DNA of 64,000 bases from Halobaculum sp. MBLA0147 (GTDB lineage Archaea; Halobacteriota; Halobacteria; Halobacteriales; Haloferacaceae). Made by a program: the position numbers and the translations under genes. The notes under the pieces were generated by a model. It searched no databases and had not been told where the DNA came from. It worked only from the letters and a program-made list of their open reading frames with translations. This document shows positions 1-64,000 of this stretch, piece by piece. The DNA is taken from assembly GCF_041361345.1 (NCBI RefSeq), contig NZ_JBGKAD010000001.1:1674001-1738000 (forward strand), in the 5' to 3' direction. The stretch's first letter is position 1, and each line of letters opens with the position of its first letter.

Positions 1-177
1 GCGACGGAGGCCGCGACGATGATCCTCCGCATCGACGACGTGATCGCCGCGGGCGACCTGAAGGGCGGCGGCACGGACGACGACGACGACGCCGCGGGCG
101 GCCCCGGCGGTGCCGGTGGCATGGGCGGCGGCATGGGCGGCATGGGCGGTATGGGTGGCATGGGCGGCGCGATGTGA
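1..177 (+). CDS. Thermosome (group II chaperonin) subunit, 3' end
   Basis: This is the last 58 codons of a thermosome subunit; the gene begins outside the window. The visible part contains the end of the equatorial domain (ATEAATMILRIDDVIAAGDL), which matches the conserved ATP-binding C-terminal segment of group II chaperonins (the family carries A..AA..ILRIDD). It is followed by an acidic linker and a Gly-Met tail (GGMGGGMGGMGG), typical of thermosome/CCT/GroEL C-termini that point into the folding chamber. The complex folds cytosolic proteins with ATP. Whether this is subunit 1, 2 or 3 cannot be decided from the tail alone. Confidence 0.93.
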   Translation, partial: ATEAATMILRIDDVIAAGDLKGGGTDDDDDAAGGPGGAGGMGGGMGGMGGMGGMGGAM

Positions 178-369
178 CGCCGGCCAGAGTCACGCCACAC
201 CACCACACCCCGACCGCACCGTAGCTCGACCACCGTCGCACGCGACGACCTCACGTTCTCACACTTTCTCGCGACCCGCGAGCCGGTGGCTCGTCGGCCG
301 GATAGGTGTATCTCCGACGATACGAGCCGCCCAGACAGTTCGTGGCGCCGCGGCCGAAGCCTCGGCCAC

Positions 370-777
370 TCAGCCGAACAGGCCGCCGAGGTAGAGGACC
401 GCGAGCGCGGAGACGACGAACAGCCCACTCGCGTACCGGGTGACGACCACGCGACCGCGGGGAACACCGCTTCGCCCGTCGGGGTCCGTCCCGCCGGACA
501 GCGCCGAGCGGAGCCCGACCGCTGTCCGCTCGTCGCGGCCGGTCGCGCCACCCACCGGGTCGTCGTCGGGCTCCATCTCGCGGGTCTGCGAGAGGAGCAG
601 GCCGGCACTGCCGGCTGCCGCGCCCATCGAGAGCGTCAGGACGGCGAGTCCCGGCGAGGCGCCCACGAGGGTCGCGCCGCCGGCGACGACCGCGAGTGTC
701 ACCAGCGGCCAGACGAGCCCGTGGACGACGATGCCCCGCAGTCGGCGTCGGTTCACGCCAGCGACTCGGACGAGCAC
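370..777 (-). CDS. Hypothetical haloarchaeal membrane protein, 135 aa
   Basis: The product has two hydrophobic segments near the N-terminus (about residues 21-43 and 46-64), a charged middle portion rich in D/E/R/G, and a C-terminal hydrophobic segment (about 115-134), so three membrane passes are likely. The GTG start at 777 lies just after a basic stretch. No catalytic motif is visible. It is convergent with the upstream thermosome gene and divergent from the phosphate carrier. I do not recognise a named family. Confidence 0.6.
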   Translation of the reverse strand: MLVRVAGVNRRRLRGIVVHGLVWPLVTLAVVAGGATLVGASPGLAVLTLSMGAAAGSAGLLLSQTREMEPDDDPVGGATGRDERTAVGLRSALSGGTDPDGRSGVPRGRVVVTRYASGLFVVSALAVLYLGGLFG

Positions 778-919
778 GTAGGAAACGGTTCCGACGCGCG
801 GGCGCGATCGACGCGACCGACATCGTCACGCGACACCGGAGTCACCACGACACGATCCCGCAACACCACACGACGGCAGAACGGTGACACTTATCACCGA
901 CGGCACGTCAGGCGTCGGT

Positions 920-2122
920 GTGGTCAGTCTGCTGTTGGTCCTCGGGGTCGCGGTCGCGGTGTTCGTCGGGTTCAACATCGGCGGCTCCTCGACGGGGGTC
1001 GCGTTCGGCCCGGCGGTCGGGAGCGGGTTGCTCGCGAAGCTCCCCGCTGCCGCGTTGATGACCGTGTTCGTGTTGTTGGGAGCCGCGACCGCCGGTCGCG
1101 GCGTGATCCAGACGCTCGGCGGCGAGATCGTCCCCTCCTCGGAGTTCACGCTGCTGGTCAGCGTGATCATCCTGCTGTTCGTCGGGTTGGCGCTGCTGGT
1201 GTCGAACACCTTCGGTGTCCCGGCATCCACGTCGATGACGGCCGTCGGCGCCATCGCGGGACTGGGCGTCGCCACCGGGACGCTCCAGGAGCCGGAGATG
1301 GCGCGCATCGTCGGCTGGTGGCTCGTCTCGCCCGTGTTGGCGTTCTGGATCTGTGCCGTCGTCGGCCGGTACCTCTACCCGTACCTCGACGCCAGCTTCC
1401 GGATCGACCGTTCGCCGGGTGCGGTGCTGGAACGCGACGGGCTCTCCGTGTCGCTGGCCGAGGGGACGACGCGCCGCGAGTTCGTCGGCACCGTCGCGGT
1501 GGTGGTCGTCGCCTGCTACATGGCGTTCTCCGCGGGGGCGTCGAACGCGGCCAACGCCGTCGGGCCGCTGGTCGGCTCCCCGGCGGCGAACGTCTCCGTC
1601 GACGCCGGGATCCTGTTGGCGAGTGGCGCCATCGGACTCGGCGCGTTCACCATCGCCCGGCGGACGCTGGACACCGTCGGGAACGACCTGACCGACCTGC
1701 CGATCCTGGCGGCGCTGATCGTCGAGGTCGTCTCGGCGAGTCTCATCACGTTCCTCTCGTGGATCGACGTGCCGGCGTCGCTGGCCGTCTCCGCGACCAT
1801 GAGTATCGTCGGCCTCGGGTGGGGGCGTGCGACGCGGACCGCCACCCTCGGCGACGCCGTCCGCGGTGACGCCCCCGACGTGTCCGTCGACGCGCTCGCG
1901 GCCGAGGCAGAGTCGACGCCGACCGCAGACGGGCAGGCGCAGGGTGACGGCGGCGCCGCGACGACGGACGGCGTCCCGGAGTTGGGAGAGACGGACGAGG
2001 ACCTGCTCGCCGACGACCTGTTCGACCCCGGGACGACCGGGCGCGTGATCTTCTTCTGGATCCTCACGCCGTCGCTGTCGTTCGCCGCCTCGTACGCGCT
2101 GTTCCGGTTCGTCCCGCTGTGA
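920..2122 (+). CDS. PiT-family inorganic phosphate transporter
   Basis: A 400-residue membrane protein of the PiT/Pho-4 family, which imports inorganic phosphate (or metal phosphate) by ion symport. The two inverted PiT signatures are visible: GFNIGGSSTGVAFGPAVG near residue 16 and a related GASNAANAVGPLVG about residue 205, each in a long hydrophobic repeat. A charged cytoplasmic loop (about residues 310-370) precedes the last membrane helix. An in-frame GTG at 884 would add 12 residues, but an AT-rich TATA-like element (around 887-893) sits about 30 bases before the GTG at 920, so a leaderless start at 920 fits better. Substrate cannot be proven from sequence. Confidence 0.88.
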   Translation: MVSLLLVLGVAVAVFVGFNIGGSSTGVAFGPAVGSGLLAKLPAAALMTVFVLLGAATAGRGVIQTLGGEIVPSSEFTLLVSVIILLFVGLALLVSNTFGVPASTSMTAVGAIAGLGVATGTLQEPEMARIVGWWLVSPVLAFWICAVVGRYLYPYLDASFRIDRSPGAVLERDGLSVSLAEGTTRREFVGTVAVVVVACYMAFSAGASNAANAVGPLVGSPAANVSVDAGILLASGAIGLGAFTIARRTLDTVGNDLTDLPILAALIVEVVSASLITFLSWIDVPASLAVSATMSIVGLGWGRATRTATLGDAVRGDAPDVSVDALAAEAESTPTADGQAQGDGGAATTDGVPELGETDEDLLADDLFDPGTTGRVIFFWILTPSLSFAASYALFRFVPL

Positions 2123-2335
2123 GGTGGCGGAAGACGTTCCGAGGTGGTCGGACACCGGAGATCGGCCCTCGGCAGCCGTGGCGACGGCGACGCGTGGTGG
2201 CGGCGGCAGTCGGAGTGACCGCGTTGCGTACCGACGTAGTCGTGTGCCGGTGTAACACGCTCTCGCGTCCGTGGACGGGGGTTCGGTGTCGTGGGATAGC
2301 AACATCTAATTGTACGGGAACCCAATCGAGAGTCG

Positions 2336-2725
2336 ATGCCCACTGTCGAGTACCTCAACTACGAAGTGCTAGACGACCACGGCTGGTCGATGGACGACGA
2401 CGACCTGTTCGAGAAGGCCGGAGACGCCGACCTCGGCGACGAGGACTACGGCTCTCTCGAAGTGAACCAGGGCGAGTACATCCTCGAGGCCGCCGAGGCC
2501 CAAGGCTACGACTGGCCGTTCTCGTGTCGCGCCGGCGCCTGTGCCAACTGCGCGGCCATCGTCAAGGAGGGTGACATCGACATGGACATGCAGCAGATCC
2601 TCTCGGACGAGGAGGTCCAGGAGAAGAACGTCCGGCTGACCTGTATCGGGTCGCCGACCGCCGACGAAGTGAAGATCGTCTACAACGCGAAGCACCTGGA
2701 CTACCTCCAGAACCGCGTCATCTGA
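2336..2725 (+). CDS. fdx: Halophilic plant-type 2Fe-2S ferredoxin
   Basis: A 129-residue acidic ferredoxin that carries electrons, in haloarchaea mainly from pyruvate and 2-oxoglutarate:ferredoxin oxidoreductases. The cluster ligands are C64, C69, C72 (motif CRAGACANC) and C103. The N-terminal insertion of about 25 acidic residues ([21 protein letters not shown]) is the hallmark of the halophilic form and is absent from plant ferredoxins. The length equals the Halobacterium protein. A TATA-like ATCTAAT about 28 bases before the ATG suggests leaderless transcription from its own promoter. Confidence 0.97.
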
Positions 2726-2847
2726 ACCGACGCGCCGTTCGGTTCTCCGTTCTTTCGAGACGGTGAGAGATATCAGTCGTTAATCCCACTCCGACAGCCT
2801 TCGTACAGTACCCGGCATGCGAAGATCATATTACGACTGGCTGTTAG

Positions 2848-3549
2848 ATGCTGACTAAAGTCGTGTCGGGTTACTGGTGGCGTCAGTTTCGGCGACTATC
2901 CGAGAACAGAGAACAACTGTTCGCGTTCAGTTGTCTGAGTACCAATCAAATCTGGCAGCAAGGACAATTACCGGACGAGAGACGCGAAGAGATATCACAG
3001 AGAGGGCAGGATCTGATGCGAGAACTGCTCCCCGAGGGACTGCGTCAGCGTCGAAAGCAGAGTAACCACGACACAGACGAAGAGTACGTTCAGAACGTAT
3101 TGTTTGAGGGCGACAATCTGACCCTACCGTTCGTCGCACAACACTTGACCGACAACATCACTGGCGTCTCGTGTGAGACAGAGAGTCAAAACACTGCTTC
3201 GGAGCCCGATATCGTCGTCTCGAAGAACGGTGTCGAGACGGCGAAGCTGGAGGTCAAACGAACTGTGAGCAGCGGGAACGTCTCCGACTACGTCACACAG
3301 TTCACAGCGAAGGACTGGCACGAGAGTGAGAAGTCGACTCCCTCGGTCTTGGTCATCTACTTCCCACTCATCTGTGAGACACCGGCGTGGCGCGCACAGA
3401 AGCTGGTCCGGGGGTACCAGAGTCTGATCGAGAGGGAACCGAAGTGGAACGAGGATTGGATGTACGTCCGGACTATCCCAGCACCACTCGAAAGTGGCGG
3501 CCAGTTCGGCCCACTGGAAACGACGGAGAATCTCGTCCGTGAGTTGTGA
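2848..3549 (+). CDS. Putative PD-(D/E)XK nuclease-like protein of a two-gene island
   Basis: A 233-residue soluble protein that I do not recognise as a named family. The central region has an arrangement like the PD-(D/E)XK nuclease core: P120-D121 in SEPDIVVS, then L134-E135-V136-K137 on the next predicted strand (LEVKRT), followed by a hydrophobic strand (PSVLVIYFPLI). The N-terminal third is helical and rich in Q/R/E. Composition differs from neighbours: fewer acidic residues, more Q, N, S and lower GC, which suggests recent transfer. An AT-rich CATATTA lies only 15 bases before the ATG, so the start is uncertain. It is followed closely by a YwgA/Panacea-like gene. Nuclease activity is an inference from three residues. 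Confidence 0.6.
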   Translation: MLTKVVSGYWWRQFRRLSENREQLFAFSCLSTNQIWQQGQLPDERREEISQRGQDLMRELLPEGLRQRRKQSNHDTDEEYVQNVLFEGDNLTLPFVAQHLTDNITGVSCETESQNTASEPDIVVSKNGVETAKLEVKRTVSSGNVSDYVTQFTAKDWHESEKSTPSVLVIYFPLICETPAWRAQKLVRGYQSLIEREPKWNEDWMYVRTIPAPLESGGQFGPLETTENLVREL

Positions 3550-3593
3550 ATGGCACCACCGGATTCTTATCCTGCGAAGGGCTATCAACAGGT

Positions 3594-4103
3594 ATGACCG
3601 AAGCCGACACGCACAGTAGCTCCCTCGAAGATCTCGACCAGACGGAGTCACAGCTCCTCCGGCTGGTGGCGGGGTCTTCGGGGCCGGTTCGCGGTCGGAC
3701 GAAGCTGATGAAACTCGGCTTCTTCGGGGAGTTCTACGACCGCGACAACGACGGTCTCCGCTCGACGGAGCGTGTCGGCGCGTTCGACGACTTCGTGATC
3801 TACGACCACGGTCCGTTCAGTAGGGACCTGATGGAGGCGTTCGACCGTCTCAAGGACCGTGGGTTACTCGACGAGCAGACGGAGTTGACGTTCAGAGGGA
3901 ATCGCCGAAACGACGTGTCGCTGACTGATCGGGGAGAACGAGTCGTCGAGCGTCTCGATACGGACACCGAGACACGGGACATCGTCGAGCGGTTCGACGA
4001 CTACAGTGCCACGGAAGCCGAGAGTGAGAGTCTGGAACTCCTCGGCATCGGGCGTCACGAAAAAGACGAGTACCGTCTCATACACGTCTCGGAGATCGTC
4101 TAG
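3594..4103 (+). CDS. YwgA/Panacea-like (SocA-related) protein, putative partner of the nuclease-like gene
   Basis: A 169-residue protein with the pattern seen in YwgA and Panacea/SocA (DUF4065) proteins: a helical stretch RTKLMKLGFFGEFYD, then FVIYDHGPFSRDLMEAFDRL (where the family has Y-GP-S), then a GLL strand and a C-terminal helical part. Panacea domains serve as antitoxins in many toxin-antitoxin pairs; YwgA-like proteins also occur in defence contexts. A longer version from GTG 3546 would overlap the previous stop, but a TATA-like TTCTTAT at 3565-3571 sits about 26 bases before ATG 3594, so a separate leaderless transcript is more likely. Family assignment is by pattern only. Confidence 0.62.
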   Translation: MTEADTHSSSLEDLDQTESQLLRLVAGSSGPVRGRTKLMKLGFFGEFYDRDNDGLRSTERVGAFDDFVIYDHGPFSRDLMEAFDRLKDRGLLDEQTELTFRGNRRNDVSLTDRGERVVERLDTDTETRDIVERFDDYSATEAESESLELLGIGRHEKDEYRLIHVSEIV

Positions 4104-4116
4104 CGGGTGAACGTTC

Positions 4117-4530
4117 TCAGTCGACAGACCCCTCGCGGCGCGCCGCCTCCCGTCGGCCCACGAGTCGCCGTCGTGTCAGCCACGCGGTCGTCCCGCCGAC
4201 GAGCGCGCCGGCCGTGTTCGCGAGTTGGTCGAGCAGCGAGAACGATCGCGTCGCGAGTGGGAGTTGCCCGACTTCGAGCGCCAGCCCGTAGCCGGCCGCC
4301 AGCGCCACCGCGAGCGCGATCCGACGGGGCTCGCGCCCGACGGCCCACACGGCGACCGCGCCGAGGGCGGTGTAGCCGGCGAAGTGGAGGTGTTTGTCCG
4401 TCACGACGGGGATTCCCGGACCCGTCCCGGGCGGTCGTGGCCAGAGTGACGCGACCGCGAGGAGGAGCGCGACGACCACGACACCGACACGACTCACTCG
4501 GCGGACGCGCTGCGGGTTGACGAGCGACAT
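4117..4530 (-). CDS. VanZ-like family membrane protein
   Basis: A 137-residue protein with three to four predicted membrane helices. It keeps the VanZ-like signature: D45-K-H-L-H in the first block (DKHLHFAGYTALG) and, in the last block, E86, Q89, R95, D101 and N105 (EVGQLPLATRSFSLLDQLAN). In bacteria VanZ is linked to teicoplanin resistance; haloarchaeal members have no known role. The ATG at 4530 is chosen because the reading frame upstream is Arg-rich and not protein-like. It is convergent with the YwgA-like gene, 13 bases away. Confidence 0.82.
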   Translation of the reverse strand: MSLVNPQRVRRVSRVGVVVVALLLAVASLWPRPPGTGPGIPVVTDKHLHFAGYTALGAVAVWAVGREPRRIALAVALAAGYGLALEVGQLPLATRSFSLLDQLANTAGALVGGTTAWLTRRRLVGRREAARREGSVD

Positions 4531-4730
4531 CGTCGCCAGTCTGGCGGCCACCGGACTAACTCCTCCGGTCGCACTGCGATCCACTCCCGACCATCGCGTA
4601 GCGTCCACTCGCCGCAGTCGGCCGCGAACCACCCGACTCCGTCGACCATCCGGCGAAGGTCCCCCGAGAGAATCAGAATCGGTAGCGACCCGATCAGATT
4701 TATGTGTCGGAGGCGCGAGCGTCCGGACAG

Positions 4731-6140
4731 ATGCCGTCACGCGACTCCGATGGACCGAGTCGGTTCGCGGTCGTCCTCGCGGTTCTCCTCCTCGGGCTCG
4801 CGGCCACCGCGCCGGTGTTCGCACAGGAGACCGGCACGGAGACCGCGACGAGCGCGAGCACGGAGACCGCCGGCGACGCGTCGGTGGTGGTGGTCGACGA
4901 CGACGGCGGGGCGGACTACCGGACGATCTCCGCCGCCGTCGCGGCCGCACAGCCGGGGACGACGGTCCGCGTACTGAAGGGGAACTACACGGAGGCGGTC
5001 GTCGTCAACCGGAGTATCACGCTCGTCGCGCCCGACGGCGCGCTGTTGTACGGCGGGGGCGACGGCGTGACGACCGGGATCACGATCACCGAGGGCGCCG
5101 CGCCGACGATCCGCGGGTTCACACTCGTCGACTACCGGATCGGCGTAGACGCACGCGGCTCCAGCGGCGCCTGGTCGCTACAGGACGTCGCGATCGAGGG
5201 TGCCGACAACGTCGGCGTGTACGCCGCGGCGTCGACGGGCGACTGGAGCGTCTCACAACTCACGGTGACCAACACGACCGGCGTCGCCGTGGGTGCGTTC
5301 AAGTCCAGCGGGAACTGGAGTGTCACCCGTGCGACGGTCCGGAACACGCGTGGTGTCGGGATCAACGCACGCTTCGCGAGCGGGAACTGGCGTGTCCGGA
5401 ACGCCGACGTCCGGAACACGACCGCCGGCACGACGATCCCGGCCAACTGGAGTGGCACCGCGATCTACGCGGGGAACGCCAGCGGGAACTGGACGGTCGG
5501 CGCCTCCGTCTTCGGCAACAACGACGACCCCGTGATCGACGCGACGAACGCCGATCCGGCCGGGAACGCGACCGGTAACTACTGGAACGGCGGCGTCCCG
5601 ACCGACGGCGACTGTATCGGGGCCGTCGACTGCGGTGATCCGCTGAGTACGCCGCCGGTCGACTTCGGCGACAACACGCCCGCCTACCAGCCCGAGGCAC
5701 CTGGCGGGAGTGGGCTCCCACTCGTCCAGGTCGCGGCCGGCATCGTCGGGGTGCTGGTGCTGCTCGGTGGTGGGTACCTCGTCACACAGACAGTCGGCGC
5801 GGACACGCTCGTCGCCACGCTGGAGGGGCTCGTCGGGAGTCTCCTGGCGGCGGTCGGCGTCCTGGACGGCGGCGGTGGCAACCGGATCATCGCTCTCTCG
5901 AACGAGGACCAGGCGAGTGTCACCTGTCGCGTCCAGTGTCGTACCAACGACGGCGTGCAGTTCCAGTACGACCTCACGCTCGCGAGCGGCGAACAGCGCG
6001 AGGCGCCGGAGCTCCCGGCGAGTGGTCCCTTCGAGATCACCGTCCAGGTGGGTGACGTCGACGTGACCGAGACGTTCGAGAGTGCGACCGACGTGATCGT
6101 CCGCGTCGTCTCGAACGACGCCGAGGTCGTCGCCGCCTGA
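4731..6140 (+). CDS. Secreted right-handed beta-helix protein with membrane anchor and internal domain
   Basis: A 469-residue protein. Residues 12-31 form a signal peptide ending APVFA. Next comes a pectin-lyase-like beta-helix start (DYRTISAAVAAAQPG..V.V..GNYTEAV) and at least five coils that each carry a SGNWSV-type motif (SGAWSL, TGDWSV, SGNWSV, SGNWRV, SGNWTV) with regular spacing. A membrane helix (about 327-350) precedes a cytosolic beta-rich domain of about 110 residues. The outside part is probably displayed at the cell surface. ATG 4731 is favoured over GTG 4704 because the TATA-like GATTTAT (4697-4703) is about 28 bases upstream. No polysaccharide-lyase active site can be assigned. 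Confidence 0.75.
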   Translation: MPSRDSDGPSRFAVVLAVLLLGLAATAPVFAQETGTETATSASTETAGDASVVVVDDDGGADYRTISAAVAAAQPGTTVRVLKGNYTEAVVVNRSITLVAPDGALLYGGGDGVTTGITITEGAAPTIRGFTLVDYRIGVDARGSSGAWSLQDVAIEGADNVGVYAAASTGDWSVSQLTVTNTTGVAVGAFKSSGNWSVTRATVRNTRGVGINARFASGNWRVRNADVRNTTAGTTIPANWSGTAIYAGNASGNWTVGASVFGNNDDPVIDATNADPAGNATGNYWNGGVPTDGDCIGAVDCGDPLSTPPVDFGDNTPAYQPEAPGGSGLPLVQVAAGIVGVLVLLGGGYLVTQTVGADTLVATLEGLVGSLLAAVGVLDGGGGNRIIALSNEDQASVTCRVQCRTNDGVQFQYDLTLASGEQREAPELPASGPFEITVQVGDVDVTETFESATDVIVRVVSNDAEVVAA

Positions 6141-6251
6141 CCGCGGCAGCGGGAGGCGGCAGGTCACTCCGAAGCGGCACACCACTCCGAGGCGATACGC
6201 TACTCCAGACACCCGTCGTCGGGTGCCGCCGGTGACGGCACCGGTCGTCCG

Positions 6252-7049
6252 TCAGCCCATCCCGGGCGGCGGGTCACGGCCGAAGTCGTCGTCCTCGGTG
6301 TCCACGTCGAGCCCCATCTCCTCGCGACGCGTCCTGAGTTCGCGGATCTGCCGGAGGTAGTAGGCGACGCCGCCGCCGCCGACGAGGAGCGCGACGCCCA
6401 GCAGTCCGGCGAGGATCTGCACGTCTCGCGGGAGGTAGAACTGGACGATCACGGAGTCGCGTGTCACCTCGTCGATCTGGACGTGGACGCGGTCGTCGGC
6501 GTCCGGCGCCGAGAGGTCACCGGCCGGCGACACGCGGCCGAACACCGGCAGCGAGGCGCGCCGGCCCGGTGGGAGGAGGACCTCGTAGTCACCCTCGACG
6601 AACACCGGTAGCGCGAATCGTTTGGGCGAACTCCCGGCCGTGAACGCCACCTTGTCGCCGGAGACGTTCCCCTCCGGGAAGGAGACGATCACCGCCTCGC
6701 GGGTCCGACGCACCTCGCCGCGCTCGGCGAGTGTCGTCCCCGAAATCACCGTCCCGTTCGGGTACTGGTAGCGGATCGCCCGGGCCGACAGCGGGTTCCG
6801 GCCGCCGAACCCGTCCCGGCGGAACAGTTCGATCCGCTCGCCCTCGGCGCGGTACACCCCCTCGAAGGTGGTGTTCTCGTGGATCGTCACGTGCACGTCG
6901 GCGCTCGTGTTCCACGCGTAGCTCCCACCCGGGGGCGTCTGGTCCAACTGCTCGTCGCGAACCTCGCCGCCGAGGAACCCGGTACACCCCGACAACAGCA
7001 ACAGTAATCCGAGCGCGACGGCGGCGCGCGTTCGTCGTGTTCCGATCAT
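6252..7049 (-). CDS. Haloarchaeal lipoprotein with C-terminal membrane helix
   Basis: A 265-residue protein with a lipobox LLSGC (Cys22), so it is probably lipid-anchored on the outside. The body is beta-rich (about residues 45-205), followed by a membrane helix (about 212-232) and a short charged tail ending in GRDPPPGMG. Two anchors in one protein is a recurrent haloarchaeal design. I believe it belongs to the uncharacterised DUF5803 family, from memory. It is the last gene of a set tfe, DUF2110, lipoprotein, with 18 bases to its upstream neighbour, which suggests co-transcription. Confidence 0.75.
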   Translation of the reverse strand: MIGTRRTRAAVALGLLLLLSGCTGFLGGEVRDEQLDQTPPGGSYAWNTSADVHVTIHENTTFEGVYRAEGERIELFRRDGFGGRNPLSARAIRYQYPNGTVISGTTLAERGEVRRTREAVIVSFPEGNVSGDKVAFTAGSSPKRFALPVFVEGDYEVLLPPGRRASLPVFGRVSPAGDLSAPDADDRVHVQIDEVTRDSVIVQFYLPRDVQILAGLLGVALLVGGGGVAYYLRQIRELRTRREEMGLDVDTEDDDFGRDPPPGMG

Positions 7050-7067
7050 CGTGCGGGGAGTCGACCG

Positions 7068-7742
7068 TTATTGGGGGACGACACACTTCAGTTCCGCGGG
7101 GAGGTGTTCGCCGACGGCGGCCAAGAGTCCCGGCGGGTCCGTCGCCGGCTCACAGAGCACGCTCTGCTCCAACAGACCGAGGCGCTCGACGGTCACGATG
7201 TCGCGAGCGTGACCGGCGCGGTTCACCGTCGCCCGCACCTCCGCCCGCGTCGCGCTGTTGACGTTGAGTCGCCCGTCACCGCGCGTCCACTCGTACAGCC
7301 GGTCGCGCGCCGTCTCGGCCAGCTCGTGGTCCCCGTCCGCGTCGTAGACGAACTCTAACGGGAGGTGTTGGACCAGTCCGAACCGGTCGCGGATCTGGTC
7401 GGCGGTCCCGACACCCAGTCCGAGTCCGTCCGTGTCGACGGCGATCTCCTCGCCGGCGTCGAGGTACAACGCGTCCTCGTCCCACGCGTCGAGCGTGCCG
7501 GTGTACGTCTCCCCGTCGTCGAAGTGGTCGGTCACCGTCCCCCACTCCTCACGCAACAGGTTGCGCGCGACCGGCGCGTCCTCGCCGGTGAGCGTGACGG
7601 CGACGAACTCGTCGCCCCGCACACCCACGTCGTACTCGACGGCCAACTCCTCGAGTGCGTTCGCCACCAACGATCCCATCCCGTCGAGGGCACGCTCGCG
7701 CGCCTCGCCGGCCACGTAACACTTCGTCGCGAGAACGACCAT
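7068..7742 (-). CDS. DUF2110 family protein
   Basis: A 224-residue soluble acidic protein. It begins MVVLATKCYVAGEARERALD and has a central beta-rich segment (VARNLLREEWGTVTDHFDDG, then YTGTLDAWDEDALYLDAG) that may be an OB- or SH3-like barrel, and a C-terminal helical half with a hairpin-like RAEVRATVNRAGHARDIVTV. It matches what I recall of the DUF2110 family, which is archaeal and adjacent to tfe in many euryarchaea. The two-base gap to tfe suggests co-expression and possibly a transcription-related role, but no function is established. Confidence 0.78.
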   Translation of the reverse strand: MVVLATKCYVAGEARERALDGMGSLVANALEELAVEYDVGVRGDEFVAVTLTGEDAPVARNLLREEWGTVTDHFDDGETYTGTLDAWDEDALYLDAGEEIAVDTDGLGLGVGTADQIRDRFGLVQHLPLEFVYDADGDHELAETARDRLYEWTRGDGRLNVNSATRAEVRATVNRAGHARDIVTVERLGLLEQSVLCEPATDPPGLLAAVGEHLPAELKCVVPQ

Positions 7743-7744
7743 CG

Positions 7745-8287
7745 CTACGCCTCGGCTCGGTCCTCGGTCTCGCGGTCGACGCCGAGTTCGTCACGTAGTT
7801 CGTCGATCCGGTCCTCCACCGACTCCAACAGCCGCGAGTTCTCCATCGACTCCAACGGGGAGCCACACTCCGGACACTCGAAGCCGAACTCCATCGCCTC
7901 CTCGAACTCGAACCGGATCGAGTCCACCTCACAGAGGTAGAACTGGTGGTCGCGCTCGTAGTCGCGCCGCTCTTCGAGCCCCTCCAGCAGTCGCCCGAGT
8001 TCCTCCTGGAGGTTCTCGGGAATGTTCTCGTACTTGAACGTCCACAGGTACGTGAGCCACCCGGAGTCCTCGTCGCGGACCCGCCGGTACGCCGCCAGGT
8101 CGTTCTCGTAGAGGATGAACAACGCCCGCCGCACGTCGTTCAACTCCAGCCCCAACTCCTCGGCCAGTTCCTCGTCTGTCACCTCGCCGTCCGGCGGTGC
8201 CGCCGCCACCGGCATCCCAGTCGGCCCCACGAGTTCGTGGAGGTACTTCTGGATCACCGGGTCCTCGAGCAGGTCCTCAAAAGCCAT
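7745..8287 (-). CDS. tfe: Transcription initiation factor TFE (TFIIE alpha homologue)
   Basis: A 180-residue protein with an N-terminal winged helix (about residues 1-90) and a C-terminal zinc-ribbon region. TFE binds RNA polymerase and helps open the promoter together with TBP and TFB. The ribbon shows C119 (FYLCEVDSIRF) and C138/C141 (FECPECGSPLE); the partner of C119 in a usual CxxC pair is missing, so the zinc site is incomplete, as I recall for other haloarchaeal TFEs. The C-terminus is a charged helix. A TATA-like CTATAG (around 8313-8318) lies about 28 bases before the ATG. It heads a three-gene operon. Confidence 0.95.
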   Translation of the reverse strand: MAFEDLLEDPVIQKYLHELVGPTGMPVAAAPPDGEVTDEELAEELGLELNDVRRALFILYENDLAAYRRVRDEDSGWLTYLWTFKYENIPENLQEELGRLLEGLEERRDYERDHQFYLCEVDSIRFEFEEAMEFGFECPECGSPLESMENSRLLESVEDRIDELRDELGVDRETEDRAEA

Positions 8288-8341
8288 TACGGGAGACTAT
8301 CGGGTGGAGGCTTCTATAGCTTGCGACCGACCTTTTTCACT

Positions 8342-8375
8342 CCTCGGGGTGGCCGCCTGCGGCGGCCACCCGAGG
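8342..8375. other. Strong stem-loop flanked by T5 and A6 runs
   Basis: A 15/16-base inverted repeat (left arm 8342-8357, loop TGC, right arm 8361-8375) with one bulged G. The plus strand has TTTTT before it (8331-8335) and AAAAAA after it (8376-8381), so the A/T flanks could extend the stem. It lies directly upstream of the tfe promoter and downstream of endonuclease V. It could act as a second terminator or insulator; its role is not known. Confidence 0.7.
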
Positions 8376-8384
8376 AAAAAAGCT

Positions 8385-8427
8385 CGATCAAAAAGGGCCG
8401 CGAGCGCGCCTGGCGGCGCGCTCGCGG
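8385..8427 (-). terminator. Intrinsic-terminator-like hairpin for the rhomboid-endonuclease V transcript
   Basis: A perfect 13-base inverted repeat (8398-8410 with 8415-8427, loop TGGC). Read on the minus strand it is followed by CCCTTTTT and soon by a second T-run (TTTTTT at 8381-8376). This hairpin-plus-T layout is what a terminator for the minus-strand gene upstream would look like. Archaeal termination depends mainly on the T-runs, so the hairpin may be accessory. Confidence 0.6.
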
Positions 8428-8435
8428 TGGATTGC

Positions 8436-8645
8436 GGTACCGCCACCACACCGCTCCGCCACCGCATCCGCACCGCTCCACAACCGCCACCGCTCCGCCG
8501 CCGCACCGCTCCGCCACCGCACCGCTCCGCCGCCGCACCGCTCCGCCACCGCACCGCCACCACCGCACCGCTCCGCCGCCGCACCGCTCCGCCACCGCAC
8601 CGCCACCACACCGCTACCGCACCGCTCCGCCACCGCCCTGCACCG
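8436..8645. repeat. C-rich imperfect tandem repeat
   Basis: About 210 bases made of variants of CCGCACCGCTCCGCCA, with short units CACCGCTCCG and CCGCCACCGCA alternating. The plus strand is almost free of A-runs and has many more C than G, an extreme strand bias. It follows the terminator-like hairpins and precedes the stop of endonuclease V, so it would be transcribed as 3' untranslated RNA of that gene unless termination occurs first. Open frames through it have no protein-like sequence. It is not a CRISPR array: there are no unique spacers. Confidence 0.85.
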
Positions 8646-8655
8646 CACCGAAGGT

Positions 8656-9438
8656 CTACGTCGAGTCGTCGCCCTCCTCGTCGGCTGCCAACCGCTCGCG
8701 AACTGTGTCGGCGTGAGCGTCCGCCCGCCGCGTCGGCTCGGGGAGTTTGTACCTCTCGCACAGTCGCTCGACCAGCGTCGCACTCGTGGCGGCACTCACC
8801 CGGTGGCCCGGACTGACGTACAACGGGTTCACGATCGGCTCCGAGTCGTACTGCCGCGTCTGCACCGCGTACCCGAGTGTCGTCCCCGCGTCTGCCTCTA
8901 CTTCCTCGTCGGCCGTGATCGGCGTCCGCCACCCTTCGGGACGGCCGTCGGGCGACGCCGCCGGCGTCCCGCAGAGCAGACTCTTCGCCACGCCGACCGC
9001 CGGCGCGTCCACGAGCACCCCGACGTGTGTCGCCAGCCCCGCCTGCCGGTAGTGGATCCGACCGCTCCCGTCGAACAGGTACAGGTCCGGCTCCGTCTCC
9101 AGCGTCGCCAGCGCCTCCAGGATCGGTCCTCCCTCGCGGAACGCGAGCAGTCCCGGCACGTACGGGATCGACACCGGCGTCACCGCGTGCGTCCGCTCGA
9201 TCACCTCGCCGCCGCGCGAGACGACGACCGCCGAGATCGCCCGGTCGTCGCGGAACGCCTGGTCGACACCCGCGACGAGCGGCGCGTCCGCGCCACCACC
9301 CGGGCCGACGGCGTCGGCGTCGAACGCGAACGCGTCTTCGAACGTCGCCCACTCCGCGATGTCGCGCTGGAGTCGCTCCATCGTCTCCCGATCCGCGTCC
9401 GGATCCGGCAGGAACCGCGAGTGGACTGGCGCGACCAC
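8656..9438 (-). CDS. nfi: Endonuclease V (deoxyinosine 3' endonuclease)
   Basis: A 260-residue protein that cuts DNA near deaminated bases such as deoxyinosine, starting alternative excision repair. Family motifs are complete: VAGVDQAF with catalytic D59, the wedge segment YVPGLLAFREGGP (Y93, E102), D123 in LFDGSGRIHYRQAGLATHVG, and VGVAKSLLCG. The N-terminus has the usual haloarchaeal 30-residue lead, and the C-terminus a short acidic tail. The GTG start is three bases after the rhomboid stop, so the two form an operon. The transcript runs into the C-rich repeat and hairpins. Confidence 0.95.
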   Translation of the reverse strand: MVAPVHSRFLPDPDADRETMERLQRDIAEWATFEDAFAFDADAVGPGGGADAPLVAGVDQAFRDDRAISAVVVSRGGEVIERTHAVTPVSIPYVPGLLAFREGGPILEALATLETEPDLYLFDGSGRIHYRQAGLATHVGVLVDAPAVGVAKSLLCGTPAASPDGRPEGWRTPITADEEVEADAGTTLGYAVQTRQYDSEPIVNPLYVSPGHRVSAATSATLVERLCERYKLPEPTRRADAHADTVRERLAADEEGDDST

Positions 9439-9441
9439 GGG

Positions 9442-10380
9442 TCAGAACCGACCGCGTCCCGGTCCACCCGGGCCGCCGGGGCCGCCCGGTCCGCCGCCGA
9501 GCCGGAGCTCCTGTGGCGCACTCCGCTCACCCTTCACGCGGGTGCCGTACGCCAGCCCGACCGCGAGCCCCGCGAGGTGCGCGAGGTGCGCGACCTGACT
9601 CGCCCCGCCGAAACTGGAGAAGCCGGCGATCACCGAGAACCCCGCGAACCCGAACGTGAGCAGCCACAACGGCGCCGGGATCACGAAGTAGATGTACACC
9701 GTCAGCTTCGGCTGCAACACCGTGAGCAGCCCCATCACGGCCATGATCGCGCCGGAGGCGCCGACGACGCCCGTCACCGCACCCGGCGTGGTGAGCAGGG
9801 TCGTCCCGACCTGTGCCAGACCGGCGAAGACGCCCGCGATCAGGAACAGGGCGACGAACCGCTTGGTGCCGAGGCGCCGCTCGACCACCGGCCCGAAGAA
9901 GTACAGCGCGATACTGTTGAACGCGATGTGTGTGAACCCGCCGTGGGCGAAGACGGAGGTGACCCACGTCCAGACGTACTCCGGGTGGACCGTCGTCAGG
10001 ACGAACAACTCGTCTTCCAGGCCGGGCGCGACGCCCCGGAGCAGCAGTTGGATCGCGAACGTGATCCACATCACCCCGAGGAACGTGTAGGTGGCGTTCC
10101 CACGGAAGTACCCCAACAGTCCGCCGGTCTCCGTCGCGCCGCCGACGGAGGTCTTCACCGAGTCGACGAGCCCGCCGCCAGTGGCACCCGCCGACCGACC
10201 GCTCCGGACGGAGTCGTCGAACTCCGAGTCGAACACCCCCTCCGGGTCGTTCCACTCCTCGTTCAGTCCCGGACAGTCGTGGTTCTCCGGGAGTCTGTGT
10301 TCCGCACAGAACGTCTGTCCGCACCGGTGACACTGGTACGGCAAGTTCTCGTACTCGCCGCACTCGTCACACTCGGCCAT
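9442..10380 (-). CDS. Rhomboid intramembrane serine protease with N-terminal AN1-type zinc finger
   Basis: A 312-residue membrane protease. Residues 4-36 form an AN1-like zinc finger (C4, C7, C17, C20, C25, H28, H34, C36), then a linker, then six predicted helices. The rhomboid catalytic pair is visible: S209 in GASGAI and H268 in the last helix (HLAHLAGLAVG); the HIAFNSIALYFFG segment (about 151-163) carries the conserved His/Asn region. The tail is a Gly-Pro repeat (GGPGGPGGPGG). Rhomboids cut membrane-protein substrates inside the bilayer; the finger may recruit a partner. A TATA-like GATATAC lies about 29 bases upstream of the ATG. Confidence 0.93.
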   Translation of the reverse strand: MAECDECGEYENLPYQCHRCGQTFCAEHRLPENHDCPGLNEEWNDPEGVFDSEFDDSVRSGRSAGATGGGLVDSVKTSVGGATETGGLLGYFRGNATYTFLGVMWITFAIQLLLRGVAPGLEDELFVLTTVHPEYVWTWVTSVFAHGGFTHIAFNSIALYFFGPVVERRLGTKRFVALFLIAGVFAGLAQVGTTLLTTPGAVTGVVGASGAIMAVMGLLTVLQPKLTVYIYFVIPAPLWLLTFGFAGFSVIAGFSSFGGASQVAHLAHLAGLAVGLAYGTRVKGERSAPQELRLGGGPGGPGGPGGPGRGRF

Positions 10381-10543
10381 TGCACACGTCTTTGTCGCCC
10401 GCCGGTATATCGTTTCGGCTCGTCGACGCGGCGCGTCGGTGTCGGCCGCGACTCGCCGTCTCGACGCCGGACGAGCGGCGGCGTCTCACACGCCGTCGGA
10501 CGAACGGCGACGCCTCGACCGGCGTCGTACCGGACGCGACGCC

Positions 10544-10684
10544 TCACTCGCGAGGGTCGTCGGCGTCCGCGGCGTCGTCGACACCGTCGGCAGTGTCGGC
10601 GTCGCTCGGCGGCTCGAAGTTCGTCGGGACGACGGTCGGGTGGTCGAGACCGACGCGGGCGGCCTCTCGGTCGCTGGTTGCCAT
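10544..10684 (-). CDS. Small acidic hypothetical protein, 46 aa
   Basis: The frame from ATG 10684 encodes MATSDREAARVGLDHPTVVP followed by NFEPP and an acidic Asp-rich tail. The first half reads like a conserved short haloarchaeal protein, and the start is preceded by a purine-rich GGTGGTGAG. It could also be chance, since the tail is simple D/A repeats. The stretch up to the pyrophosphatase gene (10685-10978) contains no other convincing gene, only a 17-base direct repeat near 10801-10842. Confidence 0.45.
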   Translation of the reverse strand: MATSDREAARVGLDHPTVVPTNFEPPSDADTADGVDDAADADDPRE

Positions 10685-10978
10685 CTCACCACCACGTACG
10701 CCGTCACTCCTCAAGAGATTACCCATAGGCATAACGAATCTCTCGGCGGGTGCGGATGCCTCCCACGAATGCGACGGGAGTGGTCGGTGTCGGCGGGCGG
10801 GAGTCGAGGTGGTGTCGCCGAGTGAGAGTCGAGGTGGTGTCGACGGGACCAGACTAGTGGGAACGGAGCCAGAGACGACGAGCCGACGGCTCCGCGGTGT
10901 GGTGTCGAGAACGTCGCGAGTCGCGCGATCACGGGGTGAACCGATCACCCGCGAGCGCCGGCGATCACGCGGCGCGCG

Positions 10979-11512
10979 TCACCCGAAGTGTTCCTCGTAC
11001 AGCTCCTGGGCGTGTTCGATGGCGTCGAGGGCGGCCTCGCGGTCCTCGAACCCCTGCGTCTCGACCTCTTTGCCCTCTTCGAGGTTCTTGTAGGTCTCGA
11101 AGAACTCCTCGATCTCGTCGAGTTCCTGCTGTGGCACGTCGTCCAAGTCCTCGATGTGATCGTAACGCGGGTCTTCCGAGGGGACGGCGATCACCTTGTC
11201 GTCCTGTTCGCCGTCGTCGTCCATCTTCATCAGGGCGACCGGGCGCGCCTCGATCACGCAACCGGGGAACGTCTGGTCTTCGACGAGCACGAGCACGTCG
11301 AAGGGGTCCTCGTCGTCGTAGTACGACTGTGGGATGAACCCGTAGTCCGAGGGGTAGTGGACGTTCGAGTGGAGCACCCGGTCCAAGACGACGCCGGGCA
11401 CGTCCTTGTCGTACTCGTACTTGTTGCGCTCGCCCTTGAGACACTCTACGACGGCGTAGATCTCCTCGGGCGCGTCCGGTCCCGTCTCGAGATCCTCCCA
11501 GAGGTTCGTCAT
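10979..11512 (-). CDS. ppa: Inorganic pyrophosphatase (family I)
   Basis: A 177-residue soluble enzyme that hydrolyses pyrophosphate to phosphate and pulls biosynthetic reactions forward. Family I residues are in place: VECLKGERNKYEYD near the N-terminus (E23, K26, E28, Y32, Y34) and the metal-binding D67-E-D69-P-F-D72 (YYDDEDPFDVLVL), then the second D/K block in DDKVIAVPSEDPRY. The ATG at 11512 fits the usual family length; a longer frame upstream is Arg/Ser-rich and not protein-like. A TATA-like GGTTTTC lies about 24 bases upstream. Confidence 0.96.
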   Translation of the reverse strand: MTNLWEDLETGPDAPEEIYAVVECLKGERNKYEYDKDVPGVVLDRVLHSNVHYPSDYGFIPQSYYDDEDPFDVLVLVEDQTFPGCVIEARPVALMKMDDDGEQDDKVIAVPSEDPRYDHIEDLDDVPQQELDEIEEFFETYKNLEEGKEVETQGFEDREAALDAIEHAQELYEEHFG

Positions 11513-11685
11513 GCCCGTGTTGCTTCCGCGAAAACCGGCAAGTGTCTTTCGGGACGCGCCGACGTTCTCACCGGGCGGGCAACGACGGGACCGCGCACCC
11601 GAGGCCGACCCGGCCACCCTCCCCACGACGACACGAGCGCCCCGACTCGACAAACCCTTTCACCGGAGCCGCCGAACGGTCGCGT

Positions 11686-12630
11686 ATGGAGAGTGTCAAC
11701 CGGATGGCGGTCGAACTCGTCGACGAGGCGCTGGACTTCGCCGACGAGTTGGGCGTCACGCCGTACGAACTCGACTCTGGGGCGACCGTCCTCGACTTCG
11801 GCGTGGACGCCCGCGGTGGACTGGAGGCAGGACTGCTGCTCGCGGAGATCCAGACGGCCGGGCTAGCGACGATCCAGACTCGGATGGACGACGTGTGCGG
11901 TGGCACGCGCCCACACGTCGAACTCGCGACCGACCACCCGGCCGTTGCGACGCTGTGTTCACAGAAGGCCGGCTGGGAGGTGGCCGTCGACGGCTTCGAG
12001 GGGCTCGGCTCCGGCCCGGCACGCGCGCTGGTCGGCGAGGAGGCGGAGTTCGCCGCCGTCGACTACTTCGACGAGTTCGACCTGACCGTGTTGAGCGTCG
12101 AGAGCGCCGAGTTGCCGGGCGACGCCGTCGCGGAACACGTCGCGGAGACGGCGAACGTCAACACGGAGGCGGTGTTCCTCCCGACGTGTGCCACCGGCTC
12201 CGTCGCCGGGAGCGTGACCACCGCGGCACGCGCCGCGGAACTGGCGGTGTTCCGCCTGTTCGAGTTGGGGTACGAGCCGCGGTCGATCCGGTCGGTCGCC
12301 GGCTCCGCGCCGGTCGCGCCGGTCTCGTACGACGAGGACGAGGCGATGGGCCGGACCAACGACGCCCTGGCGTACGGCGGCGAGGTCCACCTCACCGTCG
12401 ACCAGGACGACCCCGAGCTGTTCGAACAGGTGCCCAGCGTCGCCGCCGCGGAGTACGGGACGCCGTTCGTCGAGATCTTCGCGGACGCGGACTACGACTT
12501 CTACGACGTGGACGAGGCGGTGTTCGCGCCGGCACAGGTCACCGTCGACGTGATCGACGGCCCGACGTACGTGCTCGGCGAGACCCACGAGGAGCTGCTC
12601 GCGGAGTCGTGGGACCTCCCGGAGGCGTGA
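11686..12630 (+). CDS. mch: Methenyltetrahydromethanopterin cyclohydrolase
   Basis: A 314-residue enzyme interconverting 5,10-methenyl- and 5-formyl-tetrahydromethanopterin. In methanogens this is a step of methanogenesis; haloarchaea use it in folate-like one-carbon metabolism. The sequence starts MESVNRMAVELVDEAL and contains the typical GGLEAGLLLAEIQTAGLATI, the GSGPARAL loop, SAPVAPVS and YGGEVHLTV. Length equals the family. It starts a plus-strand group with the next two genes; six bases separate it from the following GTG. Confidence 0.95.
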   Translation: MESVNRMAVELVDEALDFADELGVTPYELDSGATVLDFGVDARGGLEAGLLLAEIQTAGLATIQTRMDDVCGGTRPHVELATDHPAVATLCSQKAGWEVAVDGFEGLGSGPARALVGEEAEFAAVDYFDEFDLTVLSVESAELPGDAVAEHVAETANVNTEAVFLPTCATGSVAGSVTTAARAAELAVFRLFELGYEPRSIRSVAGSAPVAPVSYDEDEAMGRTNDALAYGGEVHLTVDQDDPELFEQVPSVAAAEYGTPFVEIFADADYDFYDVDEAVFAPAQVTVDVIDGPTYVLGETHEELLAESWDLPEA

Positions 12631-12636
12631 GCCGTC

Positions 12637-13353
12637 GTGCGGGTGAAACACGTCCCGTCGCTCGTCGGGACCCCGGTCGCGGTGCGGGCGGGGACGCGGA
12701 CCGAGTCGGGTGACGACGCCGTCGCAGGCGGGGACGGCGAGACGCCAGCCGCCGGTGACGACGGCGTCGGGGACGGAGACCGAGAGACGGCCGCCGACGG
12801 CACACTCGCGAGTGCCGCGCCGGACGCGACCGCCGACTACGTGGCGGACGTGCAGGCGGCCGTCCCGCTCGTCCCCGGCACGGAGGACGACTGCTGTGCC
12901 CGACTCCAGCGCCGGCTCGGGTACGAGTCGCGGGACGTGTCCCGCACGTGGCTCACCTTCCTGCGGGGGATCGACCTCGCGGTCGAGACCGACGAGGGGT
13001 TCCGGCGGACGCGGGAGTCGGCCGACGCCGCCGGACTGCGGGAGCGCCTGTTCGGGGGCGTACTCGGGGCGACGGAACTCGGCACGGCGCTCGCCGCGGC
13101 GGACGAGTCGTTCGGCGTCGCCGACGGCTTCGCCGCCGTGGAGCCGCTGGTCCCCCGCTGGGAGCGTACCCGGACGGACGACTGGGAGACGGTGTGGCGC
13201 GAGCGCGTCACCAGACTGTTCGACTGGTTCGTCGCGCTCGAGCTGGCCGAGCGAGTCGGAGGCGAGGGGGTCGAAGGCGAGGGGACCGCGGGCTACCGCG
13301 GGACAGCCGCGCTCGACGAAGTGCTCGCGACAGCCGACGCCACGGAGGAGTGA
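12637..13353 (+). CDS. Uncharacterised haloarchaeal protein, 238 aa
   Basis: The N-terminal 65 residues are low-complexity (G, D, T, A), after a conserved-looking start VRVKHVPSLVGTPVAVRAGT. Residues about 67-225 look like a folded helical domain with two cysteines (DDCCARLQRRLGYESRDVS) and several Trp residues (TWLTFLRG, DDWETVWRERV). No catalytic motif is recognised. The GTG start lies six bases after mch and the stop overlaps the HAD gene by GTGA, so it is translated from the same mRNA as mch. Confidence 0.7.
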   Translation: MRVKHVPSLVGTPVAVRAGTRTESGDDAVAGGDGETPAAGDDGVGDGDRETAADGTLASAAPDATADYVADVQAAVPLVPGTEDDCCARLQRRLGYESRDVSRTWLTFLRGIDLAVETDEGFRRTRESADAAGLRERLFGGVLGATELGTALAAADESFGVADGFAAVEPLVPRWERTRTDDWETVWRERVTRLFDWFVALELAERVGGEGVEGEGTAGYRGTAALDEVLATADATEE

Positions 13354-14159
13354 GCGTGGCACCGCCGAACGACGCCACGTCGGCGTCTGGTGACGCGGGG
13401 GCGCCGCCGAACGACGACCCGACACCGCGTGACGAGTCCCGAGTCAGACGGGTCGATCCGACGGAGGAGGATCTCGTCGCGGCGGTGCTCGACTGGGCGG
13501 ACGCGGGAGACGACCACGAGGCGACGACCGAGTCCGGCGAGGGTGACGGGAGTGACTCGTCGACGGCGTCCGTCGCGGCGGTGACGCTCGACCTCGACGG
13601 GACACTCGTCGACTACCGGCGGTCGCCGGGCGCGGTGCTGGACCGGGCGTTCGAGCGGGTCGGCGTCGCGCCGCTGTTCCCCGTCGACGCGTACTACGAC
13701 CGCTTCGCCGAGTTCGCGGACCGGACCGACTCGATGGCCGAACTCCGGCGGGCGTGTTTCGCGGCACTCGCCGCGGACCGCGGCCACGACCCGGCGCTGG
13801 GTCGGGAGGTGGCGGCGGCGTTCGCCGACGAGCGTGACCACGGGAACGTCGCGTGGTGTCCCGGCGCACGGGAACTGGTCGACACGCTCGCCGAGCGAGG
13901 GGTGCCCACGGCGGTCGTGACGAACGGCCCGCCGGACGCACAACGAGAGAAACTGTCGGCGGTCGGCATCGACGAGCGGATCGCGACGGTCGTGTTCGCG
14001 AGCCACGACTGTCCGGCGAAACCGAGTCCGGAGCCCGTCGAGCGAGCGCTGGCGGCCCTGGACTGTGACCCGACGCGGGCGGTCCACGTCGGCGACGCCG
14101 AGACCGACACGGCGAGTGCGCTCGCGGCCGGTGCGCGTGCGGTTCGCGTCGAGCGGTGA
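13350..14159 (+). CDS. HAD-superfamily hydrolase
   Basis: A 269-residue protein with all four HAD motifs: I, DLDGTLVD (nucleophile and acid Asp); II, VVTNG; III, a Lys in CPAKPSPEPV; IV, HVGDAETD. A helical cap lies between motifs I and II, so subfamily I phosphatases are the nearest type. The first 75 residues are acidic and low-complexity. The substrate cannot be read from the sequence. The GTG at 13350 overlaps the previous stop (GTGA); GTG 13356 is an alternative. Third gene of the mch group. Confidence 0.88.
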   Translation: MSVAPPNDATSASGDAGAPPNDDPTPRDESRVRRVDPTEEDLVAAVLDWADAGDDHEATTESGEGDGSDSSTASVAAVTLDLDGTLVDYRRSPGAVLDRAFERVGVAPLFPVDAYYDRFAEFADRTDSMAELRRACFAALAADRGHDPALGREVAAAFADERDHGNVAWCPGARELVDTLAERGVPTAVVTNGPPDAQREKLSAVGIDERIATVVFASHDCPAKPSPEPVERALAALDCDPTRAVHVGDAETDTASALAAGARAVRVER

Positions 14160-14222
14160 CTGCGGTCTGCGTCGAGCGGTAGCCACGGGGCGGACGCGGC
14201 GGTTACAGAGGAGAGCGACCGA

Positions 14223-15854
14223 TCACTCCGGCGGGTCGGTGCGCTCGACGCCGGTGACGGTCCCGACCCCCTTCGACTGGCCCTCGCGGAAGACGAACCG
14301 CTGGCCCTCCTCGACGAGGTACGGGTGGAACTTGAACTCGACAGTCGCGTTCCCGTTGTCGCCCGGGAGGAGCTGACCACCCTCGGGGTGGAACACGACC
14401 GCCTCGCTCACCGTCTCCAGGTGGACGACCGGCTCGTAGCCGTCGCGGATGCTCGTCGGGTGGTTCAACACGACCACCTCCGCCTCGAACTCGCGGACCG
14501 GCGTCGGGTCGGCGTCCCGTGGGACCAGCGCCATCCCGCGGTGGATGTCGGCCTCGTCGACCCCCTTCAGGGCGATGCCGACGATCCGACCCGCCTTCGC
14601 CTCGTCGACCCGGTGGTAGTGCATCTCGATGGACCGCACCTCCACCGGCTCGAAGGAGCCGTCCGGCAACGGCCCGAGCAAGAGTTCGTCCCCCGTCTCC
14701 ACCGTCCCGGAGCGGATCGTCCCCGAGGCGACCGCGCCGACACCCTTCACGTCGTACGTCCGGTCGACGTACATCCGGAACCGACCGTCCGTGTCGTCGG
14801 ATCGCTTGGGCAACGCCTCGAACAGCTGGTCGAGTTCGCCGAGCCCGCGCTCGGAGACCGCAGAGGTCCGCAGGATCGGCACGACGCCGTCGCCGATCTC
14901 CTCGACGGCCGTGGCGACACCGTGGCGGTCCACCCGCAGCGGTGTCTTCCCCACGTCGCGCAACATCCCCTCGACCTCGCGCTCGACGGCCTCGACCCGC
15001 TCGCCGTCGACCACGTCCACCTTCGTGATCGCGACGACGGTCGGGAGGTCCGTCGCCAGTAGGATCCCGAGGTGTTCGCGGGTGGTCTTCGTCGGCCCGT
15101 CGTCGGCCGCGACCGTCAACAGCCCGTAGTCGAGCTTCTGGCCGACGAGTCCGCGGATCGTCGTCCGCAGCCACGGCTCGTGGCCCACGGTGTCGACGAA
15201 CGAGACGAGCCGGTCCGCCTCCCGGACCACCCGCGCCCGGTCGGACTTGCGGTGTGGGTTGTCCATCCGGATCGGCCCGTCGTCGTCGAAGCCGTAGACG
15301 CCGTACGAGAGGTCCGCCGACAGCCCCCGCTCCATCTCGTGGGGTTGCACGTCGAGGAACGACCGGGTGCCACCCTCGCCGTCGTCGGCCTGCCCCGTCA
15401 CCAGCGAGCCGACGAGCGTCGACTTCCCGTGGTCGACGTGGCCGGCGGTGCCGACGACGATGTGTTCGTCGTCCGTGTCGAGCATCGCCCCCTCGCGGAT
15501 CTCGACGAGCCCGACGAGCCCCTCCTCGTCGGCGGATCCGTCGCCGCCGCTCCACGTCTCGACGTCTTCGATGTGTGCGTCCGCCTCCTCGGCGAGCAGC
15601 GAGAGCACGTCCATCGTCTCGGAGAACTCGTCGGGGGCGATCCCGGCGATCCCACCCTCGTCGGTGACGCCGACGACGTACAGCGCCTCCCCGTCGCCGG
15701 ACAACACCCGGTGGCGGAGTTGCGCCACGAGACTCTCCATCCGGCCCTCGCCCAGGTGGACGTCCCGCGTGAGCTTCGTCTTGAACTCGACGTTGCCACC
15801 CTCCTCCTCGCCGCGCTGGATGGCCCGCTGCAGCGGGGCCCGGTCCGCGGACAT
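14223..15854 (-). CDS. GTPBP1/2-type translational GTPase (EF-1A/SelB-like)
   Basis: A 543-residue protein. An N-terminal domain of about 125 residues (GGNVEFKTKLT...) precedes a translation-factor G domain: G1 GTAGHVDHGKS, G3 DTVGHEPW, G4 TKVD, then beta-barrel domains II and III (YDVKGVGAVASGTIRSGTV, RVDEAKAGRIVGIALKGV). This is the layout of the GTPBP1 family, which is related to EF-1A and, in eukaryotes, linked to ribosome rescue and mRNA turnover. ATG 15854 is chosen because MSADRAPLQRAIQRGEEEGG resembles the family start; ATG 15881 would add nine residues. Confidence 0.88.
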   Translation of the reverse strand: MSADRAPLQRAIQRGEEEGGNVEFKTKLTRDVHLGEGRMESLVAQLRHRVLSGDGEALYVVGVTDEGGIAGIAPDEFSETMDVLSLLAEEADAHIEDVETWSGGDGSADEEGLVGLVEIREGAMLDTDDEHIVVGTAGHVDHGKSTLVGSLVTGQADDGEGGTRSFLDVQPHEMERGLSADLSYGVYGFDDDGPIRMDNPHRKSDRARVVREADRLVSFVDTVGHEPWLRTTIRGLVGQKLDYGLLTVAADDGPTKTTREHLGILLATDLPTVVAITKVDVVDGERVEAVEREVEGMLRDVGKTPLRVDRHGVATAVEEIGDGVVPILRTSAVSERGLGELDQLFEALPKRSDDTDGRFRMYVDRTYDVKGVGAVASGTIRSGTVETGDELLLGPLPDGSFEPVEVRSIEMHYHRVDEAKAGRIVGIALKGVDEADIHRGMALVPRDADPTPVREFEAEVVVLNHPTSIRDGYEPVVHLETVSEAVVFHPEGGQLLPGDNGNATVEFKFHPYLVEEGQRFVFREGQSKGVGTVTGVERTDPPE

Positions 15855-16035
15855 GTGTCTCCGTGGGTCACGGGCAGACATGAGTCTTTTCACGGTCTAC
15901 ACCCCGTCCACACACCCGATCTCTCCGGAGTGGTGGGGAGTGGTCTGGAGTCCGGGGGCGTGGGTCGTCGGGTGTCACCCCTCGGCCGAACGTCACACCG
16001 GGAGGGTCACCTGGGGAACGTGGCGACGGGGACGA

Positions 16036-16674
16036 CTACTCCGTCTTCAGCGTCTCGTAGGCCTCGTTGACCCGTTTGAACGCCTCCTCGTCGCCACCGC
16101 TGTCCGGGTGGACCTCCTTCACCCGTTCGCGGTACGCCTCCTTGATCCGTTCCTGCGAGGCGCCCCGTTCCACGTCGAGGGCGTCGTACGCCTCCGCCGG
16201 TGGCATCCCCTGCGAGCCGATCGTCCCGGGACCGCGACCACCCGGTCCACCGCCGCGTCGCCCCGCCGCACCGCCGGGACCGCGACTCTGGCCCGGTCCC
16301 CGACCGCGACCACGACCGCCGACGCGACCCTCTCCCGCGACGCCGGCGCCCTCGGCACGACGGCGGCGGGCCTCGCGGGCCGCACGGCGGGCCTCCTCCG
16401 CGAACCGCGACTCTCCACCCGTCGCCCCCTCGGCGGCGCTCTTGCGGGCCGCGGCCGCGCGCCGCCGCTCCGCCGCCGCCGGGTCCGCCCGTCGGCCACG
16501 GAACCGCTCCTCGAGGTCCCCCGAGACCTGGTACCAGAGGAAGTACGCGGCGATACCGAACGGGACCGCGACGAACAGCAGGAACCACGAGTACGTCAGG
16601 GCCAAGACGCTCATCGTGACGAACGTCCCGGCGAACACGGCGGCGATCCCCAAGACGAGCGTGTCTCGGTCCAC
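16036..16674 (-). CDS. Membrane protein with C-terminal J domain
   Basis: A 212-residue protein with two N-terminal membrane helices, a highly basic and Gly/Ala-rich linker, and a C-terminal J domain of about 60 residues (AYDALDVERGASQERIKEAY, then VHPDSGGDEEAFKRVNEAYE). The HPD motif is intact, so it can probably stimulate DnaK ATPase near the membrane. A GTG at 16692 would add six residues, but the TATA-like GATTTAG (about 16700-16706) fits a leaderless start at GTG 16674. It lies divergent from the small zinc-finger gene. Confidence 0.85.
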   Translation of the reverse strand: MDRDTLVLGIAAVFAGTFVTMSVLALTYSWFLLFVAVPFGIAAYFLWYQVSGDLEERFRGRRADPAAAERRRAAAARKSAAEGATGGESRFAEEARRAAREARRRRAEGAGVAGEGRVGGRGRGRGPGQSRGPGGAAGRRGGGPGGRGPGTIGSQGMPPAEAYDALDVERGASQERIKEAYRERVKEVHPDSGGDEEAFKRVNEAYETLKTE

Positions 16675-16769
16675 ACCCCGTGTGGGGCCCACACCCGCCT
16701 AAATCCGTCGTACCGGGCGACCCGCGGACGGCCGGCACGCTGAAGCGGCGTGCGTCCGAACGCGTGGGT

Positions 16770-16928
16770 ATGAGTGTCGCGGGACTCTGTCAAGAGTGCG
16801 AGGCGGCCACCGCCCGGTACGCCTGCGACGCCTGCGGCTCGGCGGTGTGTCCAGATCACTACGACGACCGGACGGGGCTGTGTCGCACCTGTGCCGGCGG
16901 CGGGGACTCGCCCCAGTTCCGGGCGTGA
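16770..16928 (+). CDS. Small zinc-finger protein, 52 aa
   Basis: A tiny protein dominated by metal ligands: C7xxC10, C19xxC22, C27xxH30 and C38xxC41 (CQEC, CDAC, CPDH, CRTC). The spacing allows two interleaved zinc sites as in AN1 or B-box fingers, which suggests a binding or adaptor role rather than DNA binding. Such small CPxCG-type zinc proteins are frequent in haloarchaea. The frame ends 27 bases before the stop of the convergent pyrF. Confidence 0.75.
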   Translation: MSVAGLCQECEAATARYACDACGSAVCPDHYDDRTGLCRTCAGGGDSPQFRA

Positions 16929-16955
16929 ATAACCGCCGGGTCGGTCGAGCGGTGA

Positions 16956-17768
16956 CTACTCGCGGTGGTCGTTCAGTCGGTCGCGGAGTCGGCGTGCGGC
17001 GCGGCCGGCGGCCTTGTGGAACTGCTCGCCACCGGTCTCGTCGGCGAAGATGATCCCGCGCGAGGAGTTCACCAGTCCGACACCGTCGGCCAACCCGTGT
17101 TCGACGGCCGCCTCCGCGTCCCCGCCCTGTGCGCCGACACCGGGGACGAGGAAGGGGAGTTCCGGGACTGCCTCGCGGAGTTCCTCGAGCTCCTCGGGCG
17201 CGGTCGCGCCGACGACCAGTCCCACGTTGTCGCGGTCGTTCCACAGCTCCGCCAGCGCCGCGACACGGCGGTAGAGCGGCTCGCCCGAGTCGAGCGCCAG
17301 CGTCTGGAGGTCCGCTCCGCCGGGGTTCGAGGTGCGGCAGAGCACGAACACACCCTTGTCGGCCCGCGAGAGGAACGGCTCCAGGGAGTCACGGCCGAGG
17401 TACGGGTTCAGGGTGATCGCGTCGGCCTCGTCCAACAGCGTCGCGTACTGACGCGCCGTGTTGCCGATGTCGCCCCGCTTGGCGTCCAACAACACCGGCA
17501 CGTCCTTGCCGTGGGCGTAGGCGATGGTCTCCCTGAGCGCACGCCAGCCGTCGGCGTCCTCGTAGAAGGCGACGTTGGGCTTGTAGCAGGCCGCGTACTC
17601 GTGGGTCTCGTCGATGATCCGGCGGTTGAACGCCCACCGCGGCAGGTCGTGGTCCGACAGGTGCGCGGGGAGCTTGTCCGGGTCGGCGTCGAGACCGACG
17701 GAGACGACGGTGTCGTGGCGCTCGATCCGCTCGCGGAGCCGCTCGAAGAACTGACCGAACTCGGGCAC
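16956..17768 (-). CDS. pyrF: Orotidine 5'-phosphate decarboxylase
   Basis: A 270-residue enzyme making UMP from OMP, the last step of pyrimidine synthesis. The catalytic block DAKRGDIGNTA (D95, K97, D100) and the phosphate/ribose residues SVGLDADP, CYKPNVAFYE (K63) and VPGVGAQGGD are present. Its length and motifs fit the longer group of OMP decarboxylases (about 270-280 residues) rather than the short archaeal one. GTG 17768 is chosen because the upstream codons are not protein-like. It is upstream-adjacent to an HTH gene in the same direction, 64 bases away. Confidence 0.95.
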   Translation of the reverse strand: MPEFGQFFERLRERIERHDTVVSVGLDADPDKLPAHLSDHDLPRWAFNRRIIDETHEYAACYKPNVAFYEDADGWRALRETIAYAHGKDVPVLLDAKRGDIGNTARQYATLLDEADAITLNPYLGRDSLEPFLSRADKGVFVLCRTSNPGGADLQTLALDSGEPLYRRVAALAELWNDRDNVGLVVGATAPEELEELREAVPELPFLVPGVGAQGGDAEAAVEHGLADGVGLVNSSRGIIFADETGGEQFHKAAGRAARRLRDRLNDHRE

Positions 17769-17832
17769 GAGCGGCTCTTGCGCCGGGGTCGGCAAAGCGT
17801 TCCCGGTCCGGTGTGTCGGGCGGGTGTCTGGA

Positions 17833-18267
17833 TTACGGCTCGTCGTCGGGTGTGAATGACGCCTCGGGGACGACGGTGTCGGGTGCGACGAGTGGTTCGA
17901 CGACGACGGTGTCGTACGCGAGCACCGGCCGGTTGGCACGCCCGTCGTCGGCGAGCGACACGAGGTCGAACTCGATCAGTGTCTGGAGGTCTCGCTGTAC
18001 GGCACCCGGATCTCGATCTACCAGACGCGCTAGTTCGCGCTGTGAAGACACGTCGAACTCGTCGAGAACCCGGAGGAGTTCTCGCCGGCGCTCGGTGAAC
18101 ACGCGCTCGGCTGCCTCGTGGGAGAGGACGCGAACGTCGCCGTACCCCTCGGCGGAGAGGAGTCGCGCGTACTCGGTTCGTAGCAGCGTCCTGTCGGTAC
18201 TGGACTCGTCTGGTGTCGGGACGGACCGGCCGCTCTCGGATGGCTCGTGGTCGACTGGTTCGCTCAT
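17833..18267 (-). CDS. HVO_A0114-type winged-helix regulator (putative antitoxin)
   Basis: A 144-residue protein with a winged helix (VFTERRRELLRVLDEFDV, then SQRELARLVDRDPGAVQRDL) and the wing DDGRANRPVLAYDTVVVEP. This GRA-RPV--YD pattern is typical of a haloarchaeal DNA-binding family (HVO_A0114-like) that often accompanies TumE-type (DUF6516) toxins. The promoter shows a TATATATT-like element (about 18301-18308) and a perfect ACAACGTTGT palindrome between it and the ATG, which suggests autorepression. The divergent gene may be its partner. Confidence 0.78.
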   Translation of the reverse strand: MSEPVDHEPSESGRSVPTPDESSTDRTLLRTEYARLLSAEGYGDVRVLSHEAAERVFTERRRELLRVLDEFDVSSQRELARLVDRDPGAVQRDLQTLIEFDLVSLADDGRANRPVLAYDTVVVEPLVAPDTVVPEASFTPDDEP

Positions 18268-18279
18268 GTTTCTTCTCGT

Positions 18280-18289
18280 ACAACGTTGT
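18280..18289. promoter_or_regulatory. Palindromic operator candidate in a divergent intergenic region
   Basis: The 10-base palindrome ACAACGTTGT lies between the TATATAT element (18301-18308) and the regulator's start at 18267, i.e. at its transcription start. Binding here would block the regulator's own promoter. The rest of the 193-base intergenic region (to 18460) is AT-richer than average and contains CATTTATCC (about 18375-18383), a probable TATA for the plus-strand gene. Confidence 0.5.
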
Positions 18290-18460
18290 GCGTGGTATCA
18301 ATATATAAGACTGGCGACCACCTCGCTGTCTGGTGTTCACGACACACTACTATCCGTCGACAGTTTTCTCACCGCATTTATCCTCGCGGGATCTCGATAG
18401 AGCCGAGGAAACCGGAGCAGTCGCTCTCGATCACGAACGCACCTCCGACCAAACTGGGAG

Positions 18461-18850
18461 ATGACAGACGGAGACACGTCACCACTAGACGAGACCATCG
18501 AAGCGGCAGAGAGACGAAGTACACAGAACCCCACGCTAGGTACACATCTCGGCTACGAAGTGCTGATGGCTGTTCGGCGAGACCCACAGGGTGAACCGAA
18601 CCCCGACGACTTCGCAGTGAACCTCTACGTGAGACCCGGCAGCGGGGAGAACGTCGACATCGCGCGGATCGACACTGCACACGGATTCACGCACGTCGAC
18701 AGGTACTACCTTCCCGAGGGGCACGACCGACGGAAACACGACGAGATCGCCATCGAGACACCAGAACAGGCAGTCGTGTACGTCACCGACGGCGACCGCT
18801 GGCAGGTGTGGCTCGAACGGTACGTCGACAACCACGGAGCACCCGAGTGA
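18461..18850 (+). CDS. Small protein divergent from an HTH regulator, possible effector
   Basis: A 129-residue acidic protein. After a disordered N-terminus it has a compact domain: EVLMAVRRDP, FAVNLYVRPGSG, ARIDTAHGFTHVDRYYLPEG and a helical end (WQVWLERYVDNHG). The ID-AH-HVDRYY part recalls, only loosely, the ..DNAH..HHRH.. core of TumE-like toxins, and its neighbour is the usual type of regulator for such toxins. However the arrangement is divergent, not operonic. Codon use and GC are slightly lower than for the core genes. Function unknown. Confidence 0.6.
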   Translation: MTDGDTSPLDETIEAAERRSTQNPTLGTHLGYEVLMAVRRDPQGEPNPDDFAVNLYVRPGSGENVDIARIDTAHGFTHVDRYYLPEGHDRRKHDEIAIETPEQAVVYVTDGDRWQVWLERYVDNHGAPE

Positions 18851-18986
18851 TCTGTCGGTGTGTCGTGCCGTCCACCGTCGACCCTCAGCGGCGCCGATAC
18901 CCACCGACACGCGTCGTATTCCCCACGCGTGTCGATCACCGACGAGACCGACGCGCTTAGGCGTGTGGCCGTCCGTAACGGCGTGT

Positions 18987-19355
18987 ATGAGTGAGAGTCC
19001 GGGGTTGAGCGAGCAGTACCGGACGGCGAGCCCGTGGCCGTTGTTCGTCGCGATGGGGTTGCCGGTCTCGGAGCTCGGCATCCTCTTCGGGTTGTTCCCG
19101 GTGGCCGTCGCCGGGCTGTTGCTGTTCTGTGGCAGCGTCGCGGGGATGGTCGCGGAGTCCGGGTACGCGGCGACCCCGTGGCCGGCGGTCGCCGTGTCGG
19201 GCGTCGCCTGTCTCGGCGTGGGTGCGTGGTTCTTCTTCGGCAGCCTCGGCTTGGTCGTCCGCGGACAGGCCGTCGGTGCCGCCGGGATTCTCCTCGTGGT
19301 CGGCGCGGTCGTCGGCAAGGTCGTGTCGTTCTCGAAGCGCGACGCGGCGGTGTAG
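18987..19355 (+). CDS. Small membrane protein of the cytochrome oxidase cluster
   Basis: A 122-residue protein with three to four membrane helices (for example LGILFGLFPVAVAGLLLFCG, VAVSGVACLGVGAWFFFGSL and VGAAGILLVVGAVVGKVV). The N-terminal MSESPGLSEQYRTASPWPLF is conserved-looking. I recall similar proteins at the edge of haloarchaeal cox clusters (a DUF7541-like family, from memory), which fits the oxidase gene 740 bases downstream. A TATA-like GCTTAGG lies about 27 bases before the ATG. Confidence 0.72.
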   Translation: MSESPGLSEQYRTASPWPLFVAMGLPVSELGILFGLFPVAVAGLLLFCGSVAGMVAESGYAATPWPAVAVSGVACLGVGAWFFFGSLGLVVRGQAVGAAGILLVVGAVVGKVVSFSKRDAAV

Positions 19356-19428
19356 GTGGCGCGCAGCGAGGTTCGAGGGCTGGCGGCGAAGGGACAAGGT
19401 ATTAACCCGTCACGAGCAATCGCCGCGC

Positions 19429-19932
19429 ATGGTAGCCACGTTCGACAGGGACACGCTGTTGGACCTCCTGGTCAACGTGATCCCGCTCGTGATCATCGCG
19501 TTCTTCGTCGGTGCCTTCGCGCTGTTCGACCCCTTCCAGGGCGACAGTCTCGGCCGGGCGATCCAGTTGTTGCTGTTGCTCGCCCCGTTCGTCGCGCTCG
19601 CCGTGTTGACGTACGTCTCCGGGAAGGCGATCGCCGGCGACGAGAAGCGCGCCGAGGTGTACCACCAGGGGCAGGCGACACTGCCCGACGCCGAGCCGAA
19701 ACACGGCCACGAGGACGAGCTCGAGGCGGAGCAGACCGCCGAGGGTGAACTCGAAGCGCCGGCCGACGAGGAGACGACCGAGGCGGACGAGGAGACGGAC
19801 ACCGACACCGAGGCGGACGTGGACGACGCGGAGACGGCGGAGACGACGGCAGACGACACCGAGGCGGCGGAGGCAGACGAGACAGACACGGAGGCAGACG
19901 ACACCGAGGCGGCGGAGACGGACGACGACTGA
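19429..19932 (+). CDS. Cox-cluster membrane protein with acidic tail
   Basis: A 167-residue protein with two membrane helices (about 13-34 and 45-65) followed by a 95-residue tail made almost only of E, D, T and A (TEADEETDTDTEAD...). I recall this as a DUF6684-like family found next to haloarchaeal oxidase genes. It may be an assembly or accessory factor; nothing catalytic is visible. A TATA-like GTATTAAC (19399-19406) is about 27 bases before the ATG, indicating a leaderless transcript. Confidence 0.75.
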   Translation: MVATFDRDTLLDLLVNVIPLVIIAFFVGAFALFDPFQGDSLGRAIQLLLLLAPFVALAVLTYVSGKAIAGDEKRAEVYHQGQATLPDAEPKHGHEDELEAEQTAEGELEAPADEETTEADEETDTDTEADVDDAETAETTADDTEAAEADETDTEADDTEAAETDDD

Positions 19933-20096
19933 CGGACGACTGCCGGCAGTGCCGACGCGGTCGGGACCGTCGACTACCGGTGGTACTGGGGGTCGCCGAC
20001 GGCGTCGGGGAACGCCGGGCGACGGGCGCTACGACATTGGTAATCCACCGGACAGGACTCGAATCATTCTTGTGCGTGGGTGCCTCAGAGACGCAC

Positions 20097-21881
20097 ATGC
20101 AGGTCACTTCGCAACTAGTCCTGACGGTGTTGATGGGGGTGTTCCTCCTCGCCGTCGCCGGCTTCCTCACGCGTGTGGAGAACTGGTACTCCTACACGCC
20201 GATGGGGTCGGGCGCCGCCGGTCTCGGCGACACCGCCGAGCGGTACGTCGACGAGGAGAAGCCCGCGGGGCTCATCCGCTGGCTCACCACCGTCGACCAC
20301 AAGGACATCGGGATGCTGTACGGGTTGTACGCCGTGATCGCCTTCGTCGTCGGCGGCCTGATGGTGATGGCGATGCGCGTCGAGTTGATCACGCCGGAGG
20401 TCGACGTGCTCGGCTCGGCGACGTTCTACAACTCGCTGTTGACCAGTCACGGCATCACGATGCTGTTCCTCTTCGGGACGCCGATCATCGCGGCGTTCGC
20501 GAACTACCTGGTGCCGCTGATGATCGGCGCCGACGACATGGCGTTCCCGCGGATCAACGCCATCGCGTTCTGGCTGCTCCCGCCCGCCGCCCTGCTGATC
20601 TGGGCCGGCTTCTTCCCGGTCGACGGGATCATCCCGGCACAGACGGCCTGGACGATGTACACGCCGCTGTCGGCCGGCGGCGGCGTCGGCACGCAGGGGA
20701 ACGTCGGCGTCGACCTGATGCTGTTGGGGCTGCACCTCTCGGGGGTCTCGGCGACGATGGGGGCGATCAACTTCATCGCGACCATCGTCACGGAGCGCGA
20801 CGGGAAGGTGACGTGGGCGAACCTCGACATCTTCTCGTGGACGATCCTCACCCAGTCCGGACTGATCCTGTTCGCGTTCCCGCTGCTCGGCAGCGCCCTG
20901 ATCATGCTGCTGCTCGACCGGAACTTCGGGACGACGTTCTTCGCCGTCGGTGGCGGTGACCCGATCCTCTGGCAGCACCTGTTCTGGTTCTTCGGCCACC
21001 CCGAGGTGTACATCCTCGTGCTCCCGCCGATGGGGATCGTGAGCTACGTGCTCCCGCGGTTCTCCGGCCGGAAGCTGTTCGGATTCAAGTTCGTCGTCTA
21101 CTCCACGCTCGCGATCGGCGTGCTCTCCTTCGGCGTGTGGGCCCACCACATGTTCACGACGGGGATCGACCCGCGGCTGCGGGCCTCGTTCATGGCCGTC
21201 TCGTTGGCCATCGCGATCCCGAGTGCGGTGAAGACGTTCAACTGGATCACGACGATGTGGAACGGGAAACTGCGCCTGACGGCGCCGATGCTGTTCTGTA
21301 TCGGCTTCGTCTCCAACTTCGTCATCGGCGGCGTGACGGGCGTGTTCCTCGCCTCCATCCCGGTCGACCTGGTGCTCCACGACACCTACTACGTCGTGGG
21401 TCACTTCCACTACATCGTGATGGGTGCGATCACGTTCGCCGGTATGGCGGGGCTGTACTACTGGTTCCCGCTGTACACCGGTCGGTGGTACCAGGAGTCG
21501 CTGGCGAAGGTCCACTTCTGGCTGTGGATGGTCGGCACCAACGTGACGTTCTTCGCGATGGTGCTGTTGGGGTACGGCGGGATGCCGCGCCGGTACGCCA
21601 GCTACCTGCCACAGTTCATCACGCTCCACCAGATCGCCACCTTCGGCGCCGTGTTGCTGCTGATCGGTGGGTTCCTGTGGGTGTACAACTTCGTCGTCTC
21701 CTGGCTGGAGGGGCCGACGGTCGAGAGCGGCGACCCGTGGAACCTCGCGGACCGTGACCTGAACACGGCCGAGTGGGACTGGTTCGACCAGAAGCTGAAG
21801 ACCGCCATCGCGGACGGCGGCGACGAGGAGGACGGCGAGACGGTGCTGCCGGACGGCGGCGAGCCCGAGTCCGACGACTGA
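20097..21881 (+). CDS. coxA: Heme-copper (aa3-type) oxidase subunit I
   Basis: A 594-residue catalytic subunit reducing O2 to water and pumping protons in the cell membrane. Key ligands are visible: low-spin heme His118 (SHGITMLFL), CuB His and cross-linked Tyr in GHPEVYIL (about residue 301), the His-His pair in WAHHMF, and high-spin/low-spin heme His in HDTYYVVGHFHYIV (about 428-440). The HPEVY form marks an A-type oxidase. An N-terminal extra helix (1-23) precedes the usual core. No subunit II, III or heme-biosynthesis gene lies in this window. A short inverted repeat (GTGCGT...ACGCAC) ends at the start codon. Confidence 0.96.
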   Translation: MQVTSQLVLTVLMGVFLLAVAGFLTRVENWYSYTPMGSGAAGLGDTAERYVDEEKPAGLIRWLTTVDHKDIGMLYGLYAVIAFVVGGLMVMAMRVELITPEVDVLGSATFYNSLLTSHGITMLFLFGTPIIAAFANYLVPLMIGADDMAFPRINAIAFWLLPPAALLIWAGFFPVDGIIPAQTAWTMYTPLSAGGGVGTQGNVGVDLMLLGLHLSGVSATMGAINFIATIVTERDGKVTWANLDIFSWTILTQSGLILFAFPLLGSALIMLLLDRNFGTTFFAVGGGDPILWQHLFWFFGHPEVYILVLPPMGIVSYVLPRFSGRKLFGFKFVVYSTLAIGVLSFGVWAHHMFTTGIDPRLRASFMAVSLAIAIPSAVKTFNWITTMWNGKLRLTAPMLFCIGFVSNFVIGGVTGVFLASIPVDLVLHDTYYVVGHFHYIVMGAITFAGMAGLYYWFPLYTGRWYQESLAKVHFWLWMVGTNVTFFAMVLLGYGGMPRRYASYLPQFITLHQIATFGAVLLLIGGFLWVYNFVVSWLEGPTVESGDPWNLADRDLNTAEWDWFDQKLKTAIADGGDEEDGETVLPDGGEPESDD

Positions 21882-21979
21882 CGACTCCCGGGCCCGGCAC
21901 CGCGCTGCACCCTCGACTCGACACGACCTGCAGTTCTCGCGACGCACGACGCCGACGAGTGGCGACGCGACGCCGTGGC

Positions 21980-22066
21980 CTACTGGAAGACCAGTACGAG
22001 CCCGGTGGCGAACATGAGGAAGGCGATCCCACCCAACACGAGCCCGAGGATGTCCGTCTCGTCCAT
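21980..22066 (-). CDS. 28-residue single-helix membrane micro-protein
   Basis: A very short frame: MDETDILGLVLGGIAFLMFA followed by TGLVLVFQ and stop. It is a perfect single membrane helix with an acidic N-terminus, the pattern of tiny respiratory-complex subunits. A TATA-like TCTTAGG (about 22089-22095) sits 26 bases before the ATG, as in the other leaderless genes. It lies just downstream of coxA in the opposite direction. No homology search was possible. Confidence 0.6.
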   Translation of the reverse strand: MDETDILGLVLGGIAFLMFATGLVLVFQ

Positions 22067-22155
22067 AGTCGTCTTCCGGGCTCGGACGCCTAAGACCCGT
22101 CGGCTCGCCGGGGGAGAGCGAAGCCCCTAATCGGCCGGCGCCCGTACGCTGGGGA

Positions 22156-22440
22156 GTGACAGCAGGTACCGACGAGCAGGGGTTCGCGGGACGGCGACTC
22201 GTGGTCGTGTTGTACGTGCTCTTGGTCGGCGTCGGCGCGACCGCCGGCGTCCTCGTGGCGACGTTCGTCGACGGCCTCTCGCGGCCGGAGCTGTTCGGAG
22301 TCGTCCCCTTGCCAGCGACCGCGGTCGGGTTCGCCGTCTTCGGCGGCGTGACGATGGCGGTCGTCCTCGGCGTCCCACTCGCGGGCGTCGTCTACGTCTC
22401 GCGCCGGATCGACGACCCGCACGCCGTCGACGAGGAGTGA
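22156..22440 (+). CDS. Small two-to-three-helix membrane protein
   Basis: A 94-residue protein with hydrophobic segments at about 14-36 and 47-79 and a charged end (RRIDDPHAVDEE). It is in the region of the oxidase genes and I recall comparable cox-cluster proteins (DUF7520-like). The GTG start has a TATA-like CCCTAATC (about 22125-22132) 27 bases upstream. Role unknown. Confidence 0.65.
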   Translation: MTAGTDEQGFAGRRLVVVLYVLLVGVGATAGVLVATFVDGLSRPELFGVVPLPATAVGFAVFGGVTMAVVLGVPLAGVVYVSRRIDDPHAVDEE

Positions 22441-22582
22441 TCGAGGCGAGGGCACGTCGCGGCCCTCGACCTATTACGTGTACAAGGACACGGTCCGATA
22501 TACCCACCAGTCGAAGGTGTTCCACGTGTCCAACGTCCTTTATGGACAATCGTTAAGGATAGCGGAGTGCTGACTACGGGTG

Positions 22583-22867
22583 ATGCGAATCGAAGACACG
22601 GCAGCCGAGCTCCGGACGCACGAGTTCCCGATCACCCGCGACGACATTCTAGCCGAACACGGGGACGTGACGGTGGAGCTCGCCGACGGGAGCGACACGG
22701 TGACGGACGTGTTGGAGCGAGCCGGCGGCGAGGAGTACGCCACCTACGAGGACCTGCGTGCGGCGCTCCTGTGCGGGCTCCCGGCCGGTGCGGTCGGGCG
22801 TCGCGGCTACAGTGACCGCGACGCCCCCGCCGTCGGCGAGGAGGGGCCCACGCCGGTCTCGTTCTAG
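22583..22867 (+). CDS. DUF5789-like small haloarchaeal protein
   Basis: A 94-residue acidic soluble protein: MRIEDTAAELRTHEFPITRD, a valine/glycine middle (VTVELADGSDTVTDVLERAG) and the highly typical end AGAVGRRGYSDRDAPAVGE. This end (GRR-YSDRD-P) is what I recall for the DUF5789 (DUF2795-related) family of haloarchaea. Function unknown. The GTG at 22580 directly precedes the ATG. Upstream are two AT-rich elements (CTTTATGG and GTTAAGGATAG, 22535-22565). Confidence 0.75.
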   Translation: MRIEDTAAELRTHEFPITRDDILAEHGDVTVELADGSDTVTDVLERAGGEEYATYEDLRAALLCGLPAGAVGRRGYSDRDAPAVGEEGPTPVSF

Positions 22868-22896
22868 CCCACCGAGCAGAACGACCACAGACGCGA

Positions 22897-22944
22897 CGCA
22901 GCACGCGACACCACACACCCCGCAGCACGCGACACCACACACCC
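22897..22944. repeat. 24-base direct repeat, two exact copies
   Basis: Two adjacent identical 24-mers (22897-22920 and 22921-22944) beginning CGCAGCACGCGACACC. They lie in the noncoding stretch between the DUF5789-like gene and the P-loop gene (22868-23092), which otherwise holds no gene I can support. Confidence 0.85.
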
Positions 22945-23092
22945 GCGGGTCGCTCGGCCGTAGACGCACGACCGACGACTCGCTCTCCGTTCTGCTCTCG
23001 AAACTCGACTCACCGGTCTCTCTCTCGTCACACACTCTCCGTGTTCGATACTCCGACAGCCACGGCTCCCACGGCGGCTGCCCGTCTGGCAG

Positions 23093-23767
23093 TCACCGCT
23101 CCCACGGTGGCCGCTCGTCGGGAAGCCGGACGACACGGTCGGCCCAGGTTCCCAGCGCCCGCAGCGCCGCTCGTTCGTGTGTCGAGACGGGGTCGTCCGT
23201 GCCGAGTTCGTCGCTCTCGAAGGCGTTGGCGACGACGCAGTCGGCGTCGACACAGTAGTCGCGGAGGCGGTCGACGGCGACCCGGTCGCTCTGGAACGGG
23301 ATCGTCGCGTCGTTGACGAACACCGCACGCGGGTCCGTCGGCGCCGCGTCGAGCAGCGTCGCCGCCCGCGTCGCGTTGTCCCGTGCCAGCGCGAGCGCCG
23401 CCGCGTCGTCGTCGGCGTCGGCGCGCGGGGCGTGTGCCGCCAGCGTCCCCCGCCAGGCGGACGCGGACGGCTCGTGGAAGCGGTCGAGTCGGCCGCCGAG
23501 CAGCCGCCCGTCGCGGACGACCGCGGGTGCGAACTCGAGGACGACGACACCCTCGGGGCCGTGCCGTCGCACCCACGCCGCCAGCGCGGCGGCCGTGTGG
23601 TGGGTCTTCCCGACGTTCGAGGGACCGACGAGCAGCGTCCGCCCCGTCGGTGGCGGTGACGCCGTCTCCGTCGGCGGTGGTGTCGCCGTCTCCGCCGCGG
23701 ACGGCGACACCGACCCGGACGACGACTGCGACGCCCGTCCCGAGGACGACGACGAGGGATCGGTCAC
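23093..23767 (-). CDS. P-loop nucleotide-binding protein coupled to the Nramp-like transporter
   Basis: A 224-residue cytosolic protein. After a Ser/Pro/Thr-rich lead it has a Walker A (LLVGPSNVGKTHHTAAALAA), a strand GVVVLEFAP, and later VFVNDATIPF and DADCVVANAFESDEL, which resemble a P-loop ATPase/GTPase core, but no classical Walker B or NKxD is clear. The GTG start overlaps the stop of the transporter (GTGA), so the two are translationally coupled, which suggests that it regulates or energises metal transport or handles the metal inside the cell. It is the last gene of the group. Confidence 0.75.
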   Translation of the reverse strand: MTDPSSSSSGRASQSSSGSVSPSAAETATPPPTETASPPPTGRTLLVGPSNVGKTHHTAAALAAWVRRHGPEGVVVLEFAPAVVRDGRLLGGRLDRFHEPSASAWRGTLAAHAPRADADDDAAALALARDNATRAATLLDAAPTDPRAVFVNDATIPFQSDRVAVDRLRDYCVDADCVVANAFESDELGTDDPVSTHERAALRALGTWADRVVRLPDERPPWER

Positions 23768-25158
23768 GCGTCGACGACCCGTCGCCGCAGGCGGTCGCCG
23801 ACCAGTCCGAGCGTCGCGAGTCCGAGCCCGACCGCGAACAGCGTCACGGCGACGGACAACGGCTCCGTCGGGGGGAAGGGCGTGACGTGTCCACGGGCGA
23901 AGTTCCCGGCGAGGACCGCGGTCACGAGGACGAGCACGACCCCACCGGCGGTGAGGGACCGGGACGGGTCGGTCGGGACCCCGTCGGCGTGGAGGACGGC
24001 GAGGACGACGACCAGCGCGAACGGTGTGCCGACGAGCCCGAAGGCGAGGACGAGCACCAACAGCGGGAAGAACGCGCCGCCGACGAACGGCCCCAGCGCG
24101 GAGAGGAGCGCGAACCCGGCTAGCAACGCCCGGTAGCGATCGTCGGACACGTCGGTGTCCCAGCCGAGCGCGTCCGCGAGGACGAACGGCGGGGCGACGG
24201 TGTTCCCACCCAGCGTCGACAGCGCCGCGCCCAACAGCCCGAGCAGGAACAGCCACTCCGCACTCGCGCCGACGAGCGGCCCGAGCGCCTGCGAGGCCGA
24301 CAGCGCCGTCAGTTCGCTCGGCGCCACGTCGGCACCGGCGAAGACGCTCGCGGCGACGAGAAAGACGGCGAGACTGTACACGCCGAAGGCGACGAGCATC
24401 GAGGCGCCCACGTCGAACGTCGCCAGTCCGGCGTCGCGAGTGGTCCAGCCGCGAGCACGGATCGTGTACGTGTGCATCGTCACGAGCGTCACGTGGACCG
24501 CCCCGCCGAGGATGCCCGCGGCGACGAGCGCGCCGTCGACACCGCCCGGGAGCGACGGGACGACTCCACCGGCGGCAGCGACCGGGTCGACCGGCACGAC
24601 GGCCAGCGACGCGAGGAAGGCGACGACGACCGCCGCGACGAGCAGCTTCGCGACGGTCTCGACGAACCGGTAGCCGCGTCCGGCCAGCCCGACCGCGAGG
24701 ACGACCGCCCAGACGACACCCCAGGCACGGCCGTCGACGCCCGTCACGGCCGCCGACACGTCCGCGAGCCCCTTCGTGATGACGAGCTGTGCCAACCCCG
24801 CTGCGAGCACCGTGTCGACGACGAGCAGCCACGCCCACCGCCGGCCGAGGTGTGTCCGGACGGCGCTCACGATCCCCCGTTCCGTCGCCAGTCCGACCCG
24901 GACGGCGAGGTACTGTGCGAGACTGCCGAACAGCGCCGAGCAGATGACGACCCACAGCAGGTCGTAGCCGAACGTCGCCCCCGCGGTCACGAGACTCGCC
25001 ATCGTCGCCGGCCCGGCCGCGACCGCGCCCGCGACCCACGACGGGCCCATCGCCGACAGGTAGCCACGCCACCGCCCCGGCGACACCGCGGCGCCGATCC
25101 CCGATCGTTCGTTGCTCACGAGCCACCGGAGCCCGGCGATCGACAAGAGTGTTTTCAC
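23764..25158 (-). CDS. Nramp-superfamily transporter with altered metal site
   Basis: A 464-residue membrane protein with about 11 helices. The first helices match Nramp (SAMGPSWVAGAVAAGPATMA, then TAGATFGYDLLWVV) but the metal-binding DPGN of helix 1 is replaced by GPAT, and the helix-6 MPH is VTMHTYT. The LLGAALSTLGGN part in a later helix is also Nramp-like. So transport of Mn or Fe is doubtful; it may move another ion or substrate. GTG 25158 gives 464 residues; GTG 25119 (VSNERSG) is an alternative. It follows an SSS transporter and overlaps the P-loop gene. Confidence 0.8.
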   Translation of the reverse strand: MKTLLSIAGLRWLVSNERSGIGAAVSPGRWRGYLSAMGPSWVAGAVAAGPATMASLVTAGATFGYDLLWVVICSALFGSLAQYLAVRVGLATERGIVSAVRTHLGRRWAWLLVVDTVLAAGLAQLVITKGLADVSAAVTGVDGRAWGVVWAVVLAVGLAGRGYRFVETVAKLLVAAVVVAFLASLAVVPVDPVAAAGGVVPSLPGGVDGALVAAGILGGAVHVTLVTMHTYTIRARGWTTRDAGLATFDVGASMLVAFGVYSLAVFLVAASVFAGADVAPSELTALSASQALGPLVGASAEWLFLLGLLGAALSTLGGNTVAPPFVLADALGWDTDVSDDRYRALLAGFALLSALGPFVGGAFFPLLVLVLAFGLVGTPFALVVVLAVLHADGVPTDPSRSLTAGGVVLVLVTAVLAGNFARGHVTPFPPTEPLSVAVTLFAVGLGLATLGLVGDRLRRRVVDA

Positions 25159-25240
25159 TCGGTGGTAACACCGATTGATCGTCGACGGAGCGGGTCACGC
25201 AGCCCTCTCCCTGTCCGGGATCCGCGGCGCTCTCGTCGGC

Positions 25241-26809
25241 TTAGAGTTCACCGCCGTCTGTCTGGTGGTCACCACCGTCGGTCGCGAGTTCCCCGTCACC
25301 GGTCGCGTCGTTCGCGCCCAGTCGGCGGACGTCGCGGTCGAGTCGGTCGAGGTCGAAGCGGTCGGCGAAGGGGACGCCGGCCGCGGTGACGGCCGTCGAG
25401 ACGGCGAGTGCGCCGAGGAACGCGACGAGGAAGTCCGGCGTCGGGAGGAGTCCCGCGAGTCCGGGCACGGCGGTCAGCGTGCCGCGGACGAGAGCGTTCG
25501 GGAACCACGCGACCCCGACGGCGAGCCCGGCGACACCACCGGCGAGTGCCCCACCGCCGCGGACGCGTTCGAGGTAGAGGCCAGACAGCAGCGGGACCAT
25601 CGTCGCGACGCCGAACAGGTCCGCGAGCAGGAACAGTTGGAGGACACTCCGGGCGCGGAGGCTGACGGACACTGCGGCGACGGCGACGACGACGGTGAGG
25701 AGTCGCGCCGCGACGGTGAGCGTGCGGTCGTCCGGGTCCGAGAGCACCCGCGGTAAGTCGGCGGTGACGAGGCTCGCCAACGCGTTGAACAGCGTGTCGG
25801 CGCTGCTGGAGACCAACAGCAGTGCCAGCAACGCGACCGCGAACACGAGCAGGTCGGGGAACGCCTCCTGCAACAAGACGAAGAACGCGACGCTGCCGTC
25901 GTACCCTGCGGCGGCGGGATCGAGCGTCAGGTCGACGTAGCCGCGAGCGAGCACGCCGAACAGCCCGGCGACGAGCACGAGCAGGAAGTTGACGACCGCG
26001 GCGATGTGGAACCCGCGTCGCAGCGTCGCGGGGTCGCTGGCGGCGTACACCCGCTGCCACCAACTCTGGTTGACCAACTCCGCGCCGAGGATGGCGACGG
26101 CGACCCACACGCCGAACCGCAACCCCGTGAGGAACGTCGGGTCCAACAGCGTCGGGTCGGCAGCGACGACGTGGCTGTGGACCGCCGTCGGCCCACCCAA
26201 CGCGGCGACGGCTCCGACACCCGTCAGGAGGACCAGCGGGACGAGCAACACCGTCTGGACCGTGTCGGTGACGATGCTGGCGCGCAGTCCGCCGTAGGCG
26301 GTGTACGCGAGCACGACGCCGCCGACGAGCACGGCCGTCTGCCAGCGTGGGACGCCCGCGACGAACGACATCGCGGAGGCGATCCCGGTCAGCTCCGCCG
26401 CGAGGAAGACGAACATGTAGAAGACGCTCACGACGAGCACGAACACGTACATCGCGGGGCCGTACCGCGCCAGGGCGTACTCCGTCAGCGAGTGGCCCGC
26501 CGGCACCAACTCGCGGATCCGTGGGCCGAGACGGGCGTACGCCAGCATCGGCAGCGCCTCGCCGACGGCGTACCCCAACACTGCCGAGAGACCGCCGAAC
26601 ACCGCTCCGGCCTCGGCGGGCGACAGGAGGATCCACACCCCCATCACCGAGGCGACCAGCGTCGCCGTCGTGCGCGGGCCGTCGGCCGACCCACGTGCGA
26701 GCAGGTAGTCCTCGACGGAGTCGACCTCTCTGGAGTAGTAGACACCCAGCGCCGCGAGCGCGCCCAACACGAGCGCGGCGGTCGCGAGTGCGGTCGTGGG
26801 TGCGATCAC
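25241..26809 (-). CDS. Sodium:solute symporter (SSS) family transporter
   Basis: A 522-residue protein with 13-14 predicted helices that uses the sodium gradient to import a solute. SSS features are visible: EDYLLARGSADGPRTTATLV near the start, YTAYGGLRASIVTDTVQTVL in the middle, and ALLLVSSSADTLFNALASL in the helix that binds sodium. The substrate is unknown. The start is GTG preceded by a perfect GGAGGTG four bases upstream, unusual in a genome of leaderless genes. It is the first of three minus-strand genes. Confidence 0.92.
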   Translation of the reverse strand: MIAPTTALATAALVLGALAALGVYYSREVDSVEDYLLARGSADGPRTTATLVASVMGVWILLSPAEAGAVFGGLSAVLGYAVGEALPMLAYARLGPRIRELVPAGHSLTEYALARYGPAMYVFVLVVSVFYMFVFLAAELTGIASAMSFVAGVPRWQTAVLVGGVVLAYTAYGGLRASIVTDTVQTVLLVPLVLLTGVGAVAALGGPTAVHSHVVAADPTLLDPTFLTGLRFGVWVAVAILGAELVNQSWWQRVYAASDPATLRRGFHIAAVVNFLLVLVAGLFGVLARGYVDLTLDPAAAGYDGSVAFFVLLQEAFPDLLVFAVALLALLLVSSSADTLFNALASLVTADLPRVLSDPDDRTLTVAARLLTVVVAVAAVSVSLRARSVLQLFLLADLFGVATMVPLLSGLYLERVRGGGALAGGVAGLAVGVAWFPNALVRGTLTAVPGLAGLLPTPDFLVAFLGALAVSTAVTAAGVPFADRFDLDRLDRDVRRLGANDATGDGELATDGGDHQTDGGEL

Positions 26810-26922
26810 ACCACACCTCCAGCGGCGTTGGTTCTGGGCCAGTGCCGTGCGATCCGAGCGAGTCGTCTCGACGCGTCGTCGCTCCGTGACATCGTGTCGT
26901 CGGCGTGGTCCGTGCCGGACGG

Positions 26923-26944
26923 ACTAATAGTTGGTTGTATTAGT
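26923..26944. promoter_or_regulatory. Inverted repeat ACTAATA-N8-TATTAGT upstream of the transporter operon
   Basis: A perfect 7+7 inverted repeat with an 8-base spacer in an AT-rich patch, 114-135 bases before the SSS start. It overlaps the likely TATA region of that operon and so may be an operator. The rest of the stretch 26810-27167 holds no gene; it includes AT-rich sequence and, near 27134-27140, the TGTATAA element of the next gene. Confidence 0.5.
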
Positions 26945-27167
26945 TGGTGGTAGCACGTCGACGGTCACGCACGGTCGACGGTCGTCGGGTGGAGCAGGCA
27001 ACGGTCCGGGGTGATCGGATAGACGCCCGAACAACTACATAAATACAGATAGACCCTCGATCAAGTGAGTTTTCTGTGGTTCGTCTTTTGTATTCATCGT
27101 CCACAGATCTCGGTGGATATTTCTATTTCAAAATGTATAAGTTGTGGCTCTCAGGTGGTTTTCACGC

Positions 27168-28709
27168 ATGTCGGATCGAGAAACCAGCAGACGGCGTATC
27201 GTCGGATCACTGCTCGGGGTCGGTTCGCTCACTGTGCTCGGGAGTCGGTCTGCTCGGGCACAGCCGACGGAGAAGGGCCGGCCGAACAGGTACGGTGAGA
27301 GTGGAACTCGTGGATCGTCGTTCCGAGACCCGGCGTACCTCAATCACCTGCTCGACATGGGGTCGGCGCGGGAGCGCGTCAGAACCTACGAGCGCACTGG
27401 TCGTACGGAGGCGCTCATCACCCCGGCGCTCCAGCGCGCAGCAGCGTCGACGGACGACGGAACGGTCGACGTGACCGTACAGACGACCGGTCGACGTGCA
27501 CGGGTCCGCACCTCGGGCCAGTTCGGTCGGCGTCTCTTCGGGTGGCAACCGACACCAGCCGAGGTACGACGGCTCGGCGAGTACGGCGACGTCGGGGCGA
27601 CGATGTCCGTCGCCTCGACGGCGGTCGCGGTGTCGAACGTGGCGGTCGAGGACCTCTCGGAACTGGTCGATCTCCCGTTCGTGCTAGAAGTCGGACACGA
27701 CCCGGAGATCGCGGGCGTGAACGGTGCGACTCGGGAGACGAGTGCGACGGTCACGACGTCGTCGACGCCCACGGCCGACGACCTCCGGACGAGCGCCCAC
27801 AGCGACTTCGAGTCCGTCTCACAGTTGCTCGACGTGAAAGTGGGTGGGTTCGTCGCCGGATACGAACCGGACGGAGTAGCGACCGCCTACGGAAAGAATT
27901 GGGCACAGGAGGTGGGGATCGACACCGACCTCGCGAAGGACTTCAGCGGCGCAGGCGGGTGGCGAGTCTCTGACGATCTCACGCACGCAGACCACGGATC
28001 GGACGTACTCAACACGGCTGCATACATGTTGAAACCGTTTGCTCAACGTAACGATCATATGGTACCGATTCGCATTTGGGATACATCTGCCGACGGCACG
28101 GACGACCCGCAAGCGAGTGACTTCTCGAACGCGGTCGACTACGCGCTGAAGAACGACATCGCGGCAGGCGTCTGTTCACTCGTCGTCACCGGTAACGTCT
28201 CGTACTGCCCGAGTTCCGTGTGTGCAGAACTAGAGTCGTACGCTACTGCTGGCTACACCATGGCCGTCGCCAGTGGGACTCAAAACAACGACACCAACGT
28301 CGACTACCCTGCCGGGTCGTACTTCACCGTCGGAGTCGGTGCCTACAACGGTGCGAGTAACGACGGGTTCGGACGCGACGAAAAGTCACAGTACTGCACT
28401 GTGAGTTACTACTCCGACGCAGCCAGTCGGGCGTACTGTCCCTGGTGTCACGATTACGGTGGAGACGCGAAGTTCTGTCCAGACATCTACTCGTGTGGTG
28501 ACTTCAGTGCGCCCGACGGCGGTGGGCTGGGAGGAACGTCGATGGCCGCGCCGGTCGTCGGAGCAGCAGGCGGGTTGGACGTTTCGTCGAATCCTGCAGA
28601 CAGTCACTACAACCGCCTGAGTCGCTATCACGACATGAACACACACCCAGTGTACCCGAGTGACACGTCGAAACTCGGCGGCGCTCTCTACACACCCACC
28701 CTCGTGTAG
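27168..28709 (+). CDS. Tat-exported subtilisin-like (S8) protein with degenerate active site
   Basis: A 513-residue protein. The twin-arginine signal is SRRRIVGSLLGVGS (residues 8-21). The Ser block GGTSMAAPVVG (S458) and a His block DHGSDVLNTAAYM (H276) match S8 proteases, but the Asp block is weak (GIDTD, 250-254) and the usual oxyanion Asn motif AAGN reads ASGT (369-371). Eight or more cysteines in the C-terminal half (C336, C347, C352, C410, C424, C427, C437, C443) are unusual for a haloarchaeal secreted protein. TGTATAAG lies about 31 bases upstream of ATG 27168. Lower GC than its neighbours suggests transfer. It may be active with a relaxed site or be a binding protein. Confidence 0.72.
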   Translation: MSDRETSRRRIVGSLLGVGSLTVLGSRSARAQPTEKGRPNRYGESGTRGSSFRDPAYLNHLLDMGSARERVRTYERTGRTEALITPALQRAAASTDDGTVDVTVQTTGRRARVRTSGQFGRRLFGWQPTPAEVRRLGEYGDVGATMSVASTAVAVSNVAVEDLSELVDLPFVLEVGHDPEIAGVNGATRETSATVTTSSTPTADDLRTSAHSDFESVSQLLDVKVGGFVAGYEPDGVATAYGKNWAQEVGIDTDLAKDFSGAGGWRVSDDLTHADHGSDVLNTAAYMLKPFAQRNDHMVPIRIWDTSADGTDDPQASDFSNAVDYALKNDIAAGVCSLVVTGNVSYCPSSVCAELESYATAGYTMAVASGTQNNDTNVDYPAGSYFTVGVGAYNGASNDGFGRDEKSQYCTVSYYSDAASRAYCPWCHDYGGDAKFCPDIYSCGDFSAPDGGGLGGTSMAAPVVGAAGGLDVSSNPADSHYNRLSRYHDMNTHPVYPSDTSKLGGALYTPTLV

Positions 28710-28771
28710 GGGCCTCTCACGGAGCTACACAGACAAAAAGTACTTATTTGATTGGGTTCGCATTCAACTGT

Positions 28772-29518
28772 ATGCCTAGCGGAACAGGTTCAGGTGGTCC
28801 CCGTTGCAGTCGACGAGCCGTCCTCGCGACGGTGGCGTCAGGTGTCGGTCTCGGCGGCTGTCTCGGGTTCGGCGACGGCGAGTCGACCGCCACCCGACCG
28901 GCGACGGCCACGCAGAGCCCCTCCGAGACGTCCACACGAACGGCACCACCGACCGCGACGGCGACCGAGACACCCACCGCCACGGACACACCGACCGACG
29001 ACCCGGACACACCGACACTCACGCCCGCGTTGAACCAGACCCAGTACGACGTCGGGATGCCGGCTCGGAGGAGTGGAGTCGATACCAGTAGTGGACCGCT
29101 CCTCGGAGGCGAGTACGGGGTCGCGGCGGGCGTCGCCCCGATCCGTTCGGCCGCCGAGTGGCAGCGAGTCCGGACGGACGGCACCCAAGCGGTCGCGGAC
29201 GCGTTCGAGGGGTACGAGTTCGTCGCCGAGACCGACTTCGACACCGAGACCATCGTCGTCATCCAACGGGACCGAACGGGAGTGAGGCTCCGACTCAGGT
29301 CAGTGGACGGTGTCGGCTCTCCCGAGATCGTGATCGATGGCCGACGTGTCGACGCGGCAGCAGACCGAGAGACCGACTTCGAGTACCTGTTCGTCAGGCT
29401 CCCGACGGGCGGTGACGAGATCGAACGGATCACCGCCTGGATCTCGGGGTACGGCACCGGCTCGATCCTCGTGTACGACTGCGCCTGTTCGTCCACACCG
29501 AGCACACCGAGCACGTGA
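28772..29518 (+). CDS. Tat-type lipoprotein with Thr/Pro linker, copy 1
   Basis: A 248-residue protein. The N-terminus has SRRAVLATVASGVGLGGC, a twin-arginine signal ending in a lipobox (GGC), so it is exported and lipid-anchored. A linker of T/P/E/D repeats ([20 protein letters not shown]) follows, then a folded beta-rich domain of about 150 residues (AEWQRV, YEFVAETDFDTETIVVIQRD, EYLFVRLPTGGDEIERI). The next gene is a paralogue. ATG 28772 is favoured because the TATA-like CTTATTT (28743-28749) is 26 bases upstream. No known domain. Confidence 0.75.
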   Translation: MPSGTGSGGPRCSRRAVLATVASGVGLGGCLGFGDGESTATRPATATQSPSETSTRTAPPTATATETPTATDTPTDDPDTPTLTPALNQTQYDVGMPARRSGVDTSSGPLLGGEYGVAAGVAPIRSAAEWQRVRTDGTQAVADAFEGYEFVAETDFDTETIVVIQRDRTGVRLRLRSVDGVGSPEIVIDGRRVDAAADRETDFEYLFVRLPTGGDEIERITAWISGYGTGSILVYDCACSSTPSTPST

Positions 29519-29522
29519 ACAC

Positions 29523-30281
29523 ATGACAGACGACACGACCGACCGACCGGAGACCACCCGGAGAACAGTCGCCGCGGCGTTGGCGTCCGCCGTGAGCCTC
29601 ACTGGGTGTCTCGGAGCCGGTGCGACCGGATCGGGCGCGAAGACGCCCACCCCGCCGGAGGCGAGCGGCTCGGAGACGCTCACGCGAACGGCACAGCCCA
29701 CGCCCACGGCAACCGAGACACCTACGGCCACAGACACACCGACCGACGACCCGGACACACCGACTCCCACGCCCGCGCTGAACCAGACCCAGTACGATGT
29801 CGAACTGCCGTTTCAGACGCGCCCCACCCTGCTCAGTTGGGGACTGCTCTCGGGTGTGCAGGAGAGAGGCTCCGGAAGCGACATCGCGGCCAGTGTCCGG
29901 CCGATTCGTTCGGAAGCCGAGTGGCAGCGAGTCTTGACGAACAGTGATCCAGAGGTCGTAGACGCGTTCGAGGGGAACGACTTCGTCGTCGAGACCGACT
30001 TCGGCACCGAGACACTCGTGATCTTCCAGCGCGACTACGGTTACGGGCTGAAGCCCCAGATCGAGTCGATCCGTGGCGTCGGTACACCCGAGATCGCCAT
30101 CCGCGGTGAGCGCGTCGGGACGATGCCTTCCCAAGCGAGGGGGATCAAGCACGTGTTCGTCAGGCTCCCCACGGACGGCGACGAGATCGACCGCATCACC
30201 GTCCAGATGGAGAAGAACGGAGGCCTGGTGACGGTCATCTACGACGAGACCGGCGCGTCGACGCCGAGCACGACCCCCTGA
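29523..30281 (+). CDS. Lipoprotein with Thr/Pro linker, tandem paralogue
   Basis: A 252-residue protein four bases after copy 1. It shares the T/P linker and the same domain blocks ([45 protein letters not shown]) with clear divergence elsewhere, so it arose by tandem duplication. The signal has [19 protein letters not shown] with lipobox TGC. Co-transcription with copy 1 is likely. Surface binding function is possible but not shown. Confidence 0.75.
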
Positions 30282-30400
30282 CGGCACGACACGCTCGACA
30301 CGGCCGAACGGACCCCGTGCGTGTCCCGACCGAGTCGCCGCGGCGTCGGGCGACGCCACCCGGGTCGTTTAACTGCGTGACACTCCGAGCGACGAGACAG

Positions 30401-30922
30401 ATGCCAGGCAACCCCAAGGGCGACCGTCGCGAGCGGGAGTTGGTCAACCGTCTCGACGAGGCGGGGTTCGCGGTGATGCGGGCACCGGCGAGTGGCTCCG
30501 CGACGGACCGCGAGCTCCCGGACGTGCTCGCGGGCGACGGGGAGCGGTTCTACGCCGTGGAGGCGAAGGCCTCCGGCGGCGACCCGATCTACCTCGACGC
30601 CGAGGAGGTGGAGGCGCTGATCTACTTCGCACAGAACTTCGGCGCGAAGGCCCGCATCGGCGCCCGGTTCGACCGGGAAGACTGGGCGTTCTTCCACCCG
30701 GCGGATCTCCACACGACCGACAGCGGCAACAAGCGCGTCAAGAAGGAGAGAGCGCTGTCGGACGGGGAGGACGTGGCCGCACTGGCCGGCCACTCCGAAC
30801 AGGCGAGTCTCGGTGCCGACGGCGTCGACGAGCCGGACGATCCAACGGAGGGTGTCGAGGGGATCCTCACGGCCGTCCAGCAGGGGACGATGTCCGTCGA
30901 GGAGGCCGCCGACGTGTTGTAG
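30401..30922 (+). CDS. hjc: Holliday junction resolvase Hjc
   Basis: A 173-residue nuclease that cuts four-way DNA junctions in recombination. The archaeal Hjc fold is visible: [35 protein letters not shown] with catalytic D41, and AVEAKAS with E54 and K56, a PD-(D/E)XK core. The C-terminal 60 residues are an acidic haloarchaeal extension. A TATA-like GTTTAAC sits about 31 bases before the ATG. Confidence 0.95.
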
Positions 30923-31075
30923 GCGGGCGAGACGGCGGGCGCGGCGATCGCAGCCGCCCCGGCGTCGGCGGCTGGGGGCGGTGGTCGACAACCGGTGGCC
31001 GGTAGACGGGTGTCCGGTAGACGGCGACACGACCGCTTCGAAGCGCTTTTGCGGCGGCCCGCGGAACCGAGGTGC

Positions 31076-31309
31076 ATGGACATCGACGCGGGGATGCGTC
31101 GGAAGATCGCCGTCTCGCTCGGCACGTCGGCGGCGTTCGTCGTACTCCTCATCTTCGTCGGGTTGGAGTACACGACGGACCCGACGCCGAGTGAGCCCGG
31201 TGGCGTCGTCTTGCAGGAACCGGGCGGCACGATCTTCGTCGGCCTGTTCGCGCTGTTCGTCCTCGCGATGGGTGCCGTCGGCGTCTACCTCGATCGGTTC
31301 GAGGAGTGA
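31076..31309 (+). CDS. Small two-helix membrane protein, 77 aa
   Basis: Two membrane helices (about 10-29 and 52-72) joined by a short exposed loop; the N-terminus is MDIDAGMRRKIAVSLGTSAA. Similar proteins are common next to hjc in haloarchaea as far as I recall, but no function is known. The ATG follows a CGCTTTTGCGG element. Confidence 0.6.
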   Translation: MDIDAGMRRKIAVSLGTSAAFVVLLIFVGLEYTTDPTPSEPGGVVLQEPGGTIFVGLFALFVLAMGAVGVYLDRFEE

Positions 31310-31456
31310 GCCGCTCGCGCCGTGCGTGTCTCGACGGTCGAGAGCGACGACACTGCGACTGCAGTGGTCGAGTGGGACACGGTTCGCCGGAGTCCGACGG
31401 CACGGAGACCGAGAGCACCGTGAGAGGAGCACGCCAGCGGGACGGACATCGAGACG

Positions 31457-31726
31457 CTACAACGTCACGCAGGTGTCGGTGCCGGGGATACAGACGCGCC
31501 GCGGCGCGGGGCGGAACCGACCGCGGTCGCGGAGGCGACGGCCGACGGCCGTCACCGCCAGCCCCGTCACGAGCACGAGCGCGGTGACAGCGGGCGCGCT
31601 GGCGACCGCGACGGCGAGTCCGAGCAGTGCGAGGAGGGCGAGACTCCCACGGAGTCGTCCCCGAGTGTCTGTCGGTGGTCGTCCGTCGTCCGTCCGTGTC
31701 GAACCGGGGCGTGGTGGGCGTCGCAT
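31457..31726 (-). CDS. Small membrane protein with C-terminal Cys motif, 89 aa
   Basis: One long hydrophobic stretch (about 28-58) after a basic, disordered N-terminus, and a C-terminal VCIPGTDTCVTL with two cysteines seven apart. A TATA-like CACTTTACT (about 31750-31757) sits 28 bases before the ATG, which supports a real gene. No family recognised. The plus-strand stretch 31310-31456 holds nothing I can support. Confidence 0.5.
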   Translation of the reverse strand: MRRPPRPGSTRTDDGRPPTDTRGRLRGSLALLALLGLAVAVASAPAVTALVLVTGLAVTAVGRRLRDRGRFRPAPRRVCIPGTDTCVTL

Positions 31727-31964
31727 ACACACGAGTGGAGGGTCGCCACCGAGTAAAGTGTAATCTGAACTACGTTTTTGTCCGGAAGACTACTGAAACA
31801 CAGTGCAGGAGACCGACCGACTCGTGGCACACCGGTGACGACGGCAACCGGAGACGGCAGACGGGGACGGCGGACGGAGATGGGAGTGATCGAGACGAGG
31901 GCCCCGACGGCAGATAGCGACGAGTCCCGGGACGGTTTTGTGGCCGGAGCGACGACACACGGGC

Positions 31965-32243
31965 GTGTCCACCGACGACGATCTCTCCGAGCACCTCGAC
32001 CCGGAACTGGACGCCGCCATCGCCGGTGTCGGCGAGTCGAGCGACGACGACCTCCCCGGTCCGTTCACACTCCCGCGACTGGTCGTCGCACTCCACGTCG
32101 GCGCGGCGGCCGGACTGGCACCGTTCGCCGTCCGCGCGTTCGAGGCGGGCGCGACGGGTCGCGCGCTGGTCGTCGCCGTCGCCGCCGTCGGCCTCCTCGC
32201 CTCCGGTGTCGCGGTCGCTCGGCTGGCCGACCGACGGTACTGA
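31965..32243 (+). CDS. Small two-helix membrane protein, 92 aa
   Basis: An acidic N-terminus (STDDDLSEHLDPELDAAIAG) precedes two membrane helices (about 42-62 and 68-87). The GTG start is 29 bases after a TATA-like GGTTTTG (31933-31939). Two perfect 20-base repeats (32251-32290) follow the stop. No family recognised. Confidence 0.58.
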   Translation: MSTDDDLSEHLDPELDAAIAGVGESSDDDLPGPFTLPRLVVALHVGAAAGLAPFAVRAFEAGATGRALVVAVAAVGLLASGVAVARLADRRY

Positions 32244-32342
32244 GTCGACGCCGGGAGTCGTGTCACGGCGCCGGGAGTCGTGTCACGGCGGCGAGCCACG
32301 ACACGCGACCGCGTCGAAGAGAGGGTCGAGACCGAGACTGCG

Positions 32343-32591
32343 TCACCGCGCGTACAGTCGTTCGCCGACCAGCGGCGGGAGCGCGACCCCGTCGTCGGGC
32401 GTCACCGCGACGTAGGGGCGGTCGACCGGCCCGAACACGTCGACCACCTCGCCGACGCCGTCCAGCGACTCGTCGACGACGCGGGTCCCCACATCCGGCG
32501 GGTCGGGGCGGTCCGTCTCGTCGTCCGGCAGCCGGACCACGGCGAGGCGTTGTGCCGTCCGGACGACGGAGCCGACGCGTCGCACGGTCAC
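32343..32591 (-). CDS. gar1: H/ACA RNA-protein component Gar1
   Basis: An 82-residue beta-barrel protein, a subunit of the archaeal H/ACA ribonucleoprotein that makes pseudouridine in rRNA together with Cbf5, Nop10 and L7Ae. The sequence has [40 protein letters not shown] and [10 protein letters not shown], the Gar1 core. The GTG start overlaps the SRP19 stop (GTGA). A longer frame upstream belongs to the antisense of no gene and is Arg-rich. Confidence 0.9.
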
Positions 32592-32869
32592 TCCCCGCGG
32601 ACGACGGCGACGTAGGCGCCGACGGCACGGACGAGATCGTTCTTCGTCGTGTCCGTCGTCCCCTTCGCGAGGACGCGACCGCGTGGCTCGTACTCGCGAG
32701 AGTACGCCTTCCCCCGCTCGACGGTGGCGTCGTACCCCACCTGCTGGACGGCCTGTGCGATCTCGTCGACGGTGGGTGCCGGGACCGCCTGGTCCGCGGG
32801 GAGGCGGCGCCCCTCCGCGCGGGTCAACTCCGCGTCGAAGTAGGCGGGCCACAGGACGTTCTCGACCAT
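32588..32869 (-). CDS. srp19: Signal recognition particle subunit SRP19
   Basis: A 93-residue RNA-binding protein that assembles 7S RNA with SRP54 for membrane targeting of nascent proteins. The sequence [20 protein letters not shown] and [20 protein letters not shown] and the late basic [11 protein letters not shown] fit SRP19. ATG 32869 is chosen over GTG 32878 because the TATA-like CACTTACC is about 28 bases upstream. Forms an operon with gar1, a pairing common in haloarchaea. Confidence 0.93.
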
Positions 32870-32897
32870 ACCCGTCACTCGGTGGGGCCAGGGGTAA

Positions 32898-32972
32898 GTG
32901 GATTACCATCGGTCTCGCCGCAGTGGATCCCCGTCGGTCTCGCCGCAGTGGATCCCCGTCGGTCTCGCCGCA
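32898..32972. repeat. Three tandem 25-base repeats
   Basis: Three adjacent 25-mers (32898-32922, 32923-32947, 32948-32972). Copies 2 and 3 are identical (GTGGATCCCCGTCGGTCTCG then CCGCA); copy 1 has three changes. They lie just upstream of the SRP19 TATA and between it and the btuF stop. Confidence 0.9.
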
Positions 32973-33043
32973 GTGAGGGCGAGATCGTCGAAGAGAGATC
33001 GCACCGCGACCGCGAGTTCGCGTCTCCCGCTATCGATCTGCGC

Positions 33044-34291
33044 TCACCGTCGCCGACGGGCGAGCAGTGCCGCGACCGTGACCGACAGCACCGCCACGAC
33101 CGCACCGAGTCCGGGCGCGGTCGTCGCCGTCTCCGTGTCGTTCTGTGTGGTCTCGGTCGTCGTCGCCGTGTCGTCGGTCGGTTCGGGTGTCGGGTCGTCG
33201 TTCACCGCGGTCGACGTCGCCGTCTCCGTCGGTGTCGGCGTCGCCATCGCCGCGACGGCCTCCTCGCGAGTCGGGAACGTCGCCGACGCGGCGGCGTCCG
33301 GGTGGAACCCGCGCGTCAGGTTCCGCACCGCGTACACCACCGATCGCGGCGCGGGCTGGTTCATCCAGTTCGTGTTCACCTGCACCGTCCGTTCCGCCTG
33401 GACGGCCTCCAGCTGCGAGAACGGCTCGCTCGCCGCGAGGTACGACGACGAGTCGGTGAAGACGACCACGTCCGGCTGTGCGGCGAGGATCGTCTCGCTG
33501 TTGACCTCCTTGTACCCCGCGATCTCGCCCGCGAAGACGTTCTCGCCGCCCGCGGCGACGAGCATCTCCGTGATGAACGTCCCCTGGCCGACGACGAACT
33601 GTCCCGGCAGCGGGTACAACACCGTCGGACGCTCGACGTCGGCGGTCGCCTCGCCGGCCGCCTCGACGTTCGCGGTCATCCAGGCGTTCGCCTCCGCCGC
33701 GCCGGCACAGTTGCCGGTGAGCCGCCCGATCAGCGTCGTCTTCCGAGCCACGTCGTCGATGGTCCCCGCGAAGGAGAGTTTGAACACCGTCAGGCCGGCG
33801 TCACGCAGCGCCCGCACGGTCTCGTTGCGCACGAGGTTCGGCGCCAACACGAGATCCGGCTGGGTACCGACGACCTTCTCGACGCTGGCACCGCCGAAGC
33901 CGCCGGTCGAGATGTTCGTCCGCTCGTCGGCGCCCGCGAGGTAGTCGGCGTTCTTCGAGACGCCGACCACCTGTGACTTCCCGCCGATCTCCCACATCGT
34001 CTGGGCGGCGCTCGGCTGGAGCGTCGTCACCCGCTCGGGGCGCTCTTCGAGGGTCACCTCGGTCCCGGTCGCGTCCGTCCGCGTCACCGGGAACGTACAG
34101 TCCGTCTCCTGGACCGCCGCGAGACTCCCGTGGTCCGCGCTCGTCTGGTCGGTCGTCTGTCCACCCGTCGCGTCGGCCGCCGCGACGCCCGCGACCGGCG
34201 CGAGCGCCAGCAGGGCGACGGTCGCGAGCACCGTCGCCAGTCGCCGCAGTCGTCGTGTCCGTCGCGTCCGTCGTGTCCGTGTGTCGCTCAC
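33044..34291 (-). CDS. btuF: Cobalamin-type ABC transporter substrate-binding protein, PGF-CTERM anchored
   Basis: A 415-residue surface protein. A signal peptide (about 20-38) precedes a BtuF/FepB-like binding domain: RVTTLQPSAAQTMWEIGGKS, VVGTQPDLVLAPNLV, AAQPDVVVFTD. A T/E-rich linker and a C-terminal PGLG motif plus helix and Arg cluster (393-415) is a PGF-CTERM-type sorting signal for archaeosortase. It captures a chelate (cobalamin by analogy with Halobacterium BtuFCD; a siderophore is possible). Divergent from btuC with an operator-like repeat between them. Confidence 0.88.
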   Translation of the reverse strand: MSDTRTRRTRRTRRLRRLATVLATVALLALAPVAGVAAADATGGQTTDQTSADHGSLAAVQETDCTFPVTRTDATGTEVTLEERPERVTTLQPSAAQTMWEIGGKSQVVGVSKNADYLAGADERTNISTGGFGGASVEKVVGTQPDLVLAPNLVRNETVRALRDAGLTVFKLSFAGTIDDVARKTTLIGRLTGNCAGAAEANAWMTANVEAAGEATADVERPTVLYPLPGQFVVGQGTFITEMLVAAGGENVFAGEIAGYKEVNSETILAAQPDVVVFTDSSSYLAASEPFSQLEAVQAERTVQVNTNWMNQPAPRSVVYAVRNLTRGFHPDAAASATFPTREEAVAAMATPTPTETATSTAVNDDPTPEPTDDTATTTETTQNDTETATTAPGLGAVVAVLSVTVAALLARRRR

Positions 34292-34309
34292 GTCGTGTCG
34301 GTGGACCGA

Positions 34310-34328
34310 AGACAATAAAGGATTGTCT
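34310..34328. promoter_or_regulatory. Inverted repeat AGACAAT-N5-ATTGTCT between btuF and btuC
   Basis: A perfect 7+7 inverted repeat with spacer AAAGG. It covers the TATA-like CTTTATTG of btuF (minus strand, 34313-34320) and ends at the TCTAAAT of btuC (34325-34331), so one bound regulator could silence both promoters. The position, 20 bases before each start, fits metal- or vitamin-responsive repression. Confidence 0.65.
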
Positions 34329-34349
34329 AAATCAAGTAGGTTTGTAGCA

Positions 34350-35450
34350 GTGCAGAGAGTGTGGCGTCGGACGGCGGTGTACTCGCTGCTGTTGGCCGCC
34401 GCGTTGGTCGTGGCCGTCACCGTGAGCGCCGGGATCGGACCGGTGTCAATCCCCGCTCGCGAGGTGGTCGCGGTGTTGTTGAACGCGGTCGTCGTCCCGG
34501 TCGGGGTCGAGACGGTCGGCGGCGGCAGTGGCGGTCTCCTAGTGGTCCCGGAGGTGCGCGTGCGGCTCCACCACCCGTTCTCGTTCGTCGTCCCGGAGAC
34601 GCACGCCGTCATCGTCCGGAGCGTCCGCCTCCCGCGGATCCTGCTGGCGGCACTCGTCGGCGTCGCGCTGTCGGCGGCCGGCACCGTCATGCAGGGGTTC
34701 TTCCGGAACCCGATGGCGGACCCCTCCGTCGTCGGCGTCTCCTCCGGGGCGGCGGTCGGGGCGGTGACGGCCATCGTCCTCCCGTTCGCGGTGCCGTTCG
34801 GCCTCGGGCTCCAGGGGGCGGCGTTCCTCGGTGGACTCGTCGCCGGGTTCGCGGTGTACCTGATCGCGACGCGGGACGGGCGGACGCCGACGGCGACGCT
34901 GTTGCTCGTCGGCATCGCCGTCCAGACGCTGGCGAGTGCGGTGGTCTCGTTCGTGATCCTCTTCTCGGGCGACTCGATGCGGCGGGTCGTCTACTGGCTG
35001 ATGGGCCACCTCCAGAACGCCTCCTGGGACGAGGTGGTAGTCGCGGCGGCGGTGATCCCCCCGCTCGTCGTCGTCTTGGGGGCGTACACTCGCGACCTGA
35101 ACGCGATGTTGCTCGGCGAGGCGGACGCCGGCGCGCTGGGTGTCCGGGTCGAACACTCCAAGCGGGCGCTGTTGGCGGTGTCGTCGGTGTTGACCGGCGC
35201 GGCGGTCGCCGTCTCAGGTGTGATCGGCTTCGTCGGGCTGATCGTCCCCCACGGCGTCCGCCTCCTCGTCGGGCCGGACCACCGCGTGCTCCTCCCGACG
35301 AGCGCGCTGGCCGGCGGCACGTTCCTCGTCGCGGCCGACACGCTCGCTCGTTCCGGGGCGGTGGAACTCCCCGTCGGGATCGTCACCGCCGCCGCAGGTG
35401 CGCCGTTCTTCCTGTACCTCCTGCGGACCAGGGAGGTGTACGACCTGTGA
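34350..35450 (+). CDS. btuC: ABC transporter permease, FecCD/BtuC family
   Basis: A 366-residue protein with about 10 membrane helices that forms the channel of a vitamin B12 or iron-chelate importer. Typical blocks: VRLPRILLAALVGVALSAAG, MQGFFRNPMADPSVVGVSSG, WLMGHLQNASWDEVV and, near the end, GFVGLIVPHGVRLLVGPDHR (the ATPase-contact loop). A hydrophilic insertion (about residues 60-80) lies near the N-terminus. GTG 34350 is chosen from the TATA position; GTG 34359 is possible. The stop overlaps btuD. Confidence 0.92.
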   Translation: MQRVWRRTAVYSLLLAAALVVAVTVSAGIGPVSIPAREVVAVLLNAVVVPVGVETVGGGSGGLLVVPEVRVRLHHPFSFVVPETHAVIVRSVRLPRILLAALVGVALSAAGTVMQGFFRNPMADPSVVGVSSGAAVGAVTAIVLPFAVPFGLGLQGAAFLGGLVAGFAVYLIATRDGRTPTATLLLVGIAVQTLASAVVSFVILFSGDSMRRVVYWLMGHLQNASWDEVVVAAAVIPPLVVVLGAYTRDLNAMLLGEADAGALGVRVEHSKRALLAVSSVLTGAAVAVSGVIGFVGLIVPHGVRLLVGPDHRVLLPTSALAGGTFLVAADTLARSGAVELPVGIVTAAAGAPFFLYLLRTREVYDL

Positions 35451-36448
35451 GTCGGTCGGACGGGGTTGCGACCGACCCCGAGACGGATCACGAGTCGGAC
35501 GACACAACGTCGCCGGTCGTCGCCGCGGCGGACGTCCACGTCGAGTTGGGCGGCGAGGCCGTGTTGACGGGCGTCTCGCTGTCGGTCGCACGTGGCGAGT
35601 TGGTCGGTCTCGTCGGACCGAACGGCGCGGGGAAAACGACTCTGCTCCGGGTGCTCAACGGGACACTGACGCCGGATCGCGGCACCGTCCGGGTGGACGG
35701 CGTCCCGCTCGCGGATCGGAGTCGTCGTGCGGTCGCCCGACGAGTCGCGACGGTGCCACAGGAGACGCGGCTCTCCTTCGAGTTCTCCGTCGCGGACGTC
35801 GTGGAGATGGGCCGGACGCCGTACGTCTCCCGGTTCGGGCGGACGACGGCCGACGACCGCGCGGCGGTCGAGCGGGCGATGGAGCGGGCCGCCGTCGCCG
35901 AGTTCGCGGACCGTTCCGTGACGAGTCTCTCCGGGGGCGAGCGCCAGCGCGTCCTCCTGGCACGGGCGCTGGCGCAGTCGACGCCCGCGCTCCTGTTGGA
36001 CGAGCCGACGGCGAACCTCGACATCAACCACCAGGTGCGGACGTTCGAACTCGTCCGCGACGCCGTCGACGGCGGTCCGGAGCGTGACGACACCGGCCCG
36101 GAGCGCGACGACACCGGCTCGGAGCGTGACGACACTGGTCCGGAGCGCGACGACACCGGCTCGAAGCGTGACGACACCGGGCGGAAGGGTGTACTCGCGG
36201 CGATCCACGACCTCGACCTCGCCGCGCGGTACTGCGACCGGCTCGTGTTGCTGGCCGACGGCGCGGTCCAGGCCGCCGGCACGCCGGAGACGGTGCTGGC
36301 GAGTGACGCGCTCCAGACGGCCTTCGGCGTCCCGACGGAACTCAGCCACGACCCGACCACCGGCTCGCCACGCGTGACCGCCGTCACCGAGGACGAGTCG
36401 GACCCGAGTGGAACCGGCGAGACCCGACCGGAGACCGACGACGACTGA
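35447..36448 (+). CDS. btuD: ABC transporter ATPase with heptad-repeat insertion
   Basis: A 333-residue ATP-binding subunit for BtuC. The N-terminal 24 residues and the C-terminal 40 residues are acidic and disordered. Core motifs: Walker A GPNGAGKTT (57-65), Q-loop TVPQET (102-107), signature LSGGE (161-165), Walker B LLLDEP (182-187), D-loop ANLD (189-192) and switch H254 (AIHDLD). Five heptads of G-P/S-E-R-D-D-T (210-244) lie between the D-loop and the switch His, where other members have a few residues. The GTG start overlaps the btuC stop (GTGA). Confidence 0.93.
   Translation: MSRSDGVATDPETDHESDDTTSPVVAAADVHVELGGEAVLTGVSLSVARGELVGLVGPNGAGKTTLLRVLNGTLTPDRGTVRVDGVPLADRSRRAVARRVATVPQETRLSFEFSVADVVEMGRTPYVSRFGRTTADDRAAVERAMERAAVAEFADRSVTSLSGGERQRVLLARALAQSTPALLLDEPTANLDINHQVRTFELVRDAVDGGPERDDTGPERDDTGSERDDTGPERDDTGSKRDDTGRKGVLAAIHDLDLAARYCDRLVLLADGAVQAAGTPETVLASDALQTAFGVPTELSHDPTTGSPRVTAVTEDESDPSGTGETRPETDDD
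36074..36178 (+). repeat. Five in-frame 21-base repeats inside btuD
   Basis: Units 36074-36094, 36095-36115, 36116-36136, 36137-36157 and 36158-36178, consensus GGTCCGGAGCGTGACGACAC followed by C, each encoding a seven-residue unit such as GPERDDT. Changes are mostly synonymous or P/S and K/E swaps, so the repeat keeps its length and charge. Confidence 0.95.
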
Positions 36449-36505
36449 TCGGAGGCCGACGACTCCCGGCGAGGCACCTCGTTCCCAGAGTCGGGACCCC
36501 ACCCG

Positions 36506-37993
36506 TCAGTCGTCGACCACGTCGAGGTCCGTCACCTCGAAGCGGGCGCCGCCGGCCGCACTCTCGGCGACGGAGATCGACCAGTCGTGGGCGTCGACGA
36601 CGCCGGCGACGATCGACAGCCCGAGTCCCGTCCCGGACTCGGAGGTGGTGTAACTCGGCTCGAAGACGGCCTCGCGGTCCTCGGGGGGAATTCCCGGCCC
36701 GTCGTCGGCGACGAAGAAGCCGACCGGCTCCCCCTCGGCGTCCGTGACGGTGCCGACGTGGACCGTCGTCTCCCCGTCGCCGTGCTCGACGGCGTTGCGG
36801 AACAGGTTCTCGAAGAGGTGGCGGAGCCGCCCGCGGTCACACTCCACGCGGAGGCCGTCGACCGCCGACTCCAGCGTCGCGTCGGGGCCGTCGATCACGC
36901 CCCAGCAGGCGTCGACGAGCGAGGCGAGAGTGACCGACTCCGTCTCCGTGACGGTGCGGCCGGTGCGGGCCAGCGAGAGCGCGTCCTCGACGATGGTGTC
37001 CATCCGTTCGATCGCCTCGGCGGCGGTGTCGAGACTCTCCGTCTCGCCCGACCGCTCGCGGCGTGCCATGTCGACGCGGCCGGCTGCGACGTTCAGCGGA
37101 CTCCGGAGGTCGTGGGAGATGACGGAGATCAGCTGTTCGAGTTGGTCGTTCTGCCGCTCCAACTGGTGGCGGCGCTCGGCGGCCTCGCGTTGGCGTCGCT
37201 GGCGTTCGGTCACGTCGGCGTACACCGCGAACCCGTCGACGGGGTCGGCCTCCGCCAGCGGGATGTTGCGGAACCGGAACACGCGGAGCCCGGATGCGGC
37301 CTGCCGTTCGAGCGTGGCGTCGACGCGCTCGCCCGCGCGGACCTGCTCGTCGACGGCGTCCGCCTCCGTCTGCCGGTCGGGCGGGACGATCAACTCGTCG
37401 ACCTCGCTGTCGACGGCCCGCTCGCGGTCGTAGCCGAACACCTCGACGAAGGCGTCGTTGGCCGCCCGGATCACCGCCGCGCCACGCGTCTCGTCGAACT
37501 CGTAGGCGAACGTCGGCTCCGGGAACTCCTCGAACACCGCCGTGAGCGGGTTGCCGGGGCCGGAGAACTGCCCCGGGTCCGTCCGCCGCTCGGACACCGC
37601 CGTCGCGATCCGGTCCGCGAGGTCCGTCGCGTCCGTCCCCGTCCTGTCGACGCGGACGTACTCCGTCACGTCCATCGACACCGCACGCGCCGCGACCGCC
37701 TCCGAGCCGTCGGCCGCGACGAGGACGAAGGGGAGATCCGGGTGTTCCGCACGGACGGACGCGAGCAGCGAGAGCCCGTCGAGATCACTCAGCGTGTAGC
37801 TCGCGACGACACAGTCGATCTCCGCGTCGCCGACGGTCTCCAGAGCGACGTACGGGTCTCGTTCGAACGTCCGTTCGAACCGGTCGCGAGCGGCGACGAG
37901 CCGGCCGGTCAGCTCCGCGGCCGCACCCGACCAGCCGCTCACGCACAACAGGCTGATGGCGTCGTCTCGTTCGTCGACCGCACCGTGTGCCAT
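36506..37993 (-). CDS. Sensor histidine kinase: receiver-like, PAS, HisKA, HATPase
   Basis: A 495-residue cytosolic kinase without membrane helices. Residues about 10-130 look like a receiver domain, but the phospho-acceptor Asp is replaced ([13 protein letters not shown]; Ser65 at that site). A PAS domain (about 150-265) is followed by HisKA with H294 ([10 protein letters not shown]) and an ATPase domain with N-box [10 protein letters not shown]1 DDGPGIP and G2 GTGLGLSIV. Haloarchaea have many such soluble PAS kinases. Signal and partner regulator are unknown. It is convergent with btuD. Confidence 0.92.
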
Positions 37994-38167
37994 TCGAATC
38001 GGGTCACGGATTCCGTGTGGAAAAATCCCGGCACTCGCTCCGCACCACGCGGCGGGGATTCAACGGGATCGGAGCGGTAGTCTCCGGTGACAGATCCGAC
38101 ACGCGCCGTTCGACACGTCGTCGGCAGATCCGACACGCCCTTGCCCGCCGGCCGCCGAGTGAGGTGT

Positions 38168-39292
38168 GTGACAGAGGATCGGGCCGAGCAGACGACGGAG
38201 GCCGACGCCGAGAGAGGTGGCGAGTCGGCGGCAGCCGACGACGACACGGCGACGGACAGCGACACGTTCACCGCCCCGTGTGTCCGCGTCGCACGCGAGG
38301 AGGGGGAGGCGACCCGCGAGCGGCTCGCCGACGCGGGGCTGTTGGACGGGGACCGCCAGATCGAGGTGGTCGACGGGGAGATCTACGTCCCGGTCACCGA
38401 CGCCGCGGCCGTCCCGTCGTCGGACGACGTGGTCGACCGCGCGACCGGCGAGCGAGACCGCCAGACGACACCCGCGGACGTGCTCGGCTGGGACCCCACC
38501 TACGAGCGACTCGGCGACGTGGTCGTGATCGACGAGGACGATCCCGAGCGCGCCCGGACCGTCGCCGACGCGATCACGACCTCGGACGTGCCCTGCGAGA
38601 CCGTGTTGAACCGCGCCTCGAAGGTCAACGGGGAGTACCGCGTCCGCGAGTGGGAGGTGCTCGCCGGCACGGAGACGGAGACGGTCCACCGCGAGTACGG
38701 CCACGCGTTCCGCCTCGACCCGACCGAGGTGTACTTCTCGCCGCGACTGGCGACGGAACGCCACCGCGTGATCGAGCAGGTGACCGACGGCGAGCGCGCA
38801 CTCGACATGTTCGCGGGTGTCGGCCCGTTCGCGGTGCCGATGGCGACCCGCGGTGCCGAGGTGGTCGCCGTCGACGCGAACCCCGCCGCCGTCCCGTACC
38901 TCGAGACCAACGCCGAGCGCAACGGCGTCGCGGACCGCGTGACGGCGATCCAGGCGGACGTACGCGACGTGGCCGACGGCCTCCCGGAGGACCCGCGGCC
39001 GGCGGTGCGGGCGGGCTACTGCGACTGGGCGGACCGACTGGTGGCGAACCTCCCACACTCCGCCGACGAGTTCCTCGACACCGCGGTGGCGCTGGCGGGC
39101 GACGACTGTGTACTCCACTACTACGACATCCAACACGAGGACGACCCGTTCGGCCCGGGCGAACGGGCGATTCGCGAGGCGGTCGCCGCGAGCGAGGCCG
39201 ACTACACCGTCTCCGTCGAGACGGAACACGTCGTCCGCTCGTACGCGCCACACGAACTGAACGTCTGTCTCGACGTGCGACTGCGGCGGTGA
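38168..39292 (+). CDS. trm5: tRNA (guanine37-N1)-methyltransferase, Trm5 family
   Basis: A 374-residue SAM-dependent enzyme that methylates G37 next to the tRNA anticodon, limiting frameshifts. The segment YGHAFRLDPTEVYFSPRLAT, the SAM motif DMFAGVGPFAVPMA and the NLPHSADEFL motif (where the catalytic loop is) are those of Trm5. An N-terminal RNA-binding domain (about 60-190) is present; the first 40 residues are acidic and disordered. GTG 38168 is the most likely start. The gene lies divergent from the kinase. Confidence 0.88.
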   Translation: MTEDRAEQTTEADAERGGESAAADDDTATDSDTFTAPCVRVAREEGEATRERLADAGLLDGDRQIEVVDGEIYVPVTDAAAVPSSDDVVDRATGERDRQTTPADVLGWDPTYERLGDVVVIDEDDPERARTVADAITTSDVPCETVLNRASKVNGEYRVREWEVLAGTETETVHREYGHAFRLDPTEVYFSPRLATERHRVIEQVTDGERALDMFAGVGPFAVPMATRGAEVVAVDANPAAVPYLETNAERNGVADRVTAIQADVRDVADGLPEDPRPAVRAGYCDWADRLVANLPHSADEFLDTAVALAGDDCVLHYYDIQHEDDPFGPGERAIREAVAASEADYTVSVETEHVVRSYAPHELNVCLDVRLRR

Positions 39293-39319
39293 GCGAGCCT
39301 TCCCCACGTGCGACTCCAG

Positions 39320-39360
39320 GAGAGTCAGCTACCCACCCCTGAAGCGGTGGGCTTCCGCCT
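39320..39360. mobile_element. Solitary IS200/IS605 (TnpB-type) right-end-like hairpin
   Basis: The sequence GTCAGCTACCCACCCCTGAA continues to GCGGTGGGCTTCC, with a CCCACC/GGTGGG stem (39332-39337 and 39346-39351) and an 8-base loop. I recall this combination from the 3' end of haloarchaeal TnpB (IS1341-type) elements, where the hairpin belongs to the guide (omega) RNA. No tnpB or tnpA gene is present here, so this would be a relic or a miniature element. Confidence 0.45.
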
Positions 39361-39538
39361 CGCTCCGCTGTGAGCCGCCGGCTCGTGACGGCGACAGTCG
39401 TCCCAGCGCGTGGCGGTGGGGTGACACAGTGTGTCACAGCGCGTGGACGTGGCGACGGGCGTCCGCGCGGGTGACCCCGGTAACCGTCTGGAGAACACCG
39501 GTATACTCTTGATACGTCGGTGCGTGTTTTACTACCGA

Positions 39539-39565
39539 TACCGGATCGTCACCGGTAGCGATCCG
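39539..39565. promoter_or_regulatory. Nested inverted repeats before halorhodopsin
   Basis: TACCGG...CCGGTA (39539-39544 and 39552-39557) and CGGATCG...CGATCCG (39542-39548 and 39559-39565) overlap. A TATA-like GTTTTAC (39526-39532) is just upstream, so the repeats cover the expected transcription start. They could bind an oxygen- or light-related regulator. The known bop-type upstream element is not obvious. Confidence 0.45.
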
Positions 39566-39575
39566 TGACACGACC

Positions 39576-40400
39576 ATGATGCTAGCGAACGTACTCGACA
39601 CGGCGGCGCGAGGTACCGTTCCACTACAGACGCAGGCGGACACAGTCGACGCGATCAGGGAGAGCCTCCTGCTCAGTTCGTCGCTGTGGGTGAACGTCGC
39701 ACTCGCGGGGCTCTCGATCCTCCTGTTCGTCTACATGGGTCGCGACCTGACGGAGTCGCGGGCGAAACTGATCTGGGTGGCGGCGCTGCTCGTCCCGCTG
39801 GTGTCCATCTCGTCGTACGCCAGTCTGGTGTCGGGGCTCACCGTCGGCTTCCTGGAGATGCCGGCGGGCCACCCGCTCGCGGGACAGGGTGAGATCCTCT
39901 CGCCGTGGGGCCGGTACCTGACGTGGACGTTCTCCACGCCGGCCATCCTCGCCGCGCTCGGGCTCGTCGCCGGGACGGACTTCACGAAGCTGTTCACCGC
40001 GATCACGATGGACGTGGGGATGTGTGTGACCGGGCTCGCCGCGGCGCTGATCACGAGTTCCCTGCTCGTCCGCTGGGTGTTCTTCGGGATCAGCACCGCG
40101 TTCTTCCTCGTGGTGGTGTACGTGATCCTGGTGGAGTGGTCCGACGACGCGGCGCGTGCCGGCACCAGCGAGATCTTCGACGGGCTCCGGAACCTCACCG
40201 TCGTCCTGTGGTTCGGCTACCCGATCCTGTGGGCACTCGGCTCCGAGGGGCTCGCGGTGTTGGGCGTCGGGCTCACCTCGTGGGGCTACTCCGGGCTGGA
40301 CATCCTCGCGAAGTACCTGTTCGCGTTCCTCCTGTTGCGGTGGGTCGCGAACAACGAGTCCGTCGTCGCCTCCAACCCGTCGCTGCTGGGTGACGAGTGA
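39576..40400 (+). CDS. hop: Halorhodopsin, light-driven chloride pump
   Basis: A 274-residue seven-helix retinal protein. The Schiff-base lysine is K246 (LDILAKYLF) with D242 as counter-ion. In helix C, RYLTWTFSTPAILAALG has T116 where proton pumps have Asp85 and A127 where they have Asp96, and S120 in place of Thr89: the T-S-A pattern of halorhodopsins, which pump chloride inward. R113 matches Arg82. The N-terminal extension up to residue 30 is typical. ATG 39579 is an alternative start. No bop, brp or bat gene lies nearby. Confidence 0.96.
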   Translation: MMLANVLDTAARGTVPLQTQADTVDAIRESLLLSSSLWVNVALAGLSILLFVYMGRDLTESRAKLIWVAALLVPLVSISSYASLVSGLTVGFLEMPAGHPLAGQGEILSPWGRYLTWTFSTPAILAALGLVAGTDFTKLFTAITMDVGMCVTGLAAALITSSLLVRWVFFGISTAFFLVVVYVILVEWSDDAARAGTSEIFDGLRNLTVVLWFGYPILWALGSEGLAVLGVGLTSWGYSGLDILAKYLFAFLLLRWVANNESVVASNPSLLGDE

Positions 40401-40482
40401 CGACGGCGAGACGGGTCGGAGTCGACGGGTGACGCGCGAGACTCGTGGGAGCGGTCCCACGAGCCGACACCCGCGCCGGGCA

Positions 40483-40492
40483 AAGGTTTACG
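40483..40492 (+). promoter_or_regulatory. TATA-like promoter element of the plus-strand tubulin-locus operon
   Basis: AGGTTTACGG is centred about 30 bases before the ATG at 40518, the usual distance for a leaderless haloarchaeal gene. No other promoter-like element is seen until 48339, which supports one transcript. Confidence 0.55.
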
Positions 40493-40517
40493 GCGAACAG
40501 TTCCGTGCACACGGACG

Positions 40518-41666
40518 ATGCCAATACGACCAGTAGACCGAGACGCGCTGGCGGACGCGTGTCGGTCGGTCGCACAAGACGAGTTCGGCTTCGTCTACGT
40601 CGACCGCGACCGCGAGCGGATCGAGAGCGAGTACGAGTCGAGCGACAAGAGTCTCGTCCACGCGGACTCGCTGTCGAAGTCCGACATCGAGGAGACGCTC
40701 TCGACGGTCGCGAGCGAGGAGACCAGTTCGATCGAACGGATCAGGAACGGTGTCTTCTACGTCGATCCGTTCGGTCGCGGGATCGACATGGGCGTCGCCG
40801 AGGAACTGCAGGAACTGTTCCGCAACCAGATCGTCGTCACGACGGAGGACCTCCGCCAGCACTTCGACCTCGCGTTGGACGACGCGGAGTTCTTCGCCGA
40901 GGAACTCCGGTCGGGCCAACGCGGGTTGGTGATGCGGATCGTCGCCGGGAACCGGAGCTACTACACGGTGGGCCCGAAGCTGAAGGACCACGTCGCCGGG
41001 GGCGGCGAGGACTTGGAGGACAAACTCGTCCACGAGAGTCTCGACGGGAAGATCTCCCACGGAGAACTGGAGGACGCGATCTCCGTCTCCGCGGTGTCGG
41101 ACGTGATCGGCTACCTCCAGACGGAGGGGTACGTCGTCGACCTCGACGGGGAGTACCTCGTCCCGGCGGCCATCGAGGAGTACACCCGGTGGCTGGCCGG
41201 CGAGATCGCCGACGACGTGGTCGACGCCTTCCAGAGCGCGGGGTACGTGATGCCGGTCTCCGAGTACGACTCGCTGTTGACCGAGGAGATCGAGCGTCGC
41301 TCGAACGTGTTGTCGGCGGTCCGGTCGAGTCGCGGCGACCTCTCGGAGCGGGACGTGTTGCGTGGGGTCCGCGAGCGGTTCGACGGGACGGACAACCCCG
41401 AGATCGAACGCGACGACACGCGCGGACTGGCCGTCCACGTCGACCCGGCCGACGAGACCGTCGAGTCACACGCCGACGAGGTCGTCCGCCCGGTGTTGAA
41501 CGAGACGACCGCACAGACGCCGTCGAGTCTCCTCGACTCCGTCCGGCCGGAGATCGAGGACCTGCGGCTCGCGAGCACGACGGCGGCCAACGAGTACCTG
41601 CGCGAGCGGATCACGGAGCGCGCCGACGAACTGATCAGAGACGACTTCGCGAGTGAGGCATCATGA
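40518..41666 (+). CDS. Unknown protein with winged-helix-like repeats, first gene of the locus, 382 aa
   Basis: A soluble acidic protein. It shows several segments with the rhythm of winged helices: VTTEDLRQHFDLALDDAEFF then GLVMRIVAGNRSYYTVGP (about 108-155), and GKISHGELEDAISVSAVSDV then YVVDLDGEYLVPAA (about 177-218). The C-terminal third is helical (YLRERITERADELIRDDF). No catalytic residues are recognised. The stop overlaps the next start (ATGA), so expression is coupled. It could be a scaffold or adaptor for the AAA+ protein. Confidence 0.72.
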   Translation: MPIRPVDRDALADACRSVAQDEFGFVYVDRDRERIESEYESSDKSLVHADSLSKSDIEETLSTVASEETSSIERIRNGVFYVDPFGRGIDMGVAEELQELFRNQIVVTTEDLRQHFDLALDDAEFFAEELRSGQRGLVMRIVAGNRSYYTVGPKLKDHVAGGGEDLEDKLVHESLDGKISHGELEDAISVSAVSDVIGYLQTEGYVVDLDGEYLVPAAIEEYTRWLAGEIADDVVDAFQSAGYVMPVSEYDSLLTEEIERRSNVLSAVRSSRGDLSERDVLRGVRERFDGTDNPEIERDDTRGLAVHVDPADETVESHADEVVRPVLNETTAQTPSSLLDSVRPEIEDLRLASTTAANEYLRERITERADELIRDDFASEAS

Positions 41667-42673
41667 GAGAGTTCAGCGAGTTCACCGAGGAGGACGGTAT
41701 CGTCACCGCGATCCCACAGAGCGCGAACAACGAGGCGGTCAGGTTCGACGCCAGCATCGTCGAGCGCCGCGACGAGGAGGAGATCGGCAACTGGGAGGAG
41801 TTGGTCTCGGAGTTGATGGACTACGACCTCGGCGAGGCGTTGGAGATCGACGAAGACGGGCAGGCGGTGATCGACCGCGACCAGGCGGTCGGCGCGTTGC
41901 TCGACGCCGACGAGTCCGAGATCGACGCCTCCACGGAGTGGCAGGCGACGGCCGTGTTGGAGTTCCTCGACAGAGAGAACGTCGTCGAGGTCGACGACGC
42001 CGGGCAGGTGACGGTGTTGAAGCCGCTCGACCAGATCGCCGAGAGCGACTACCCGCGGATGTACAACAACTGGGCGGCGATGTTCGACACCTGCATCGAC
42101 CGGATCGACTACGCCCACGACCGCGTCGAGGAGGCCAAAGAGCGGTTCGAGAACCGCGAACGCGAGACGGAGAAGCGCGGCGGGAACGTCGACCCGGTCC
42201 AGCGACAACGGGAACTCGAACAGAAGATGCAGAACCTCGTCGGGAGTCGGTCGCCGTCCGAGTTGTCCGGCGAGGACCGCGAGCGGTTCAAACAGCTCCG
42301 CGAGCAGTACCACTTCTACGAGAACTTGGAGGAGACGAAGAACACGGAGATCGGCGAGGCGGGCAACCGCGCCGAGGAACTCGGGACGGTGATGGAGAAG
42401 TTCGAGGCGATGCGGGGTGTGATGGTCGAGAAGCGCGAGTCGTTCCGCGAACTCGCGCTCGGCGAGGCGATCTTCCCCGAAGATCTCGTCGAGTTGTCCG
42501 AACAGTACGCCGGACTGCTCTCGTCGATCAGCGGGGTGATGGAGCCCGAAGAGAAGATGGAGGAGGAGTCCGACGACGAGTTCTTCGAGAACCTGGGCAC
42601 CGACGACGAACTCGACGAGGTGACCGAGCAGGCCGAGTCGATCGCCGACCAACCACTCACACAACAGTCGTAG
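41663..42673 (+). CDS. Coiled-coil protein, second gene of the locus, 336 aa
   Basis: The N-terminal part (about 1-125) is beta/alpha mixed (DGIVTAIPQSANNEAVRFDA, ATAVLEFLDRENVVEVDDAG). A conserved-looking NNWAAMFDTCIDRIDYAHDR starts a long charged coiled coil (about 135-305), with EQYHFYENLEETKNTEIGEA in it. The tail is strongly acidic (EEKMEEESDDEFFENLG). No membrane segment. ATGA overlap with the first gene and a three-base gap to the next show one operon. Function unknown; a structural or assembly role is plausible. Confidence 0.72.
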   Translation: MREFSEFTEEDGIVTAIPQSANNEAVRFDASIVERRDEEEIGNWEELVSELMDYDLGEALEIDEDGQAVIDRDQAVGALLDADESEIDASTEWQATAVLEFLDRENVVEVDDAGQVTVLKPLDQIAESDYPRMYNNWAAMFDTCIDRIDYAHDRVEEAKERFENRERETEKRGGNVDPVQRQRELEQKMQNLVGSRSPSELSGEDRERFKQLREQYHFYENLEETKNTEIGEAGNRAEELGTVMEKFEAMRGVMVEKRESFRELALGEAIFPEDLVELSEQYAGLLSSISGVMEPEEKMEEESDDEFFENLGTDDELDEVTEQAESIADQPLTQQS

Positions 42674-42676
42674 CGT

Positions 42677-43390
42677 ATGGAGACCGACTCGCTGTTGAGC
42701 GACCTGGCGGCCGTCGACCGCGCCCTCGCGGAGCTGCTGGACGGGGGGCGGCCGGCGGCGAGCGGACCGTGGGAGACCGCACACACGGTGTGTGAGCGGC
42801 TCGTCGCGCTCACGGAGACGCTCGCGGCCGTCGATCACGTCCCGTCGTTGCCCGAGACGCCGCCCGCGGCCGCCGACGAGCGAGTCGCGAACGCGCTCGA
42901 CGCGCGGCTGGACGAGCGGCTGGACGACGGACTCCGTACCGACGGTGGCCCGGGCGCCGGCGACGACCCCGGGAGCGTCTCGCCGGACGAGACCGAGACG
43001 ACCGCTCCGGACGAGACTGCGGTGGTCGAGGCGGAGCGACTCGCGCCGGACGGGGACGGACACGCCGTGCCGTTGGGGAAGACGTGGCCGCGGGCGGCGA
43101 ACTGGTACGTCCTGTACCCGTGGTTGGCCGAGCGACTCCGGGCGCTCGAACGGGACTGTCGCCGGTGTCGACAGCGACTCGACGCGACGGACGCCGGCCG
43201 TGTCACCGAGGCGTTCGCCGACCTGTCGCGGATGTTGACGGAGTTGGCGTCGGTCCTCGACAGACTCCCGGCCGTCGCGTTGTGGCTCGACCCGCCGGAC
43301 GCGCTGGCGGCGGCGGAGTTCGAGGAGATCGAATCGTTCCTGCAACGCGTCCTGGCGGCGGGAGCCGAGGGGAGTCACGCGTGGCAGTGA
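42677..43390 (+). CDS. Unknown helical protein, third gene of the locus, 237 aa
   Basis: An N-terminal helical part (METDSLLSDLAAVDRALAEL) is joined by an acidic linker (about 90-120) to a C-terminal helical domain with several Trp residues (GKTWPRAANWYVLYPWLAER, ALERDCRRCRQRL) and a last helix EFEEIESFLQRVLAAG. The pair of Cys in CRRC is isolated, so zinc binding is unlikely. The stop overlaps the GTG of the following micro-ORF. No family recognised. Confidence 0.68.
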   Translation: METDSLLSDLAAVDRALAELLDGGRPAASGPWETAHTVCERLVALTETLAAVDHVPSLPETPPAAADERVANALDARLDERLDDGLRTDGGPGAGDDPGSVSPDETETTAPDETAVVEAERLAPDGDGHAVPLGKTWPRAANWYVLYPWLAERLRALERDCRRCRQRLDATDAGRVTEAFADLSRMLTELASVLDRLPAVALWLDPPDALAAAEFEEIESFLQRVLAAGAEGSHAWQ

Positions 43391-43512
43391 GCCGACCGAC
43401 GCCCGACGCCGTGCCGACGCCGTCGCGGACGGGTGTGACACGCGGTACCGCCACTCGACCGGGTGGTCGTGACCCGGAGCGGCGTCGAGAGAACCAGGAG
43501 ACACAGAGATGA
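43387..43512 (+). CDS. 41-residue micro-ORF bridging two operon genes
   Basis: The frame starts at GTG 43387, overlapping the previous stop (GTGA), and ends at TGA 43510-43512, overlapping the ATG of the AAA+ gene (ATGA). The peptide is basic and Pro/Thr/Arg-rich (SRPTPDAVPTPSRTGVTRGT...). Two perfect stop/start overlaps make translation likely, if only to carry ribosomes across a 118-base gap. It might be only a coupling device and not a functional protein. An independent Shine-Dalgarno-like AGGAG (43496-43500) also lies before the AAA+ start. Confidence 0.4.
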   Translation: MSRPTPDAVPTPSRTGVTRGTATRPGGRDPERRRENQETQR

Positions 43513-45125
43513 GCCGAGTGAGCTTCGAACCGATCGTAACGAGCGACCAGCCGACCTCACACGTCACCGTCGCGAAGAAGCGACTCCCGCCGGGGGTGGA
43601 CACGGACATGGCCCACGTCGAGCACAAGGGCTTCACCGTGACGTTCGCGGTCGACGCGGAGAAGGACCTGTTCAGCGGGAGCGACAGCAGCGACATCTGG
43701 ATCAACGAGCGAGCCGCGGCGCTGTTCCCGGAGATCGACCGCGACGACCCCTTCTACGTGGAGGCCGACGCCTCTCCGCTGGAGGTGCCGACGGCCGACA
43801 CGGTGACGATCAACCCGATGGGTGTCGACCCCGAGCAACTGGCGGCGATCCTCAAGGACCGTGGAGCCCTGCTCCACCCGATCGAGGAGACGTACGACTA
43901 CGGGAAGGGGACCGTCGACTTCGTCGTCGCCGACGTGGAGCCGGACCGCGTGACCGTCCGGGTCGACGACGACACCACCTTCGAGTTCGACACCGACGCC
44001 ACCGAACCCGCCGCGCCGGACGCGACGAGCGCCGACACGGCGCCCGGTCCGGGTGGTAGTGGTCCGGGAGGCGGTGCCGGCGGCGGTGGTGGTGGCGGCC
44101 GCGGCGGTGCAGACGAGGAGGAGGACGCCTCGATCAACGTCCAGCCGACGGAGCCACAGAAGACGTTCGAGGAGGACGTGGCCGGCCTCGAGGAGGTCAA
44201 GCGGACGGCCCAGATGATGCTGTCGTTGTTCGACCGGTCGGTGAGCGAGACCGTCGTCGACGAGTACGGGGAGTCGTTCGCGGACCGGAGCGGCGGGATG
44301 ATGCTGTACGGTCCGCCCGGGTGTGGGAAGACGCTGATCTCGGAGGCGATCGCCTACGAGGCCAAACACAACACGGACATCGAGGCGGAGTACGGCGACG
44401 TGGTGTTCCTCGAGGTGCGGGGGAGCGACGTGGTGTCGAAGTATGCCGGCGAGTCGGAGAAGAACGTCGAGGCCGCCTTCGACCAGGCCCACGAACTCGC
44501 GAGCGGCGGGTTCGCGGTGTTGTTCTTCGACGAGGTGGAGACGCTGATCCCGGACCGGTCGGACGACAACCTCCAGCGCCACGAGCGGGCGCTGACGAAC
44601 GCCTTCCTCCAGCAGATGAACGACGTGGAGGACAACCTGCTCGTGATCGGCGCGACCAACATGCCGTTCTCCATCGACCCGGCGGCCACCCGGCGGTTCC
44701 CGATCCAGCAGTTCATCCCACAGCCCGGGCCGGAGGTGATGGCGGAGGTGTGGGAGACCTCGCTGGGGAAGATCGCCGAGCGCGACGACGTGGACTGTAC
44801 GCGACTCGGCGAGGAGTCCGTCGGCTACACCCCGGCGGAGATCGCCGACCGCGTGTTGGGGAGTGACCTCCAGCGGGAACTCGTCGAGAGCGTCGCCCTA
44901 GACGACCGCGAGCCGATCCAACCGGACACGGAGTACCTGCTGGAGAAACTCTCGGAGACGGATCCGAAGACCGTCAGACAGTACGTCTCCAGCGTGACCA
45001 AACAGGCCCAGGAGTTGGAGGGGTTCCCGCAGATGAAGACGTACGTGGAAGACCAGGCACGGAAGTTCGGGATGCTCCCCGGCGCACCCGGCGGGACGGG
45101 CGAGGAGGGGGACGGTGGCGGGTGA
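43509..45125 (+). CDS. AAA+ ATPase, CDC48-like, of the tubulin locus
   Basis: A 538-residue motor. An N-terminal domain (about 1-160, partly beta) and a Gly-rich hinge (180-200) precede one AAA+ module: Walker A GPPGCGKT (268-275), Walker B VLFFDEVE (337-344), sensor-1 N384 (IGATNMPF) and an arginine pair TRRF (394-397). The pore-loop SKYAGESEKNV (310-320) is typical of classical AAA unfoldases such as CDC48 or proteasome ATPases. It ends in a Gly/Glu tail. It probably remodels a partner of this locus. A single AAA ring with a family-specific N-domain suggests a dedicated substrate. Confidence 0.9.
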   Translation: MSRVSFEPIVTSDQPTSHVTVAKKRLPPGVDTDMAHVEHKGFTVTFAVDAEKDLFSGSDSSDIWINERAAALFPEIDRDDPFYVEADASPLEVPTADTVTINPMGVDPEQLAAILKDRGALLHPIEETYDYGKGTVDFVVADVEPDRVTVRVDDDTTFEFDTDATEPAAPDATSADTAPGPGGSGPGGGAGGGGGGGRGGADEEEDASINVQPTEPQKTFEEDVAGLEEVKRTAQMMLSLFDRSVSETVVDEYGESFADRSGGMMLYGPPGCGKTLISEAIAYEAKHNTDIEAEYGDVVFLEVRGSDVVSKYAGESEKNVEAAFDQAHELASGGFAVLFFDEVETLIPDRSDDNLQRHERALTNAFLQQMNDVEDNLLVIGATNMPFSIDPAATRRFPIQQFIPQPGPEVMAEVWETSLGKIAERDDVDCTRLGEESVGYTPAEIADRVLGSDLQRELVESVALDDREPIQPDTEYLLEKLSETDPKTVRQYVSSVTKQAQELEGFPQMKTYVEDQARKFGMLPGAPGGTGEEGDGGG

Positions 45126-48100
45126 CCGGCCGGTCCTCGCGCAGGTCGACTCCTTCGAGCAGGCGGCGCCCGCGGCGGCCGCCGCCGGGACGGACACCGT
45201 CGCCGTGGCCGGCCGCGACGGCGACGTGGTGCTCGTCGACGGCGAGGGACACTTCACGCTCCAGCGTGCCGACGCGGTCGCGGACGTGGCGGTCGGCGGG
45301 CAGGTGTACACGCTCGCGGACGGGGCGGTGACTGCGTTCGGGACGAACGGGACGCGACTGTGGACGGCGGCGGAGATCGACGAGCCGGTCGGCCTCGCCG
45401 CGGACCCCGTCGGTGGGACCGTCCTCGTCCGGACGGCAGACGAGGCGTTCGTCCGGGTGCGTGGCGACAGCGGGACGACCGTCGGACGCGACCCGGTTCC
45501 GGGTGCGGAGTTGCCACGGGACCCACACGTCGCCGTCTACGACGGACTCCGGGCGGTCGGGCGGTGGAGTTCGTTGTTCGTCACGGACGAGGACGGGGAG
45601 GCGTGGGGCGAGGGGGCAGTGAGTCTCGACGGTGCGGTCGCGGACGTGGGGATCGTCGACGAGACGGTCGTCGTGGCGCTGCGAGACGGTTCGGTGGCGG
45701 GGTACGCCGACGGGGAGTGTCGCTGGGAGCGCGACGGGGACGTCGACTGGATCGCGGACGCCGGCGACGGCCACCTGTGGGTCCGCGACGGCGAGCGAGT
45801 GGTGGCGATCGCACCCGACGGTGGCGGCGAGACGGTCGAGTCCGTCCCACACACGGGGAGTCACGTCGTCTCCGTCGACGGGACGGTCGCCTGTCGCGTC
45901 GCAGACGGGACGGCGACGGTGTCGCACGCCGTCGAGGATCCGGCCGAGGAACTGCGCCTCTCGGTGCCCGACGCGCCGGTTCCGGAGACGGCCGACACGG
46001 TGTCGGTGGTCGTCGAGAACGGGGGCGACGCGACCGTCGACCGGACCGTCGCGGTGACCGGGACGGGCGTGACCGTCGGTGCGGAGCCGTTCTCGTTGGC
46101 GTTGGAGCCGGGCGCACGACAGCGGGTGACCGTCGGCGTCGCCGAGGTGGCCGACGACACCGTCTCGCTGGGACTCGTCGTCGACGACGAGCGCGTCGCC
46201 GAGACGACGGTCGAGACGGTCGACCCCGACCGCACGCCGACGGTGACCGGAACCGCCGTCGCACTCGTCGACGGACAGGTTCGGGTCGAGGTTCGCCTCC
46301 GCAACGAGACGGAGACGCCCGTCGAGGCGTGGCAGGTCGGCGGCGTCGACGGCGGCGCGGTCCAGCCGGGTGGCGAGCGGAGCGTCGAGGCGACGTTCGC
46401 GCCGCCCGTCACCGACCCGACCGTGGCACTGGCGCCGTTCCCGGACACGAGACTCGATCTCGACGTGCCGGCGCGACCGGTGTCGCTCGCGCTCGAGACG
46501 GACGGCGACGGCTACCTCACGGTCCGTGCGACGGCGACGGTCGACTGTCCCGTCCGGACGGAACTGGTCGTCGGGGGTGTCCCGACGCCGGACGACACCG
46601 TCGCACGCGAGGTGGAGATTCCAGCCGACGGCACCGTCGTGTGGACGCTACCGTCCGTCGCCGCCGGCCGACGCCGGGTGACCGTCGAGAGCGACACCGC
46701 GACCCAGCAGACGACGTGTGATCCGGGAGTCGTCGACGCGGTGGCACGTGCCACCGGCGGCGAGCGCGCCGAGCGATCCGGCCGCGGTGGGCGAGGTGCG
46801 TCGTCACACGGCGGCGAGCGTGGTGGACGGGCCGGCCACGACGAGCGGAGAGACGGCCACCCCGGCGACGAGCGTGGCGGGGGAGCCGCGGGTGGCGGGC
46901 GGTCTGCGACCGGCGGCGGTCGGACGGAGCCGGGCGGCGGCCGAGCGGACTCGGACCCTCGGCGAACCGGCGCCGACACCACTCGGACGGAGGCCGGTGC
47001 CGGTCGGACGGAGCCCCGTCGAGATCGAGCGGGGACGGGCGGTGGACGGTCGGAGCGGTCGGCAGACCGGCACGCCGACCCACCGGCAGACCGACACGCC
47101 GACCCACCGGCAGACCGACACGCCGACCCACCGGCAGATCGACACGGCGGCGACACACCCGCACACGGCGGGAGTCGAGGGGGAGCGGGCTCACCCGGTC
47201 GTCGTGACTCACGCGCGGGTGAGACAGAGTCGCGGAGAACCGAGACGGAACCGCGAGCGGGCGAGGCGGCCGGAGCCGATCCGGCGGGGGCCGATCGGAG
47301 CGACCACGACCCACCGGAGGAGGCGGATCGGTCCGGTGGGATCGTGATCGACGCCGGGGACGACGAGCCGGACGCACCGCCGGCGAGGACGCCGACGGTT
47401 CCCGAGCCGGTGATCGACAGGACCGTGTCGGCGTCGGAACCGTCGGCCGGTCACCGGTTCCGCGAGCGACTCGCCGTCGGGTTGGCCGAGGACCCGGCGG
47501 ACCCGGTCGACATCGCGGTGACAGCCGACGAGGGCGAGCGGACGGGACGGGTGACACGCGAGACCGACACGTCGGTGCCGATCTTGGATCGCGGTGTCGT
47601 CGCGTTCGCCGACGGGGCGTTGCCGTCGGCGGTCGCCGAGACGGACGGCGGCGAGGCGGTCGCGTCGGACCACCCGGTGTCGGTCGCGACACCACCCGTG
47701 ACCCCGTACGTCTGGCTCGACGGCGACGGCCGACTCTGTGTGGCGGTCCGCCCGGACGCGGAGACCGGCGGTCGGCTGACCGGCGTGACGCTGCCGGACG
47801 CGACGGTCACGTTCGACGCCGGGTTCACCCCCGGCGAGGTCGTCCGCGAGACGACGACGGTCCCCGACCCGCCGACGGAGCCGGTGCCGGCGACCGTCAC
47901 CTGCGAGGTCGACGGCGAGCGCCGCGAACTCGAGACGCTGTCGTTGGGCGTGCGGCCGGACCGCGGAGAGACGACACCCGTCGACGTGACGGCGGCCGCC
48001 AGCGTCGGGCGGTACCTCTACGTCACGCTGGACAACGAGGGTGACAGCCCCGTCGAAGACGTCGGCTTCGAGGTCGCGAGCGACGGCACGGTCGTCGGTC

Positions 48101-48339
48101 GCGAGGAACTCGGCCGTGTCGAGCCCGGCGACGACTACGAGGTACCCGTCTCGGTCGACGGCTTCGATCCCGCGGACGACACGGTGGTCGTCCACGTCGT
48201 CGACACCGAGAGCGACGAGCGACTGGCGGCGTTCGAGTTGACCGACCCGACGGTCGACGACGACGAGACCGTGTTCACGCCGCGACGGCGCGAGCGCGTG
48301 CTCCCGACCGTCCCCGATCTGGTGTTCGAGTCGCTCTAG
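45115..48339 (+). CDS. 1074-residue propeller/Ig-like protein with disordered repeat linker
   Basis: No signal peptide or membrane helix, so probably cytosolic. Residues 1-285 form short beta repeats (DTVAVAGRDGDVVLVDGEGH..., YTLADGAVTAFGTNGTRLWT) like a propeller of the PQQ/WD type. Residues about 288-560 are three CARDB-like Ig domains (SVVVENGGDATVDRTVAVTG). Residues about 541-741 are disordered (G, R, E, D, T, A) and contain octapeptide repeats ADPPADRH. A second beta-rich part (about 742-1074) ends in VFESL. The GTG start overlaps the AAA+ stop by 11 bases, with GAGGAGGGG just upstream as ribosome-binding site. Last gene of the operon; function unknown. Confidence 0.8.
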   Translation: MAGDRPVLAQVDSFEQAAPAAAAAGTDTVAVAGRDGDVVLVDGEGHFTLQRADAVADVAVGGQVYTLADGAVTAFGTNGTRLWTAAEIDEPVGLAADPVGGTVLVRTADEAFVRVRGDSGTTVGRDPVPGAELPRDPHVAVYDGLRAVGRWSSLFVTDEDGEAWGEGAVSLDGAVADVGIVDETVVVALRDGSVAGYADGECRWERDGDVDWIADAGDGHLWVRDGERVVAIAPDGGGETVESVPHTGSHVVSVDGTVACRVADGTATVSHAVEDPAEELRLSVPDAPVPETADTVSVVVENGGDATVDRTVAVTGTGVTVGAEPFSLALEPGARQRVTVGVAEVADDTVSLGLVVDDERVAETTVETVDPDRTPTVTGTAVALVDGQVRVEVRLRNETETPVEAWQVGGVDGGAVQPGGERSVEATFAPPVTDPTVALAPFPDTRLDLDVPARPVSLALETDGDGYLTVRATATVDCPVRTELVVGGVPTPDDTVAREVEIPADGTVVWTLPSVAAGRRRVTVESDTATQQTTCDPGVVDAVARATGGERAERSGRGGRGASSHGGERGGRAGHDERRDGHPGDERGGGAAGGGRSATGGGRTEPGGGRADSDPRRTGADTTRTEAGAGRTEPRRDRAGTGGGRSERSADRHADPPADRHADPPADRHADPPADRHGGDTPAHGGSRGGAGSPGRRDSRAGETESRRTETEPRAGEAAGADPAGADRSDHDPPEEADRSGGIVIDAGDDEPDAPPARTPTVPEPVIDRTVSASEPSAGHRFRERLAVGLAEDPADPVDIAVTADEGERTGRVTRETDTSVPILDRGVVAFADGALPSAVAETDGGEAVASDHPVSVATPPVTPYVWLDGDGRLCVAVRPDAETGGRLTGVTLPDATVTFDAGFTPGEVVRETTTVPDPPTEPVPATVTCEVDGERRELETLSLGVRPDRGETTPVDVTAAASVGRYLYVTLDNEGDSPVEDVGFEVASDGTVVGREELGRVEPGDDYEVPVSVDGFDPADDTVVVHVVDTESDERLAAFELTDPTVDDDETVFTPRRRERVLPTVPDLVFESL
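47071..47142 (+). repeat. Three in-frame 24-base repeats
   Basis: Three adjacent 24-mers (47071-47094, 47095-47118, 47119-47142), consensus CACGCCGACCCACCGGCAGA then CCGA, encode HADPPADR units in the linker of the 1074-residue protein. Only one base differs (copy 3). Confidence 0.92.
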
Positions 48340-48551
48340 ACGACCGACGACCCGCGTCGCCGGGGACGCCACTCGGATCTCCGTTCTCGAAGAACTCCGT
48401 CCGGGTCCCGAGACTCGGTCGCCGGCGTTCGGCCGAACGACGAACCGAACGGTGGCGACCCCGTCGGACGGGACGGACCGGGTACACGGAGGCGTCGAGT
48501 CGCGGCGGCGGAGTGTCGACACCGGGACCGGGGGGCGAGGCGAGTGAGAAC

Positions 48552-51500
48552 TCAGGCCTCGGCGGGTTCGAGGAGGAAGTCCCCGAGCGTCGCCTCGCGG
48601 GTGTCCTCGTAGTAGCTGATCACCCGTCTCCCGAGCCCGACGACGACGGCGAGCGTGACGAGTCCGTACACGCCGGCAGAGCCGTACAGCCCGTACCGGA
48701 GCAGCTGTGCCCGACCGGCCACCGTCCCGCGTCTGTCGGCGACGGTGTCGGCCTCGCTCGCGGCACCGGCCGTTCGGTAGTCGGACACCGCCGTCGCGTA
48801 CAGTCCGTCGATCCGTTCGAGGCGGTCGGTCACCGCGGTGAACCGGGTCGGGTTCAACACCAGCGGCTGTCCCGCGACGACGACCGTCGCGTTGTCTCGG
48901 ACGGACTGCCAGGCCGCCTCGGCCGCCGCGCGGTCGCGCGAGGCGTTCGTCACGAGTCCGAGGTACCGTTCGGTCGCCGTCTGCGAGGCCGACCGGTTGC
49001 GTGCGGCGGCGCGTTCGGCCCCGTCGATGGCGTCGAGCCGCGCCAGCGCCCGGCGGGCGTTCGCACGCCGGTCGAACGGACTCGACTCGTCGAGCCGTCC
49101 GACGTAGTGGGAACGCTGGTCGGCGACGACCGTCGCCAGCGTCTCGTTGGCCACCCGTGTCGTGCGCTCGAGTGGCTCCCCGACCGACGACGAGAGGTCA
49201 CTCGCCGCGCGGACGAGTTGGTTGCGAGCGACCGCCGCACGGACGACGAACCGCTGAGCGGTCGCGTAGTCGCCGTCGGCCTGCGCCGCCTGTGCCCGCT
49301 CGACGGCGTCGACGTACAGCAGCGTCGCGCGTGCGACCGACAGCGTCGTCGGGAGTGCGTCGCTGCTCACCGACTCGTTGTTCCGCAGTCGCCCCTCCAA
49401 CTCGTCGAGCGTCGTCGTCACTCCGCCGGCCAGCGGCTCGCGCCACGCACCCTCGTCGGCAGCCGCCGAGAGGTTCTCGCGGAGACTGTCGAACGAGAAC
49501 GGGCGTGCGCGAGCCGTGACGGTGACCGTCCGGCTCTCCACGCGGTCGCCGGAGATCCGGTACGCCCACTCGTACTCGCGGTACGGCTGGGCACTCGTGT
49601 CGAACTGGAGCGTGAACACGGCGGGTTCCGACTCGCCCGCCGTGACGGGGCTGTCCGGCCGACTCGTCAGCGTCAGGTACCGGTCGGGACCGGAGACGCG
49701 CTCGATGGAGAAGCCGGTGAGGTCCTCGTAGCCGAGTCGTTCCCCGACGTCGAGCGTCCGGGTCCGCTCGTCGGTGATCGTCACCTCGCCGTACGACACC
49801 GTCGTCGTCTCCACGGCGAGCTCGCGCCGGTGGTCGACCGTGACCGGACGAGTGATCGTCTCCGTGCCACCCTCCGCCGTCCGGACGGTGACCGTGAGCG
49901 TGTACTCACCCTCGGCCGTCTCCGGCGGCGCGACGACCTCGACCGTCGCCGAACCGTTCGACAGCCCCTCGACCGTCGCCGGCACGTCCGTCACCGTCGC
50001 GTCCACCGTGGCGGTCCCACTGACACTCGCGGACACGTCCCGAACGTCCATCTCCAAGTCGCCGGCGTTGGCGAACGACACCGTCCGCGTCTGCGTGTAG
50101 TCGTCCGTCGGTCGTGGTCTGTCGAACTCGAAGGTCGTCTGTCCGGTCCGCACGTCGGTCAACTCCGGTGGGTAGATCACTCGGGCCGTGACCGGAACTG
50201 TCCGGCGCTGGGCGTTCTGATCCTCCGGTTCGACCGACAGTTCCCACTCGAGTCGCTCGTGTTGTGGTGCGTCACCGGCCACCGCCACCGTGAACGGCGC
50301 CTCCGAACGACCGCCGGGAGCGACGCGGAGCGTTCTGAGCGGCTCGACACGTAGCGACCCGTTGGCGGTGAGCGGACGGACGGTCGCGGAGAGGTCGTCG
50401 ATCCGCGACGCACCGCCGAGTTCGCGGACCCCGACGGTGACCGACTGCTCGCTCCCGACCAACACGTTCCCCAGGTCGACCGGTGTCTCGTCGAAGCCGA
50501 CGATCGGCGGCCGCACGACGGTCACCTCGGCGGTGAACGGGCGCGTGTTCCCGAGTGAGTCCGTGATCGTCCCGTCTACGTCGTACGTCCCCTCGTCGAC
50601 GCTGTCGGCCACGGCCAGTTCGACTGCGGTCCGTCCGGACGAGCCGGGTTCGATCACACCCCGCTCGACCCCGGTGTCCTCGACGGAGAACCCATCCGGG
50701 AGTCCGTCGACCGACACCGACGCCAGTCGCATGTTCCCGTTCCCGGTGTTGGGTTGTCTCGGACCGACCGCCACCGTCAACGAAGAGTCGTCCGGACTGT
50801 CGAACACGACTCGCTCACTCGGGCGTGTCGGGTCACCCAACTCCGGGAACAACACGTCGACGTCGACCTCCGTCGAGAACTGGCGCGACTCCCCGAGCGA
50901 GTTCGTGAGCGTCCCCGAGACGGTGATCGAGCGCGTCGAGGTCGTCCGGTCTACGGAGAGGTCGTACCCGACCTGTCCGGTCGTCCCAGCCTCGATTCTG
51001 TCGGGGACATCGGTTGGCGCTGCCGTGACGCCGTCCGGCGTGGTGAAGGACACGTCCTCCAAGAAGAGGTCGCCGTCACCACCGTTCGTCACTGCCAGCG
51101 ACACACCAGCCGTCTCCGAGTCACCCTCGCCGACACGGTCGATCTCGACCGTCGTGTCCCCGTCGACGGCGGTGATCTCCGGCCGGAGTTCGTCGACCGT
51201 CACGGTCACCGGGAACGTCTGCGTGTTGCCGAGGCTGTCCTCGACGGTCGCCTGGAAGTCGTAGCTCCCCTCCGAGACGTCCGGACCGACGGACACGCGC
51301 AGTTCGACCGAACCGGCCCTGCCAGGGGCGATCTCCCCGGCACCCCCGAGCGGGTCACCGGCCGGCTCGATCCCGTCCGGGAGTCCGGAGAAGGAGGCGT
51401 CCGACACCACCATCGTCCCGTCGCCGTCGTTCTCGACCGTCGCGGTGACGGTCGCCGTCTCGTCACTGTCCCGGCCGGCGGCGAGTTCCACCGTCGTGTC

Positions 51501-51968
51501 CGGCGACGGCGCGGAACCGAACGAGGGCTCGAGGATGTCGACGTCTCCCTCCAACCGCTCGGAGTGAACGACGCCGCCGGCCTCGTCGGTGATCTCCACG
51601 TCCGCGTCGTACGTCTGCTCGCCCGCGTCGTCCGTCGCCGTCACCTCGTAGGTCACGCGGTACTCGGTGCCGGACGTGACGGACCACTCGCGACTCGTCC
51701 CGTCGTCGCTCCCGTCGGTCGCCTCCCAGCTGTCGAACGCGAACGTCACTGCGCCGCCGTCGCGAGTGATCTCGTCGGGCGCGGAGACGGTCGCGTCGCT
51801 GTCGGCGGTGAAGGTGAACGCCAGTGTCTCGGTCGACTCGTCTTCGACGGCGGTGTCGACCGCCACCGTCGTCCGTTCGAGCGCCGTCACCGTCCCGGCT
51901 GCCCCCGTGACGAGCAGGAGACAGACCCCGAGGACGACCGCGATCCGTGCCGCGGTGTGCCGGGTCAC
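48552..51968 (-). CDS. 1138-residue surface protein with tandem Ig-like (CARDB/NEW3-type) domains
   Basis: A signal peptide (about 8-28) precedes a long series of similar beta domains, each with the pattern DGLPDGF-PGSSG-V-L-V-G-YD-T--DSLGNT (for example SLGNTQTFPVTVTVDELRPE and SLGNTRPFTAEVTVVRPPI). I count about seven such units up to residue about 790. A helical region (about 820-1085) follows, then a membrane helix (about 1090-1112) and a short charged inner tail. So a long stalk stands outside the cell with its base in the membrane. The GTG start overlaps the upstream stop (GTGA). Last gene of the minus-strand operon; its end faces the other operon, 212 bases apart, a stretch in which I see no gene. 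Confidence 0.82.
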   Translation of the reverse strand: MTRHTAARIAVVLGVCLLLVTGAAGTVTALERTTVAVDTAVEDESTETLAFTFTADSDATVSAPDEITRDGGAVTFAFDSWEATDGSDDGTSREWSVTSGTEYRVTYEVTATDDAGEQTYDADVEITDEAGGVVHSERLEGDVDILEPSFGSAPSPDTTVELAAGRDSDETATVTATVENDGDGTMVVSDASFSGLPDGIEPAGDPLGGAGEIAPGRAGSVELRVSVGPDVSEGSYDFQATVEDSLGNTQTFPVTVTVDELRPEITAVDGDTTVEIDRVGEGDSETAGVSLAVTNGGDGDLFLEDVSFTTPDGVTAAPTDVPDRIEAGTTGQVGYDLSVDRTTSTRSITVSGTLTNSLGESRQFSTEVDVDVLFPELGDPTRPSERVVFDSPDDSSLTVAVGPRQPNTGNGNMRLASVSVDGLPDGFSVEDTGVERGVIEPGSSGRTAVELAVADSVDEGTYDVDGTITDSLGNTRPFTAEVTVVRPPIVGFDETPVDLGNVLVGSEQSVTVGVRELGGASRIDDLSATVRPLTANGSLRVEPLRTLRVAPGGRSEAPFTVAVAGDAPQHERLEWELSVEPEDQNAQRRTVPVTARVIYPPELTDVRTGQTTFEFDRPRPTDDYTQTRTVSFANAGDLEMDVRDVSASVSGTATVDATVTDVPATVEGLSNGSATVEVVAPPETAEGEYTLTVTVRTAEGGTETITRPVTVDHRRELAVETTTVSYGEVTITDERTRTLDVGERLGYEDLTGFSIERVSGPDRYLTLTSRPDSPVTAGESEPAVFTLQFDTSAQPYREYEWAYRISGDRVESRTVTVTARARPFSFDSLRENLSAAADEGAWREPLAGGVTTTLDELEGRLRNNESVSSDALPTTLSVARATLLYVDAVERAQAAQADGDYATAQRFVVRAAVARNQLVRAASDLSSSVGEPLERTTRVANETLATVVADQRSHYVGRLDESSPFDRRANARRALARLDAIDGAERAAARNRSASQTATERYLGLVTNASRDRAAAEAAWQSVRDNATVVVAGQPLVLNPTRFTAVTDRLERIDGLYATAVSDYRTAGAASEADTVADRRGTVAGRAQLLRYGLYGSAGVYGLVTLAVVVGLGRRVISYYEDTREATLGDFLLEPAEA

Positions 51969-53254
51969 TTCTCCACCTCCAGTGGCTCGCGGGGCAGAAT
52001 CGACCCCACGTTCGCGGCTGCCACGTCGGCGTCCCACGCAGTCAGTCGGTAGACGACCAGCGCCGCGACGAGACCGAGCGCCAGCGCGTACCCGAAGAGG
52101 AGCCCGGCGGCCGCGAGCGTCGCCGACCGCAACGCCGTCCGTGCCCACGCGAGCTGTTCCTCGGCACGAGTGACGCGTCCCGAGAGGCCGTGTTCCGCCG
52201 CCAGCCGACGAGCGCGAGTCGCGTCGGCGACCGCACGTCTGGCCGCGACGTACTGGGAGAACGTCCCGACTCCGAAGCTCTCGGCGACCGTGACGGCGCC
52301 GTCACACCGGCCGTCACACGACGCACGGAACGACGCGACCGCCGCCAACGACGCGTTCAGGCTGCGGTTGTCTCTGCGGTACTCCGCCGCGATCCGTTCG
52401 AGGTTCGTCGAGGTACTCGACAGTCGTCCGGTCGCGTTCCCGTCGCGGTACGCCTGCACCGCCCCCTCGAACAGCTGGATCTTCTCGGGTGTCCGCGTGG
52501 TGTTGCGGGCTCTGGCGCGCAGGCTGTCGCCCTGTCGTTCGTAGAACCGTTCGAGTGCGAGTCGTGCCAACGTGGCGTACTCCGTCGCACCGGCGTCGCG
52601 TAGCGCGGTCACCGCGTCGCCGGTCTCGTCTGCGAGCCGGAGACTCCGCCGCCGGTCGCCCGCCTGCGCGGCCTCGTAGGCCGACACGAACGACCGCATC
52701 GTCGCGAGCGTGTACCGCATCTGACGCCGCTCGCGGTCGCCGAACGTGCCGACCTGGAGTGCCGCGACGGCACGGCTCCGCAACACGTCGAGTTCGGCGT
52801 ACTCCGACAGCGCCGGCTCGCCCGACAGCGAGCGGAACGCGTCGAGGTAGCCGTCGGCCGTCTCCGGCGTCGACTCGTTGTCGGCCACCGCGGCCGGGTG
52901 GGTGTCGACGGCCCTCGTCGCACCGTCGCCCGCCCTCGTTACGGCGTCGGCAACCGTCGTCACACCGTCCGTGGTCGGCGTCACCCGGTCCGTGGTCGGC
53001 GCGGCGAGTCGAGCACTCGCCGGGACGGCGACGGCCGAGACGGCGAGTGCCGCCACCACCACCGCGAGCAGTGCCCGCCGAGTCGTCGCCCGCCGACCCG
53101 AGCCGGGCGCCGCTCGCCGATCCGAGCCGGGCGCCGCTCGCCGACCCGAGCCGGGCGCCGTACGCCCGTCGCTGCCGACCGCAGTACCCCCGTCGTCGTC
53201 GGTCGTGCCCCGATTCGCCCCGTCGGTCGTCCGTGGTGTGGTCCCCGTGCGCAT
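51965..53254 (-). CDS. Exported helical membrane protein, 429 aa, with N-terminal repeats
   Basis: The first 60 residues are disordered and contain octapeptide units (APGSGRRA, APGSDRRA, APGSGRRA). A hydrophobic segment (about 64-84, ending PASARLA) can act as signal or anchor. A large helical domain (about 130-370) rich in R/A/E follows, then a membrane helix (about 378-408) and a tail ending REPLEVEK. Its helical part resembles that of its neighbour (both have a domain of about 250 residues before the last helix). It lies 18 bases after the preceding gene. Function unknown. Confidence 0.72.
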   Translation of the reverse strand: MRTGTTPRTTDGANRGTTDDDGGTAVGSDGRTAPGSGRRAAPGSDRRAAPGSGRRATTRRALLAVVVAALAVSAVAVPASARLAAPTTDRVTPTTDGVTTVADAVTRAGDGATRAVDTHPAAVADNESTPETADGYLDAFRSLSGEPALSEYAELDVLRSRAVAALQVGTFGDRERRQMRYTLATMRSFVSAYEAAQAGDRRRSLRLADETGDAVTALRDAGATEYATLARLALERFYERQGDSLRARARNTTRTPEKIQLFEGAVQAYRDGNATGRLSSTSTNLERIAAEYRRDNRSLNASLAAVASFRASCDGRCDGAVTVAESFGVGTFSQYVAARRAVADATRARRLAAEHGLSGRVTRAEEQLAWARTALRSATLAAAGLLFGYALALGLVAALVVYRLTAWDADVAAANVGSILPREPLEVEK

Positions 53255-53272
53255 CGTGTCTCGGTGTCTCCG

Positions 53273-56200
53273 TCAGTACACTGTTCTGTCCAGTCTGTCG
53301 CGGAGGGCGTCGTCGTCGAACGTCGCCTCGAGGGCGTCCAGGTAGCCGTCGAGGACGACGGAGAGGGCGAGTTGTCGTTCGTGGTCGGGGACCGGTGTGA
53401 GTTCGTCGTCGGCGAACGAGCGCACCTCCTCGAGGGGCTCTTTCACCGGCGAGACGACGGTGACCTCGCTCTGACGCTCGGCGACGAGCGCCTCGGCCTC
53501 GTCGAGGCGCTCGCGCAACTCCGTGTTGAGCGCTCGCGGCGTCCGTTCCGCGGCGGCGAACAGTGTCTCCAACGCGAACCCGCCGTCGGCGTCGTCCGCC
53601 CACGACCGCCTGACGGCGTCCATGTCGGCACACGCGCTGAACAGGTCGACGTTGTGCTTGCTGTTGAGCGCGACACCGACGGCGTCGACGGTCGCCTCGC
53701 CGACGTCGAGCAGTTCCGTCACGACCGCGTCCGGCGAGAGTCCCGTGCCGACGAAGCGAGCCCCGGACTCCTCTACCGCCTCGATCACGGCCGCGAGTGA
53801 CTCGAAGACCGTCCCGTAGTAGTAGTGGACGCCGCCGTCGATCCGCTGTGGCGGGAGCATCTCGCGTGGACTCCCGGCCAGGTCGTCGATCCGCTCGCGC
53901 TGGCTCGCGGAGAGCCGGTAGGTGAACGAGACGCCGGCCGTCGCCGTCGTCCGTTCGTCCGGCCGGACGGAGACCGTCGTCGTCGACCCCTCGTACTCCG
54001 CGCCGTCGACCGACACCGTCACCTCGTACTCGCCGACGACGAGGTCGTCGAACCGCACCTCCCCGTCGTCGCCGGTCTCGGCCGCGACCGTCTCGCGACC
54101 CGGCACGGCGTCCGGGGTCACGGGCGTCGCCTCGACGTGGACGCCGGCCGTGTGGGCGCCGTCGACCGGTGCGGTGACGACGAGGTCGCCGCGGGCCGCC
54201 GTCAGTGTCACCTCGTCGGCGAGGTCACGGACACTGTCGAGTCGCGTCTCGTACGTCTCGTAGGAGTCGTGGGTGACCCGGAGTGTCAGGTCGGTCGCGA
54301 GCTGCGACACCTCTCCGAGTTCGACCCGGCCGTCGTGTCCCGTGTCCCGCGTCCGAGCCTCCGCCGGTGCCTCGAGTGTCACCTCGGCGTCGGCGACCGC
54401 ACGGCCCGTCTCGTCGACGACCGTCGTCGTCGCGGGCAGCGGGGACAACCGGAACACGACCGGCTCCTCGACGCCGTCCCACACGGTCCGCGGACCGCCG
54501 TCCGTCTCGGGACCCACGTCGAGTTCCCACTGCCCCTCCGGGAGTTCGATCTCCCCCTCCCCGCCGAGCAGCTGGAACTGTGTCGTCTCTCCGCCGCCGC
54601 TGGGCGTCGGTCCCGCCGTCGTCCCGGCACCGCTCGACCGTCGGTCGGTTCCAGCACCGCTCGACTGCCGACCGACACCGACACCGCTCGACTGTCGACC
54701 GCTCCCGGGATCACTCGACTGGCCGCCAGACGCGCCGCGTTGGCCACCGGGCGAGCGGCCACCGCCGCCGAGTCCCTCGTCGTCGGCCAGTCCGCCACCA
54801 CCGGTGGCACCGTCACCGAGTCCGCCGTCGCCGGTCACGTCCGGGCGTCGTCGTGCCGTCACCGTCACCGAACGGTCCGGTGTCCGCCCCTCGGCGTCCC
54901 GGACCGCGACCGCGAGAGAGTACTGTCTCCGACCCGGGGTCTCGGCGTCTCGCCGTCCGAACACGTACACGAAGGCGACACTGCCGACGACGAGTGTCAG
55001 GCCGGCCGCACCGACACCCAACATCAGCGGCGAGACGCCACCCGCCTCTCCGAGTCCGGCGGTGCCGCCGGTCGACGGGACCGTCACGGCACCGCGGTCG
55101 CCGCTCCCCACGGCGAGCGTGATCGACGGGGCGTCGGCCCGCTCGACGACCACGTCGTACGCGGCGCCCGTCTCCAACACCAGCCCGTCGAGTCGGAGCG
55201 TGTCACCCGTCAGCGTCGGGGTCGAGACGGTCGCCGACTCGTCGGCACCGACGACGGTGACGCTCGTCACGCTCCCGGACAGCGGCGTGACGCCACTCAC
55301 GTCGAGTGTCGTCGTCCCGTTGGCGCGGTCGACCGCGGCGACGCTCGCCGTCGCGACGGCGTTGGGCGCGACCGTCGCCGCGTCGATCACCGTCGCGTTC
55401 GAGGGTGCGTGTCGCAGCGTCACCGTCGCCGACGTCGCCGCCGCCAGCGTCGACGAGGAGACCGTCACGCGTCCCGAGCCGTTCGAACCACCCGCGACGA
55501 GCACGTTCTCGTAGCGTCCGTCGGCCGTCGTGACGATCACGTCGTACTCCGTCCCGGGGACGACGGCCGGACTCGACACAGTCAGCGTCCCCCCGTCTGC
55601 CGTCGCCGACACCGTCCCGGCGAGGCGGCCGAACGAGGCGGTCAGGGCCCCCGAGGTGTCGAGGATCGTCGCGTCGGCGGCCTCGACGGTCGCGTTCCGG
55701 GGCGGGTAGTAGAACGACCGCACCGCACCCGGCGCGACGCGGAGCGTGCCGTTCACGACGCGAGCGTCGGCGGTCACGGTCTGTCCGCTCGCCGTCAGCG
55801 ACAGGGTGACCGGACCGCCGCCGAGTCCGGCCGTCTCCGTCGTGTTCACGACGACCCCACCGGTCGAACTCAGTCGAGCGCCGACGGCACGGACGTACCG
55901 CAGCGACAGTGTCTCGGTCGCGAGCGGGGTGTCGCCCTGTGTGACCGTCACCTCGGCCTGTGTCGCGTCGAACTCCGGGAGGTCGGCGGCAGTGACCACG
56001 TACCGGGTCGTGTTGTCTCCCGCCGACGCTCCGGACACGTTGTACGAGACCGGCTCACCGTCACCGCCGTCGACCGCGACCTGGACCCGCGAGCCGGTGT
56101 CGTGGCTCGCGTTCGAGAGCGTGACGACGAGCGCGCCGTCACCCCGCTGGCGGATCGACGGGGGGTCGAGAGTGGCGACCGACGCGGTCGCCACGGCTCC

Positions 56201-56338
56201 GGTGTCCTCCCCGGTCGCCGTTCCGGTGACGGCGGCTCCCGCGGCGACGACGTTCGCCTGCGAGACGACCGCGGTGAGGACGAGGAGACAGATCACGGCG
56301 ACGGCGAGCGTCCGCACCGTCCGGGTGAGAGACACCAC
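53273..56338 (-). CDS. 1021-residue membrane-spanning protein with outside and inside Ig-like parts
   Basis: A signal peptide (about 10-32) is followed by an ectodomain of beta repeats (about 33-430), a central membrane helix (about 438-462), a disordered Gly/Ser/Gln linker (about 495-595), and then, inside the cell, Ig-like domains of the CarboxypepD_reg/PEGA type (TTVVDETGRAVADAEVTLEA, DLVVGEYEVTVSVDGAEYEG; about 615-830) and a C-terminal helical domain (about 835-1021). It thus links the outside with a large cytosolic part that could bind the tubulin-like proteins. The GTG start is seven bases after the tubulin gene. Confidence 0.78.
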   Translation of the reverse strand: MVSLTRTVRTLAVAVICLLVLTAVVSQANVVAAGAAVTGTATGEDTGAVATASVATLDPPSIRQRGDGALVVTLSNASHDTGSRVQVAVDGGDGEPVSYNVSGASAGDNTTRYVVTAADLPEFDATQAEVTVTQGDTPLATETLSLRYVRAVGARLSSTGGVVVNTTETAGLGGGPVTLSLTASGQTVTADARVVNGTLRVAPGAVRSFYYPPRNATVEAADATILDTSGALTASFGRLAGTVSATADGGTLTVSSPAVVPGTEYDVIVTTADGRYENVLVAGGSNGSGRVTVSSSTLAAATSATVTLRHAPSNATVIDAATVAPNAVATASVAAVDRANGTTTLDVSGVTPLSGSVTSVTVVGADESATVSTPTLTGDTLRLDGLVLETGAAYDVVVERADAPSITLAVGSGDRGAVTVPSTGGTAGLGEAGGVSPLMLGVGAAGLTLVVGSVAFVYVFGRRDAETPGRRQYSLAVAVRDAEGRTPDRSVTVTARRRPDVTGDGGLGDGATGGGGLADDEGLGGGGRSPGGQRGASGGQSSDPGSGRQSSGVGVGRQSSGAGTDRRSSGAGTTAGPTPSGGGETTQFQLLGGEGEIELPEGQWELDVGPETDGGPRTVWDGVEEPVVFRLSPLPATTTVVDETGRAVADAEVTLEAPAEARTRDTGHDGRVELGEVSQLATDLTLRVTHDSYETYETRLDSVRDLADEVTLTAARGDLVVTAPVDGAHTAGVHVEATPVTPDAVPGRETVAAETGDDGEVRFDDLVVGEYEVTVSVDGAEYEGSTTTVSVRPDERTTATAGVSFTYRLSASQRERIDDLAGSPREMLPPQRIDGGVHYYYGTVFESLAAVIEAVEESGARFVGTGLSPDAVVTELLDVGEATVDAVGVALNSKHNVDLFSACADMDAVRRSWADDADGGFALETLFAAAERTPRALNTELRERLDEAEALVAERQSEVTVVSPVKEPLEEVRSFADDELTPVPDHERQLALSVVLDGYLDALEATFDDDALRDRLDRTVY

Positions 56339-56344
56339 GTGTGG

Positions 56345-57556
56345 TCACCTCGCGTTGGCCTCGACGTACTCCTCGAGGTTTCGCTCGATGTCTTCGAGGT
56401 GCCGCTGCGAGATCCCGGCGTCGGCGTCGCCGAACTGTCTGGTCGTCGCGAGGTTCTGTTTGTGCATCTCGAAGTCGTCGCGCGCGTGGTCCAACAGCGG
56501 GTTCAGGTCGAACCCACCCAGCAACAGGAGTACGTCCACGTCGTTGCCGCGACGTTCCGTCTCCGTGACGGTCGTCATCCCGACCGCGCCGCCGATCCCG
56601 TTGTCGCGTTTCCAGTCGTTGAACGCCCGCTCGATCTGGGCACCGGTCACGTCGCCGCGTTCGAGCATCCGATCGGGGACACGCACGATTGCGAAGGCGG
56701 CACGCGCCGAGGAGACGTCCATCGGGACGAAGGCGTTGTCCGCGGCCTTGTCGAACATCAACTCGTACTCCAACATCTGCCCGTTCAACTCCGTGGCGAC
56801 GGCCGGCGTGAAGTGGTACGCGCCGATCGCGGACGGCTGTGCGACGTAGTCCTCCACGTCGATCACCGCCTGCGCCTCCCGGCCCGCGCCGATCATCAGG
56901 TCCATCGCCTCCACGATCCGCTCGTTGACGCGGTCGTACGTCCCCCGTCGCCCGTCGCCGCTGTCGTCGACGTGAGAGTTGCTCACCAACAACACCATGT
57001 CGGCGTTCTGGCGCCCGTCGCGGGTCAACAACAGCCGAGAGAGCCCACACATCGCGTTGAACTGTCGCTGGGCGGGCTCGTTGTAGTACGGCCAGATCCC
57101 CAGGGCGATGTGGACGGCGTCGTCGATCCACGGCCCGTAGTTCGTCGGGTCGATCGTCTCGCCCGCCTCGAACTCGCGGACGAGGTACGGCACCGACCCG
57201 TTGCCGGTGCCGCCGCCGACCGTGGTGAGGTACAACAGCGCGTCGCCGTTGATCATGTTCTCCTCGACGTTGCTGGCGATCTGTTCGATGTGCGCCTCGG
57301 TCTGGCGTTCCCCCTCGAGGAACTCGTTGCCGACCCCACGCTTGTCGCCGAAGATGGTGACGTGTTCGTCGAGGTCGCCGTCCACGTCGCTCTGTTCGAC
57401 CGTGTTCCGCACGTCGGCGCGGTTGGTGTTCAACAGCGCGACCCGGTCGGCGATGCCGGGGTTCTCGCTGCGGCCCAGCAGTTCCGCCGCGACACGGTTG
57501 CCCCCCTCGCCGGACGCGACGACGCCCCACCGCGTGTACGTGTCTCCTCGTGACAT
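56345..57556 (-). CDS. FtsZ/tubulin-superfamily GTPase B
   Basis: A 403-residue protein that I place in the tubulin/FtsZ superfamily from its GTP-binding loops: T1 VVASGEGGNRVAAEL (about 12-26), the signature TTVGGGTGNGSVP (about 111-123) and T5-like QNADMVLLVSNSH. It is not a divisome FtsZ: the signature and spacing differ, and C-terminal FtsA/SepF-binding tail motifs are absent. It is also very different from the paralogue at the head of the operon. The start ATG 57556 overlaps the stop of a 40-residue micro-ORF (TGATG); GTG 57559 is an alternative. It probably forms filaments or rings that hydrolyse GTP; the T7 catalytic residues cannot be fixed by eye. Confidence 0.82.
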   Translation of the reverse strand: MSRGDTYTRWGVVASGEGGNRVAAELLGRSENPGIADRVALLNTNRADVRNTVEQSDVDGDLDEHVTIFGDKRGVGNEFLEGERQTEAHIEQIASNVEENMINGDALLYLTTVGGGTGNGSVPYLVREFEAGETIDPTNYGPWIDDAVHIALGIWPYYNEPAQRQFNAMCGLSRLLLTRDGRQNADMVLLVSNSHVDDSGDGRRGTYDRVNERIVEAMDLMIGAGREAQAVIDVEDYVAQPSAIGAYHFTPAVATELNGQMLEYELMFDKAADNAFVPMDVSSARAAFAIVRVPDRMLERGDVTGAQIERAFNDWKRDNGIGGAVGMTTVTETERRGNDVDVLLLLGGFDLNPLLDHARDDFEMHKQNLATTRQFGDADAGISQRHLEDIERNLEEYVEANAR

Positions 57557-57678
57557 CACTCGTCACCCCCAACGGTACCGACCGTGGTGAGTGTTGTCCT
57601 CGCCACACCGTCGTGCGACGCCCCGTCCCCGAGGGCGTCGCGGAACTCGCCCGTGGCGGCGAGCGTGCACCGGGTCAC
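57556..57678 (-). CDS. 40-residue micro-ORF between coiled-coil gene and tubulin B
   Basis: GTG 57678 overlaps the stop of the upstream gene (GTGA) and its TGA overlaps the ATG of the tubulin gene (TGATG). The peptide starts MTRCTLAATGEFRDALGDGA and looks moderately protein-like, with a Thr/Val-rich end. Both overlaps are exact, which favours translation. It fills the only sizeable gap of this operon, as the 41-residue micro-ORF does in the facing one. It may be a small partner protein or only a coupling device. Confidence 0.45.
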   Translation of the reverse strand: MTRCTLAATGEFRDALGDGASHDGVARTTLTTVGTVGGDE

Positions 57679-59762
57679 GCCGGCGTCACCTCCCGTGGGC
57701 CGGCGGCGGCGTCCAACTCCGAGTCGCGGATCACCTGCCGGATCAACTCGTCGGAGACCGGCACCGCGAGGTACCGACTCCGGAGTGCGTCGTACGACAG
57801 CGCGTCGCCGCCCTCGACGACCGTCTCGCGGACGGCGAAGACGACCTCTTGAGTCACCGCCTCGTGGTCGTACACGAGCACCCGTCCGTCGTCGATCCGC
57901 ACGTCGCAGTTCGCCGACTCCGCCCAGACGGCCAACAGACACGGCACGTACGCGTCGGCGACGGGGATGTCCATCTCCGGCGAGAGGTGGTTCGCCTCGT
58001 CGTACCGCTCGGCCAGCGTGTCGGCGACGGTGTCGAGTTGCGCCTCGACGGCCGCCCGGTCGTCACAGACCCGGTCGATCACCGACTGCCGCTCCAACTC
58101 CACGTCGAGTGTGGTGTCCTCGCTCACCGACAACGAGCGCGACACCGGCAGGTACGCGTCGTCGTCGACGGACACCTCGAGGTCGTACTCCCCGTACGAC
58201 ACCGACTCGAACGTCGTCGAGGTCGCGACCGGCGCCTCCGTTCGGTCGACACGCCGGTCGTCGCCGTCGTCCAAGGCGACGGTGAACGTCTGCTGGGAGC
58301 CGTCGTGGTCCGACAACGTCGCCGTCACCGACACCGTGTACGTCTGGCCGCCGCCGGGCACCGTCAGCGTCGGCCCGGCGGCGTCGTACGTCACCTCGTC
58401 GTTCGTCTCCGCGTACAGCTCCATGAACTGTGCCGGCTGTCGGACCGGCACGTCGTCGCCGGTCACCCGCCCGTTCGTCTGGAGCGCGCCGGCGATCTCG
58501 TCGGCGACCATCTCGTAGGAGTCGGCGACGCTCGCCTTCTGCTCGGCCTCCGCGACGGCCTCCGTCAGTTCGCCGACGGCAGCGACCCACGTCTGTCGGA
58601 ACGCCTCCAGATCCTCCGCCTCGCGGAGCTGTCCCACGTGGTCGGTGCCGGCGGCGGGCGGCACCGAGTAGAACCCGACGGGCACGTCGGCGGCGGCGAT
58701 GGTGTCCACGTGGCGGTCCAAGTCCTCGTGGAGCTGTCTGACCATCGTGCGACACCGCTCGCGGAGTTCCGTGCGCGCCTCGTCGAGTCGGGCCGTCTCC
58801 ATCGCCGACCCGATCGACTCCACGTCCGCCGCCACGTCGTCGACGGCGTCGACGTGTTCCCGGTCGACGTAGTCGTCGACCACGGAGTCGCGAACCGTCT
58901 CGATCAGTGCCGTCACGGCGGTGCGCGTCTCGCCGAACTCGTCTTCCGTCGCCGACTCCACCGTGTCCGTCGCCCGCTGGATCTCCTCGACCGCGCCGGG
59001 CACGTCCCCCTCGTCGGCCAGCCGCTCGGCCTCGCGCAGCCGCTCTCTGATCGTCGTCGGGTCGGCGTCGTACTCGGCGGTCGTCGACTCGATCCGGTCG
59101 ACCGCGGTCTGGACCGTCTCCGCGGCGCGGTCGCGAGCGCGGTCCAGTGTCTCCGCCGCCCCCTCGGCGTCGGTCCCGTCGTCCGGCAGCGCCGAGGGCG
59201 ACACCGTGTCGACCTCGTCGCTCGACAACACGTCCGGGTCGAGTCGACGCACCGCCGCCCGGGTCCGTTCGAGTTCCGTCTCGGCGTACGCGGTGAACGA
59301 CTCGTCTCTGGCGGTCGCGAAGCCGGCGACCGACCGCTCCAACTCGTCGAAGGTTCGCGGGTTGTCCGGGTCCGCGACGGTGAACGTCGCCGCGTCTACG
59401 TCGACCCGCACACCGGCGCTCTCGAAGTCGTCGGCCACCTGCCGGGCTCGTGTCTCGACCTCGCTCGCGTCCCAGCCGGGGTACCGACGCTGGAGTTGTC
59501 CGAGTGCCGTCAGTTCCTCCCGGAACTCCGTCGCGACGTTACGTGCGCGGTCCGCCTGGAACTCCGTCGCCCCCACCGAGCCGCGGTTGACGACGAACCT
59601 GACGTACCCCGCGACTCCGGTCGCCAACAGGACGGGGACGCCGACGACGACGATTCCGGCACCGACGGACGATCCCGTGAACAGCAACACGCCGGTCCCG
59701 AGAGCTGCCGTCACGACGACACCGAGCAACACCAGTCCCACCTTCCGCGTGCGGTTCACCAT
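57675..59762 (-). CDS. Membrane-anchored coiled-coil protein with Ig-like C-terminal part, 695 aa
   Basis: Two N-terminal membrane helices (about 9-30 and 34-58) precede a long charged helical region (about 68-450) with strong coiled-coil character (RARQVADDFESAG, RERLREAERLADEGDVPGAV, SVADSYEMVADEIAGAL). A beta domain (about 460-555) contains YTVSVTATLSD and YDLEVSVDDDAYLPVSRSLS. A last domain (about 560-695) ends in LAVPVSDELIRQVIRDSELD, which looks like a helical pocket. The bulk lies in the cytosol, so it could tether tubulin-like filaments to the membrane. It overlaps its upstream neighbour by seven bases. Confidence 0.78.
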   Translation of the reverse strand: MVNRTRKVGLVLLGVVVTAALGTGVLLFTGSSVGAGIVVVGVPVLLATGVAGYVRFVVNRGSVGATEFQADRARNVATEFREELTALGQLQRRYPGWDASEVETRARQVADDFESAGVRVDVDAATFTVADPDNPRTFDELERSVAGFATARDESFTAYAETELERTRAAVRRLDPDVLSSDEVDTVSPSALPDDGTDAEGAAETLDRARDRAAETVQTAVDRIESTTAEYDADPTTIRERLREAERLADEGDVPGAVEEIQRATDTVESATEDEFGETRTAVTALIETVRDSVVDDYVDREHVDAVDDVAADVESIGSAMETARLDEARTELRERCRTMVRQLHEDLDRHVDTIAAADVPVGFYSVPPAAGTDHVGQLREAEDLEAFRQTWVAAVGELTEAVAEAEQKASVADSYEMVADEIAGALQTNGRVTGDDVPVRQPAQFMELYAETNDEVTYDAAGPTLTVPGGGQTYTVSVTATLSDHDGSQQTFTVALDDGDDRRVDRTEAPVATSTTFESVSYGEYDLEVSVDDDAYLPVSRSLSVSEDTTLDVELERQSVIDRVCDDRAAVEAQLDTVADTLAERYDEANHLSPEMDIPVADAYVPCLLAVWAESANCDVRIDDGRVLVYDHEAVTQEVVFAVRETVVEGGDALSYDALRSRYLAVPVSDELIRQVIRDSELDAAAGPREVTPA

Positions 59763-60964
59763 CCGACGAGCACCTCCAGGAAGTCGAGGCCGCCGAGTCC
59801 GAGTCCGACCGCCAGGCCGACGACGACCAACAGCCCGCCCGCGAGCAGTTCGCGGGTGACGGACGCGCCGGCGTCACTGTCGAACCCGCTGTCGTAGGCG
59901 GCGTTGTCCAGTTTCCGGCGGACGACCAGTCCCGCCGCGAGCCCGCCGACGAGGACACCCCCGCCGAGACTCCCGACGGTCAGGAGTCTGAGCGTCTGGG
60001 CGGCACTCGCGCGGCGCTCGCGGACCGCCGCCGCGTACGCCAGTAGTCGACGGCGCGTCTCCGCACGTGCCGTGTCGGCGGTCGCGCTCGCGTCCGCCAC
60101 CACCGTCGCGGCCGCCGAGTCGTTGCCCGTCGCGCTGGCCGCGACGGCCGTCTGCTGGAGTCCGTTCGCGCGCCGTTCCACCGTCTCGTACCGGTCCGTG
60201 AGTGTCGTCACTGTCTGTGTCTCCCCCGTGACGTCGACCGCAGTTCCGTTCGTCGGGACCCGTCGGAGGGTCCGCTCCCACGCGTCGTGTGCCGCCGTGA
60301 AGTTCGACTCGGCCCGTTCGAACGCCCGTCTGTCGGCGGCGGCGGCGAACCGGAGGTGGACACGCCCGTCCGTGGCCGTCTCGTTGTAGACGGCCGTCTC
60401 GAGGCCGACCACCCGGATCGTCGGTGCCGTCGGTTCGCGTCTGTCGATCTGCGTCGCGACGTCGACCGTCTGGCCCGCGCCGACGAGTTCCAGCGTCACC
60501 GCCGTCTCGGTCCGGTCCGCGATCTGGTAGGCGGCGCCACCGGAGAGATCCCAGGCGTCACCGCCGGCTCGCGACAGCGGTTCCCCGTCGACACAGAGGT
60601 AGACGGTGAGTCGCGTCCCCGTGTGGAGCCGTGTCGGCTCCGTCTGTGAGAGTCGCTCGCCGGTCTGCAGGAACACCTGCGCCGTCCCGCCCCCGTCCCG
60701 GCTCGTCCGCTCACACTGTGCCGCCGGTGGGGTCGTCGCAGTCGCCGTCCCGTCGACCGTCGCCACGTCGCCGTCGGCTGTCGTCACTGCCGTGACCGTC
60801 CCGTCGGCTGCGCCGACACCACTCGCCGTCGGCACGGCGCCGTGACCGTCGACTGCCGGTGTCGCCGCTGCCGAAGCGACAGCCGGTGTCGCCACCGCCG
60901 GACCGACGGCCAGCAGACAGGCGAGGACGCAGACGAACACCGCTCCGCGACCCGCCGTCGTCAC
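59756..60964 (-). CDS. Exported membrane protein with two C-terminal helices, 402 aa
   Basis: A signal peptide (about 8-30, VCVLACLLAVGPAVA) precedes an exported beta-rich domain (about 80-205) with two cysteines (CERTSRDGGG and YLCVDGE) and then a helical segment (about 210-320; RRAFERAESNFTAAHDAWER). Two membrane helices (about 327-348 and 374-395) bracket a short acidic loop (DNAAYDSGFDSDAGA). The end is GLDFLEVLVGW. The GTG start overlaps the upstream stop (GTGA). Like its neighbours it looks like a part of an envelope complex. No family recognised. Confidence 0.75.
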   Translation of the reverse strand: MTTAGRGAVFVCVLACLLAVGPAVATPAVASAAATPAVDGHGAVPTASGVGAADGTVTAVTTADGDVATVDGTATATTPPAAQCERTSRDGGGTAQVFLQTGERLSQTEPTRLHTGTRLTVYLCVDGEPLSRAGGDAWDLSGGAAYQIADRTETAVTLELVGAGQTVDVATQIDRREPTAPTIRVVGLETAVYNETATDGRVHLRFAAAADRRAFERAESNFTAAHDAWERTLRRVPTNGTAVDVTGETQTVTTLTDRYETVERRANGLQQTAVAASATGNDSAAATVVADASATADTARAETRRRLLAYAAAVRERRASAAQTLRLLTVGSLGGGVLVGGLAAGLVVRRKLDNAAYDSGFDSDAGASVTRELLAGGLLVVVGLAVGLGLGGLDFLEVLVGW

Positions 60965-61461
60965 TCGCGACCACCTCCGTACAGGGCGACCGCGACCCCG
61001 ACGAGGACCCCGATCCCGAGGCCGACACCGCCGCCGAGCGCCACCGCCGGTACGGGGTTCGACGCGAACTGGACGGCCGGCTGCGCGTCTGTGAGGGCGT
61101 CGCTCGCCTCCGTCGCCGCGACCGAGACGTTCGGCGTCGCCGTCTCGTCCGGCGCGGCCGGCGTCGTCGTCTGGTTGGGGGCCGCCGTCTCGTTCGCGTC
61201 ACTCTGTGCGACCGCCGGGAGGCCGCCGCCAGCTCCGCCCGTCGTCACCTCCACTCCATCTGCCGTCACCTCCACTCCATCTGCCGTCGCCCCTACTCCA
61301 TCTGCCGTCGCGCCGGCCGCGCCGCCGGTCGCGACGGCCAGCGTCAGCGCCAGTGCGGCGACGCCGGCGACGAGCAGGCGTCCGACGCCGCCGGACGCCC
61401 CTCGCGAGCGAGCGGTGTCGCGCGTCCCCTCGTCGGTAGACGTGTCGACTCCACCGGTCAT
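60961..61461 (-). CDS. Small exported or membrane protein, second gene of the minus operon, 166 aa
   Basis: A hydrophobic N-terminal segment (about 27-50) acts as signal or anchor. Next comes a low-complexity T/A/G/D region with short repeats ADGVEVTADGVEVT, and a C-terminal membrane helix (about 138-162) ending in GGGRE. The mature exposed region is only about 85 residues. ATG 61461 overlaps the stop of the tubulin gene (ATGA) and its stop overlaps the next GTG, so it is tightly coupled. Confidence 0.7.
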   Translation of the reverse strand: MTGGVDTSTDEGTRDTARSRGASGGVGRLLVAGVAALALTLAVATGGAAGATADGVGATADGVEVTADGVEVTTGGAGGGLPAVAQSDANETAAPNQTTTPAAPDETATPNVSVAATEASDALTDAQPAVQFASNPVPAVALGGGVGLGIGVLVGVAVALYGGGRE

Positions 61462-62639
61462 ACTGTCGTCGAGGGGCCGTAGCGAGCGGCCTGTGACTCC
61501 AGTTGTTCGATCCGGTCCACGTCCTCGCGTTCGAACGTCAACAGCGTCGTGAACGACGCCAGGTTGCGTTCCGTGAGCATCATCCCGAGGTTCACCTCCG
61601 GACAGTACGAGTCGAGGCGACTCCTGACGAGCGAGATCTCGATCCGGTAGTCGTCGCCGCTGACGTACGGGGCCGGCGCGCGGATCTGCCCGATCGCTCG
61701 CTTGGCGAGGCCGGGCGAGAGGTCCGCGACCGACCGCTTGGAGATCGCCAACTGCGCCAGCGTGTCGCCGTCGACCGACTGTCGCCCGAGGCCGAGGAAC
61801 GGGACGAGGTAGCCCGGCAACGACTTCGTCTGGACGACCGACCGCCCCATCGCCGCGTACCCCGTGCCGTCCGGCACCGACAACGAGGTCACCACGTCCT
61901 GGAGGTCGATCGTCTGCGGCTGGAAGTCCTCGTAGGTCCCCGGGTCGATCCGTTCCAACACCGGGCCGGACACGAGGTCCCTGATCCCCGCCGCGACGTA
62001 CTCGTTGAAGTCGTCGAACCGCCCCTCGGCCGCCTCCTCGTAGGCGAGTCGCTGGTTGTCGACCAACAGGATCCCGTCGACTACCGCTTCGAGTCTGTCG
62101 AGTCCGTAGACGGCGTTCGACGCCTGCCGCCCCGCCGACACCGTCTCCTCGTCGTCGGCGTTCTGCCGCGTGATGTCGCCGCTGGTGTTGGGCAACACCG
62201 CCACGCCGATCACGTCCGTCGTCTCCCCCGCGAACTCCGTCACCGCCTCGGCGACGTGTGGCGCGATCCCACAGCCGGTCCCGCCGCCGAGCCCCGCGAA
62301 CACGAACGCGAACGAGGGTGTCCCCTCGCCGAACTGTTCTGCGAACGCCGACGCCAACGGCCCGACGAGGTCCGAGGCCGTCTCGTCGGCCACCTTCGGG
62401 TCGCGTCCGAAGCCGCCGGACACCTTCTCCTCGAACCCCGCCTCGTCGCCCGGGACGAGCCCCTCGCGCTGTGAGATGCCGATCCACGACTCTTGGCCCA
62501 CGTTCGAGAGATTCTGGAGGTCCCGGATCGTCGAGTTCACCGCGACCGGCGTCGCGAGTGTCGACACACGATCCACCTCGAAGACACTGTCGACGAGAGC
62601 ACACCCCGCCTGTCCCGCGCCGACGAAGAGGTACGCCAT
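61458..62639 (-). CDS. FtsZ/CetZ-type tubulin-superfamily GTPase A
   Basis: A 393-residue GTPase. The N-terminus MAYLFVGAGQAGCALVDSVF has the T1 loop GAGQAGC, like CetZ. The signature FAGLGGGTGCGIAPHVAEAV (about 115-133) is the tubulin T4 loop. T5/T6 elements follow (IGVAVLPNTSGDI, ILLVDNQRL). The T7 region after it (about 205-225) does not show a clear NxDxxD, so hydrolysis may be changed. It is neither FtsZ1/FtsZ2 of division nor an obvious standard CetZ1. It heads the nine-product minus-strand operon, so its promoter (AT-rich 62663-62680) controls the set. Confidence 0.85.
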   Translation of the reverse strand: MAYLFVGAGQAGCALVDSVFEVDRVSTLATPVAVNSTIRDLQNLSNVGQESWIGISQREGLVPGDEAGFEEKVSGGFGRDPKVADETASDLVGPLASAFAEQFGEGTPSFAFVFAGLGGGTGCGIAPHVAEAVTEFAGETTDVIGVAVLPNTSGDITRQNADDEETVSAGRQASNAVYGLDRLEAVVDGILLVDNQRLAYEEAAEGRFDDFNEYVAAGIRDLVSGPVLERIDPGTYEDFQPQTIDLQDVVTSLSVPDGTGYAAMGRSVVQTKSLPGYLVPFLGLGRQSVDGDTLAQLAISKRSVADLSPGLAKRAIGQIRAPAPYVSGDDYRIEISLVRSRLDSYCPEVNLGMMLTERNLASFTTLLTFEREDVDRIEQLESQAARYGPSTTV

Positions 62640-62932
62640 CTGTTACAACTTGGTACCCGGGGCAAAATCCTCTTAGTTCTACCGTATCCTTTCGCCGAGA
62701 CGTGTCGGGAAACCGCGAGAGGGCACGACGCCCAACGAGCAGCCGTCGACGCGACCCGCGACAGTCTCCGAGGCGTCGCTCGTCAACGACCGGCCGAGTG
62801 CTCGCGAGCGGCGCGGTGGTGTCCACCCGACGCACGGCGTCGGTCGAGCCTCGACCCACTCGCCGCCTCGACCGAGCCGGCAGTCTACGGACGGAACGGG
62901 CCGAGTACTCCGGGGCACGACCCCGAGGTGAG
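62640..62932 (-). promoter_or_regulatory. Promoter region of the minus-strand tubulin operon
   Basis: This 293-base stretch has no convincing gene. Close to the tubulin start it has AT-rich elements (GGATTTTG and GAACTAAG on the minus strand, 62663-62680), 25-40 bases before the ATG, that can serve as TATA. The rest is GC-rich and featureless to my eye. Confidence 0.5.
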
Positions 62933-64000
62933 TCACCCGCGGAGTCGTCGGAGCATCACGCTGTACTCGTTGCGCTCGTACAGCGACTCGACGGTGTCGA
63001 GCAGTTCCGCGGCCGCCTCGGCGGTGGCGGCCGCGCGGGTCGCGTCGCCGTCTGTCATCGCCGTCTCGGCCCGCTCCCGGAGCGTGTCCGCCGTCCGCAG
63101 GAACAACAGCGGGATCGAGTGGTTGTGGTCCTCGCGCCGGTTGACGTACAGCTCCGTGATCTCCCGCCGCCGCTCGGCCACGTCCGTCACCCGCTCGGAG
63201 ACGGGCGTGTCGGCGTCCGCCGCCGCCCCGTCCGTCCCGTCGCTCCACGTCTCGTCGGCCGTCGTCTCGTCGGCCGTCGGCTGGCCGGTCGCCTCCTCGG
63301 TGGCCCGCTCGGCCGCGGTGTCGGGAGTCGCGTCTGCCGCGGTGTCGGGAGTCGCGTCTGCCGCGGTGTCGGGAGTCGCGTCTGCAGCGGTGTCGGGAGT
63401 CGCGTCTGCCGCGGTGTCCGCCGGGCCGTCGTCGGCGTCGTCTCGCGTGTACGCGTCGTCCGCCGCTACCTCGTCGCCCTCCGTCGCCGCGAGCGCGTCG
63501 ATCAGCGTCTCGCGGTAGAACGTCGCCTCCGTCTGGACGGCGTACGCGAGCGGGCGGTTCGTCTCGTCGACGCGCTCGGCAAGCGACTGGAGTTCCGCGA
63601 GCCGGTCGCGGACCGCCGTCGCGGCCGGCGTGTCGCCGAGCGCCTCGGCCTCCGTCGTCGCCCCCGCGACGGCCCGACGCGCGCTCTCGCGACTCGCGTC
63701 CAGCGAGGCGACCGCGCCGGCGGCGTCGAACGCGTCGACGGCGTCCGCGAGCGCCGCCTCGACCGTCTCCCGGGAGCCGCCGTCCAGCGCGTCGAGCAGT
63801 CGTGTCGCGTCTCGCGAGAGTCCGTCGCGCCGCTCCGCGACTCGTCTGGCGGCCGTCGCGACCGCGTCCGACCCCTCGGCCGCGTCCGCCGAGGTGGCTC
63901 CCCGGTCCGGTTCGGCGGCGTCCGCGTCGCCGGCTCGTCCCGCTCCCGTGTCGGATCGTCCGCCCGCCGACCCACCGCCAACGGAGCGACTCGCCTCGCT
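62933..64000 (-). CDS. Coiled-coil protein with octapeptide repeats, 3' part (runs off the right edge)
   Basis: The frame is open from the edge at 64000 to a stop at 62933, so at least 355 residues are seen and the start is outside. The sequence is helical and charged: a first part with AAEGSDAVATAARRVAER and SLAERVDETNRPLAYAVQ, an acidic linker with four ADATPDTA repeats, and a C-terminal conserved-looking domain SERVTDVAERRREITELYVN, then EDHNHSIPLLFLRTADTLRE and YERNEYSVMLRRLRG. A shorter start at GTG 63190 would remove the repeats and most of the frame. No family is recognised. It lies next to, and in the same direction as, the tubulin operon. Confidence 0.7.
   Translation of the reverse strand, partial: SEASRSVGGGSAGGRSDTGAGRAGDADAAEPDRGATSADAAEGSDAVATAARRVAERRDGLSRDATRLLDALDGGSRETVEAALADAVDAFDAAGAVASLDASRESARRAVAGATTEAEALGDTPAATAVRDRLAELQSLAERVDETNRPLAYAVQTEATFYRETLIDALAATEGDEVAADDAYTRDDADDGPADTAADATPDTAADATPDTAADATPDTAADATPDTAAERATEEATGQPTADETTADETWSDGTDGAAADADTPVSERVTDVAERRREITELYVNRREDHNHSIPLLFLRTADTLRERAETAMTDGDATRAAATAEAAAELLDTVESLYERNEYSVMLRRLRG
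63318..63413 (-). repeat. Four in-frame 24-base repeats
   Basis: Four adjacent 24-mers (63318-63341, 63342-63365, 63366-63389, 63390-63413), consensus GTGTCGGGAGTCGCGTCTGC then CGCG on the plus strand, encode ADATPDTA units on the minus strand. Only copy 3 has a changed base (CTGCAG). Confidence 0.95.

What the first reader, a model, noticed from the sequence alone, without database searches (positions are those of the whole stretch)
2848..4103. Candidate two-gene defence or toxin-antitoxin island
A protein with a P-D...E-V-K nuclease-like core sits just before a YwgA/Panacea-like protein, in a stretch with lower GC and different amino-acid use, between conserved housekeeping genes. Panacea proteins often neutralise toxins, and YwgA-like proteins occur near defence genes. 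The pair is not one I recognise.
Basis: partly seen in the sequence, partly recalled or inferred. Interest (0 to 1): 0.62.

Follow-up and report, generated by a model that had tools for sequence, protein, structure and literature searches.

The report
Haloarchaeal nuclease with Panacea-like partner
Two neighbouring genes in a salt-loving archaeon look like a DNA-cutting-enzyme relative and a small protein that probably keeps it in check; the pair is rare, comes and goes between related genomes, and in one relative only the suspected cutter has been deleted.

Summary
ORF1 (2848-3549, 233 aa) and ORF2 (ATG 3594-4103) are real genes in a low-GC patch (0.55 and 0.61, window 0.70). ORF1 belongs to a narrow family with four known copies: two in this genome, one in a congener, one in Natronococcus jeotgali. 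All four have invariant E112, SE-x-D121 and E135-x-K137-R. The model's best PDB fold match is the restriction enzyme EcoT38I, and one member weakly matches HSDR_N over the motif. It is most likely a PD-(D/E)XK nuclease. ORF2 is a Panacea relative (profile-profile probability 97%), and its model's best PDB match is the antitoxin domain of DarG. All four ORF1 copies have this gene directly downstream. At a second locus the congener has lost about 650 bp of the nuclease and kept the partner; other congeners lack the pair at one locus or the other. The same partner family also pairs with DUF6338 membrane proteins and TrmB-PLD regulators. The best reading is a toxin-antitoxin-like module in which the winged-helix protein blocks the nuclease. 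Toxicity, substrate and binding are untested. It is not in a defence island here, and no relative was found in plasmids.

The parts
2848..3549 (+). ORF1, 233 aa, predicted PD-(D/E)XK nuclease (putative toxin or effector)
   Evidence: Four-member family with invariant E112, S118-E119-x-D121, E135-x-K137-R138; AF2 model pLDDT 75.9, best PDB match EcoT38I at E 1.3e-3, prob 0.99; HSDR_N sub-threshold match over the motif in the G203 member
3181..3261 (+). Catalytic-core region, residues 112-138: E...SEPD...ExKR
   Evidence: Invariant motif residues in alignment A2; strands 107-111, 122-126, 129-138 in the model
3594..4103 (+). ORF2, 169 aa, Panacea/DarG-CTD-type winged-helix protein (putative antitoxin); alternative start GTG 3546
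   Evidence: hhalign to DUF4065/Panacea set 97.3%, E 2.6e-11; AF2 model pLDDT 89.7, best PDB match DarG in the DarTG complex 7yk3; conserved start in homologues
3564..3569 (+). TTCTTA promoter-like element exactly 30 nt before the ORF2 ATG (possible separate promoter for the partner gene)
   Evidence: Same hexamer at the same distance in the diverged second copy; function inferred

Best explanation
The two genes form a toxin-antitoxin-like module. ORF1 is a small metal-dependent PD-(D/E)XK nuclease, probably acting on DNA, that is harmful when free. ORF2 is a Panacea-superfamily winged-helix protein that binds ORF1 and keeps it inactive, perhaps by filling its nucleic-acid groove as the DarG C-terminal domain does to DarT. 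The nuclease would be released when the partner is lost or overwhelmed, for example during infection. Shown here: the gene pairing, the conserved motif, the family relationships, and gain/loss including a nuclease-only deletion. Inferred: toxicity, DNA substrate, direct binding, trigger.
For: ORF1 never occurs without ORF2: 4 of 4 copies at three unrelated chromosomal sites, same order and strand, gaps of 41-70 bp where measured. Motif invariant across 24-61% identity. Fold matches include many PD-(D/E)XK enzymes: EcoT38I, Mus81, XPF, EcoO109I, BspD6I small subunit, P. abyssi repair nuclease. HSDR_N weak match. ORF2 related to Panacea antitoxins and structurally closest to DarG's toxin-binding domain; a sister YwgA-like protein hits the PADLOC DarG and PDC-M19A models. 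Asymmetric loss: at locus 2 the congener G251 keeps the partner gene intact (88.6% nt identity) but only the first ~35 nt of the nuclease remain. Patchy presence: G392 lacks the pair at locus 2, G393 at locus 1. All nuclease-linked partners form one clade (100/99), including the orphan.
Against: No toxicity, binding or cleavage data. The nuclease fold match is weak (E about 1e-3, TM 0.32) on a four-sequence alignment. PadR/MarR regulators match ORF2 almost as well as DarG by E-value, so a purely regulatory role fits too. Only four copies are known, two of them in one genome. Upstream-toxin order is less usual for type II toxin-antitoxin pairs. A single nuclease deletion is one event.
Confidence: 0.55

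Rival explanations
1. A stand-alone restriction-like or modification-dependent defence nuclease that cuts foreign DNA, with ORF2 as an accessory or specificity protein rather than an antitoxin.
For: Closest fold matches are type II restriction enzymes and HSDR_N/REase_I models; the Natronococcus copy sits by an integrase and a GajB-like helicase; patchy distribution.
Against: No methyltransferase was recognised among the neighbouring genes examined at the three sites (ORF lists and selected Pfam scans, not exhaustive); an accessory protein would not be expected to outlive its nuclease; the partner belongs to an antitoxin superfamily.
Confidence: 0.22
2. ORF2 is a PadR/MarR-like transcriptional repressor of ORF1 or of other genes, and acts on DNA rather than on the protein.
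For: PadR and MarR proteins are the bulk of sequence and fold matches to ORF2; the family also pairs with TrmB-type regulators.
Against: The invariant K39, L40, F42 and G72-P73 region aligns with Panacea, while the PadR sequence match covers only the later part of the profile; best TM-score is to DarG (0.50 against about 0.37 for PadR); DUF6338 partners are mostly convergent genes, awkward for operon autoregulation.
Confidence: 0.13
3. An ordinary chromosomal DNA-repair or processing nuclease with a helper protein, not toxic and not defensive.
For: Chromosomal, beside housekeeping genes; purifying selection (dN/dS about 0.16 for ORF1, though synonymous sites are near saturation); weak matches to XPF/Mus81 and to a Pyrococcus repair nuclease.
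Against: Found in 3 of 392 genomes of the order, absent from congeners at the same sites, lost by deletion, GC below its partner and, in this genus, well below the window's in every copy.
Confidence: 0.07

Closest known systems
PanAT toxin-antitoxin systems (Panacea, DUF4065, PF13274; Kurata et al. 2022, PMC8832971)
   Same: Two-gene module; small antitoxin-superfamily protein sharing the K-L-x-F ... YGP-[FY]-S core, profile probability 97.3%; one antitoxin family with several partner types.
   Different: ORF2 itself is far below the PF13274 cut-off (second copy E 0.2, congener ORF2 E 0.32); a PD-(D/E)XK toxin was not mentioned in the passages of the two Panacea papers I read.
DarTG, C-terminal toxin-binding domain of DarG (PDB 7yk3)
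   Same: Best structural match of ORF2 (prob 1.00, TM about 0.5); in DarTG this domain blocks a DNA-acting toxin by ssDNA mimicry (title of Deep et al. 2023, cited in PMC12170906).
   Different: No macrodomain in ORF2, and ORF1 shows no sign of being an ADP-ribosyltransferase.
EcoT38I/EcoO109I type II restriction endonucleases
   Same: Top fold match; D-x13-E-x-K catalytic pattern of the PD-(D/E)XK type.
   Different: No methyltransferase recognised beside the pair; E-value only 1.3e-3; no sequence similarity detected.
SocAB (Caulobacter)
   Same: SocA is a Panacea-domain antitoxin.
   Different: SocA works through proteolysis of SocB, according to PMC8832971; ORF1's resemblance to SocB was not tested.

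Membership tests
PD-(D/E)XK nuclease superfamily | Conserved D ... (D/E)-x-K motif on adjacent strands | tested here: met
   D121, E135, K137 invariant in four homologues; strands 122-126 and 129-138 in the model
PD-(D/E)XK nuclease superfamily | Characteristic alpha/beta core fold | tested here: inconclusive
   Top PDB match EcoT38I, prob 0.99, but E 1.3e-3 and TM 0.32; several other PD-(D/E)XK proteins among the top 50
PD-(D/E)XK nuclease superfamily | Sequence-profile membership in a curated family | tested here: not met
   No Pfam, NCBIfam or PADLOC match over cut-off; HSDR_N 18.2 bits against cut-off 25.1 in one member
PD-(D/E)XK nuclease superfamily | Metal-dependent cleavage of nucleic acid | not testable with these tools
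   Needs a biochemical assay
Panacea (PF13274) | Match over the curated cut-off | tested here: not met
   ORF2 has no Pfam match to PF13274; copy 2 E 0.2 and the congener's ORF2 E 0.32. A family sister, L063, just reaches 25.7 bits
Panacea (PF13274) | Detectable homology to Panacea proteins | tested here: met
   hhalign 97.3%, E 2.6e-11 for one comparison; control comparison with ORF1's alignment gave 0.1%
Type II toxin-antitoxin module | Two adjacent co-directional genes that co-occur | tested here: met
   4 of 4 copies
Type II toxin-antitoxin module | Antitoxin can persist without the toxin, not the reverse | tested here: met
   G251 locus 2: partner intact, nuclease deleted; no lone nuclease seen. 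One event only
Type II toxin-antitoxin module | Toxicity of one gene, neutralised by direct binding of the other | not testable with these tools
   Needs co-expression and pull-down
Type II restriction-modification system | Cognate methyltransferase next to the nuclease | tested here: not met
   None recognised among neighbours at the three sites in ORF inspection and selected Pfam scans; not an exhaustive scan
YwgA family | Similarity to Bacillus YwgA | not tested

The most novel reading that the evidence does not exclude
Haloarchaea carry a second branch of the Panacea/DarG winged-helix antitoxin superfamily that has taken at least three separate partner types (a PD-(D/E)XK nuclease, DUF6338 membrane proteins and TrmB-PLD proteins), each a different toxin-antitoxin-like or defence module; the nuclease version is inhibited by mimicry of its nucleic-acid substrate.
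Probability: 0.3. Interest if true: 0.72.

Novelty: new variant of a known kind. Interest (0 to 1): 0.5.

Why it matters
If true, it adds a nuclease toxin family to the promiscuous Panacea/DarG antitoxin network and extends that network through haloarchaea, where (to my knowledge) few toxin-antitoxin systems are characterised. The three partner classes and a natural nuclease-only deletion make the idea directly testable in Haloferax volcanii with small genes.

Tried and rejected
ORF1 searches that found nothing: viral contigs, plasmids by tblastn (the G203 protein's plasmid hits are only an IS630 end over its first 28 residues, so its start is probably later than the ORF start), GTDB contigs with the profile (a second scan returned only Natronococcus jeotgali itself), PDB by sequence, PHROGs, 335 genomes of the phylum (nothing beyond this genome). 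Weak single hits dismissed as chance: WDR36 beta-propeller, FRG, ceruloplasmin, short profile hits at positions 54-125 in a few genomes, and a stop-ridden G052 match that falls in an unrelated 539-aa ORF. A methyltransferase-partnered restriction system: none recognised beside the pair. Recent acquisition of the window copy: not supported, since the congener has the pair at the same place; but synonymous divergence of the pair (pS 0.70 and 0.43) exceeds that of its neighbours (0.20, 0.34), which could be allele replacement or relaxed codon bias in a low-GC gene; not resolved. Complex prediction of ORF1 with ORF2 was not possible with the tools.

Full report
Observation. The window is a haloarchaeal chromosome segment (G000:C1:1674001-1738000). 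ORF1 (2848-3549, +, 233 aa) and ORF2 (to 4103, +) follow a PHO4 phosphate transporter and a 2Fe-2S ferredoxin gene and precede a VanZ-like gene on the other strand. GC is 0.55 and 0.61 against 0.70 for the window. ORF2 probably starts at ATG 3594 rather than GTG 3546, which overlaps ORF1's stop: homology among copies begins there, and a TTCTTA hexamer sits exactly 30 nt upstream of the start both here and in the second copy of this genome. That suggests, without proving it, a separate promoter for the partner.

How common is it. ORF1 has no curated-family match. In 392 genomes of the order, ORF1 was found in three: this one (two copies), a congener G251, and G203. A profile search of 335 genomes of the phylum found only this genome. 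Plasmids and viral contigs gave nothing. So the family is narrow.

ORF1 as a nuclease. The three homologues share 24-61% identity with ORF1, yet E112, S118, E119, D121, E135, K137 and R138 are invariant; the spacing D-x13-E-x-K is of the PD-(D/E)XK kind. An AlphaFold2 model from four sequences (pLDDT 75.9, pTM 0.76) places the motif on adjacent strands. Its best PDB match is the restriction enzyme EcoT38I with DNA (E 1.3e-3, prob 0.99, TM 0.32). Mus81, XPF, EcoO109I, the BspD6I small subunit and a Pyrococcus repair nuclease, all of this superfamily to my knowledge, are among the next fifty, mixed with unrelated proteins. The G203 member has a sub-threshold HSDR_N match across the motif (18.2 bits, E 0.0024). 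I regard the superfamily assignment as likely (about 0.85), the substrate as unknown.

ORF2 as a Panacea/DarG-type protein. A 20-sequence alignment matched a three-sequence DUF4065/Panacea alignment with hhalign probability 97.3% over 67 columns containing the K-L-x-F and Y-G-P-[FY]-S core; the control comparison with ORF1's alignment gave 0.1%. One sister protein of ORF2's wider family (L063, genome G393) just reaches the Panacea cut-off and also matches PADLOC's DarG and PDC-M19A models; ORF2 itself does not reach the Panacea cut-off. The ORF2 model (pLDDT 89.7) matches DarG in the DarTG complex 7yk3 best (prob 1.00, TM 0.50), followed closely by PadR and MarR regulators. The DarG domain inhibits DarT by ssDNA mimicry according to the title of Deep et al. 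2023, cited in PMC12170906; I could not read that paper.

Pairing and loss. Every ORF1 copy has an ORF2 homologue immediately downstream (4 of 4; gaps of 44, 41 and 70 bp where measured). At locus 1 (after the ferredoxin gene) this genome and G251 have the pair (61% and 75% identity); in G393 the ferredoxin gene is followed by unrelated sequence. At locus 2 (after a 2-oxoacid ferredoxin oxidoreductase gene) this genome has the pair, G392 joins the flanking genes directly, and G251 keeps an intact partner gene but only about the first 35 nt of the nuclease (32 of 35 identical). About 650 nt are deleted, and what is left reads as an 18-codon ORF; the exact 3' breakpoint is uncertain. One event, but it is the asymmetry expected if the nuclease is the harmful half. 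In Natronococcus the pair is next to a phage-type integrase, an IS630 transposase and a GajB-like UvrD helicase, that is, mobile or defence-like surroundings; in the window there is no such context.

The wider partner family. Of 46 relatives of ORF2 examined, 27 lie next to DUF6338-like membrane proteins (mostly convergent), 10 next to TrmB-PLD proteins (tandem, overlapping), 4 next to ORF1-type nucleases, and 5 have none of these, one of which is the G251 deletion case. In a maximum-likelihood tree the nuclease-linked proteins plus the G251 orphan form one clade (100/99) and the TrmB-linked ones another (100/97); label changes are far fewer than in shuffles. This is how a partner-swapping antitoxin family would look, but the DUF6338 and TrmB-PLD partners are not known toxins. 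A paper search combining DUF6338, DUF4065 and haloarchaea found only the Panacea paper itself, which does not mention DUF6338.

Judgement. A toxin-antitoxin-like module with a PD-(D/E)XK effector and a Panacea/DarG-type inhibitor is the best reading (0.55). The main rivals are a restriction-like defence nuclease with an accessory protein (0.22) and transcriptional control by ORF2 (0.13). Nothing here measures toxicity, cleavage or binding.

Noticed in passing
L046-L053 and L008-L034 (e.g. L051:2449-3959, L053:3129-4544): Panacea/YwgA-like proteins recur next to DUF6338-like membrane proteins, mostly as convergent genes, in many haloarchaea; looks like an undescribed two-gene system.
   Followed up: partly
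L016, L017, L018, L020, L023, L031 (e.g. L018:714-1911): Another branch of the same family follows, with overlap, a TrmB HTH plus PLD-like protein; one clade in the tree.
   Followed up: partly
L052:3857-4671: The DUF6338-like partner in this genome (G000:C1 near 951,400) is split into two ORFs in different frames, while its Panacea-like neighbour is intact.
   Followed up: no
L055:2548-11560: In Natronococcus jeotgali the pair sits by a phage-type integrase, an IS630 transposase, a GajB-like UvrD helicase and two unknown large proteins (592 and 345 aa).
   Followed up: partly
window 8440-8650: GC-rich tandem array (units of about 16 or 27 bases, CCGCCACCGCACCGCT); a similar-looking stretch may occur in the congener's L047 near 4525-5061.
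   Followed up: no
L045 (G251 locus 2), upstream of 3770: The orphan partner gene carries TTCACA where the paired copy has TTCTTA at -30, possibly a promoter change after loss of the nuclease.
   Followed up: no
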